Both the position numbers and the translations under genes were made by a program. A DNA stretch of 34,016 nucleotides from a virus: positions 1-34,016 of IMG/VR virus record IMGVR_UViG_3300047554_000347. The stretch is one strand, 5' to 3'. The notes beneath the pieces were generated by a model. It was not told the origin of the DNA. It was given only the letters and a program-made list of their open reading frames with translations, and did no database searches. This document shows positions 1 through 34,016 of the stretch, piece by piece; position 1 is the stretch's first letter, and each line of letters begins with the position of its first letter.

Positions 1-239
1 GTTGATCCGAATGAAACACCTGATGATGTAATAAATACAGCATTTGCGTTTGTATTTGCTCCAATATTTACATATCCATCATTGTAAATGTCTAATGTGC
101 TTGTTGCTTGGATTCGCTTGATTGCTGAACCATAATTTGATGTATTTGTTTTGAATGTAATACCTGCTGATGTTGTATCATAAACATGGTATCCTTTCGA
201 TGGCGCACCAACTAATGTGTATCCTGTTGTATTTAACCA
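1..239. repeat. Left copy of 239-bp terminal redundancy
   Basis: These 239 bases recur at 33778-34016 with a single difference, a at 128 versus c at 33905. The repeat lies inside the S74-type fibre gene, whose frame is continuous when the ends are joined. It is best read as overlap of a circular or circularly permuted genome of about 33,777 bp. A true direct terminal repeat cutting this gene is possible but less likely. Confidence 0.95.
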
Positions 240-1085
240 AATATTAAAACCATTATCATATAATGCGCTGTTTGATATGTAATTGGATGAATCAAATTTT
301 GAAATATATCCACCTGATCCTGATCCTGAAATATTACCGCTTCCGCCAATTGCTGTTCCATTAACTTTGAATGTCCCTGTGATATTCACATCCCCTGCAA
401 CCTGTAATAAACCACCACCTGAAACACCCGATGTTGTTCCCAATAGCATTTGTGCTGATCCATTGATTCGCATTGCCTCCGTGAATCCAATGTAAAAACC
501 AATATGCGATGCGTTTACAGCCAACGGAATTGATCCATATGTATTGTTTACAGCATTCACAAAAATTGTGTCATCTGTGGCAAATATTGTGGCTTTACCA
601 ATACCAAAATTTATGTTTGTTGTTGGCCTTACGGTGAATTTGTACAATGGCGATGATGTGCCAATTGCCACATCAGTTCCATTATCAAAAATCTGTGAAT
701 TTGTGATCCCTGTTGATGATGACCATTTTGCCAAATAATTGATTGTACCGGATCCTGAAACACCGCCACCACCTGTTCCAATTGGTGTACCATTAACACG
801 GAATGATCCTGTGATATTAATGTCACCAACTACATCCAATTTATATGCAGGTGTTGATGTTCCAATACCAACATTTCCTGTACTGAAATAAATGTTCGCG
901 CCATTGGTTAGCCATTGTGAACCACTTGCAATGCTCAAAATATTACCGCTTGAATCAAAACCCAAATATCCTGCAATTGTTCCTGTGAATGATGTTGCTG
1001 ATGTGTAATATGGCGCAACCAATTGGCCTGTTGTTTTGCCTTTCAGGTAATTGATTAATTCCGATAAATCCGTATTTTTTGACAT
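1..1085 (-). CDS. Tail fibre with S74 chaperone, N-terminal part (gene wraps the junction)
   Basis: This is the N-terminal 361 codons of a fibre gene that continues at 33777 and stops at 33366, giving 498 aa in all. ATG at 1085 begins MSKNTDLSELINYL, three bases after the stop of the upstream gene. The region holds fibre-type beta modules: two copies of a Y-[IL]-[AS]-K-[WF]...N-S...D-N-G unit at about bases 672-765 and 240-335, and a VGIGTSTPAYKLDVVGDI unit typical of phage fibres that end in an intramolecular chaperone. The fibre probably binds the host surface at the tail tip. There is no stop in frame from 1085 to the window edge, and the frame matches the C-terminal part on the right end. 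Confidence 0.85.
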   Translation of the reverse strand, partial: MSKNTDLSELINYLKGKTTGQLVAPYYTSATSFTGTIAGYLGFDSSGNILSIASGSQWLTNGANIYFSTGNVGIGTSTPAYKLDVVGDINITGSFRVNGTPIGTGGGGVSGSGTINYLAKWSSSTGITNSQIFDNGTDVAIGTSSPLYKFTVRPTTNINFGIGKATIFATDDTIFVNAVNNTYGSIPLAVNASHIGFYIGFTEAMRINGSAQMLLGTTSGVSGGGLLQVAGDVNITGTFKVNGTAIGGSGNISGSGSGGYISKFDSSNYISNSALYDNGFNIWLNTTGYTLVGAPSKGYHVYDTTSAGITFKTNTSNYGSAIKRIQATSTLDIYNDGYVNIGANTNANAVFITSSGVSFGS

Positions 1086-1088
1086 TTT

Positions 1089-1412
1089 TTAAAATGGTAA
1101 TGGATGATTTACAATAATATTATTTGCAATGTCAATGGCAATTTCATCAGCCAATTGATTTTCAATTTGATCAACTATATCAGAATACATTTCCATAATC
1201 CATCCAATAATCATTTGTTCAGTAACTTGATCAAATGGTGTGTATGATGCCGGATTTGGTGCCGGAAAATCAAATTGACTTGCCATTGTTTCAATAAATC
1301 CATCCGCTGTTGATGCCGTAATCTGCATGCATGCTGATGTTATAATTAGAAACATTTCGCCTTCTTTTGGCGCAACATTGTTTGATGTTATTTTGTAGGT
1401 ATATTTTATCAT
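1089..1412 (-). CDS. Small fibre-associated protein (DUF7936-like), copy 1
   Basis: A 107-aa protein of unknown function lying between the two fibre genes. ATG at 1412 is one base after the TAA of the 1259-aa fibre gene, and its stop is three bases before the next fibre start, so all three are surely cotranscribed. Its core has a Y-T-P-F-D-Q-[VL]-T-E-x-x-[IV]-I-G-W-[IL] motif (about residues 57-72), followed by an amphipathic helix and a proline-rich end, NHPLPF. The same layout occurs in the 121-aa protein at 32597-32959, so the two are paralogs. This resembles short phage structural proteins annotated as DUF7936. A tail or fibre accessory role is inferred from position only. Confidence 0.75.
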   Translation of the reverse strand: MIKYTYKITSNNVAPKEGEMFLIITSACMQITASTADGFIETMASQFDFPAPNPASYTPFDQVTEQMIIGWIMEMYSDIVDQIENQLADEIAIDIANNIIVNHPLPF

Positions 1413-1413
1413 A

Positions 1414-4400
1414 TTATGGAAATGTTACTGTTACGGCATCCCAATTATTACATGTTATTTTTACAACGCATGTCAATCTACATCCGCTGTCAAATGCTGA
1501 ATTTTGAATGTCAAAATATCCTGTGTTATTTGAACGGCCAACACCTGCAATTCCATTTCCTGCCTGCTCTCTTAAATCCCACCACCGTTCATTTGGATTT
1601 CTTGATGTGTCATATGCAATTCCTGCTGTATAACGCAAATACCAAATTTCAGCAGGATTTCCTGATGTTGTACGCGTTGCATGAAATGTTATTTCATATT
1701 GAAATTGGACATTATATCCTGCTGCAACTGTAAATCGCATATTTGTTGCTGTTGTGTATGAATTCACATCCATTGTTCGCGAATAAACACGATGTCCACG
1801 ATTTTCTGATTGCACATTATAATGAACCATTTTTGTGCGAATATCTCCATTTACATGCAGCAAAAATGTTGGTGCTGAAATACCGATTCCTATATTTCCT
1901 GTTGATAATATTCGCATTCTTTCAACTCCCGATGTACTAAATATTATTGGGTTTACTGAACTATTTGATAAATAAACAGCACCCGATAATGATTTCAATT
2001 GTGCTGTATAAACTCCATTGTCAATTATATCAATTCTTGGCTGACTTACATTATTATTAAATTCTAATGCATATCCTGATCCATTTGCAGCATTAAACAT
2101 TCCAATTGATGTTCCATTATCAAAAATCAATGAATTGCCAATTGCGGCTGATCCTGTCCATTTTGTAATGTAATTTGTTGTGCCGCTTCCTGTAATGCTT
2201 CCACCACCTGATGCCGAAATTGTGCCACCTGAAATTGTAATGTTTGATCCTGCTGTAATTACTGATCCATCTGCGGCCAATATCTGTGCCGATGTGCCAC
2301 CTGATTTGACAAATGAATTTGCTGTAATTGAACTTGAAACCAATGCTGTCCCAACAATGTGCAATTTTGCACTCGGTGTTATTGTTCCAATGCCAATGTT
2401 TGTTCCATTATCATATAACAATGAATTAGCCACAACACTTGATCCAATCCATTTTGTGATGTATCCGCTTGATCCTGTGCCTGATATTGATGCGCTTGCT
2501 GATGCGATGTAATTAACAATTTCCACAATGTCATTCAGTACAACACCGACATTTAAAACAACATCTGTTCCCGATGTGGCAACAAAATCATTTGCATTTA
2601 AACGCGCACCATTGACATAAACATCAACTAAATTGGCCGTGTATCCACCCGAAATTGTGAATGTTGTTTGACCTGATGTGGCTGTAAATGTTGAAACATT
2701 GCGCGCTGATGATCCTGCTGAAATTGTCCATGCGCGATCCGCTGACAAATCATATGCCGTTCCGTTGATTGATAATGATCGCGTTGTTGGAACAGGTGTA
2801 AAACCCAACGCACCTGTTACATCTGCGGATAACAATGAAATTGCACCTGTCCGTGTATTGAATGATGTAACACCCAAAACGACATTTGACCAACTGATGT
2901 TTGTTCCATCGGTTGTCAAAAATTTACCTGAATTCCCTGTTTGACTTGGAAATCCTGAAACCCATGTATATGCTGAATCCCATTGCGTTTGCTTTGCTGT
3001 TGTTGGCAATGCATAACCTGCTGCAAATGTGATTGCCAATGTGCCTGATGATGTAATTGGATTTCCTGAAATTGCAAATCCTGTTGGCACTGTTGCATTT
3101 ACTGATGTAACCGTTCCAACATTCCATGATCTGTCCGCGCTTAAATCATAACCTGTGCCATTGATTGTCAATGTACGCGATGTCGGAACATATCCGGCCA
3201 ATGATGGCCCTGTTGAAACAGATCCATCAGCCATCAAATATTGTGCTGATGTACCGCCTGATTTCTTGATTGCTGTGGCAATTAATGATCCATTTACCTG
3301 AATATCATCAACACCATTATCAGTTGATGTATTCCATAAAAAACGGCCTGATGAATTGATCCTTCCGCGTTCAACTGAATCAACTATAAATGCCAATGAA
3401 TGGAATGTTGTTGATCCGATTTGAACCAATGAATTCAATGTGTTAAATATGCCTTTGATTGACATATCGTAATGCATCACACCAATGTGACCTGCACCTG
3501 TTTTTCCGCGAACAATGAAATTTGTTGCTGATGATGTCCATGTCGGTGTTTGACCAACAAAAACATTTCCATCCGCATTGATTCCCATCTTTTCAGATTG
3601 CGATCCGTTGGTGTAAAATTGAATGCCTCCACCTGTGCGTTTTGCAATTACTGCGGCATCCAATGATGTATTTGTTTGAAAATATGCATCTGCACCAAAC
3701 AATGCTGTTTGATTGCCATTTTGTTGCGCAATAAACATACCGCCGCCTGTTGGACTATTGTTGTCCAATTTTAATTCGGTGTATGCTGTTGTGCCTTTTA
3801 AATGAAGCAATGCCGTTGGCGATGTTGTGCCAATTCCGACAATTGCCCCTGTTGTATAAATAGGTGATTTTGCAAATAATTCTGTATCCCGGAAATATGG
3901 AATAAATCCCATGTCCAATGCTTCAACAGCGGAAACCGTGTTGTCAACATTGATTCGCAACCAACGCGCCTTAGTTGTGACCGGAATTGTATCTAATGCA
4001 TTAGGGATTGAAATTATTGCCTTTCCTACATCTGTTGCGTTAATCGCTGAAAATATGTTTTGATTTTTCCAAACCTGCAACAAATCATCAAAAATTAATG
4101 TATCAAGTTCTTCGGGATTCGTGATTTTTACATTGTGTAATTCATCAAGTTCATACCCATTGTCAACCTTTACAAAGATTTTACCATTAACAGCATGCGA
4201 ATAAACAACCCAACCAATGATAATTGTGTGTTCCGGTGCCTGTGGTTTTACATTTGTCAAATAACCTGCATGCGTTGGCGATAAATACAAAATGTCACCA
4301 TCAACCCATGTTTCTAATGCACCATATGATTTGGCCCCTGTGGTGTTTATTTTCTTTACCTCACCTGATGTTGTGATAAATCCTTCCGCGTTATTGGCAA

Positions 4401-5193
4401 TTGTTTCAGTTACCAAACCAATTGTTGTTGCTGAATCATGATCTGAATCGCCTTGCGCTAATACTACGGCCAATCGTTGCCCCTGTGCGCCACCTTCCGC
4501 AACTGATCGAATCCGAACTGCATTAAAATCTGATTCAGCTAATGATGCGCCCGATTTATTAACAACGCGAACAACCTGTTCTTGACCAATCTGCAATGTA
4601 ACATTCCCACCCTTTAATCGTAAATCCGCTGTTCCATCTGTATCATTCCATGCCATTGTTCCGGCTGTTGTTGGAATGCTTGTATTTGTTGTGTTGAATT
4701 GAACATAATCAGAAATTAAACCGAATGTGCCTAAATTCAAATTATTAATTGCGCCTGTATATGGAACATAACCACCGCCACCGCCTCCACCGTTTTCAAT
4801 ATTCCACCAAATTTTGTTGATGGCCGTTAATACAGAATCCTCATCAGTAACGGTTCCCTCCGTTGAAACAAATCCTGTTAATATTGTGTCTAAAACGCGT
4901 AATTCCGTAAAATACAAATTGATTCCTTCCGGAACATCTGTTGTTGTTGTTCCAACAGGTAAATATGCCGTTCCATCCAACGATCCATCACCTTTTAAAA
5001 ATTGTGATGATGTTGCACCTGTTACTTTATATTTTTTTGCGCGTAAAAATCCGTTTTGATCAATAAATACATTTGTGCCACCTCCTAAACCATCAGAAAT
5101 CTGTTTTTCGGCTGCTGTCAATATATCATTGTCAATCATTTTCAACAATGCTTTGTATGTATCCGCAACCAAATGACCTGTTAATGTTGCCAT
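1414..5193 (-). CDS. Large tail fibre / receptor-binding protein
   Basis: A 1259-aa protein, the largest in the genome. The N-terminus (MATLTGHLVADTYKALLKMI) is helical and probably attaches to the tail. A run of seven glycines near residue 135 precedes a long modular shaft. Visible repeats include three TS[AS]Q[FYI]L..DGS units, two [RT]-[ST]-L-[TS]-I-N-G-T-x-Y-D-L-S-A-D-R units, two YITKW...NS..[YF]DNGT units and several GIG[TI]..P...LH..G units. The last 140 residues form a distinct aromatic and Arg-rich domain with cysteines near the end and no S74 chaperone signature; this is the likely receptor-binding head. The YITKW units also occur in the neighbouring S74 fibre gene. Function is inferred from modular composition and position after the lysis genes. 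Confidence 0.8.
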   Translation of the reverse strand: MATLTGHLVADTYKALLKMIDNDILTAAEKQISDGLGGGTNVFIDQNGFLRAKKYKVTGATSSQFLKGDGSLDGTAYLPVGTTTTDVPEGINLYFTELRVLDTILTGFVSTEGTVTDEDSVLTAINKIWWNIENGGGGGGGYVPYTGAINNLNLGTFGLISDYVQFNTTNTSIPTTAGTMAWNDTDGTADLRLKGGNVTLQIGQEQVVRVVNKSGASLAESDFNAVRIRSVAEGGAQGQRLAVVLAQGDSDHDSATTIGLVTETIANNAEGFITTSGEVKKINTTGAKSYGALETWVDGDILYLSPTHAGYLTNVKPQAPEHTIIIGWVVYSHAVNGKIFVKVDNGYELDELHNVKITNPEELDTLIFDDLLQVWKNQNIFSAINATDVGKAIISIPNALDTIPVTTKARWLRINVDNTVSAVEALDMGFIPYFRDTELFAKSPIYTTGAIVGIGTTSPTALLHLKGTTAYTELKLDNNSPTGGGMFIAQQNGNQTALFGADAYFQTNTSLDAAVIAKRTGGGIQFYTNGSQSEKMGINADGNVFVGQTPTWTSSATNFIVRGKTGAGHIGVMHYDMSIKGIFNTLNSLVQIGSTTFHSLAFIVDSVERGRINSSGRFLWNTSTDNGVDDIQVNGSLIATAIKKSGGTSAQYLMADGSVSTGPSLAGYVPTSRTLTINGTGYDLSADRSWNVGTVTSVNATVPTGFAISGNPITSSGTLAITFAAGYALPTTAKQTQWDSAYTWVSGFPSQTGNSGKFLTTDGTNISWSNVVLGVTSFNTRTGAISLLSADVTGALGFTPVPTTRSLSINGTAYDLSADRAWTISAGSSARNVSTFTATSGQTTFTISGGYTANLVDVYVNGARLNANDFVATSGTDVVLNVGVVLNDIVEIVNYIASASASISGTGSSGYITKWIGSSVVANSLLYDNGTNIGIGTITPSAKLHIVGTALVSSSITANSFVKSGGTSAQILAADGSVITAGSNITISGGTISASGGGSITGSGTTNYITKWTGSAAIGNSLIFDNGTSIGMFNAANGSGYALEFNNNVSQPRIDIIDNGVYTAQLKSLSGAVYLSNSSVNPIIFSTSGVERMRILSTGNIGIGISAPTFLLHVNGDIRTKMVHYNVQSENRGHRVYSRTMDVNSYTTATNMRFTVAAGYNVQFQYEITFHATRTTSGNPAEIWYLRYTAGIAYDTSRNPNERWWDLREQAGNGIAGVGRSNNTGYFDIQNSAFDSGCRLTCVVKITCNNWDAVTVTFP

Positions 5194-5218
5194 GTATTAA
5201 TTCCTTTTTTCTTGCAAT

Positions 5219-5653
5219 TTAAAGAAATTTTGGCCTGAAATTTAAAACTGTCCATCCCAATCCAACGGCAATCAGAATCACCCACATCCATGTTCCAAAA
5301 TTGGATGATTTTTCTGTTTTATAAACCGTTTTTGTAATCACGCGATCACGATATTCAATGCGTTGATTATGTTCTGAAATGAATGGATAATACCGCACAA
5401 TCGTTTTGATTTTGGTGCCATCTGATTTGATCACAATTGATCCCTGTGGTGCGTTGATCTTTGAATAAAATGTTGTTAAAATACCTGATGAATCACATGG
5501 ATTGGCAATGATAATGGTATCATTTACCGCTTCGTATTTATGCACAATCCGTTCAACATAAATTGAATCATGTTGGATGCTTGATTGCGCAACCTGATTT
5601 GATTTGCATGCTAATAATGCAAATATTGGAATGATGATCATTAAATGTTTCAT
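5219..5653 (-). CDS. Putative unimolecular spanin (lipoprotein with C-terminal membrane anchor)
   Basis: A 144-aa protein with a lipoprotein signal at its N-terminus: MKHLMIIIPIFALLAC, lipobox LLAC with the modified cysteine at position 16. A second hydrophobic segment lies near the C-terminus (about residues 120-140, around TWMWVILIAVGLGWTVLNF). Between them is a roughly 100-residue periplasmic stretch of predicted strands and charged residues. An outer-membrane lipid anchor plus an inner-membrane anchor in one chain is the hallmark of u-spanins, as in phage T1 gp11, which fuse the two membranes at lysis. Its start overlaps the endolysin stop as ATGA (5653-5650), giving coupled translation. 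Family membership is inferred from architecture, not sequence identity; another lipoprotein role cannot be excluded. Confidence 0.7.
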   Translation of the reverse strand: MKHLMIIIPIFALLACKSNQVAQSSIQHDSIYVERIVHKYEAVNDTIIIANPCDSSGILTTFYSKINAPQGSIVIKSDGTKIKTIVRYYPFISEHNQRIEYRDRVITKTVYKTEKSSNFGTWMWVILIAVGLGWTVLNFRPKFL

Positions 5654-6138
5654 ATTAATAAATAACCGTTTGAATCGTATTTTTTGGCTTTATGCATTTC
5701 AAGCAAATCAGAAATTTTATAACCGAATGATTTTTGAAAATGTGGATAATCCGTGAATTTCCAATCACCGCCCCAATCCCAACCATGTGATTTGAATATG
5801 TGAACAACCTGCATCCAATCAGGTTTACCATCGCCATCAAAATCTGATTTTGTATCCCACACCGCTGTTTTCTGATCAACGATCAAAACGATGTCCAATG
5901 CCAATCCGTAATTGTGATACGAATAACCACCTTTGGCATTTGTGACCTTTTTGCCTGCCTTTGTCCGACCTATGCAATACAATTCATCCTGTTCACGGAA
6001 TGTGCGCAATGTATAACTAAAACGACAAAATGCACGGCCTTTTAATGCTTCACATATTTCATCGTAAATTCCTGCGACTTCTGCGCGTACCTTCGGATGC
6101 ATCATCTGAATCCGATCCAATGTTTTCTGATCCTTCAT
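5650..6138 (-). CDS. Endolysin, M15-family peptidoglycan peptidase
   Basis: A 162-aa protein matching the M15 / VanY-like phage endopeptidases that cleave peptidoglycan cross-bridge peptides, usually L-Ala-D-Glu. The zinc ligands appear as SYHNYGLALDI (His75, Asp82) and DYPHFQ (His133), with Asp130 nearby as a candidate catalytic residue. The opening LDRI..MHPKVR and the TLRTF.EQ segment are typical of the family and support the ATG at 6138. A DFDGDGKPDW stretch (about residues 99-108) is also seen in relatives. There is no signal peptide, so release presumably depends on the upstream membrane proteins. The first 80 bases overlap the end of the second holin-like gene in another frame. The stop overlaps the spanin start. 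Confidence 0.92.
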   Translation of the reverse strand: MKDQKTLDRIQMMHPKVRAEVAGIYDEICEALKGRAFCRFSYTLRTFREQDELYCIGRTKAGKKVTNAKGGYSYHNYGLALDIVLIVDQKTAVWDTKSDFDGDGKPDWMQVVHIFKSHGWDWGGDWKFTDYPHFQKSFGYKISDLLEMHKAKKYDSNGYLLI

Positions 6139-6355
6139 TTATTGATTGATTATTTTCTTTGGTGAATTTTGACATCGTTGCCGATCCAAATGCAAACCCA
6201 ATAATGGCCATCATCAAATCCTGCAATCCGAAATTATCAGGATGTTGAATAAATTTCCAAAATACTATAAATGATCCGGCAATACTGATCAATCGTGTGT
6301 GTGACCATTGACCGCGATATTTAAAAAAATCACTTATTGCGATTAAGAATTTCAT
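6059..6355 (-). CDS. Holin-like membrane protein 2
   Basis: A 98-aa protein starting MKFLIAISDFF at ATG 6355. This ATG is chosen because longer reading of the frame lies within the preceding gene and lacks a good start. Two hydrophobic segments are visible: about residues 22-38 (LISIAGSFIVFWKFI) and 45-64 (LQDLMMAIIGFAFGSATM). They are followed by a hydrophilic, acidic then Arg-rich tail. The tail is encoded within the first 80 bases of the endolysin gene in another frame, an unusually long overlap. Position between a membrane protein and the endolysin suggests a holin or antiholin; this is an inference from topology and context. Confidence 0.65.
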   Translation of the reverse strand: MKFLIAISDFFKYRGQWSHTRLISIAGSFIVFWKFIQHPDNFGLQDLMMAIIGFAFGSATMSKFTKENNQSINEGSENIGSDSDDASEGTRRSRRNLR

Positions 6356-6518
6356 TTGTTTTGTGGTAGTAATAACGCGCGGCAAATATGGCTGAAATGA
6401 TTGCCGTAATTCCTGCAATTAGTGAAATGTATGCCTGAAATGATGCAATTGATATTGTTGCCGAAATTATGCTAATCATTAAATTTAAAATGCCTGTGCT
6501 GTGATCGTTATGTTCCAT
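6330..6518 (-). CDS. Holin-like membrane protein 1
   Basis: A 62-aa small membrane protein. After a short polar N-terminus (MEHNDHSTGILN) come two closely spaced hydrophobic stretches covering about residues 12-46 and a positively charged C-terminus (RYYYHKTNEILNRNK). The size, topology and location directly upstream of a second membrane protein and the endolysin fit a holin. The ATG at 6518 shares its A with the TAA of the tail-completion gene (TAATG), so translation is coupled. The 3' end overlaps the next gene by 26 bases. Which of the two membrane proteins is the holin and which the antiholin cannot be told from sequence. Confidence 0.65.
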   Translation of the reverse strand: MEHNDHSTGILNLMISIISATISIASFQAYISLIAGITAIISAIFAARYYYHKTNEILNRNK

Positions 6519-6958
6519 TATGCTGTTTGCTGAATTTTATTGCTTATTTCCACAATACCGCGGAAATATGTATAATCAACATCTTCATCAGTCAAATATG
6601 TTGTTCCCTCATTTATACAGGTAAACACATTGAATCCATCTGATGATAAATTGAAATATCCATTTGATCGCGTTCTGATTAATGCCAAAATTTGTGAAAC
6701 AGCCTGATTCACTTGCAATTCACCACCTGAATCACCTTGGAATCGCGTGATTACTTCAATTCGCGTGATTGTTTCCGTAATGAATGATGATTGATTGTAA
6801 TCTGATTCATTTGTCGAAACAGAATACACATAAATGTATGGCACCGATGCGCCTGATGGTACACGGTTATAAACAGGCAATGCGGATCCATTAATCAAAA
6901 TGTTTCCGGTTAACCTGTTTATAATCGCCTTGCGAATGAATTGAATTGCTTCCAACAT
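6518..6958 (-). CDS. Tail completion / terminator protein (DUF3168-like)
   Basis: A 146-aa protein at the place where siphoviruses encode the tail terminator: after head-tail adaptor and gp10-like genes. It has an N-terminal helix (MLEAIQFIRKAIINRLTG), then strands including VPYIYVYSVST and a central ITRIEVITRF strand. That pattern matches DUF3168-type proteins, where a short helix precedes Y.[VY]......T......[VI]....F. Such proteins cap the tail tube before joining the head. Start and stop overlap their neighbours by single bases, so it belongs to the connector operon. Confidence 0.65.
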   Translation of the reverse strand: MLEAIQFIRKAIINRLTGNILINGSALPVYNRVPSGASVPYIYVYSVSTNESDYNQSSFITETITRIEVITRFQGDSGGELQVNQAVSQILALIRTRSNGYFNLSSDGFNVFTCINEGTTYLTDEDVDYTYFRGIVEISNKIQQTA

Positions 6959-7401
6959 TACTTTGTGAATTTTTTTAACTTCTTATACAATCGCACATTC
7001 AGCAATCTCATTTCCGTTCGAATTGCAGGGAAAAAAAATGGCCTTGCATATAAATTGTTTTTTCGCTTTCCTTTTCCTTTGAATTGTTCCGCATATGATG
7101 AAGGAAATCCGGCTTCCTGTAAAAACTTCAATGTTACACCACGGCCTGTTCCGAATTCAACATATGGCGCATATGGTGCGCGCGCCATGATCGCAACATT
7201 TGATTGATTTTGCCGTTCAAATGCGATTGAATTCTTTAAATTACCATTATCAACAGGAACCGTTTGTTTCATTCTTTTAACGGCAAATGCCGCCGTTGCC
7301 GCCAATTCATTGGATAATTCTTGACCTGCAAAATATTTCAGATCATTGATCTGTTTACGCAACATCAATAGTTGATTATTATCAATCCGAATTTTGATCA
7401 T
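6958..7401 (-). CDS. HK97 gp10-like head-tail / tail component
   Basis: A 147-aa protein with the features of HK97 gp10-family proteins: an N-terminal helix, then VPVDNGNLKNSIAFE (about residues 49-63), VAIMARAPYAPYVEFGTGR (about 69-87) and a C-terminal ARPFFFPAIR segment before a basic tail. The combination of D-x-G-x-L..SI, Y-x-E-x-G-T and A-R-P-F-x-x-P-A is diagnostic of this family, which acts at the neck during tail joining. ATG 7401 overlaps the previous stop by one base and the stop overlaps the next start. Confidence 0.85.
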   Translation of the reverse strand: MIKIRIDNNQLLMLRKQINDLKYFAGQELSNELAATAAFAVKRMKQTVPVDNGNLKNSIAFERQNQSNVAIMARAPYAPYVEFGTGRGVTLKFLQEAGFPSSYAEQFKGKGKRKNNLYARPFFFPAIRTEMRLLNVRLYKKLKKFTK

Positions 7402-7736
7402 TATCCTTCTATTTTTGTTGCTTCCATTTTAACCCAAAAATTTTCGATTGTTTGAAATAAACCATTCAATCGATATTCCGATGAATTCCCTTCAACCTGA
7501 ATCACATCATTCATCTGAATTAAATCCGCTGTTTCCTTGCGGATCACAATGTCAATGGATGTTGTCAAAATTCGTTTGCCATCCTTGGCATCAATATCAC
7601 CTGACTTTTCAATCACTTGGCACCAATATGTACCAACTGTTGATTTTGTCGATGTCCAACCGCCATAACCATCTGCTGTTTTAGTCAATCGCTTGACAAT
7701 GATGCGTTGTTTTAAATTTGATGCCGTGTTTGCCAT
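7401..7736 (-). CDS. Head closure / head-tail adaptor protein
   Basis: A 111-aa protein of the SPP1 gp16 / phage head-tail joining type. Its pattern is short: LKQRIIVKRLTKTADGYGGW (about residues 8-27), then a W.QV...SG....K strand, DIVIRK and a C-terminal W..MEATK strand. These beta-barrel proteins close the DNA exit channel after packaging. It lies between the gp6-like connector and the gp10-like gene with single-base overlaps on both sides, the standard order. Confidence 0.8.
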   Translation of the reverse strand: MANTASNLKQRIIVKRLTKTADGYGGWTSTKSTVGTYWCQVIEKSGDIDAKDGKRILTTSIDIVIRKETADLIQMNDVIQVEGNSSEYRLNGLFQTIENFWVKMEATKIEG

Positions 7737-8248
7737 TAAATGAATACTGATTTTAAACCATCCAATAATTTTGCTGATGCGCTTGGAACATCATTGACTG
7801 TCATACCTGTTACAAAATCTGTTCTGTTGTCATAATATGTCGAAACCATCATCAGCAATGCCTGTTTCAGAATGCCATCTGACATTCCTAATGTTGTGAA
7901 TTCAATGATCACATCGCGCGCGCTTCCTTCCAATTCAATCATTTTATCACCTAATCCATAAACGGTGTATCCTGTTTGTGCAATGTTATTAATTTGAACT
8001 GAAACAATTTCATCAATTGGCCCCCATGGAATATCAATCAATCCATCTGATGTGTAATCCAAATAATATGATCGATTTTTTGCGATAATATCGCGTGACA
8101 TATAATTTTCGGCTGCTGTGTGTGCTGCTTCAATCATTATGCCCAACAATGTATCATCCGCTGTTGTGTCAATTCTGATGAAATTTTTGGCATCAGCAAC
8201 CGTGATAATTTCGGATCCTAATACCTCATTGATTTGAATTTGGCGCAT
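7736..8248 (-). CDS. Head-tail connector protein (gp6-like)
   Basis: A 170-aa protein of the phage gp6-like / QLRG connector family. It has VADAKNFIRIDTTADDTLLGIMIEAAHTAAENYM in its first third, the usual helix pair whose D...D...L..[ML]I..A...A..[YF] pattern identifies the family. It continues with RDI and a beta-rich middle, ending in a helical region (LKQALLMMVSTYYDNR). It forms the ring attached beneath the portal. ATG at 8248 is two bases after the stop of the small upstream gene. Confidence 0.82.
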   Translation of the reverse strand: MRQIQINEVLGSEIITVADAKNFIRIDTTADDTLLGIMIEAAHTAAENYMSRDIIAKNRSYYLDYTSDGLIDIPWGPIDEIVSVQINNIAQTGYTVYGLGDKMIELEGSARDVIIEFTTLGMSDGILKQALLMMVSTYYDNRTDFVTGMTVNDVPSASAKLLDGLKSVFI

Positions 8249-8250
8249 TT

Positions 8251-8490
8251 TTATTTCCGTTTACGGTAAACCTTTTTTTCTTCTTTTGTTTCGATTGTAT
8301 CCGCTTCAATTTTGATTTCAGGTTCCTGTAAATCTTCAATTACCGCTGCTTCAACTTTTTCTGATAATTTAACCGCAAAGTTTTTTTCAATATACCATTT
8401 TGCAACCTCCGGTTTTACTTCAACTAATTCACCTGCACGATGATATACTTTGCCATCATGCACGGTTTTTTTCATTAATACCTTTTCCAT
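8251..8490 (-). CDS. Small head-region protein, unknown
   Basis: A 79-aa protein between the capsid gene and the connector genes. The first half (MKKTVHDGKVYHRAGELVEV followed by KPEVAKWYIEKNFA) resembles short proteins often found right after phage capsid genes. The second half is acidic and ends in a basic tail, KKVYRKRK. It is the first gene after the terminator at 8531-8554, so its expression may need read-through or a promoter near 8518-8525 (TATATTTG box). The function is not known; a decoration or connector-accessory role is only a guess from position. Confidence 0.7.
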   Translation of the reverse strand: MEKVLMKKTVHDGKVYHRAGELVEVKPEVAKWYIEKNFAVKLSEKVEAAVIEDLQEPEIKIEADTIETKEEKKVYRKRK

Positions 8491-8530
8491 AACTTATGTG
8501 TTTGGTTATTTTTTGAACAAATATAAAATA

Positions 8531-8554
8531 AAAAGGCATCCATATTTGGATGCC
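8531..8554 (-). terminator. Rho-independent terminator after the capsid gene
   Basis: On the minus strand a perfect 7-bp stem (GGCATCC / GGATGCC at 8548-8554 and 8535-8541) with a 6-base loop is followed by TTTTTATTTT. It sits 27 bases past the capsid stop. A TATATTTG box at 8525-8518 follows immediately, but no TTG is seen at the right distance upstream of it, so a promoter here is only possible. Confidence 0.88.
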
Positions 8555-8580
8555 CTTTTATAAATCGTAACCTTAAAAAA

Positions 8581-9777
8581 TTACGCTGTTTCTAACGCTG
8601 CTTTATCCGTTGCGAAATTACCGTTAACAAATGCCAATGGCGCATAGTTTGTTAATGCAATTCTTTCAACTAAACGAACTGTTACGAAGCCATCGCGAAC
8701 ATTGGTTCCATCCTCACGGAAGAACTCCAATGATAAGTTTTGGCGGATCCACAATTGTGTTCCAACTGCAAAGTTACCAACTAAATAATCACCTGCCGGA
8801 ACCGCTGTGTTGATTACTACCGGAATTCCTAAGAATTGAGGCTGCAATCCCATATAAACCTGCTCTTTCAAATATTCGTTTGTTGTAGCTTTTAACAACA
8901 CAATTTTGTGGAAATCAGTTGGGTTCAACATGATGTAATCAGGTGTGTAATTAACCAACGCTAATTGATTGATTGCAACTGTCAAAACATCAAATTCGTT
9001 GGCTGCATTAATTGCACCTGCAAATGATCCTGCTGCGAAATCCGTTGCTGATGTGATGATACCTGTCAAATTTGGTGCTGTACCATTACCTGACAATAAT
9101 TGTGTATCCTCAACAGTCAATAATTTTTCAGGCGCACGCGCTGCCAAATATGATGTCAATTGTGCTGTATCAGCCAACATTTCTTCCGAAATACGGAAAT
9201 ATGTACCGATTTTTTGAACATTTGCATCGTATGCTGTCAAATCGAAATCTGATTCATTCAATGTTGATCCTTGTGCTTTTGGTGCTGCACCGTTATCATA
9301 TGCTGATTCCTTCACATAGCGAACAACATCTGCATTTGTTGAACCTTGTGGCAACAATTGGCGAACATGGACCGCGCGTGTTGGATCGTATTTAATACCC
9401 GGAACATATTGTGCCGGAATTACTTCACCTGTGAATGAATTCGCAACAGTCATATCGCCTGCTTTGATTTCAAACTTTGCTGAACGGCTTCCACCTGAAA
9501 GCATTGATTCCAATGCACCTTTTGAAATACCTTCGATTAATGAATCTTTGAATGATTTTACTGTTGCACCTGTTGCTGTTTTCTTTGCTGCAATTTCTGC
9601 TGCATCGATACGGCTGTGAATTTCAGTAAATTTCACTTCCAAATTCTTGATTTCGGATTTTAATAATTCATCCGCTTTTCCTGTTGCTGATGCAACTGCT
9701 TGACCTTCTGCTTTCGCAATACGGCTATCAATGGCAGCATTTAACTGATCCAATTGACCTTTGATTTCTTCTGTCAT
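8581..9777 (-). CDS. Major capsid protein, HK97 fold
   Basis: A 398-aa protein following the prohead protease, the normal place for an HK97-type capsid protein. Residues 1-95 are charged and helical (MTEEIKGQLDQLNAAIDSRI and on), as expected of a delta/scaffold domain removed by the protease; no separate scaffold gene is present. The body has typical capsid motifs: FTGEVIPAQYVPGI near residue 115, R..LPQG, IGTYFRISEEMLAD around 190, and a C-terminal R.GF.TVRLVERIAL..Y.P.AFV strand series. Cleavage probably falls between about residues 95 and 112; the exact site cannot be read from sequence. A terminator lies immediately downstream. Confidence 0.93.
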   Translation of the reverse strand: MTEEIKGQLDQLNAAIDSRIAKAEGQAVASATGKADELLKSEIKNLEVKFTEIHSRIDAAEIAAKKTATGATVKSFKDSLIEGISKGALESMLSGGSRSAKFEIKAGDMTVANSFTGEVIPAQYVPGIKYDPTRAVHVRQLLPQGSTNADVVRYVKESAYDNGAAPKAQGSTLNESDFDLTAYDANVQKIGTYFRISEEMLADTAQLTSYLAARAPEKLLTVEDTQLLSGNGTAPNLTGIITSATDFAAGSFAGAINAANEFDVLTVAINQLALVNYTPDYIMLNPTDFHKIVLLKATTNEYLKEQVYMGLQPQFLGIPVVINTAVPAGDYLVGNFAVGTQLWIRQNLSLEFFREDGTNVRDGFVTVRLVERIALTNYAPLAFVNGNFATDKAALETA

Positions 9778-9782
9778 CTCTG

Positions 9783-10472
9783 TTAAGATTTTAAATTTTG
9801 ATTTAAATAATTAAATATTTCGGAAATATCAATCGATTTTGTTTCCTCCGGCAATGTGGCAACCTGTGCCGGCATTGTGGTTAAATCAACAAACATGGAT
9901 TTTAATTTCATCAACTCACTTTCAATTGCGTATCCTAATTCATCAGATACATTTTCTTTTTTGATCATCTTGGCTAAAATGTCAAATCGTTTGATCAATA
10001 AATCCTGATCAATTTCGCCTTTGGCATCTGTAATCAATGCCATTGGATTTGCTGCTAATGTTACACATGAAATTTCATATAATTTCACTTCCTTCAATTC
10101 ACGAACACCATCAGCACGGAATGATTTTTGGATTGGCATAATACCAACTGAATTTTCGGTGATCACACCGTTTTTCATCAAAAGTAATATATCTTCACCC
10201 ATTCTTGTTTTGGGTATTTCAGCGACAAATGCAAGACCAACCCCATCTTCGTACAATTCGCTGAATTTTCCCAAAGGCTGATCAATCCTGTGTTGGTTAC
10301 AGTAACGAACGCGTGATCCATTTTCTTTTAATGTTTTAGTGTATGCCCCCGGCAAAATAATATCATTGTCTGAATCAATGTTGCCAAACACCGATCCATA
10401 ACCTTTCACAATACCATTTGCTTCATCAATATCATCAATGCCAATGGCTGTCTGTTTAAAAATCATGCTCAT
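9783..10472 (-). CDS. Prohead protease (U35 family)
   Basis: A 229-aa protein with the HK97 prohead protease layout. GYGSVFGNIDSDNDIILPGA (residues 24-43) is the family's opening motif. Likely catalytic residues are His61 in YCNQH, Ser108 in ENSVGI and Glu133 in LYEISCVTL. The enzyme matures the prohead by cutting the capsid scaffold domain. The C-terminal 85 residues are helical and acidic and may mediate incorporation into the prohead or be self-cleaved. It lies five bases before the capsid gene and after the head morphogenesis gene, consistent with its role. Confidence 0.92.
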   Translation of the reverse strand: MSMIFKQTAIGIDDIDEANGIVKGYGSVFGNIDSDNDIILPGAYTKTLKENGSRVRYCNQHRIDQPLGKFSELYEDGVGLAFVAEIPKTRMGEDILLLMKNGVITENSVGIMPIQKSFRADGVRELKEVKLYEISCVTLAANPMALITDAKGEIDQDLLIKRFDILAKMIKKENVSDELGYAIESELMKLKSMFVDLTTMPAQVATLPEETKSIDISEIFNYLNQNLKS

Positions 10473-10525
10473 TCCTTTTTTGCCAAAATTATAAATTATT
10501 CAAATCCAATTGACCTGATAAAAAA

Positions 10526-10738
10526 TTAATCTTCAACATATTTCAAATTACCTCCATCCAATTCATCAGGATCACTTGAAAATACAAATTCAATTTCACG
10601 GCCATCAGAATTTTTAATAAATTCAATTATTTCTGACATTGATAAATCATATGCCCAATTTTGCGGATTTTCTGCCTTTGGATGTAATTTCATGTAATCT
10701 GAAACGATTGCATTAAATTCTATTATTTGTTTCATCAT
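10526..10738 (-). CDS. Small acidic protein, unknown
   Basis: A 70-aa protein lying between the head-morphogenesis and protease genes. Its ATG at 10738 overlaps the previous TGA as ATGA, which fixes the start and implies coupled translation. It is acidic, ending DELDGGNLKYVED, with predicted helices around MKQIIEFNAIVSDYM and MSEIIEFIKN. No family is recognised. Because it is coupled to a gene carrying a predicted metalloprotease domain, a cofactor or inhibitor role could be considered, but nothing in the sequence proves it. Confidence 0.75.
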   Translation of the reverse strand: MMKQIIEFNAIVSDYMKLHPKAENPQNWAYDLSMSEIIEFIKNSDGREIEFVFSSDPDELDGGNLKYVED

Positions 10739-12339
10739 TTTATTGTTGCGATTAGTTCATCTAATATTGTAATTGTTTCATCATATATGTTTGGGAATAA
10801 TTCCTTAAATAATGGATTGCCTGCGTATTTATTTTCAAAAATGTGTGCCATCCATTCCATTTTATTCCTATTTGGCAACCTATAATATGATGTATCATGG
10901 CCCCATCCAATTTTGTTTTTTGTTAATGCCCCAAAAAAATCATTAACCTGTCCCCTATATTCTAAATATTGATTATCACTTAAATATGAATATTTGTTTC
11001 TGAATTCAATTGTTTCAATTTTTTGCAATTGATAATATGCTTTCCTTAACTTTTCCATTCTTGCATCACCGCGCAATCCTATACCAACTATTTTTTGGTG
11101 CTTTTTGAAATAAAAATCAACAATTGCATCTGAATGAAATGATGTAATCCAACCATTTTGAATGTGAATTGCATGGCCAAATTCATGTGCCAAAACTGAT
11201 GGAATTGTTGATGAATCAAACCTGACTAAATCAATTTCTAATTCATTTGTTCTTGGCATATATGAACTACCTTTTATTGATTTCAACATTTTAGGTTTAT
11301 TTTGTAATAATCCTAAATATGAATCATCAACAACGGCATCTGCCGGAACAATATCATTCCAATTATCAGGCCGCATTTTGTCAATCAATGATTGTTCGTT
11401 TACAACGGCAACTTCCGTTGCAACAACGGCTGCAACTTCCGGTGTAATAAATGCGCTTGAAATAACCGACTGAACCTGTGCCTGCGCCATTCCGAAACCA
11501 ATATCTGTAATTGCTGTTCCGATTGTTTGTGCGTTTGGCTTTGGAATTGGCGCAACTGAACAACGGCAATTGATCACATTGCCTGCGGATCCATTGGAAT
11601 CACCCGGATGCATTAATGATTCACCACCCACAATAAATGGTTTTGTGAACTGCACGGTTTGGCGATTTGCCGAATGATGCGCATCCCTTTCACGGCCATC
11701 AATTGCTGTGATCCATGTTTTATTCATTTCCTGCGCCGGAAATATATCTGATGCGCTTTGCATCGTTGCAAAATTAGCGGCATTCGTTGATTCTGTGCGC
11801 ACCAATCTGCGCGCCTGATAATCTGAATAGCGATCAAATTTTGATCGTAATATGCGCGCCTTTTCGCGATCACCCAATGCCATGAACTGTGGATCACGCA
11901 TTGCCTGCTGTGTGATTTTGATCAATGTTTCTTTGGCTGTGCCTGATACCAATGTCACGCGTTGTGCGCCTACCTGTTCACCAATGTATGCAAATTTTGC
12001 CTGCCATATTGATTGATACCCATTGATGTCTGTGGCTTTTGCCAATGCTTTATCCCAATGCTTCGCATACCAATTTGCAAATCGTAAACCGATTTTTTCA
12101 TACATGTCGCGATACATGTTTTGCAAATCATTATTTTGGAAATAGGCCGATAAATCAGCCTGATTCAAATTTCGCGTTAAAATGAATTGTGCCGATGCTT
12201 TGTTGTATTGGCTTGAATAGTAATCACGGAAATCCTTAATTGATTCGCGTTCCGCGCGTTTCAATTCGGATTCAAACAATGATCCCCAATTTTCAGAAAC
12301 AGATTTGATTTCCTGTTCCAAATCAAATGCTCTTTGCAT
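10735..12339 (-). CDS. Head morphogenesis protein (Mu gpF / SPP1 gp7-like) with C-terminal metalloprotease-like domain
   Basis: A 534-aa protein directly after the portal. Residues 1 to about 290 are a minor head protein of the SPP1 gp7 / Mu gpF type: a helical N-terminus, then RTE-[ST]-x-x-A (RLVRTESTNAANFA), W.[TA].D.R.RDAH, HPGD..GSA..VINCRC near residues 250-260. The C-terminal 210 residues are an added domain with LAHEFGHAIHIQNGW, where HEFGH occupies residues 385-389, and MEWMAHIFENKYAG, where Glu495 is a candidate third zinc ligand. That pattern marks a zincin metallopeptidase. The domain could process head or host proteins, or act on DNA ejection. The head role is well supported; protease activity is inference. 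Confidence 0.88.
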   Translation of the reverse strand: MQRAFDLEQEIKSVSENWGSLFESELKRAERESIKDFRDYYSSQYNKASAQFILTRNLNQADLSAYFQNNDLQNMYRDMYEKIGLRFANWYAKHWDKALAKATDINGYQSIWQAKFAYIGEQVGAQRVTLVSGTAKETLIKITQQAMRDPQFMALGDREKARILRSKFDRYSDYQARRLVRTESTNAANFATMQSASDIFPAQEMNKTWITAIDGRERDAHHSANRQTVQFTKPFIVGGESLMHPGDSNGSAGNVINCRCSVAPIPKPNAQTIGTAITDIGFGMAQAQVQSVISSAFITPEVAAVVATEVAVVNEQSLIDKMRPDNWNDIVPADAVVDDSYLGLLQNKPKMLKSIKGSSYMPRTNELEIDLVRFDSSTIPSVLAHEFGHAIHIQNGWITSFHSDAIVDFYFKKHQKIVGIGLRGDARMEKLRKAYYQLQKIETIEFRNKYSYLSDNQYLEYRGQVNDFFGALTKNKIGWGHDTSYYRLPNRNKMEWMAHIFENKYAGNPLFKELFPNIYDETITILDELIATIK

Positions 12340-12341
12340 AT

Positions 12342-13733
12342 TTATTTGCTTTCAAAACCGAAATCAATATCCAATGATTTTGGATTCTCTAATTGATCCA
12401 TTGAAATGTTCTGTGGCATCAGGTTTGATGGAATATAATAATCATTCATGAATGCATTCACTTCATCCTTGCCATAATTCATTGCTTCGCGCTTTTCGTT
12501 TGGTGTTACCCACCATGCTGATGCTAATTGACTAACCAATTTGTCAATTTCTTCTTGCATTTCGCTGATCGCCGTGAAATCAAAATCAAAATACAAATCA
12601 GCACCATATTGTGGCACCAACCACCGATTCAATTCATCGCGTATTTTGATCAATTCAGGAATCACCGCGTTTTGATATAATGCCTTTTTTGCCTCCTTGA
12701 CATTGTTGTATGTCGATGCATCTGTGTTGTTCAATAGCGAAACAGGGATGTTGTAAATGTTACACAAATCCTTTATTGTGCCATTGTATTGCTCAATCAA
12801 TGATAAATCTGATGCTGACAATCCAAAATTCACCCATGATAAATCCTTAGGTGTGATAATAATATCACCTGCATTTCCTGCACCCTGATATGTTTTGCGG
12901 AATTTATCCTTCAATGCCTGTGCTTGCGTTTCATTGATTGTGCCATCTTTTGAAACCAACATACCGCGCGATGTTTGGTTTTGTAAATATTTCAAACCTG
13001 TTGTTACCGCTTCATTATTTGCCATCATAACGCGCAAACCTGCTCGCAATGGTGATTGGCCATATAGATTTGAACCTGCGCTGTTATAATCAGGATTGAA
13101 ATCCTTGATGTGGCACATGTTTTCAGGGGCAATAAAATATTCGCTGTTGTATATGATTTTGTATGCCTGTACCGGATCCATAAGGCCACCGGAAACAATT
13201 TCAACCAATTGTGATGGCATCACATACAATTGTTGGAATTTGCCCTGATTAGGTCCTGTTTCAGGTGATATGCCGTAAATGTATCTGTTGCCTGTTAATT
13301 TACCGAATGCAATCACTTCCTGCAACCATGTGCTGAATGATTGATCCGGATTTGGCCGTTTCAACACCGCTTCCAAATCTGTATCAGTAACCAATTCAAA
13401 TGCTGATTTCTTCAATAAATTGGCGCGATAAATTGCTGATCCATCCAAATGACCTGATGTCATGGATTTGTACTGTTTCATTTTAGATTCAGATTTTACC
13501 TGATAAATCTGAAATGGAACCGTTGTTGCCGCTTTGGTGATTAAATTAATGATCGAATAAATCGTTGCATTGCGTTGATAACCTTCACGGATGTATGTTT
13601 CATCATTATCATCCTGCATCACAACTGATGTACCCAACCATGTGTACAATAATTTGTTGTATTGTGGATCCGTTCCTGATGTGCTTAATGCTTTAATGAT
13701 TCCCGATCTGACCTGATCAATTATTGATGCCAT
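12342..13733 (-). CDS. Portal protein (HK97 family)
   Basis: A 463-aa portal protein, following the large terminase. Typical features are the N-terminal Y..I..I...A...PF.IY segment (around residues 58-75), the VLKRPNPDQSFSTWLQEV motif near residue 120, a GNRYIYG strand, and the NIPVSLLN..DASTYNN-[VA] segment near residue 340, where the family commonly has [VI]PP.L.G....T..N. It ends in the standard E..L...P.......DFDF.A....D/E....L hinge and a helical tail. It forms the dodecameric DNA gateway at one capsid vertex. Translation starts at ATG 13733; only two bases separate it from the next gene. Confidence 0.92.
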   Translation of the reverse strand: MASIIDQVRSGIIKALSTSGTDPQYNKLLYTWLGTSVVMQDDNDETYIREGYQRNATIYSIINLITKAATTVPFQIYQVKSESKMKQYKSMTSGHLDGSAIYRANLLKKSAFELVTDTDLEAVLKRPNPDQSFSTWLQEVIAFGKLTGNRYIYGISPETGPNQGKFQQLYVMPSQLVEIVSGGLMDPVQAYKIIYNSEYFIAPENMCHIKDFNPDYNSAGSNLYGQSPLRAGLRVMMANNEAVTTGLKYLQNQTSRGMLVSKDGTINETQAQALKDKFRKTYQGAGNAGDIIITPKDLSWVNFGLSASDLSLIEQYNGTIKDLCNIYNIPVSLLNNTDASTYNNVKEAKKALYQNAVIPELIKIRDELNRWLVPQYGADLYFDFDFTAISEMQEEIDKLVSQLASAWWVTPNEKREAMNYGKDEVNAFMNDYYIPSNLMPQNISMDQLENPKSLDIDFGFESK

Positions 13734-13768
13734 AATGATGGATATTAATTTTTGTCAAAAATAATGAA

Positions 13769-14953
13769 TTAAACAACAAAGAAATCAACGCGATTTTTGT
13801 ATTTTGAATACACACCATACCGAATCGCATCCATCAGGTGATTCCATTTGTCGATTGGCTTGTTTATAATCGTTTCATCCTTCAATTGCTCCCAAAAATA
13901 ACTGTTGTATTCCTTTTGCAAATTCTTTGATTCATTGGAAACAAATACATCGTGTTCCTTTACCAAACTAATTCCGGCCTTTATTGATCCTTCGCCTTTA
14001 ATTGCAGGTTTTGCCCAAATATCCATTTGTCGCAATTCTTCAATCGATTTCGGTTCTGCTGCATCACAATAAATTATCTGCTCATTCAATCCGCGTTCTT
14101 TTAAGAAATCCGCAATGTCGCGATTTGTCATTCCTTTTTGATAGCATATTTCATGGATGTACAATTTATCATTGACCTTTGAAATTTCAACGATTGCTGT
14201 TGGATCCTGCGAATAACCAAAATCCAATCCATAAAATACATCATCCAATGGCGGAAATTCTGCGTGATCAATGAATGTCCAATTTTGGAAAATTTGTCTG
14301 TGGCTAAATACTGCGCGTTTACCTTCGCCATAAATGCGCCAATAATCCGGATCCCTTGCACGCAATCTTTCGATTTCATCGATCAATTCCTTTGGCAAAA
14401 ATTTATTGTCCTGATATGTTGTGATCCATGTATCACAATCATCACGCATAATTACTTCATCATATATCCAATGCACCGGATCCGATGGATTGAAATCGCA
14501 AATCATTTCATCTGTTGTCCGCATTAACAACTGTCTGAAATCCTCAAAATCTAATTCGTTTACCTCATTGCAATAACAAATATTTCGTTTCCGGCCTCTG
14601 ATCTTTTGTGGTTCATCCACCGATAAAAATTCGATTACATGGTTCCCGAATGTGTATGTGTTTTCTGATTTATTGTGTTGACCAATAAACAGGATGCCTA
14701 AATTGTCCAATATTTCAAACAGATCGCGTTGCACGGATCCCTTCAATGATGGCAATGTTTTCCTGACAATTGAAATTGTTAATGGCTTGGATGATGATGT
14801 CATCCGATAAATTAGGTATTGACAAATCGCATATGTTTTACCCGAACGCGTTCCCCCTTGGTGAACCTTGATCCGCTTATTGCTGTTTAATGTCTGAAAA
14901 AACTGAACATTGCATTTTTGCCCTATTCGTTTTCTGTTGTCGATGGTGTCCAT
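13769..14953 (-). CDS. Terminase large subunit
   Basis: A 394-aa packaging motor of the PBSX/Terminase_3 type. The ATPase has Walker A GGTRSGKT (residues 33-40) and Walker B NICYCNE ending at Glu130. The RNase H-like nuclease domain has its metal-binding aspartates in GLDFGYSQDP (Asp244), IIYCDAAEP (Asp297) and NHLMDAIRYG (Asp375). Together these drive DNA translocation and cutting at the headful or cos site. The gene starts within the last 31 bases of the small terminase gene, a common arrangement. All core motifs are intact, so it should be functional. Confidence 0.96.
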   Translation of the reverse strand: MDTIDNRKRIGQKCNVQFFQTLNSNKRIKVHQGGTRSGKTYAICQYLIYRMTSSSKPLTISIVRKTLPSLKGSVQRDLFEILDNLGILFIGQHNKSENTYTFGNHVIEFLSVDEPQKIRGRKRNICYCNEVNELDFEDFRQLLMRTTDEMICDFNPSDPVHWIYDEVIMRDDCDTWITTYQDNKFLPKELIDEIERLRARDPDYWRIYGEGKRAVFSHRQIFQNWTFIDHAEFPPLDDVFYGLDFGYSQDPTAIVEISKVNDKLYIHEICYQKGMTNRDIADFLKERGLNEQIIYCDAAEPKSIEELRQMDIWAKPAIKGEGSIKAGISLVKEHDVFVSNESKNLQKEYNSYFWEQLKDETIINKPIDKWNHLMDAIRYGVYSKYKNRVDFFVV

Positions 14954-15285
14954 TCAATAACGGCTGATTCAATGCCTGTTTCATGTTTAATTTCTGTGCG
15001 TTCAATGTAATCGCGTTTTTTACCTTTGGTTTTCAGGTAAAAAATTGTGGCCGTTGTATTACCTTCCTTGATCTGTTTATGCAATTGTGATTCGGCAAAA
15101 TCCAAAACCATGTCCTGCAATTCATCAACGGCCTTTTTGTATTCAGGATCACTGTATGTCCATTGATAATGTAACATCCGTGTAATTCCGGCCATCTTTG
15201 CCGCTGTTGTTACAATGCCCAATGATTTTTCCAATGCATCTAACATTGCCTGTTTTTTCTGCCTTGTTGTGCTTGCCTTTCTCAT
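14923..15285 (-). CDS. Terminase small subunit
   Basis: A 120-aa protein with an N-terminal helix-turn-helix: LGIVTTAAKMAGITRMLHYQW, the pattern of small terminases that recognise the packaging site. A dimerising helical stretch follows (LQDMVLDFAESQLHKQIKEG, TTATIFYLKTKGKKRDY), also characteristic: L...I..G..TA.IF.LK.K....GY. ATG 15285 is preferred over an upstream ATG at 15300 because it overlaps the ParB-like stop as ATGA, the junction type used throughout this operon. It overlaps the large subunit by 31 bases. Confidence 0.9.
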   Translation of the reverse strand: MRKASTTRQKKQAMLDALEKSLGIVTTAAKMAGITRMLHYQWTYSDPEYKKAVDELQDMVLDFAESQLHKQIKEGNTTATIFYLKTKGKKRDYIERTEIKHETGIESAVIEWTPSTTENE

Positions 15286-15785
15286 TTCTTTAAATAGCAA
15301 TTAAATCCCAATTCAATCATTTTGTTGTAAATGGCCTGCCTTGATTCTTCATCATCGCATTTTACCTCAATTATATATGATTCATTTTTAACAGGTTCAT
15401 CCTGATCATTTGTTTCAGGATCAAATATTGGTACATCTAATCCCCATTCAACCAATTGATTTGGATCCCATTCATTGGCCAATGCATCCCAATCCCATTC
15501 ACCAAATCCAACATTATCTGTGATGATAAATCGTTTCTGTTGTTCTGCTGTCAATGCTGATGCCTTGATGATTGGTACGCGCGTTAATCCGGCTTCCTTG
15601 CATGCTCTCAATCGCATGTTCCCACCTAATACAACCATATTATCATCAACGACAATTGGCCGCAATTGCAGCATTTCAGGGAATTCCTGAATGGATTTAA
15701 CCAATCGTTTAAATTTATCATCCTTGATGATCCGCGGATTATTAGGATGTGGAATAATCAGTTTAATGTTTACCGATTCGATCAT
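15282..15785 (-). CDS. ParB N-terminal-domain protein
   Basis: A 167-aa protein with a ParB/Srx-type N-terminal domain: IIPHPNNPR near residue 10, a K.....I..F....PI[VI]VD segment, and GGNMRLRACKEAGLTRVPII (residues 54-73), the ParB box 2 region. LTAEQQKRFIITDNVGFGEWDWD follows, matching the subset of phage ParB-like proteins often located before terminase or fused to DNA methyltransferases. No methyltransferase domain is present here. Role is uncertain: DNA binding at the packaging site and involvement in DNA modification or partition are all conceivable. It is coupled to the terminase through an ATGA overlap. Confidence 0.88.
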   Translation of the reverse strand: MIESVNIKLIIPHPNNPRIIKDDKFKRLVKSIQEFPEMLQLRPIVVDDNMVVLGGNMRLRACKEAGLTRVPIIKASALTAEQQKRFIITDNVGFGEWDWDALANEWDPNQLVEWGLDVPIFDPETNDQDEPVKNESYIIEVKCDDEESRQAIYNKMIELGFNCYLKK

Positions 15786-15879
15786 TTTTCTTTTCCTTAT
15801 AAATTAAATATGTCATGTACAAAATGAACATGATTTCGATTGTTCCAACAATCATTGCCTGAAATACTAAATCATCCAT
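15763..15879 (-). CDS. Small single-pass membrane protein (38 aa)
   Basis: A 38-aa frame beginning MDDLVFQAMIVGTIEIMF and continuing through ILYMTYLIY to a basic tail, KEKKNDRIGKH. One transmembrane helix with positive residues after it predicts an N-out or N-in single-pass peptide. It starts two bases after the previous small gene and overlaps the ParB-like start by 23 bases, leaving no gap in the operon. It is too short for ordinary gene finders. Function unknown. Confidence 0.6.
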   Translation of the reverse strand: MDDLVFQAMIVGTIEIMFILYMTYLIYKEKKNDRIGKH

Positions 15880-15881
15880 AA

Positions 15882-16025
15882 TTAATCGTTTATGCCGATC
15901 ACTAATTCAAATACTATCCAACTAAAAATAACCACATCATTTCTGCGCTTCTTTGGCAAATTGATTCGAATTGATGGTAAAATTTCAACCGTGTGCTGCG
16001 TTTTCTTAAATCCAATGTATATCAT
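15882..16025 (-). CDS. Small protein (47 aa), unknown
   Basis: A 47-aa frame starting MIYIGFKKTQHTVEILPSIR. The ATG at 16025 overlaps the stop of the DUF3310 gene as ATGA, and the stop falls two bases before the next small gene. The N-terminal half has two short strands, then a basic patch (LPKKRRND) and a hydrophobic end (VVIFSWIVFELVIGIND) that may insert in the membrane. No family is recognised. The junctions at both ends are the main support. Confidence 0.65.
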   Translation of the reverse strand: MIYIGFKKTQHTVEILPSIRINLPKKRRNDVVIFSWIVFELVIGIND

Positions 16026-16240
16026 GATAAATTATTTATTTCCCTGCTAAGGTAATAAATCGCCTTTTGTAAATCCTGCTCCTTATTTCCTTTTTTGCCG
16101 GATCGCAAAATATACTTGATTGCGTTGCCTAAATTGAAATTTAAATCGAATTTTTCAATTACATCAATTGGCTGCAAACCTGATTCAGTTTGGTAATGTG
16201 GCGGATTGTTGACCATGTCCGCCATTTGATCGTTTTTCAT
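16022..16240 (-). CDS. DUF3310 protein (nucleotide kinase-like annotation)
   Basis: A 72-aa protein with the full DUF3310 signature: NNPPHYQ, then PIDVIEKF, F.LGNAIKYILR.G.K.....DL.KA..YL.R.I. This small phage family is widespread and often labelled nucleotide kinase without strong proof; the biochemical role is unsettled. The start is ATG 16240, because the longer frame would need TTG at 16261. The chosen ATG is preceded, seven bases upstream, by TAAACCAAT, the leader word found before several other genes here. Its stop overlaps the next small gene as ATGA. Confidence 0.88.
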   Translation of the reverse strand: MKNDQMADMVNNPPHYQTESGLQPIDVIEKFDLNFNLGNAIKYILRSGKKGNKEQDLQKAIYYLSREINNLS

Positions 16241-16267
16241 TTTATTGATTGGTTTATGCAAAGTTAA

Positions 16268-16657
16268 CTATTTGGCCCATAACTCTGACATTGGCTTTTC
16301 CCACAAATCGATTCCATATGATTGCAACAGGATGTTGATCTGTGTGTTCAATCCTTGCTTCTTGACAACATCCAATTCATCCATGGCCATTCCCAACACA
16401 AAAAATGATTCCATGGCATCTGTGGCATTCATGAATGTATCAATCACATCACCTGCATCAGCATGATTATCCAAATCCTTTGGAAATAATACGGCCATTG
16501 CTTTTTCAAGTTCGCGCAACAATGCTTTTGATTGCATTTTAACGGCCTGTTTATTTGCAGGATGTCCGTTCCATTCGCCATCGATGAAATTGATCATGTT
16601 TTGGCACAATGCGAAATATGTCAATAATTTAATTTTGTCTGTTTTAGATTTGCTCAT
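16268..16657 (-). CDS. Hypothetical protein (129 aa)
   Basis: A 129-aa, mainly helical protein without recognised domain. It has a basic start (MSKSKTDKIKLLTYFALCQN), a central helix around KALLRELEKAMAVLFPKDLD and an acidic AGDVIDTFMNATDAMESFF region. It lies in the small-protein operon between a conserved phage protein and the DUF3310 gene, with gaps of a few bases on the upstream side and 27 on the downstream side. The downstream gap carries the TAAACCAAT leader of the DUF3310 gene. Confidence 0.8.
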   Translation of the reverse strand: MSKSKTDKIKLLTYFALCQNMINFIDGEWNGHPANKQAVKMQSKALLRELEKAMAVLFPKDLDNHADAGDVIDTFMNATDAMESFFVLGMAMDELDVVKKQGLNTQINILLQSYGIDLWEKPMSELWAK

Positions 16658-16661
16658 TTTC

Positions 16662-16931
16662 TTAAAAATCTGTGTGAATAATTAATGGTGCATTGTGGTT
16701 TGCATCATATAAATATGGAATTGATCGCTGAATATTGTATTCAAAATGCTCAATTGCTTCATCAGGTTTCATGCCCTGTTTGACAAAACAATCCACAATT
16801 TTATTGGCTGAATAAACCAACCTGCATGGATCAACACTAAAATCAATTCCAATTATTGCTTTGTCGCAACCATCGATTGTCAAAAATTCATAATCAGGAA
16901 ACCGTTCAACAATTCTTGTTATTCTGCTCAT
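16662..16931 (-). CDS. Conserved phage protein, unknown (89 aa)
   Basis: An 89-aa protein with the pattern DG.D.AIIG.......L.YS....[IV]..[CF]...GM..[DE]EA.E.FEYN[IV]......Y......P[LI]I, which recurs in many phage genomes with no assigned role. Here the matching segments are IDGCDKAIIGI (about residues 19-29), LVYSANKIVDCF, GMKPDEAIEHFEYNIQR and NAPLII. Its ATG overlaps the preceding stop as ATGA. Function unknown; conservation suggests a small accessory factor expressed early or in mid infection. Confidence 0.82.
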   Translation of the reverse strand: MSRITRIVERFPDYEFLTIDGCDKAIIGIDFSVDPCRLVYSANKIVDCFVKQGMKPDEAIEHFEYNIQRSIPYLYDANHNAPLIIHTDF

Positions 16932-17134
16932 TTGATATTCTGTTTTAATGTTCTGATCCTGTTGTATGCGATTCGCTGTTCTTTGTACGATGCATATTGT
17001 ATCCGCTGCACATTTGTTTGTAAATACAATACAGGATCCTCAATTGTTTCCCATGCATTTATTTTAATTGGCCCTGCAATACCTGCTTCGATTTGCTTAT
17101 TGGCCCATTCGATTGCTTGATCCCTGTAATTCAT
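16928..17134 (-). CDS. Hypothetical small protein (68 aa)
   Basis: A 68-aa protein, MNYRDQAIEWANKQIEAG at its start and a basic helical end (YKEQRIAYNRIRTLKQNIK). ATGA overlaps are present at both its start (with the 59-aa gene upstream) and its stop (with the 89-aa gene downstream). No recognised family. Confidence 0.78.
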   Translation of the reverse strand: MNYRDQAIEWANKQIEAGIAGPIKINAWETIEDPVLYLQTNVQRIQYASYKEQRIAYNRIRTLKQNIK

Positions 17135-17310
17135 CGATTTTCTAAATCATCCATTACATCAAACCAAAACGATTCCGTGATCCGATCCAATTGACCGTAA
17201 TTAATTACCTTATCCGCTGCAAATTTTGCCATTTCAATGGCTGTTCTTCTGTCAAAACCTTGATGTTCTGCGTACCATATCAATGAATCCGCTTGCTGTT
17301 GTGCTGTCAT
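17131..17310 (-). CDS. Small protein (59 aa), unknown
   Basis: A 59-aa frame, MTAQQQADSLIWYAEHQGFD followed by a helical RRTAIEMAKFAADKVI segment and an acidic end (FDVMDDLENR). It lies exactly between two genes with ATGA overlaps at both ends (17310-17307 and 17134-17131), which is strong evidence that it is translated, although it falls just under the usual length threshold. No family recognised. Confidence 0.78.
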   Translation of the reverse strand: MTAQQQADSLIWYAEHQGFDRRTAIEMAKFAADKVINYGQLDRITESFWFDVMDDLENR

Positions 17311-17531
17311 ATCTTATTTGTTTCTTGCCTTAATAAATTGATTTTTTTTTCAATTTCGTTTTTTACTTCTTTATAAAAATTATACCTCATCAATTGACCA
17401 TGTCCGTGCAACTCACTCATTAATTCTACTGTCATATACCATGCACACCAATTTGCCTCATATTCTCCCATATTTCCGCAAACTGAACGCATTTTTTCAA
17501 TCAACTGATCTGCCCTTTCCTGTACTATCAT
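17307..17531 (-). CDS. Hypothetical small protein (74 aa)
   Basis: A 74-aa protein beginning MIVQERADQLIEKMRSVCGN. The middle is rich in Trp, Cys and His (EANWCAWYMTVELMSELHGH) and the end is a charged helix (KNEIEKKINLLRQE). It is coupled by ATGA overlaps to the small genes on both sides. The function is unknown; the three-Cys/His middle could bind metal, but spacing does not match a standard finger. Confidence 0.78.
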   Translation of the reverse strand: MIVQERADQLIEKMRSVCGNMGEYEANWCAWYMTVELMSELHGHGQLMRYNFYKEVKNEIEKKINLLRQETNKI

Positions 17532-17677
17532 ATCTTTGTGATTTTATAAATTCTAATTGCCCAAAATAGCCATGCAAATGTTAATGATCCTTTTGAATAT
17601 TCTCCACGGCAATGATACCATGTAATGCATGGAATAAATTCAAATACATTTTTCTGTTTCAAAAATTCCATTCTCAT
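17528..17677 (-). CDS. Small protein (49 aa) with hydrophobic segment
   Basis: A 49-aa frame starting MRMEFLKQKNVFEFIPCITW, with a hydrophobic stretch near the end (SLTFAWLFWAIRIYKITKI) that could be a membrane helix. It overlaps the VRR-NUC stop and the next gene's start with ATGA at both ends, filling the 150 bases between them exactly. Its reality rests on these junctions. No recognised family. Confidence 0.75.
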   Translation of the reverse strand: MRMEFLKQKNVFEFIPCITWYHCRGEYSKGSLTFAWLFWAIRIYKITKI

Positions 17678-18087
17678 ATTTTAGTGATTTGTGCGTTTAA
17701 TTGGCCATCCTTGTATCCATCAGCATATGATCGCGCGTTGGCCTTTTCGCTTTCATATTGCTTTAATAACTCCATCATTTGATCCAACGATTTGACAACG
17801 GCATATTGGTATCCGTGTTTTTTTACAATGGCTTCAAATTTAACTTGCGATGGCTGTTGTTTATTGGATCCGATTTTCAGTTCAACAAACAGGCCATGAT
17901 AATTGGCATTTGGTTTACAGATAAACAAATCAGCCACACCCGCTTTCACACCTTCCGCTTTCAATTGTGCTGCCACACGAATATTTCGCAATCCACCATT
18001 TGGAATCGCAAAAAAATCGTAATTCATCAGATCCAACCATTTGACAATCACCACCTGCAAATGGTGTTCATTTTTATTTCGTGCCAT
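17674..18087 (-). CDS. VRR-NUC domain nuclease
   Basis: A 137-aa PD-(D/E)xK nuclease of the VRR-NUC type. Visible features: an N-terminal E..LQ..[IV]VKWLDL helix, FFAIPNGG.R, then GVKAGVADLFI with Asp53 and FVELKIG with Glu69 and Lys71, followed by Q..F......GY.YAVV..LD. The domain is small and complete. Such phage proteins are structure-specific or Holliday-junction nucleases, which would suit processing of replication intermediates before packaging. ATG 18087 is preferred to a start at 18135 because the extra residues are basic, unlike the family, and lie inside the previous gene. It overlaps that gene by 14 bases. Confidence 0.9.
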   Translation of the reverse strand: MARNKNEHHLQVVIVKWLDLMNYDFFAIPNGGLRNIRVAAQLKAEGVKAGVADLFICKPNANYHGLFVELKIGSNKQQPSQVKFEAIVKKHGYQYAVVKSLDQMMELLKQYESEKANARSYADGYKDGQLNAQITKI

Positions 18088-18340
18088 ATGTTTCGTTATA
18101 ATAATCTGTCGCCTGTCTTGCCTCTGAATTTTCATCTTTCAAATAATCATATGCATCACCCCATCCTTCAAAATGCGCATCAATTATTTGTTGTTTTTCC
18201 ATTTCACCTGCATAATTAAAAATACGATGCCAATCTTCATCAAATGATTCCTGACTTTTATAAAATCCTTTAAATAAATTTTCAATTAATATTCCAACCT
18301 TTTCTGCAATCCAATATGATGCTAATTGTTGATTTTCCAT
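18074..18340 (-). CDS. Hypothetical protein (88 aa)
   Basis: An 88-aa acidic helical protein (MENQQLASYWIAEKVGILIE at the start, FEGWGDAYDYLKDENSEARQATDYYNETYG near the end, here broken by position rather than quoted as one motif). It lies upstream of and overlaps the VRR-NUC gene by 14 bases. No family is recognised. Confidence 0.75.
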   Translation of the reverse strand: MENQQLASYWIAEKVGILIENLFKGFYKSQESFDEDWHRIFNYAGEMEKQQIIDAHFEGWGDAYDYLKDENSEARQATDYYNETYGTK

Positions 18341-18360
18341 TTTAATGTGTAAAATATGGT

Positions 18361-18444
18361 TTAAAAAAATATGTTAATAATTGCAATTCCAACCACAATT
18401 CCTGCGATTGCCAAAACGATAAAAATTGGTTCAATTTTTTTCAT
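18361..18444 (-). CDS. Very small membrane peptide (27 aa)
   Basis: A 27-aa frame, MKKIEPIFIVLAIAGIVVGI followed by AIINIFF, consists almost wholly of one hydrophobic helix after a two-lysine start. Its ATG lies inside the end of the 138-aa gene (14-base overlap), and the next gene starts 20 bases after its stop. Composition and topology suggest a membrane peptide rather than a random frame, but no overlap of ATGA type supports it, so confidence is moderate. Confidence 0.5.
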   Translation of the reverse strand: MKKIEPIFIVLAIAGIVVGIAIINIFF

Positions 18445-18847
18445 TAGAATATGGATTTTTTGTTGTCAAATATGCAAAAGGCATTGAATAATCATCATCT
18501 GATGCAGCATCCGAACAATAATATAATCCATTTTCTTTTTTAATAAAATGTGATATTAGCCAAGCACCATCTTCGTCATCTTTTACCCAAACAATATCAC
18601 CTTTTTGCGGCAATTCTTTGGGCCGTTCCTGTGAAAATCCTTCTAATTTGTATTCCGTAAATGATAAAACCTTTCTTGGATAACCTCCTTCTGATGGATA
18701 TTTACCATCAAATAAATATGTGTGTTGGCATTTTTCATCAAAAATTACTTTAACGGCATATCTATCCCATTCTTGAATTTCAACAACATTTCCCCAACCA
18801 TATTCAATATCAAATACTCTATCTCCTTTTTTAAAAATTGTTGCCAT
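18431..18847 (-). CDS. Hypothetical protein with SH3-like beta motif (138 aa)
   Basis: A 138-aa protein starting MATIFKKGDRVFDIEYGWG; the KGD.V....G.G.V pattern is typical of small SH3-like beta barrels, and a second KGD.VWV.D...G.W segment occurs near residue 82, so the protein may contain two such folds. Similar proteins are common in Bacteroidetes phages but have no known role. It overlaps the preceding gene by 17 bases. Confidence 0.75.
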   Translation of the reverse strand: MATIFKKGDRVFDIEYGWGNVVEIQEWDRYAVKVIFDEKCQHTYLFDGKYPSEGGYPRKVLSFTEYKLEGFSQERPKELPQKGDIVWVKDDEDGAWLISHFIKKENGLYYCSDAASDDDYSMPFAYLTTKNPYSNEKN

Positions 18848-19082
18848 TGTTTTGTTGTTTATTTAATTCTTCAATAAGTAAATCGGCATAAATTACTGCA
18901 TTTTGCGAAACGAGTCGGTCCCCTAACGAGCCATTACTTAACAACCCCTGCATCGCCATTGCTGCAAAATATTCGCGCTTGGTTAATCCATTGTGGGTTC
19001 TCCATCTTGTCATACCAACCCCCCTCGTTACTTCACCAACTTCGGTGAATGCTGTAATCAAATCATTTTTGTATGTTTTCAT
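18831..19082 (-). CDS. Hypothetical protein (83 aa)
   Basis: An 83-aa protein beginning MKTYKNDLITAFTEVG. The central LTKREYFAAMAMQGLLS segment resembles a motif seen in many short phage or prophage proteins of unknown function. ATG 19082 is chosen over an in-frame ATG at 19088 because it overlaps the previous stop as ATGA. A helical end (YADLLIEELNKQQNN) follows. Confidence 0.78.
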   Translation of the reverse strand: MKTYKNDLITAFTEVGEVTRGVGMTRWRTHNGLTKREYFAAMAMQGLLSNGSLGDRLVSQNAVIYADLLIEELNKQQNNGNNF

Positions 19083-19291
19083 CTGCATTTATGGTTTGAT
19101 GTGAATGTATTGTATTGGCAACCGTACACATAATATGTTGAATCAAAATCATCATGAAATTCCATTTCATCAGGATTCAATATTATGGCCTTATTTGATC
19201 GATATTCTTGCGACTGATACGATTGTTCATCTGTATCATAAAACATCGCTGTGATGCCAAAAAACATGGCAAAAATTAGTGTTGTTTTCAT
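19079..19291 (-). CDS. Small exported or membrane-anchored protein (70 aa)
   Basis: A 70-aa protein whose first 18 residues (MKTTLIFAMFFGITAMFY) form a hydrophobic signal or anchor, followed by an acidic, tyrosine-rich region with two cysteines in the last 15 residues. This suggests an envelope-located peptide. It begins five bases after a TAAACCTAAT word, following the tandem palindromes at 19307-19328. Function unknown. Confidence 0.7.
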   Translation of the reverse strand: MKTTLIFAMFFGITAMFYDTDEQSYQSQEYRSNKAIILNPDEMEFHDDFDSTYYVYGCQYNTFTSNHKCR

Positions 19292-19296
19292 TTTTG

Positions 19297-19306
19297 ATTA
19301 GGTTTA
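19297..19306 (-). promoter_or_regulatory. TAAACCTAAT translation-leader word
   Basis: The minus-strand word TAAACCTAAT stands five bases before the ATG at 19291. The same word stands five to six bases before the ATGs at 22693 and 21170, and variants precede 16240 (TAAACCAAT, seven bases) and 31605 (TAAATCTAAT, eleven bases). It is not a Shine-Dalgarno sequence. A role in ribosome recruitment is inferred from the constant spacing. Confidence 0.5.
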
Positions 19307-19328
19307 ATTGTAATTACATTGTAATTAC
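19307..19328. repeat. Tandem 11-bp direct repeat with GTAATTAC palindromes
   Basis: Two adjacent copies of ATTGTAATTAC (19307-19317 and 19318-19328). Each contains the perfect palindrome GTAATTAC, so the two dyads are one helical turn apart. They lie at the end of the 239-aa gene, the second covering its stop codon, and upstream of the gene at 19291. The arrangement resembles a repressor operator; the binding protein is unknown. Confidence 0.6.
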
Positions 19329-20044
19329 TCAACAATCCGATTTTCACGGATCATTTTGTGGATAAAATAAATATATGAATCCGATTTTGCCATGGTGATT
19401 TTGATCGACATGTCGCTGATGTGATTCAACCGATTCCAAATTTTTTCCTTTGCTTCCGGTTCAACCTGAATGATCCCAAATTTTTTGGCTATGTCATACA
19501 GGTGATGCAATCCCCCATATGGAAATTTGTAATCAGGATTTTTTTTGATCGTATCAATGTAATCATTCAAAATCTGAACCGCTTGCATTCTTGATTCTTC
19601 ATCTGTTGGAATAGGCAATGGCGGCTGTTCAACGTATGTGTTTTGGATCATTCCGATCACCTGTCTTTTGTCCATGCTGTAAAATTTCAGCCATCGAACA
19701 AAATTTGATGAATTAAAAAACACATTGGTTTCTGATTCCTTCAAATAATCGCCATTCAAACCGCGTTTTGTGGCAATCAATACATCCTGTTCCGTATATG
19801 CCGGAAAATCTTTGATGTCCTGTAATAACATCAACACATTGGCCTGTTCATCTGCTGCGCTGATTCCGTTTAATCCTAATTTGAATTTAGCCAATGATAA
19901 AACCTTTGTGGCTAATGTAATCAGGTGTTCATCGCTGATTGTTTTGATCAATGGTAATTTTGATGCTTCAATGATTTCTAAATCTGCTTTGGTGAACTTA
20001 TGACCAATTGCTGATGTCGAAGGGATTGTTAATGACTTTTCCAT
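19325..20044 (-). CDS. Replication-associated protein, unknown (239 aa)
   Basis: A 239-aa protein immediately following the DUF4373 replication protein, starting inside its last 47 bases. It is mainly helical, with an N-terminal FTKADLEIIEASKLP segment, a NVLMLLQDIKDFPAYTEQDV region and an ending in DSYIYFIHKMIRENRIVE. No Walker motifs are present, so it is not a DnaC/IstB-type ATPase. Its position beside the initiator candidate suggests a helicase-loader or replisome adaptor role, which is inference only. Confidence 0.75.
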   Translation of the reverse strand: MEKSLTIPSTSAIGHKFTKADLEIIEASKLPLIKTISDEHLITLATKVLSLAKFKLGLNGISAADEQANVLMLLQDIKDFPAYTEQDVLIATKRGLNGDYLKESETNVFFNSSNFVRWLKFYSMDKRQVIGMIQNTYVEQPPLPIPTDEESRMQAVQILNDYIDTIKKNPDYKFPYGGLHHLYDIAKKFGIIQVEPEAKEKIWNRLNHISDMSIKITMAKSDSYIYFIHKMIRENRIVE

Positions 20045-20786
20045 CTTTCATGTTGTGTTTAATGGCTTGCTGTGCCGCGTTGATGTTTTCTAAATTGGTT
20101 TGAATTTTGCCTTTCTTTTCGGCAATTACCGAATTATTATTTTTGGGTTCAAATAATCCTTGATAATTATTGGCGATTGAATGTTCGATTGCCATTTGCA
20201 ACTGATCATCCGTTTTGCCTTCCCATTGCTTCATCAATGTGGCTTTGCCAATTTCCGTGTAACTTGATTTTTTTTGTCGCTTATAATCAAACCATGTATT
20301 AAACAACTGATCGCGAAAAGTTATGAAATCAACGATTTCATTATCTTTTTCTTTACTTTCATTTACTTTACTTTCATTTCCTTTCTTTTCCTTTCCTTTA
20401 CTTTGTTGAACGGCTGTTGAACGGTTGTTGGATTTCCGTAATTCCGCTGAACGTTGACCTGCCATTTTCCGTTGTTCCTTCATTCTAAAATATGGTTCCA
20501 AATAAACCAACATTCGTGGTGAAAAGAATTTTTGATCGCCATCAATTTCAAACAATTCGTAATTCAAAACGGTGACTTTTACCTTTGCTTCTGAAACACC
20601 AAATTCTTCTGCCAACAAATCCAAATCTTCCAATGGATACATCAAATCCTGTTGTTCGCGTAATGTTTCCAACAGCATGAAATAAATACCGTATCCTTCA
20701 ACACCCAATTCTTTGCGCAATCTGCGAATCTTGCGATCATGTCGCGCGTTGCAAAAATGTGGGAAATAATATGCTTCTTTTTCCAT
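19998..20786 (-). CDS. DUF4373 (Lin1244/Lin1753-like) replication protein
   Basis: A 262-aa protein. Its N-terminal 100 residues are a DUF4373 domain: YYFPHF.NARHD.KIRRLRKELG-[VI]-EGYGIYFMLLE.LRE, then a winged-helix-like D..LAEEFGVSE.KV....N.ELF..D. The middle is a Lys/Glu/Asn-rich linker (about residues 125-150, from a T/C-rich tract at 20345-20405), and the C-terminal part is helical. The family is found in phages and plasmids as replication initiator-like proteins, comparable to DnaD-type factors. It is the first gene after the promoter at 20892-20921 and its structured leader. The initiator role follows from family and context. Confidence 0.85.
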   Translation of the reverse strand: MEKEAYYFPHFCNARHDRKIRRLRKELGVEGYGIYFMLLETLREQQDLMYPLEDLDLLAEEFGVSEAKVKVTVLNYELFEIDGDQKFFSPRMLVYLEPYFRMKEQRKMAGQRSAELRKSNNRSTAVQQSKGKEKKGNESKVNESKEKDNEIVDFITFRDQLFNTWFDYKRQKKSSYTEIGKATLMKQWEGKTDDQLQMAIEHSIANNYQGLFEPKNNNSVIAEKKGKIQTNLENINAAQQAIKHNMKDGKVINNPFDISNWS

Positions 20787-20790
20787 GATA

Positions 20791-20888
20791 AAAAAATAAT
20801 GCCTGAATCCGTAGGAGTGGAAACAGGCATTGATGGTTTTTAACCCATATTAATCACCGGAAAACTCCTACCTTTTCCGCTGATCATA
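20791..20888 (-). ncRNA. Structured leader or small RNA with complementary hairpin loops
   Basis: Just before the DUF4373 gene, the minus strand folds into hairpin A (20858-20879: 7-bp stem CGGAAAA/TTTTCCG, loop GGTAGGAG), a weaker hairpin at 20833-20848, and hairpin B (20798-20831: 8-bp stem AATGCCTG/CAGGCATT, 18-base loop). Loop B contains CTCCTAC, complementary to GTAGGAG in loop A; with flanking bases the match is 8 bp. Hairpin B is followed by ATTTTTTT, like a terminator, and then the ATG at 20786. A consensus promoter ends at 20892. A 15-codon frame (20887-20840, MISGKGRSFPVINMG) covers hairpin A. This could be an attenuator or an independent small RNA. Confidence 0.65.
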
Positions 20889-20891
20889 ATG

Positions 20892-20921
20892 CAAATATAA
20901 CAGTTTAATTTATCTGCGCAA
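20892..20921 (-). promoter_or_regulatory. Bacteroidetes-type promoter
   Basis: The minus strand has TTG (20921-20919), a 19-base spacer and TATATTTG (20899-20892). This matches the Bacteroidetes consensus of a -33 TTG and a -7 TAnnTTTG box. Transcription would begin near 20885, a few bases before hairpin A of the leader. It overlaps the stop codon of the preceding 86-aa gene. Confidence 0.75.
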
Positions 20922-21170
20922 TGGCTTGAAATCAAACATGTGTCCATATTGCGGAAATTCATTGACAAATTTTCGCGCATACATTGCTGTGAAATTATTG
21001 CTGACTTTATACGGTTCATTTGTTCTAACTGAATGATGCCACCGGATTTCCTCAACAATTCGTTTTGATCCTAATTTGCGCATTCCGCGCTGTATTAAAT
21101 CAATTGCGATTGCTTTGTATAATTCCCAAATGTGTGGATTGTCCTGATCGTATTGCTGAAATGTTTTCAT
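20910..21170 (-). CDS. Conserved phage protein, unknown (86 aa)
   Basis: An 86-aa protein with the pattern NP.IWELY...A..LI.RG....SK.I.EEIRW...V......Y.V.NN....YAR.F...FP, which is common in phages and has no assigned function. Matching pieces here include NPHIWELYKAIAIDLIQRG, VEEIRWHHSV and YARKFVNEFPQY. The start overlaps the stop of a small membrane-protein gene (TAATG) and is preceded by a TAAACCTAAT word at 21177-21186. Confidence 0.8.
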   Translation of the reverse strand: MKTFQQYDQDNPHIWELYKAIAIDLIQRGMRKLGSKRIVEEIRWHHSVRTNEPYKVSNNFTAMYARKFVNEFPQYGHMFDFKPLRR

Positions 21171-21322
21171 TATTTAATTAGGTTTAAAATGTAAATAATA
21201 GGCCGAATAAAAATTAAAAAAATCACTAATCCTGCGCTGTAAAACAACATGAAAAAAAACATTAAAATGCGAACAATGATGTAAACAAAAAATGTTTGAA
21301 TGTAATTGAAAATCTTTTTCAT
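21170..21322 (-). CDS. Small two-helix membrane protein (50 aa)
   Basis: A 50-aa frame beginning MKKIFNYIQTFFVYIIVRIL with a second hydrophobic helix (GLVIFLIFIRPIIYIL). Its ATG overlaps the stop of the 65-aa gene as ATGA and its stop shares a base with the next ATG. These junctions make it more credible than a longer frame over the same bases in another phase (21174-21371). It could be a membrane factor affecting the host; function unknown. Confidence 0.72.
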   Translation of the reverse strand: MKKIFNYIQTFFVYIIVRILMFFFMLFYSAGLVIFLIFIRPIIYILNLIK

Positions 21323-21516
21323 ATGCCAATGTGATCATTGATCGATTTTGGTGTGACTGTATAATGTTCATTTAGGTATTCAATCAGATCCGTATCTGTG
21401 GATCCATCCCAATCATTTGGCATCCTGCCATCAATAATTGCGCACTTTAACATGACCACGATTGATGCGATTCGCATTTTGTTGTGGCTTTCTTCGATCA
21501 TTCGTTGTTGATCCAT
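21319..21516 (-). CDS. Hypothetical small protein (65 aa)
   Basis: A 65-aa protein with a helical, basic first half (MDQQRMIEESHNKMRIASIV) and an acidic second half (NDWDGSTDTDLIEYLNEH). The stop overlaps the next membrane-protein start as ATGA, supporting its frame. Its first 86 bases overlap the end of the 58-aa frame at 21431-21607. No recognised family. Confidence 0.68.
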   Translation of the reverse strand: MDQQRMIEESHNKMRIASIVVMLKCAIIDGRMPNDWDGSTDTDLIEYLNEHYTVTPKSINDHIGI

Positions 21517-21607
21517 TGCCGTATAATTTAATGTAATTGATTTGTAAATTTTGCGCGATTGTATTCATCGCTTCATTATAGGTGTACCCTAATTCGTTTG
21601 TTCTCAT
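21431..21607 (-). CDS. Possible small protein (58 aa)
   Basis: A 58-aa frame starting MRTNELGYTYNEAMNTIAQN. Its ATG overlaps the stop of the upstream 91-aa gene as ATGA, as in other genes of the operon. The last 28 codons overlap the 65-aa gene in another phase and are Arg/Asn-rich, less protein-like. It fills the otherwise empty 21517-21603. It may be a real coupled gene or a frame that only carries ribosomes to the next start. Confidence 0.45.
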   Translation of the reverse strand: MRTNELGYTYNEAMNTIAQNLQINYIKLYGNGSTTNDRRKPQQNANRINRGHVKVRNY

Positions 21608-21879
21608 TTCTTTACATATTTAATGATGTTCATCAATGGAATTCCAATCAATTTTCGTGATGGATCCGGATGTCTGAAAAATAATGTTCTGAAATCATCC
21701 GTGTGCTGAATCAATTCTGATTTTAAATATGAATCGCCATTGCCTAATTTGTATGCGATTTCATAAATAGCACCAATTTCAATATCACGGTGCTTTAAAA
21801 CTGATTCCTTTGTCGAATAAATGGCTTTCAATTCGCCATTCTTTGTGGTGTATTGACCAACGATTTTGCGCATTGCCAT
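21604..21879 (-). CDS. Hypothetical protein (91 aa)
   Basis: A 91-aa basic protein, MAMRKIVGQYTTKNGELKAI at its start, with RDIEIGAIYEIAYKLG and FFRHPDPSRKLIGIPL segments suggesting a small beta-rich fold. It follows the SSB-like gene by 11 bases. No recognised family. Confidence 0.75.
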   Translation of the reverse strand: MAMRKIVGQYTTKNGELKAIYSTKESVLKHRDIEIGAIYEIAYKLGNGDSYLKSELIQHTDDFRTLFFRHPDPSRKLIGIPLMNIIKYVKK

Positions 21880-21890
21880 GATGTTAAAAT

Positions 21891-22223
21891 TTAAAATGGT
21901 AAATCATCGCCTGCATCCGATTCAGGAATCAAAACCTGTGATTCGAAATTTGCAGGTTTGTTTGCCGCTGTTTGAACGATATTGTTCGCGGGTGTACCTT
22001 TTGCCATTGGCAATTTAAAATTGCCTAAAATGGGCAACTTTGCCTTCGCTTCGCGTTCTTCTTTTGATGGCGATTGTGTAACGAAACCGAATGATCCGTA
22101 TTGATCAATTTCATCGTTGATCCATCCGGATAAATTTAACCATTGATTGCCGTTTTTATCTGTGGTTAATCGCGATTGATCAACCGCTGAAAATTTAACT
22201 GAAATGTTTACTAATTGCCCCAT
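21891..22223 (-). CDS. ssb: Single-stranded DNA-binding protein-like
   Basis: A 110-aa protein that probably coats single-stranded DNA during recombination and replication. Its N-terminal half is beta-rich (VNISVKFSAVDQSRLTTDKN, then W.NLSGWINDEIDQYGSFGF) like an OB fold, and the protein ends in an acidic tip, DAGDDLPF, the interaction tail of bacterial SSB proteins. It is shorter than cellular SSBs. ATG 22223 lies two bases after the previous stop; a longer reading from 22280 overlaps that gene and adds an Asn/Lys-rich, unlikely N-terminus. Context beside Bet supports the call. Confidence 0.72.
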   Translation of the reverse strand: MGQLVNISVKFSAVDQSRLTTDKNGNQWLNLSGWINDEIDQYGSFGFVTQSPSKEEREAKAKLPILGNFKLPMAKGTPANNIVQTAANKPANFESQVLIPESDAGDDLPF

Positions 22224-22225
22224 GA

Positions 22226-22693
22226 TTATTTGATTGTTTTTTTGATTGTTATTGTGCTTGATTTTGATGGCGGAAACCATTCGTGTGATTCACCTGTTTC
22301 CGGATCAACTGTGACTGTTGGTGTTTTTAATGCTTTACAGAAAGCCTCAATATCTTTTTGCTGTGCTTTCAGGTGATCAATACGATCCTGAATGTCATTC
22401 CAAATTTCATTCGCTGAATAATCGTATTTGATACCTGATTCCATTTCTGAAAAATCAATTCCGAATGCTGAAACCTTTGCGCCTTGATGTTGCTGAATTT
22501 CTTTTAATGTGGCATCCTTAAAATTCTTTTCAAGTTCTGCTAACATCAATTGAAATTTGGCGATTGCAGCGGCTGATTTTAGCCCTGCCATACCTTCCAT
22601 TGATTCGGCAAAAGTTTTGGCCCTGTTCGCGATTTCTGACTTATCCATTAAAATGATCTGATCACCTGTTGGAAATACTAAATCTGTTGTCAT
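22226..22693 (-). CDS. Recombination-module protein, unknown (155 aa)
   Basis: A 155-aa protein between Bet and the SSB-like protein. It is largely helical and probably coiled coil in the middle (NRAKTFAESMEGMAGLK, LMLAELEKNFKDATLKEI, IQDRIDHLKAQQKDIEAF), ending with a Ser/Thr/Lys-rich tail (PPSKSSTITIKKTIK). Similar genes accompany bet in other phages. A nuclease-inhibitor role like lambda Gam could be proposed from position and helical nature, but sequence gives no firm match. The start shares a base with the bet stop and is preceded by TAAACCTAAT five bases upstream. Confidence 0.78.
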   Translation of the reverse strand: MTTDLVFPTGDQIILMDKSEIANRAKTFAESMEGMAGLKSAAAIAKFQLMLAELEKNFKDATLKEIQQHQGAKVSAFGIDFSEMESGIKYDYSANEIWNDIQDRIDHLKAQQKDIEAFCKALKTPTVTVDPETGESHEWFPPSKSSTITIKKTIK

Positions 22694-23436
22694 TATAAAT
22701 TAGGTTTAATTGATTGTTTGTACTGATTAAATAATTGGCGAACCTTTGTGTCGGCTTGATATTCTGATGGGCATGAATCCCAAACTTCCTTGATCGATTC
22801 AACATCTGTGCATTGCAACAGGACATATTCCAAATCCTTGTAATCCTGATCATTCAATGATGAAATTTCGATTGGCTTTGGCTGTGCCTTTGGTTCCGGC
22901 TTAATTTCAACCACATCTGCCTGTGCCATTTCATCTGATGTGTACAATCCGGATAAATCCTGCGGATATGCTTTGCGTAATGCTAATGCTTCCGCAACCT
23001 TCGACAACATGGTGTGTGGCATCTTTGTCCACAATCCTGAATTTTGGCTGTATTCTGCCCAATATGCAACACCAACTGATGCCTGATACCTAACATCACC
23101 ACGGAAACGAAACACGGCAATTTTACAGCATTTCAATTTGTCACCTTCATAAACAAAATCCGGTTCCGATTGGCCTGCATAATCGCCTGATCGTTCTGCG
23201 ATCACACGGAATCCATCAATGGATGTTTGGATTGTCATTTTTGCCGAATACGATCCATCCTGATTGCGTTGATTTCTGTGTATGCAATAGATTTGGCGCG
23301 TTAACGGATCCAAACCTGTGCGTTGTGCCTGATACATGAATAATTTCAATTCATCCGCTGTGGCTTTTGGTGCGATCTGTGATTTGATCAATTTTACCTG
23401 ATCATCGCTAAATTCAATCTTTGCTAACTGTGTCAT
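22693..23436 (-). CDS. bet: Phage recombination protein Bet (RecT/Redbeta superfamily)
   Basis: A 247-aa single-strand annealing protein. Characteristic segments are LF...A..TGLDPLTRQIY (about residues 28-46), KMTIQTSIDGFRVIAERSGDYAGQ (about 66-89) and MLSKVAEALALRKAYPQDLSG (about 143-163) with the LY..DEM follow-up. It pairs complementary strands in phage recombination and repair. The C-terminal 75 residues are acidic and variable. Its N-terminus overlaps the preceding gene by 23 bases. No exonuclease partner of YqaJ or Red alpha type lies beside it. Confidence 0.93.
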   Translation of the reverse strand: MTQLAKIEFSDDQVKLIKSQIAPKATADELKLFMYQAQRTGLDPLTRQIYCIHRNQRNQDGSYSAKMTIQTSIDGFRVIAERSGDYAGQSEPDFVYEGDKLKCCKIAVFRFRGDVRYQASVGVAYWAEYSQNSGLWTKMPHTMLSKVAEALALRKAYPQDLSGLYTSDEMAQADVVEIKPEPKAQPKPIEISSLNDQDYKDLEYVLLQCTDVESIKEVWDSCPSEYQADTKVRQLFNQYKQSIKPNL

Positions 23437-23623
23437 TGTGTGTTAAATTGGCTTGTTTAAAATGTCTATTTATAACTTCTTTAATAATTGGATCCTGACA
23501 ACCGCGTGAAACAAATGACTGTATGTTGTGGCCCTTCCATGATCGCGCTGTTGGCGGCAATATTTGTTTCTGATTCAATTCATCCGCGATTTGCTGATAA
23601 ACTTCCATTTTCCCTATTCTCAT
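23414..23623 (-). CDS. Small protein resembling a recombinase-domain fragment (69 aa)
   Basis: A 69-aa protein whose centre, YQQIADELNQKQILPPTARSW followed by KGHNIQSFV (described here in two parts), resembles the IA..LN..GI.TP.G..W....V...[IL] segment of the Recombinase domain of large serine recombinases. No catalytic domain is present, so it may be a stand-alone DNA-binding module. Its ATG overlaps the preceding 41-aa gene as ATGA, which supports this start. It overlaps bet by 23 bases. Confidence 0.7.
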   Translation of the reverse strand: MRIGKMEVYQQIADELNQKQILPPTARSWKGHNIQSFVSRGCQDPIIKEVINRHFKQANLTHNDTVSKD

Positions 23624-23745
23624 AATTTTTCGATAATTGAAATGATTGTTAATAATAGCATCAACGCACCAAATGCTTTGATTGCCGGAATGATGTCGGC
23701 TGTTGTGAAATCTTCACCGATCATTAGTTTTAAGAAATTTTTCAT
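23620..23745 (-). CDS. Small membrane protein (41 aa)
   Basis: A 41-aa frame beginning MKNFLKLMIGEDFTTADIIP and ending in a hydrophobic helix (FGALMLLLTIISIIEKL). It follows the hairpin at 23768-23785 and overlaps the next gene as ATGA. It is too short for ordinary gene finding, but the junction and the clear membrane segment support it. Function unknown. Confidence 0.7.
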   Translation of the reverse strand: MKNFLKLMIGEDFTTADIIPAIKAFGALMLLLTIISIIEKL

Positions 23746-23756
23746 GTGCTTAATTT

Positions 23757-23785
23757 GTTAAAAAGTTTGCCGGAATCCGCCGGCA
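23757..23785 (-). terminator. Hairpin with short T-run after the 98-aa gene
   Basis: The minus strand has TGCCGG, loop CGGATT, CCGGCA (23785-23768), then AACTTTTTAAC. The perfect 6-bp GC stem plus five T's make a weak terminator, 11 bases after the gene at 23796. Confidence 0.6.
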
Positions 23786-23795
23786 CGGTTTGGAA

Positions 23796-24092
23796 TTATA
23801 ATACTTGAAATTCTTGAATTGAAATTGATTTTGATCGTGAACTTTTAAATTGATCAAGTTCAATTGTGTTGCTGCTAAATCTCAAAAATGCGCGCCATTC
23901 TTTGCCATCGAAAACAAATGGGCCAAAAAATGCACCATCATTCATTGTGCCTTCGATTCTTTCAAATACAATTGGCCCCATTGAAATAATTTGATTTGTG
24001 ATGCGTGATTTTTTTGATACCGAATTAACGCGCGTAATTGCGTTAACTACCAAAATTTGCTTGTTTTCTAATGATTTTGCTGTGTTTTTCAT
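23796..24092 (-). CDS. Hypothetical protein (98 aa)
   Basis: A 98-aa basic protein (MKNTAKSLENKQILVVNAIT at the start; VNSVSKKSRITNQII) with a FFGPFVFDGKEWRAFLRF beta-like centre. No family is recognised. It forms its own unit: the 49-bp repeated element lies at 24109-24157 upstream and a hairpin lies downstream. Confidence 0.75.
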   Translation of the reverse strand: MKNTAKSLENKQILVVNAITRVNSVSKKSRITNQIISMGPIVFERIEGTMNDGAFFGPFVFDGKEWRAFLRFSSNTIELDQFKSSRSKSISIQEFQVL

Positions 24093-24108
24093 GTGTTTAA
24101 TTGTTTGT

Positions 24109-24157
24109 TGATGTAAACTAAAACAAAATAATTGATATATCCTAAACAGTTCTAAAA
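24109..24157 (-). promoter_or_regulatory. Repeated 49-bp regulatory element, copy 1
   Basis: The minus strand reads TTTTAGAACTGTTTAGGATA then TATCA (24157-24133), and after 15 bases TTTACATCA (24117-24109). The second copy at 25089-25137 matches 24 of 25 bases in the first block and all nine in the last, with identical spacing, while the intervening bases differ. The first block holds a direct repeat of TTTAG 10 bases apart and the palindrome GATATATC. It probably acts as a promoter with an operator. Confidence 0.65.
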
Positions 24158-24181
24158 AACTTTAATAAATATTTTTGATCA

Positions 24182-24208
24182 TAAAAAAGGCCGGAATTTC
24201 ACCTGCCT
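24182..24208 (-). terminator. Hairpin and T-run after the 71-aa gene
   Basis: The minus strand reads AGGC-A-GG, loop TGAAATT, CC-G-GCCT, then TTTTT. The stem has 6 pairs around one mismatch. The loop bases resemble those of the hairpin at 24452-24472. A weak terminator just before the repeated regulatory element is likely. Confidence 0.55.
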
Positions 24209-24212
24209 ATAA

Positions 24213-24428
24213 TTATTTTGCTTTATCAAATATGATCAATCTGTAATCATTCCAAAATGTCCGTAAATGCTTAACAGATTGCCATTCTGTGGCATTCCAA
24301 TTATTAGCGCATAAAGGATCAACTTTTGTCGCAATAATTTCACCTTTCCATGTGCGTTTTATTGCTTTTCCATTAATTACTAAAAAGAAACCTAATTTTC
24401 CGTATTGAATTTTTACTGAATATTTCAT
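24213..24428 (-). CDS. Hypothetical small protein (71 aa)
   Basis: A 71-aa basic protein starting MKYSVKIQYGKLGFFLVING with later KAIKRTWKGEIIATK and W.DYRLIIFDKAK segments, suggesting a small beta-sheet protein. ATG 24428 is preferred over a longer frame to 24515, which would overlap the upstream gene and cross a hairpin at 24452-24472. No family recognised. Confidence 0.68.
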   Translation of the reverse strand: MKYSVKIQYGKLGFFLVINGKAIKRTWKGEIIATKVDPLCANNWNATEWQSVKHLRTFWNDYRLIIFDKAK

Positions 24429-24438
24429 GATCTTGATG

Positions 24439-24472
24439 TTTATTGGTTTATGGGCCGGAATTTCTCCGGCCC
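24439..24472 (-). promoter_or_regulatory. Intergenic hairpin plus ATAAACCAATAAA leader, copy A
   Basis: The minus strand has a perfect 7-bp stem GGGCCGG/CCGGCCC with loop AGAAATT (24472-24452), followed directly by ATAAACCAATAAA (24451-24439). The unit lies between the genes ending at 24482 and starting at 24428. The same flanks surround a different stem at 24717-24747. Confidence 0.65.
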
Positions 24473-24481
24473 TGATTTTTA

Positions 24482-24706
24482 TTAATAACGCAATTTGAAT
24501 CCCTTTGGAATCCATTTTAATGAATACACAACATAACCCGAATGCATTTCATCCAAATATGCATTTTGATTTAATTCATATTGATATTTTAAGGCATCAA
24601 TTTGATTCACAAAACATCCCATTAATTCGTATTTCAAACCTGCAAATAATTTACCTTCCTTTGTTGGTGCATAATAAACTCCCCAACCGATTATTGAATT
24701 TTCCAT
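24482..24706 (-). CDS. Hypothetical small protein (74 aa)
   Basis: A 74-aa protein, MENSIIGWGVYYAPTKEGKL at the start, rich in Tyr and with a basic end (KWIPKGFKLRY). The YELNQNAYLDEMHSGYVVYS region alternates polar and aromatic residues. No family recognised. It is enclosed by two similar hairpin-leader units, so it seems to be an independently moved cassette. Confidence 0.72.
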   Translation of the reverse strand: MENSIIGWGVYYAPTKEGKLFAGLKYELMGCFVNQIDALKYQYELNQNAYLDEMHSGYVVYSLKWIPKGFKLRY

Positions 24707-24716
24707 GTGTTTATTT

Positions 24717-24747
24717 TTTATTGGTTTATGGGGGTTTTTACACCCCC
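24717..24747 (-). promoter_or_regulatory. Intergenic hairpin plus ATAAACCAATAAA leader, copy B
   Basis: The minus strand has a 6-bp stem GGGGGT/ACCCCC (24747-24742 and 24735-24730), loop GTAAAA, followed directly by ATAAACCAATAAA (24729-24717) before the gene at 24706. The stem sequence differs from copy A but the pairing and the 13-base flank are kept. Confidence 0.65.
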
Positions 24748-24759
24748 TGATTTATATTT

Positions 24760-25062
24760 TTAAAATCTTGATTCTGATGCCCAATCTTCGCTGTGTAAAT
24801 ACCAAAATTCTTCTTTTAGGTAAATTATATCGTAACCACATCCACCTGCATTTTTATCAACTGATACAATTTCTTTTTTTACTAATGATCCTAATACACC
24901 GCGCAAAGTTTTTGATGGGATTCCTGTTTTTTTCACTAAATCAGAAACATCAACATCTGAATAACCTGCTTCCGCATATAATTGTGAAATAAATGATTCT
25001 AAAACTTGAACTTCTAATGCTGTCAAATTTAATTCTGCGATTGATTTTGATGTAATTTCCAT
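24760..25062 (-). CDS. Winged-helix-like regulator candidate (100 aa)
   Basis: A 100-aa protein with a winged-helix pattern: LTALEVQVLESFISQLYA, DVSDLVKKTGIPSKTLRGVLGSLVKKEIVSV (described by parts), then a beta wing (CGYDIIYLKEEFWYL). This resembles MarR- or transcription-factor-like HTH modules. ATG 25062 (MEITSKSIAELN) is chosen over 25089 because the latter would start inside the repeated 49-bp element. It is a good candidate for the regulator that binds the elements at 24109-24157 and 25089-25137, one of which lies in front of it. Regulatory function is inference. Confidence 0.72.
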   Translation of the reverse strand: MEITSKSIAELNLTALEVQVLESFISQLYAEAGYSDVDVSDLVKKTGIPSKTLRGVLGSLVKKEIVSVDKNAGGCGYDIIYLKEEFWYLHSEDWASESRF

Positions 25063-25088
25063 GTTTGTGTGTGTTTTATCGTTTAACA

Positions 25089-25137
25089 TGATGTAAAGTA
25101 ACAGGATTGAAATGATATATCCTAAACATTTCTAAAA
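25089..25137 (-). promoter_or_regulatory. Repeated 49-bp regulatory element, copy 2
   Basis: The block TTTTAGAAATGTTTAGGATA then TATCA (25137-25113) is followed after 15 bases by TTTACATCA (25097-25089), as in copy 1. It lies between a strong terminator and the winged-helix-like gene, so a promoter must exist near here. No TAnnTTTG box is present, which suggests a different promoter type or an activator-dependent one. Confidence 0.65.
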
Positions 25138-25160
25138 TATTTTAAAAAATATTTCAAAAT

Positions 25161-25187
25161 AAAAAAAAGGCACCCAATGCGGATGCC
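25161..25187 (-). terminator. Rho-independent terminator after the phosphoesterase gene
   Basis: The minus strand has GGCATCC (25187-25181), loop GCATT, GGGTGCC (25175-25169), seven pairs including one G-T, then eight T's. It lies 34 bases past the phosphoesterase stop and ends that unit. Confidence 0.9.
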
Positions 25188-25220
25188 CATTTTAGTAAAC
25201 CAATTAAACACATTTCAAAT

Positions 25221-26216
25221 TTACACTATTTTTCCATCTTTGATCATGATGTTGGAAACCTTTGTTTTTCCATCTTTTATTTCCGCAATGGCGAATCCAT
25301 GATTGTGTTGGCTGAATGGCATATACTTTGGTGATAATGCTGTCAAACACCCTGTGCTGTATGTATGAATGAATTGTTTGAATCCTGTTTTCTTGATCGT
25401 TGCTGATGTTTTATGCACATGGCCAATCAATGTGTTACAAATCGTTTTATTGAACAAATTTTGGCTTGGATTAATTCCGCCACCACCATATAATTCATGT
25501 CCGTGTAAAACCAATAAATCACCCATTTCCATTCCGCGCCATGAATCTACAATTTCAAATTCTACTTTATCCAGATGAAAAAATATTTCAAATTGCAGGT
25601 CATGAATCTGTGCAAATTCTTCTGCCTGAATTTGTAATGATCGCGCATAGCGATCCTCATGATTTCCTAATTTGTAGTAAATAGGGATTCGGCCAAATAT
25701 ATCGCGCAACTTGCGTACAAATTCACGGCACATTTCAACTTCACGCGGGAAATCGCGCAAATCCTTGTCCTTTTCATGTCGGCTGATCGAATAAAAATCG
25801 AATATGTCACCGTTTAAATACAGGCAATCAATTTCCTGTTCTTTTAAATGTCTGATGGCACATATTAATGCATCGAAATCATGGAATGGAAAATGTATGT
25901 CCGACATGATCCCGACCTTTTTAATGTGATCCGGCAATTTTGCTGATGTGTATTCTGATCCAATTGATTTCTGAATTCCAAAATCATCCAATTTATTAAT
26001 ATCAAAATCTGATATGAATATTGGCTTATTTTTGTTTTTATGCACCGCATTTCGATTTGTCTGCGTAATACCATGTGAAATCATCATTTTTTTCATGGAT
26101 CCAAAAGTTTTGTATCCGTAATTTTCAAAATGAACTTTGATGAATTGGCTAAATGTCAATGTCGTACCATTGAAATGCGCACGAATTGCTTCTAATTTAT
26201 TGTTAATCTCTGACAT
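25221..26216 (-). CDS. Calcineurin-like metallophosphoesterase
   Basis: A 331-aa protein with all metallophosphoesterase motifs: D-x-H in MSDIHFP (Asp106, His108), GD in LNGDIFD (Asp137), GNHED (Asn185, His186), VLHGHE (His238) and GHVH (His266, His268). The catalytic centre is intact, so it should be an active two-metal phosphatase or phosphodiesterase. The first 85 residues are an additional basic domain (TFSQFIKVHFENYG; a MKKMMISHGITQT segment resembles a helix-turn-helix), which could target nucleic acid. It stands alone between terminators with its own promoter. Substrate unknown; DNA or nucleotide substrates are plausible. Confidence 0.9.
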   Translation of the reverse strand: MSEINNKLEAIRAHFNGTTLTFSQFIKVHFENYGYKTFGSMKKMMISHGITQTNRNAVHKNKNKPIFISDFDINKLDDFGIQKSIGSEYTSAKLPDHIKKVGIMSDIHFPFHDFDALICAIRHLKEQEIDCLYLNGDIFDFYSISRHEKDKDLRDFPREVEMCREFVRKLRDIFGRIPIYYKLGNHEDRYARSLQIQAEEFAQIHDLQFEIFFHLDKVEFEIVDSWRGMEMGDLLVLHGHELYGGGGINPSQNLFNKTICNTLIGHVHKTSATIKKTGFKQFIHTYSTGCLTALSPKYMPFSQHNHGFAIAEIKDGKTKVSNIMIKDGKIV

Positions 26217-26234
26217 TCAATTGATTTTGTTTTC

Positions 26235-26267
26235 CAAAATTAGCCATATAATAAATGCGAAAAACAA
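26235..26267 (-). promoter_or_regulatory. Candidate promoter of the phosphoesterase unit
   Basis: The minus strand has TTG (26267-26265), 22 bases, TAATTTTG (26242-26235). Spacing is at the long end of what is reported for flavobacterial promoters. It lies directly after the terminator hairpin and 18 bases before the ATG at 26216, so position supports it. Confidence 0.5.
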
Positions 26268-26296
26268 AAATGGCCACCAACATTGTCAATGGCCAT
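26260..26296 (-). terminator. Rho-independent terminator of the structural operon
   Basis: A perfect 7-bp stem ATGGCCA/TGGCCAT (26296-26290 and 26276-26270) with a 13-base loop is followed on the minus strand by TTTTGTTTTT. It probably ends the long tail-gene transcript. Confidence 0.8.
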
Positions 26297-26321
26297 TCTA
26301 TCACAACTAAACCTAATCAAT

Positions 26322-26350
26322 AAATGATACAGCCATTGGCCGTATCATTT
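26322..26350. terminator. Hairpin after the distal tail gene
   Basis: Perfect 9-bp arms AAATGATAC/GTATCATTT (26322-26330, 26342-26350) with a further GCC/GGC inside. On the minus strand it is followed by a short ATTGATT, no strong T-run, so it may slow decay of mRNA or assist the stronger terminator downstream. Confidence 0.6.
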
Positions 26351-26378
26351 AAAATTTTCAACCCTAAACTAAACAAAA

Positions 26379-28316
26379 CTATTCCTGATACGAAACACGG
26401 AATGTCGAATCAACATCTGTGTAATTATTCGGCACATGGCAAATGAAATCGTATGTGTTGGCTTTGACATTGTATTTCATTGAATCAATTATGCACGAAT
26501 CCGATTCTGAAAAATTGTTCCAATTGAAATATATTTTATTCTGTAATGTCATTACCAAATATCCATAATTGCCATACAATGTACCTTCATATGATTTTGA
26601 ATAAACCCGATAATCATTCAATCTTTGCTGTGTTACAATCTGCTCAATCGTTTTTGGTGTTGTATCATTACACCTTTTGAATGCAGGCTGATTTTTAAAT
26701 TGCCCCCAAAATATACCATCGCCAATGTTCGCCTGCTTTACATTCTCATGCTCCATCACATCCGTTGTGATCTGTGATGATGTTTGTTCACGAATAAATA
26801 AAACTTCATTGTATTGGTTTTGCTCTTTGTCGATATTTCGAACTGCAAAATTATCGATGTGCGTATCAACGTATGATCCTGCTGCATCAATGTATGGAAT
26901 ACCAAAACCAATTTCAATTGTTCCATTGACTGTCAACGCGCCTGCTGTGGCTTTCAATGCCTCCCATTCACCTTTGGCATCCAACCTGAATTCATTCCAT
27001 ATGATTGATCCCGATGTTCCCCATGTTTTGCCTGCTTCCAACCAATAATAATAATTCCCTGATGAAAACACACGCATGTACCATGGTAAACGCGCGCCAT
27101 TCGCGCCACCTGATGCTGAATTCAAATTGACTGAAATTAATATCTGATATTGTTCACCTTGAATGGCCTGTGCTGCATTATCAGAATACAATTTTCGTGT
27201 GTATGATCCCAATGTCGTTGTGTATTCACTGAATACAAATGCGCGTTTGCCCGCAAACGGATTTCCATCAACATAACCTGCACCGAATGGCATTTGCCAT
27301 CCTTCAACCAAATTGAATTCAAATGATGCATTTTCATTTAGATCAATATTCTTTTGCGAAATATCAACGATTTCCTGATATTTTTTGACAGGCCGATCCA
27401 ATTTTCGAACCAAATCATTTCCAACCAATGCGAAATAATCCGGTGCAATTCTCAAAAATGTATCTGTAATATTGCCTGATTCAACACCTGATGAATTATA
27501 TATGTAGTATTTAATATTTTCAGATCCACCGTTTAAAAATCCTTGTTTGGCTGCCAATATTCCTGATCCTGAATATGTCCCATCCTGAACACCTTCAATG
27601 ATCCGTTGATCGCCATATGATGATGAATTTACGATCACCCAACGGCCATATGCCTGAAAAATTCGGCAATTAAATCCCTTTAAAATGGATTTGATCACAT
27701 CCTTTGCGTTGTCGATAATGTATGATTTATGGAAATATGTTGATTTGTTTACTGTAACGCCTGTAAACACATTTTTCCATGCAGGATCATCAAATAATCG
27801 AATGTCATTACTGATCCAAATGTCAAACCCTAAATCCAAATATGACAAATTATGCCAAATGAATTCCCATAATGTTGCTTCATAAACATCTGTGGCAGGC
27901 ATCCATGTATCAAATGCATTCAATGTACCTAAACCATCAATGGCCTTTATGCTGAATGTGTATGGTGTTGTTGTCATGGCTTCCGTGTACATGTCATTTG
28001 TCATGTATCCCATCCAATACAGCGAAAAAACACCTGTGTTTGATTCAAAATAAATTTTTACCTGATATTCGCGTTCATCGTATTCATAAAATGAATCATA
28101 TGAAACGGAATCAGTTACTATTAAATTGATTGTGCATGATGATCCAATTAATGGCTCATAAATATCATCATCTGATTTCCATTCAATTTCAACCGGATCA
28201 CCTGTGCAAACCATTGGTAAAACCGATCCGCTGTAATCCTTTTTTAAAATGTCAATCCTTTTTTTGATCCCACGAACATCCGAAAATGTCAATGAATATT
28301 TAACACCGTATGCCAT
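26379..28316 (-). CDS. Distal / minor tail protein
   Basis: A 645-aa protein directly after the tape measure, the standard place for the distal tail or tail-tip protein. The N-terminal 200 residues (MAYGVKYSLTFSDVRGIKKR, then YEYDEREYQVKI, LYWMGYMTNDMYTE) resemble a family common at this position in Bacteroidetes phages. Residues about 340-490 form a carbohydrate-binding-like beta sandwich (NASFEFNLVEGWQMP, ending at VDTHIDNFAVRN), often used to bind surface sugars. The start is three bases after the tape-measure stop. A tail-tip hub role is inferred. Confidence 0.78.
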   Translation of the reverse strand: MAYGVKYSLTFSDVRGIKKRIDILKKDYSGSVLPMVCTGDPVEIEWKSDDDIYEPLIGSSCTINLIVTDSVSYDSFYEYDEREYQVKIYFESNTGVFSLYWMGYMTNDMYTEAMTTTPYTFSIKAIDGLGTLNAFDTWMPATDVYEATLWEFIWHNLSYLDLGFDIWISNDIRLFDDPAWKNVFTGVTVNKSTYFHKSYIIDNAKDVIKSILKGFNCRIFQAYGRWVIVNSSSYGDQRIIEGVQDGTYSGSGILAAKQGFLNGGSENIKYYIYNSSGVESGNITDTFLRIAPDYFALVGNDLVRKLDRPVKKYQEIVDISQKNIDLNENASFEFNLVEGWQMPFGAGYVDGNPFAGKRAFVFSEYTTTLGSYTRKLYSDNAAQAIQGEQYQILISVNLNSASGGANGARLPWYMRVFSSGNYYYWLEAGKTWGTSGSIIWNEFRLDAKGEWEALKATAGALTVNGTIEIGFGIPYIDAAGSYVDTHIDNFAVRNIDKEQNQYNEVLFIREQTSSQITTDVMEHENVKQANIGDGIFWGQFKNQPAFKRCNDTTPKTIEQIVTQQRLNDYRVYSKSYEGTLYGNYGYLVMTLQNKIYFNWNNFSESDSCIIDSMKYNVKANTYDFICHVPNNYTDVDSTFRVSYQE

Positions 28317-28319
28317 AAA

Positions 28320-30869
28320 TTATCCAATTCTTGATTTTTGTTTTTCTGCGCGCTGTAATGCCAATACCAAATCCTGACCTCTCACAACAAATTCACCACT
28401 CAAATTCATGTTTCCGCCTGATCCTGTATCCATCATTGATTGCAATTTGTTTAATGGTGCAATAACCTCCGGATTCGATTTTGCGCCGGGGTATTCACCC
28501 ATTAATCCCATTGTTGGCCCCGATACAATACCACCTGCTGCAAACTTTGGAACCGCCGCAAATGCGCCTGTTGTCATTGCAACTGCTGATGCAATGAATG
28601 GCGCTAATAATGCCAAACCTGCCGGCCCTGCTGCGGCTGCCGCTGCTGTACCAACTTTGATCGAATCCGCTGTTGCCTGTGCTTGCTTTGATTTAATCGC
28701 CTGTGCGCCAAATAGTTTTTCAGCAATCGCCATGGCACCCATTTGAACCATAACCTTAGCAATTGCCAAACCTACCTGCTCCAAAATTGATGTGGCAGGG
28801 CCAAATGCACTTAAAATACTGTTCCCAATATCTGTAAAAATTGATGCCGTTGCATCGCGTAATGTTGCATATGATTGCGCAATTTGTTCCTGATAATATT
28901 GTAAATTTTTTAATCTTCTTTCATCCTGACTGTCCAATGTTGCCTGAACTTCATCACCTTGTGCTGTAATGTTTTCAAGTTCAATTTGATTCCATTTATC
29001 CTCTAATGCCTTTTTTTCTATTCTGTATTTATCAGTAATTGCAACTGTACTTTGTCCAAACCTTTCACGCAATGCAATTTGTGCCGCAAAATTTTCTTCT
29101 AAAATCATGTATTCGCGATCCTTTTGCGATAAATACATTGTTGCTGTTTCTTCGGCTGCGTTTACATTTTCTCGATTAATATCACCTAAAATCTTTTCAT
29201 AAGCATCACGCGCATCCTCCCCTGCCTTTGTTCTTTCTGCCTGAATTCTTTGTTCTTCTTTTAATGCGGCTTTTGCTGCTTCCGGATCATATGTTTTTGT
29301 CGGTTTTTTTGCTTTTTCAACAGGCTCAACCTTATTCAAATCAATGCCTGCTAAATCTGCTGTTTTCTTGATTAATTCATCAATGTTTTTTATTTCCTGT
29401 GCATTTACTTTTGCTCTTTCTTTTGCACCCGAAATTATTTCACTTGAATACAAACCGCGTGATGCACCCAATTTGGCGATCATATCATTTAGCGCACCAA
29501 ATGCCGTTGTTCCGGCATCCGCTTCACCTGTCTGCAATGCCAATTTTTTGGCCATCAATTCTTCGATCTTTGAATTTGCGGCCATTAATAATGACTTTTT
29601 TTGCAAAGATCCGATGTAATTATCAATTGATTTTTTGGCTGAATCGGTTCCGATTGTTTCCAATGTAATACCTTTCAAATATTCAGGTGACATCAGATTG
29701 ATCGCCTTTATTGCTTTCTTTCTTTCATCCAATGCAACAGCATGATTTTGCGCAATGCCTGATAATCTTCTTAATTCGCTTTCTTCTTTTGCTGTTGAAT
29801 TGATTGAATCCTTTTTTAGTTTGTTCAATTCCCCCTGCACATTTGTCATTTTGGTAAATACACCTTCCTGAATTAAATATGCTGCTGTCAAACCTGCAAC
29901 TAATGTTGTAATTGCTAAAATTGGATTAGCTGCCATTGCTGCCCATAATCCTTTCACCGCTTTTGATGCAACTGCGAATCCTGAAACAATATTTGATGAA
30001 ACCAATCCAATCCCGATCAATACAGGGCCAATGGCTGCTGCCAATGCGCCTAATACAACAATGACTGTTTTTGTTTCTGTTGATGTTGCTGATAAACTTG
30101 TGATAAAACTGTTCATGGCCTTCACAACCTTATTGACAACAGGCAACATTACCTGACCAAATTCATTTCCGACCTGCTTCAATCCTTCACCCAAAATTCG
30201 CATTTGATTGGCAACACCTCCACCTGTGCGTTCAAAATCACCCTGTGCATTTGTTGTCATGTCCATGATGTATTTGAACCTTGTCATGGTTTTTTCGGCC
30301 TGTGACATTTCGCTGAATGCTTTTTTGATTCCATTTTGGAATGCCCACATTTCAACATTTTGTTCTGTCATCACAATACCTAATCGCTTCAACGATTCGG
30401 TTTCACCTGTGAAAATTCCTGTCAATGCCGTATTGGCAACATCAATTGAAATATTTTTAAACGATGCCAAATCTCCGGCTAATCCAACCAATTGTTTTGA
30501 CATGTCTGCCGCTTGTTTGGTGCTTAATCCCATTGATGTGGCCATGTCACCAAAATTGGCTGCCATATCCAATGCTGATCCTTCCGCAATACCAAATGCG
30601 CGTAATGTTGTTTTGGCAAATGCCTGAACCTCTCCGGCTGATTCTTTGAATGCTACATCAACTTTGTTCAAAGATTCATTAAAATCCTTTGCAAAATTGA
30701 TCGCGGCTGTGCCTGCCAATGCCAATGGTGCTGTGATCGACAATGACAATGTTTTGCCAATATCTGATGCCGATTTGCCGAAATTCTTTAATTGCTTATC
30801 TGCCCTTGATAATGCGGCTTCCAATTCCTTTGAATCACCGCTTAAAAATACTTCTAATACATTTGCCAT
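28320..30869 (-). CDS. Tail tape measure protein
   Basis: An 849-aa protein, long, helical and Ala-rich. The start (MANVLEVFLSGDSKELEAAL, then LKNFGKSASDIGKTLSLSITAP) is the typical phage tape-measure opening. Hydrophobic segments occur at about residues 266-300 and near 745-790. Residues about 520-680 are a charged coiled coil (EEQRIQAERTKAGEDARDAY, YMILEENFAAQIALRERFG). The protein sets tail length; by the usual 0.15 nm per residue this predicts a tail of roughly 125 nm. It follows the assembly-chaperone genes, as expected. Confidence 0.92.
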   Translation of the reverse strand: MANVLEVFLSGDSKELEAALSRADKQLKNFGKSASDIGKTLSLSITAPLALAGTAAINFAKDFNESLNKVDVAFKESAGEVQAFAKTTLRAFGIAEGSALDMAANFGDMATSMGLSTKQAADMSKQLVGLAGDLASFKNISIDVANTALTGIFTGETESLKRLGIVMTEQNVEMWAFQNGIKKAFSEMSQAEKTMTRFKYIMDMTTNAQGDFERTGGGVANQMRILGEGLKQVGNEFGQVMLPVVNKVVKAMNSFITSLSATSTETKTVIVVLGALAAAIGPVLIGIGLVSSNIVSGFAVASKAVKGLWAAMAANPILAITTLVAGLTAAYLIQEGVFTKMTNVQGELNKLKKDSINSTAKEESELRRLSGIAQNHAVALDERKKAIKAINLMSPEYLKGITLETIGTDSAKKSIDNYIGSLQKKSLLMAANSKIEELMAKKLALQTGEADAGTTAFGALNDMIAKLGASRGLYSSEIISGAKERAKVNAQEIKNIDELIKKTADLAGIDLNKVEPVEKAKKPTKTYDPEAAKAALKEEQRIQAERTKAGEDARDAYEKILGDINRENVNAAEETATMYLSQKDREYMILEENFAAQIALRERFGQSTVAITDKYRIEKKALEDKWNQIELENITAQGDEVQATLDSQDERRLKNLQYYQEQIAQSYATLRDATASIFTDIGNSILSAFGPATSILEQVGLAIAKVMVQMGAMAIAEKLFGAQAIKSKQAQATADSIKVGTAAAAAAGPAGLALLAPFIASAVAMTTGAFAAVPKFAAGGIVSGPTMGLMGEYPGAKSNPEVIAPLNKLQSMMDTGSGGNMNLSGEFVVRGQDLVLALQRAEKQKSRIG

Positions 30870-30898
30870 GGTTCAAAATTAACGAAAAAACCAACCCA

Positions 30899-31605
30899 TT
30901 ATTTGGATTGGCTTTTTTCAATTTGTTTCATAAATGCCTGTAATTGTTCCGGTGTTGACTTTGGTGTGCCTTTATCCAAATACACATCCTGTGGCAATGG
31001 AAACAATTTATCAGGTGATATTATTTGACTGCGTTTTTTAGCTTGACTATTCACAATCATTGTGGAAACAAAACGGTGCATTTCCCATTGTAAATTCACA
31101 TTTACAGACCATGATTCCCCTAACAACGCGTTTTCCTTCCATGTATTCATCCAAAACTGATCCGGTGAAATCCCTGCCTGACCAATATAGAAATCAAGCA
31201 TTGAATTCCATGTTAGGGGTTTTTCGGCTTTGGGTTTTTTGTTGATTTCTCAACATTTCTGCGAACACCTGCATTTAGATCATTACCTAAAATTCGTGAT
31301 TGCATTAATGTTTCAACGATTAATTGAATGTTTGCCTGTTTTACATCCTCCATCCAATTTCCAACATCAAATTGATCGTAATCAATCACCTGTTTATTTT
31401 CCTGATCATATGCCAAAATACCTGCATAAATCATGGCGCGCAATGTGGTTAATGATAAACCTGCACCCAAAACTTTGTCAATTTCAGAAATTGAAAATCC
31501 TGCTGCATTTTCAAATGCCGCCCAAAAATTCATTGAAAAATGTAATGTGCGAACTTTACCGCCAAATTCTAATTGGCAATAACCGCGTTTGTCGTTTACT
31601 TGCAT
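30899..31605 (-). CDS. Tail assembly chaperone, -1 frameshift fusion (gpGT-like)
   Basis: If ribosomes slip by -1 at A-AAA-AAC (31240-31234), the 130-aa chaperone frame joins the next frame and ends at 30899, giving 235 aa: 124 residues from frame 1 then PKAEKPLTWNSMLDFYIG and the rest. The second frame is open from just upstream of the slip site, with a stop before it at 31249-31247, so the two frames overlap exactly where a shift is needed. Its downstream part (LDFYIGQAGISPDQFWMNTW) matches tail-assembly proteins that follow the first chaperone. A separate start at ATG 31201 (100 aa) is also possible. This mirrors lambda gpG/gpGT. Confidence 0.75.
31213..31605 (-). CDS. Tail assembly chaperone (gpG-like)
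   Basis: A 130-aa protein between the tail-tube and tape-measure genes. The start YCQLEFGGKVRTLHFSMNFW, a following helix (AAFENAAGFSISEID) and TTLRAMIYAGILAY identify the phage tail-assembly chaperone type (GTA gp10 / TAC-like). It holds the tape measure in an assembly-competent state. The last residues are Lys/Pro/Asn-rich and encoded across the slippery site. The leader TAAATCTAAT lies 11 bases before the ATG. Confidence 0.85.
   Translation of the reverse strand: MQVNDKRGYCQLEFGGKVRTLHFSMNFWAAFENAAGFSISEIDKVLGAGLSLTTLRAMIYAGILAYDQENKQVIDYDQFDVGNWMEDVKQANIQLIVETLMQSRILGNDLNAGVRRNVEKSTKNPKPKNP
31234..31240 (-). promoter_or_regulatory. -1 programmed frameshift site A-AAA-AAC
   Basis: In the chaperone frame the codons read ACA AAA AAC, so the heptamer is in the exact X-XXY-YYZ phase needed for a -1 slip. 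A weaker G-AAA-AAC lies 15 bases further on. The stop of frame 1 is at 31215-31213. Confidence 0.78.
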
Positions 31606-31636
31606 TTTTATTTATGATTAGATTTAAACATTTAAA

Positions 31637-31662
31637 CCCTACACCAAATTAATGATGTAGGG
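31637..31662. terminator. Hairpin after the tail-tube gene
   Basis: Arms CCCTACA and TGTAGGG (31637-31643, 31656-31662) form a perfect 7-bp stem. The T-run lies on the plus-strand side; on the minus strand only TTTAAATG follows. It may act as a partial terminator or stabilise the highly expressed tube mRNA. Confidence 0.5.
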
Positions 31663-31685
31663 ATTTTTTTATTGCAAATCAGTTA

Positions 31686-32096
31686 TTATAAATTAACTGA
31701 TTTTGTAATTGCACCTGTTAATGTGATTGTACCGCTAAATGTTACGGCTGCTTCCATTTCTGCTGATTGCTCTAATGATGAAACAAATCCCTGCGCTGTA
31801 TAAACTGAATCACCTGTTGTTGCTGTTCCAAATACACAAGTCACCTTTGTTCTTGCCATCAACAAATCCAACAATTGTTCTGCGTTGTTCGCATCAGAAT
31901 AATCAACTAATCCATCAAATGAAATTTCACCTGATTTCAATGCTGCTAATGATTCCGACCAACCTTGTGAATCTTTTGTTGTTGCATCGGCCATGTCGTT
32001 TGATACCGATAATGTGCATGATGTTGTGTGTCCTACTACTGTTTCACCAACTTTTAGTAATAGATTGGTTCCGTTAAATACTCCTGCTGTTGCCAT
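31686..32096 (-). CDS. Major tail tube protein
   Basis: A 136-aa tail-tube protein of the TP901-1 type. Features are NGTNLLLKVG near the start, HTTSCTLSVSNDMADATTKD (about residues 23-42), W.ESLAALKSGEISFDGLVDYSD (about 46-68) and a final beta region ending in TITLTGAI. These match the pattern of hexameric tube proteins. It is preceded by a TATATTTG promoter box and followed by a hairpin, consistent with high expression. The 148-aa gene upstream is a paralog. Confidence 0.88.
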   Translation of the reverse strand: MATAGVFNGTNLLLKVGETVVGHTTSCTLSVSNDMADATTKDSQGWSESLAALKSGEISFDGLVDYSDANNAEQLLDLLMARTKVTCVFGTATTGDSVYTAQGFVSSLEQSAEMEAAVTFSGTITLTGAITKSVNL

Positions 32097-32131
32097 ATTG
32101 TTTGTTAAATTTTATTCCCTTTTATTTTTGA

Positions 32132-32165
32132 CAAATATAAATAAAATGATTACACATTTTCCCAA
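32132..32165 (-). promoter_or_regulatory. Candidate promoter of the tail-tube gene
   Basis: Minus strand TTG (32165-32163), 23 bases, TATATTTG (32139-32132). The -7 box is perfect; the spacing is long, so confidence is moderate. It would raise expression of the tube gene starting at 32096. Confidence 0.45.
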
Positions 32166-32596
32166 TTGATATTTACATTTTCCCAATTACTAAAAACCAA
32201 ATTCCATGGCAACCGTGGTTCAAAATAAACACGGCCATCGATCACCATATCAACACCATATGAAACAGCATTTTCAGCCTCCGCAACCTGTTCAACATCT
32301 GTGACATATCCACCACCAAAATAAAACATTGATGCACCCTGAAACACAAATTTTGTGTATTTCTTTGTGATCAATAGATTTACCAATTCATTGTAATTGA
32401 ACTGATCTGAATAATCAACCAATCCTTCCAATCGAATTTTGGCCGTTCTTTTGCCTGCGATACCTTCGTACCAACCACCGGAATTTTTGTTGGAACATTG
32501 CGCCACATCCATTGACATTTGCAATATTGCATTTGTCGAATGGCCTATGGCAATATCATTATCATAAACAATGATGTTTGTTCCGCTGAAAATCAT
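32150..32596 (-). CDS. Second tail-tube paralog
   Basis: A 148-aa protein paralogous to the next gene: shared pattern FSGTNIIVYDNDIAIGHSTN, C-S-N-K-N-S-G-G-W-Y-E-G-I-A-G-K, R.EGLVDYSDQFNYNELV. It ends in a 7-residue repeat, NWENVNI then NWENV, from a duplication of acattttcccaatt (32154-32167 and 32175-32188). It may be a minor tube or tail-decoration protein placed at the tube's end. Its start follows the previous stop without a gap. Confidence 0.78.
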   Translation of the reverse strand: MIFSGTNIIVYDNDIAIGHSTNAILQMSMDVAQCSNKNSGGWYEGIAGKRTAKIRLEGLVDYSDQFNYNELVNLLITKKYTKFVFQGASMFYFGGGYVTDVEQVAEAENAVSYGVDMVIDGRVYFEPRLPWNLVFSNWENVNINWENV

Positions 32597-32959
32597 TTAT
32601 TTTTGATTTTTAGATTCCCATGGTAATGGTAAAACAACAATTGGCGGATTTACCATGTTTTCAATTGTTTTCACTAATTGATCCTGGATTTGAATCATAT
32701 CCAATGAATTTTCCAACCACCCAATTACCTGCGATTCAGTCAATTCAGCATATGGTGTAAAATCAGGTCCTGCAACCTCATTAAATGATTGCGCGCCATA
32801 CAAATCTGTGTAATACGATTCAAATTGTGCGCCATATCGCCAATGTACATTGACAACATAATCCTGCAATCCTTCATATGATGGTGCGCAATCTAATTGG
32901 ACAATTACCCATGAAAATTTGCAATCGCTTGGATTTATTTTTTTATAATTCGACATCAT
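32597..32959 (-). CDS. Small tail protein (DUF7936-like), copy 2
   Basis: A 120-aa protein with W.[IV]VQLD near its start, FTPYAELTESQVIGWLE (about residues 68-84) and PPIVVLPLPW near the end. The F-T-P-[YF]-x-x-[LV]-T-E-[SQ] to I-G-W block and proline-rich end match the 107-aa protein at 1089-1412. ATG 32959 is taken; ATG 32956 is equally possible, while 32962 is TTG. It overlaps the preceding gene by 17 bases. Confidence 0.75.
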   Translation of the reverse strand: MMSNYKKINPSDCKFSWVIVQLDCAPSYEGLQDYVVNVHWRYGAQFESYYTDLYGAQSFNEVAGPDFTPYAELTESQVIGWLENSLDMIQIQDQLVKTIENMVNPPIVVLPLPWESKNQK

Positions 32960-33338
32960 CAATGTTTAATTTAAATTCTACACCATCAACCCATCCTGAA
33001 AGAAAATCATAAATTTCCAATCCATCAGGATTCAAAACTTTAATTGGTTCAAAATCGAATGTTGACAAATTCAACCATTTTGATTGCTGCGCCAATTTTT
33101 TTGCACCTTCTTTGGTGAAATTATAGCCACCTTTTTCATTCAGAATCAAATTGCCATCTTTATCAACCGATGCATTATCCAATTTTAATTCTTCTGCCTT
33201 TTCGTTGTATTCATCCAAAATTGGCTTCAATCGTTCTGCAATTTTGATTAATTTTTTTTGTCCTTTCGTTTTGCCACCTTGCGCAAAATGATTCAATGCG
33301 CCAACAATAACGAATAATTCAGCATAACTTTTTTTCAT
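32943..33338 (-). CDS. Hypothetical tail-region protein (131 aa)
   Basis: A 131-aa charged, helical protein: MKKSYAELFVIVGALNHFAQ at its start, KIAERLKPILDEYNEKAEEL, then a DKDGNLILNEKGGYNFTKEG segment and an acidic end. The D..GN.[IL]..E.G.Y.[FY]..[ED]G pattern is seen in other phage proteins of unknown role. It is the first gene after the S74 fibre. Confidence 0.75.
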   Translation of the reverse strand: MKKSYAELFVIVGALNHFAQGGKTKGQKKLIKIAERLKPILDEYNEKAEELKLDNASVDKDGNLILNEKGGYNFTKEGAKKLAQQSKWLNLSTFDFEPIKVLNPDGLEIYDFLSGWVDGVEFKLNIDDVEL

Positions 33339-33360
33339 TGTTTTATTGATTTGATTTATA

Positions 33361-33394
33361 CAAATTTAGCACAAATCATTGCGCAAAATCGCAA
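33361..33394 (-). promoter_or_regulatory. Candidate promoter downstream of the S74 fibre
   Basis: Minus strand TTG (33394-33392), 23 bases, TAAATTTG (33368-33361). The -7 box overlaps the fibre stop codon and would start a transcript 15-20 bases before the 131-aa gene at 33338. The -33 trimer alone is weak evidence. Confidence 0.4.
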
Positions 33395-34016
33395 TTTGTT
33401 TTTTTAATGTTTCAATTTCACCTTGCTGATCCTGAATTGACTTGACTAATACAGGAATCAATTTGTTGTAATCCATTCCCCACAATTCAGATTGTGATCC
33501 TTTTGTCACCGCTTCCTGTACAATTTCATGCACATCCTGCGCAATGAATCCAATGGTTTGTTTGTATGATTCAGTCAACAAAATTTGATCGTTTGTGATC
33601 AATGAATTGTATTGGTTATACCGTACCGCGCGCAATTTCATGACCTCATTTAATCCATAATTCAAATCGACAACATCCTTTTTGATACGCGCATCTGAAT
33701 ATGTATCCCATGAATATGCTTTGGCTTTTTGATTAATGTTATTTAACATTTGAAAACCATATCCTGAATCCAATGTTGTTGATCCGAATGAAACACCTGA
33801 TGATGTAATAAATACAGCATTTGCGTTTGTATTTGCTCCAATATTTACATATCCATCATTGTAAATGTCTAATGTGCTTGTTGCTTGGATTCGCTTGATT
33901 GCTGCACCATAATTTGATGTATTTGTTTTGAATGTAATACCTGCTGATGTTGTATCATAAACATGGTATCCTTTCGATGGCGCACCAACTAATGTGTATC
34001 CTGTTGTATTTAACCA
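33366..34016 (-). CDS. Tail fibre with S74 chaperone, C-terminal part (gene wraps the junction)
   Basis: This is the C-terminal part of the gene starting at 1085; bases 33778-34016 repeat the left end. The last 115 residues are a peptidase S74 / endosialidase-type intramolecular chaperone: SDARIKKDVVDLNYGLNEVM, L[RK].V.Y.QY, IGFIAQDVHEIVQEAV, W.MDYNKLIPVLVKSIQ and a final coiled coil (QQGEIETLKKQIAIL). Such domains trimerise the fibre and cut themselves off, with the conserved Ser of SDARIKKD as nucleophile. The joined protein is 498 aa. The right copy encodes Ala where the left copy encodes Ser at 126-128. Confidence 0.93.
   Translation of the reverse strand, partial: WLNTTGYTLVGAPSKGYHVYDTTSAGITFKTNTSNYGAAIKRIQATSTLDIYNDGYVNIGANTNANAVFITSSGVSFGSTTLDSGYGFQMLNNINQKAKAYSWDTYSDARIKKDVVDLNYGLNEVMKLRAVRYNQYNSLITNDQILLTESYKQTIGFIAQDVHEIVQEAVTKGSQSELWGMDYNKLIPVLVKSIQDQQGEIETLKKQIAILRNDLC
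33778..34016. repeat. Right copy of 239-bp terminal redundancy
   Basis: Equivalent to bases 1-239 apart from c at 33905 instead of a at 128. See the left copy for interpretation. Confidence 0.95.

Follow-up and report, generated by a model that had tools for sequence, protein, structure and literature searches.

What is the compact, highly structured sequence that immediately precedes the replication initiator gene of this phage, and how might it act on that gene? The window analyzed here is the entire IMG/VR record IMGVR_UViG_3300047554_000347 (positions 1 to 34,016; 34,016 nt), which, judged from its portal, terminase and tape-measure genes, represents a siphophage; the terminases of cultured Bacteroides phages share about 41% identity with that of the window. 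The element of interest, a leader, is located on the minus strand. The gene that follows it (19998..20786, minus strand) encodes a replication initiator of the Lin1244_N/DUF4373 family (Pfam PF14297, E = 5.9e-14), which matches the PHROG family of replication initiation proteins (phrog_2562, E = 3.7e-20). The neighbor on the 5' side, an 86-aa ORF on the same strand (20910..21170), has no match in Pfam and belongs to no family; given that its 3' end overlaps the promoter region, this gene is part of the context and lies outside the RNA. Three of the initiators (P0001, L103:7117-7815 and L078:1670-2356) have a common C-terminal region (FRDxLFNxWF.YKxxKK...SIANNYQGxFEP) combined with swapped N-terminal domains, namely Lin1244_N, HTH_36 or a third type.

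The leader is preceded by a promoter of the flavobacterial type. As reported in a first-pass annotation made from the sequence of the window, a TTG resembling a -33 element (20919..20921) is followed, after a 19-nt spacer, by the -7 box TATATTTG (20892..20899), all on the minus strand. The next feature is hairpin A (20852..20885), with the loop GGTAGGAG at 20872-20865. The annotation described 7 bp around this loop, and these are present, but the predicted hairpin is larger, with 5 further bp below a G.G mismatch, 12 bp altogether. After a small predicted middle hairpin (20833..20848; ATGG...CCAT in the window) comes hairpin B, the terminator hairpin (20798..20831), which consists of 8 bp, an internal loop and 3 bp. 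The 8-bp stem had been recognized correctly, but the 18-nt loop assigned to it is closed by the inner 3 bp (TCC/GGA), which leaves the 8-nt loop ACTCCTAC at 20818-20811. Seven T's (20790..20796) form a U-tract resembling that of an intrinsic terminator, a feature present in every class of these elements described below, and the ATG of the initiator gene (position 20786) is located just 3' of it. The two loops contain the strands GTAGGAG (20865..20871) and CTCCTAC (20811..20817), which form a perfect 7-bp complement, or 8 bp when the flanking U-A pair is counted, in agreement with the pairing of 7-8 bases that had been proposed. The predicted minus-strand fold has an energy of -42.7 kcal/mol compared to -24.6 +/- 3.6 kcal/mol for shuffled sequences (z = -4.98, 0/200). 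An RNA transcribed from the plus strand was considered and rejected because its fold is much weaker (z = -2.5). Elsewhere in the window (26217-26378, minus strand), a second combination of a hairpin and a terminator is found between two genes, with the arrangement AATGATAC-GGCCAATGGC-TGTATCATT followed by ATGGCCA...TGGCCAT with T's; here the complement of loop A overlaps the terminator stem, and the arrangement is retained, with altered loop letters, in the close relative L153.

A protein search started with the initiator of the window identifies 72 viral loci, and 71 of these contain a leader with kissing hairpins, either directly 5' of the initiator gene or one gene further upstream; L007 is the sole exception. 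Two structural classes are found at the initiator site of these loci, and the window belongs to class 1. The middle hairpin is specific to this class, where it is visible in most of the aligned rows, typically in the form GG(G)TT(T)AAAAACC in the relatives of the window. In class 2, the first hairpin is of another type (AATCGC-CTCACTACATTATA-GCGATT) and the terminator hairpin is longer, but loop A still pairs with loop B. Class-1 elements occur once per genome of about 30 kb in 42 of the 50 whole records, and the 8 records that lack class 1 are those known to hold another class or scaffold at this site; these counts come from viral contigs that are related and unevenly sampled, and the E-values of the home-made models are rough. 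A 59-kb record (IMGVR_UViG_3300027969_000114) contains two class-1 elements and two replication modules, and a 63-kb record (IMGVR_UViG_3300043436_001856) also contains two replication modules; both look like chimeric assemblies of two phages of about 30 kb each.

Compensatory changes between the two loops, the check proposed along with the original annotation, are readily detected. In class 1, all 217 cells of the loop-loop helix are paired (100%; 31/31 sequences), 24 of these cells are double-changed, and three pairs are altered on both sides; none of 500 shuffles reaches the score of this helix, and slid controls are only 32-61% paired. The helix of hairpin A is 98.1% paired in the same 31 sequences, with double changes in 10 of its 12 pairs, and all three inner pairs of hairpin B show double changes as well, whereas in the outer stem of hairpin B some class-1 rows are misaligned by MAFFT. 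For the class-1 structure as a whole, 22 pairs show double changes compared to 12.3 in shuffles. In class 2, the loop helix is 100% paired in 15/15 sequences, with 5 of the 8 pairs double-changed, and the structure predicted by RNAalifold without constraints is exactly the kissing helix. Because the shuffling control leaves the relatedness of the sequences in place, a blind test was added in which the viral collection was scanned twice with the stem of hairpin B fixed and the loop positions left open. An upstream complement of the loop of at least 7 nt was found in 45/45 and 24/24 instances, that is, in 69/69 distinct instances long enough to judge, and these complements are perfect over 7-8 nt; the instances span only four loop sequences, so that generality is tested mainly across phages and less across loops. 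The match between the loops is retained in hundreds of related phage sequences while the loop letters vary. The retention of the leader in 71/72 loci combined with the complete, doubly changed loop pairing is more than expected by chance and, as judged from the aligned sequences, the loops are under selection to pair.

The same principle extends to elements with other scaffolds. A pattern for the commonest loop pair matches 82 viral stretches, which are followed by several types of initiator genes or by small genes. Two more protein searches, started with other initiators, lead to 150 loci; an automatic search detects a kissing pair in 115 of these, a few of which are chance matches, and further pairs are visible by eye. 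At least three scaffolds are not obviously similar in sequence to either class 1 or class 2, namely GCGTT[ATGGTAC]AACGC...CGGGAA[GTACCAT]TTCCCG, GATAT[GTCGCAT]ATATC...GCTA[ATGCGAC]TAGC and CGAGT[GTTGCAG]ACTC...GTA[CTGCAAC]GAC (loops bracketed). Altogether, 23 loop types were counted, with cognate loops pairing at an average of -9.8 kcal/mol compared to -1.4 kcal/mol for non-cognate ones. At least 16 of the 23 types have U at the second position of the loop and A at the next-to-last, a rule that holds for both loops because they are complementary; this is reminiscent of the U-turn in anticodon and antisense loops. In class 2 and in the cultured phages described below, the linkers between hairpins A and B are A-rich, with a recurrent (A)AAA-N4-5-TTA motif (e.g., TTAAAAACATTA and TTAAAAATATTA), and may contact the kissing helix.

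Several cultured phages possess leaders of the same architecture: the Flavobacterium phages lillamy9-6, mumin9-2 and snusmum6-2, Tenacibaculum phage JQ, Polaribacter phage Freya_3 and Cellulophaga phage phi18:3. For the mumin, lillamy and snusmum phages, the source is a collection of 38 virulent isolates (PMC7077304). A search by DNA similarity identifies no cultured relatives, and those listed were found by architecture only; under the strict promoter rule, there are 12 matches in 18 genomes compared to 2.5 expected from shuffles, so that not all matches are real, and each case rests on homology and position. In phi18:3 (NC_021794, region around 3050-3190), a recognizable class 2 element (CTTCTGACACTATAG vs CTTCTCACATTATAG) is located ahead of gp007 and a DnaD-like helicase loader; phi18:3 is among the members in which the U-tract is weak. 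At homologous sites, lillamy9-6 and mumin9-2 carry compensated loops, GTGAGACG/CGTCTCAC and GTGGAACG/CGTTCCAC, respectively. In JQ (L333), a weaker second candidate, GTTCGTT/AACGAAC with a T-tract, precedes the portal gene (around 9876, plus strand). No element was detected in six cultured Bacteroides-group phages, in Flavobacterium phages 1/32 and FPSV-S20A1, or in the searched parts of Cellulophaga phages phi38:1 and phi19:1.

Some genomes contain several copies, the loops of which do not match one another (three in snusmum6-2, two each in mumin9-2 and L101), as expected for self-contained units. The three different loops of snusmum6-2 do not cross-pair; three kissing leaders of a cultured virulent phage (MN812235.1, L346; positions 9708, 13649 and 14684), with mutually non-pairing loops, precede a helicase gene, a gene for a NUMOD4-type endonuclease and the gene before a second helicase. 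The two leaders of L101 (minus strand, around 9360 and 730 in locus coordinates) have the loops GTCGTGG and GTAGGAG and bracket a single early region, and one of them precedes an HNH endonuclease gene.

The first-pass annotation recognized no described RNA family, and the database searches concur. A covariance-model search of Rfam 15 with the window and 13 loci covering the other classes produces no matches, with only chance-level scores at E <= 10, and the model of the c4 antisense RNA (RF01695) does not match any of these sequences either. A description of a kissing-loop terminator leader was not found in the open-access literature. In bacterial genomes, a search for the commonest loop type yields four matches in 84,980 species, none of which combines the promoter, the hairpins and the U-tract. 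The earlier reading as a whole is partly supported. Its core, a promoter-driven structured leader or small RNA in front of a replication gene, is supported. The 15-codon frame over hairpin A does exist in the window, but its ATG is absent from 30/30 other class-1 rows; the candidate leader peptide MISGKGRSFPVINMG was rejected as not conserved, and with the frame unique to the window, a switch controlled by translation is unsupported. The suggestion of antisense control fares no better: no conserved promoter was found on the opposite strand (a -7 box in at most 13 of 156 elements in any 10-nt bin), so that an opposite-strand antisense RNA is unsupported.

The combined set includes 172 distinct elements, in 158 of which an ORF in the sense direction is readable; the other 14 were inspected and represent reverse-strand shadows, and reverse-strand matches of the home-made models were rejected in general as low-scoring shadows of symmetric hairpins. 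In almost all of the 172 elements, TATATTTG or a closely similar -7 box is present at fixed spacing, and in 75 of 159 this box is preceded by a TTG at a distance of 22-23 nt. An ATG follows the U-tract in all 158 sense elements, at a median distance of 10 nt (5-95% range, 3-17; maximum, 49), and no -7 box is found between loop B and the ATG in any of them (0/158). By sequence, all 158 thus have the general layout of an attenuator: promoter, leader, terminator hairpin with U-tract, and gene, with no promoter in between. A constant spacing is combined with a variety of downstream genes (initiators of several types, small ORFs, HNH endonucleases). The proximity of the ATG and the lack of an intervening promoter favor a cis-acting leader of the attenuator type.

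Comparison of closely related loci reveals exchange of the RNA between conserved flanks. Among pairs in which the downstream genes are at least 88% identical, those with the same loop show 87% identity upstream, 98% in the RNA and 93% in the gene, whereas for those with different classes the respective values are 76%, 48% and 91%; in the case of L003 and L038, which carry different classes, the upstream regions are 92%, the RNAs 48% and the genes 94% identical. When placed on the initiator tree, the loop types and classes are intermixed. Thus, the RNA is replaced as a unit between the promoter and the start codon. These exchanges show that the RNA classes are functionally interchangeable, and hint that the loop type itself could matter between phages.

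Taken together, these observations indicate that the leader is probably a real, undescribed RNA switch. We assign a probability of about one half to the most likely reading, namely that this structured leader of about 95-100 nt, with its own promoter, a terminator at the start codon and a kissing fold, is a cis-acting attenuator of the initiator or another early gene. From the anatomy, attenuation appears to be the best remaining reading, and we infer the following sequence of events. Transcription from the leader's own promoter would produce an RNA of about 95-100 nt in which the loop of the 5' hairpin pairs, within one molecule, with the loop of the terminator hairpin, yielding a compact kissing-hairpin fold. 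Many polymerases would terminate at hairpin B, releasing the short RNA, whereas read-through by the remainder would produce the initiator mRNA, in a proportion set by the kissing interaction. No conserved alternative antiterminator pairing was noticed, so that the putative switch has no obvious second state. A purely structural role in cis also leaves the swapping of loop types between near-identical neighbors unexplained.

Such rapid swapping would be compatible with an immunity-like role in trans that resembles the role of the P4 CI RNA. The short RNA could pair, through its loops, with a leader being transcribed from another genome of the same loop type and lower the expression of the initiator of that genome, either as copy-number feedback or as exclusion of related phages, with the loop type as the specificity tag. 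This possibility, which we consider doubtful, draws on the exchange of loop types and even whole classes between near-identical flanks (L003 and L038), the closer similarity of same-loop RNAs than of their flanks, the energy gap between cognate and non-cognate loops along with the orthogonality of copies in the same genome, and the location at a site of replication control, as in P4 (PMC4825925). However, intramolecular pairing should outcompete intermolecular pairing, the phages look virulent, and general phage mosaicism can also swap intergenic cassettes. A shade more doubtful is the extension of this scheme to a virus-wide tag of self and non-self, in which the short RNA of the exchangeable cassette would silence co-infecting genomes with the same loop, and selection for rare types would switch loops and scaffolds while self-complementarity is kept perfect.

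The promoter, the terminator and the very stable fold would also suit an independent small RNA that acts in trans on other host or phage transcripts, with the kissing fold providing stability and the downstream gene expressed by incidental read-through. This is unlikely given that the element is always located a few nucleotides from an ATG on the same strand, without a second promoter, that the rest of each locus shows no enrichment of the loop sequences, and that unrelated classes at the same site have only the loop pairing in common. Loop targets elsewhere in the phage were rejected as candidates because heptamers of a locus's own loop are not enriched over those of other loops. A match of the loop to a universal stretch of 16S rRNA (ACTCCTACGG) was dropped as well, given that the other loop types are not known to share it. 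It is slightly less likely again that the leader modifies elongation or protects the 5' end of the mRNA, as a put-RNA-like antiterminator or a stabilizer, with the U-tract serving mainly as an AU-rich ribosome-binding region in hosts that lack Shine-Dalgarno sequences. The fold is indeed located at the extreme 5' end, the T-tract runs into the start codon, and initiation regions in Bacteroidota are AU-rich, but in every class a G+C-rich stem is directly followed by 5-8 T's, the usual signature of an intrinsic terminator. Finally, the proximity to replication initiators could suggest hairpins that act in DNA, by pairing in single-stranded DNA at a replication origin or a single-strand initiation site; we regard this as very improbable because the promoter at fixed spacing and the U-tract are found on one strand only, and the elements also precede HNH endonuclease genes.

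If the attenuator reading is correct, flavobacterial phages, which are among the commonest in lakes and coastal seas, run their replication and early operons by means of an undescribed RNA device, a terminator whose loop is locked to the preceding hairpin. More than 20 natural orthogonal loop pairs would then allow the rules by which loops recognize each other, and the significance of cassette swapping, to be tested directly in cultured phages, for which snusmum6-2, mumin9-2, lillamy9-6, phi18:3, JQ and Freya_3 are suitable, and would provide a source of natural orthogonal attenuator parts.

Several known RNAs have individual features in common with this leader. In the phi29 pRNA, two loops are kept complementary as the sequence changes, and pair between molecules in the packaging ring; unlike the pRNA, the element described here is associated with replication and early genes and includes a terminator. 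The c4 antisense RNA (RF01695) is a phage RNA that originates from a leader and contains internal complementary segments (PMC2864571); it is similar in these two respects but differs in hosts, structure and target. Gifsy-1 IsrK is a terminated short RNA produced, along with a read-through mRNA, from a single promoter, and promotes translation of the longer transcript in trans (PMC4825925). The pair of a short RNA and a read-through transcript is thus common to IsrK and the proposed phage leader, but no kissing terminator has been described for IsrK. In P4, the CI RNA is released by processing of a longer transcript, and its pairing with the flanking sites seqA and seqC causes premature termination of transcription of the replication genes (PMC4825925). 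Like CI, the phage element would be a short RNA derived from the untranslated leader of a replication operon, with segments complementary to one another; in this case, however, these segments are the loops of two hairpins within about 95 nt, the sequence is unrelated, and the phages look virulent whereas P4 CI functions in a lysogen. The pT181 attenuator is the leader of a replication gene. In attenuators of this type, the leader kisses with a distinct antisense RNA before the terminator forms, and the terminator stem is the pairing target of an antiterminator sequence (PMC4878617). The phage element is similar in that it is the leader of a replication gene with a predicted intrinsic terminator within it, loop-loop kissing as the putative recognition step and loop identity as the putative source of specificity; it differs in that an antisense promoter is not conserved and a single short RNA contains both loops, of which the terminator itself carries one.
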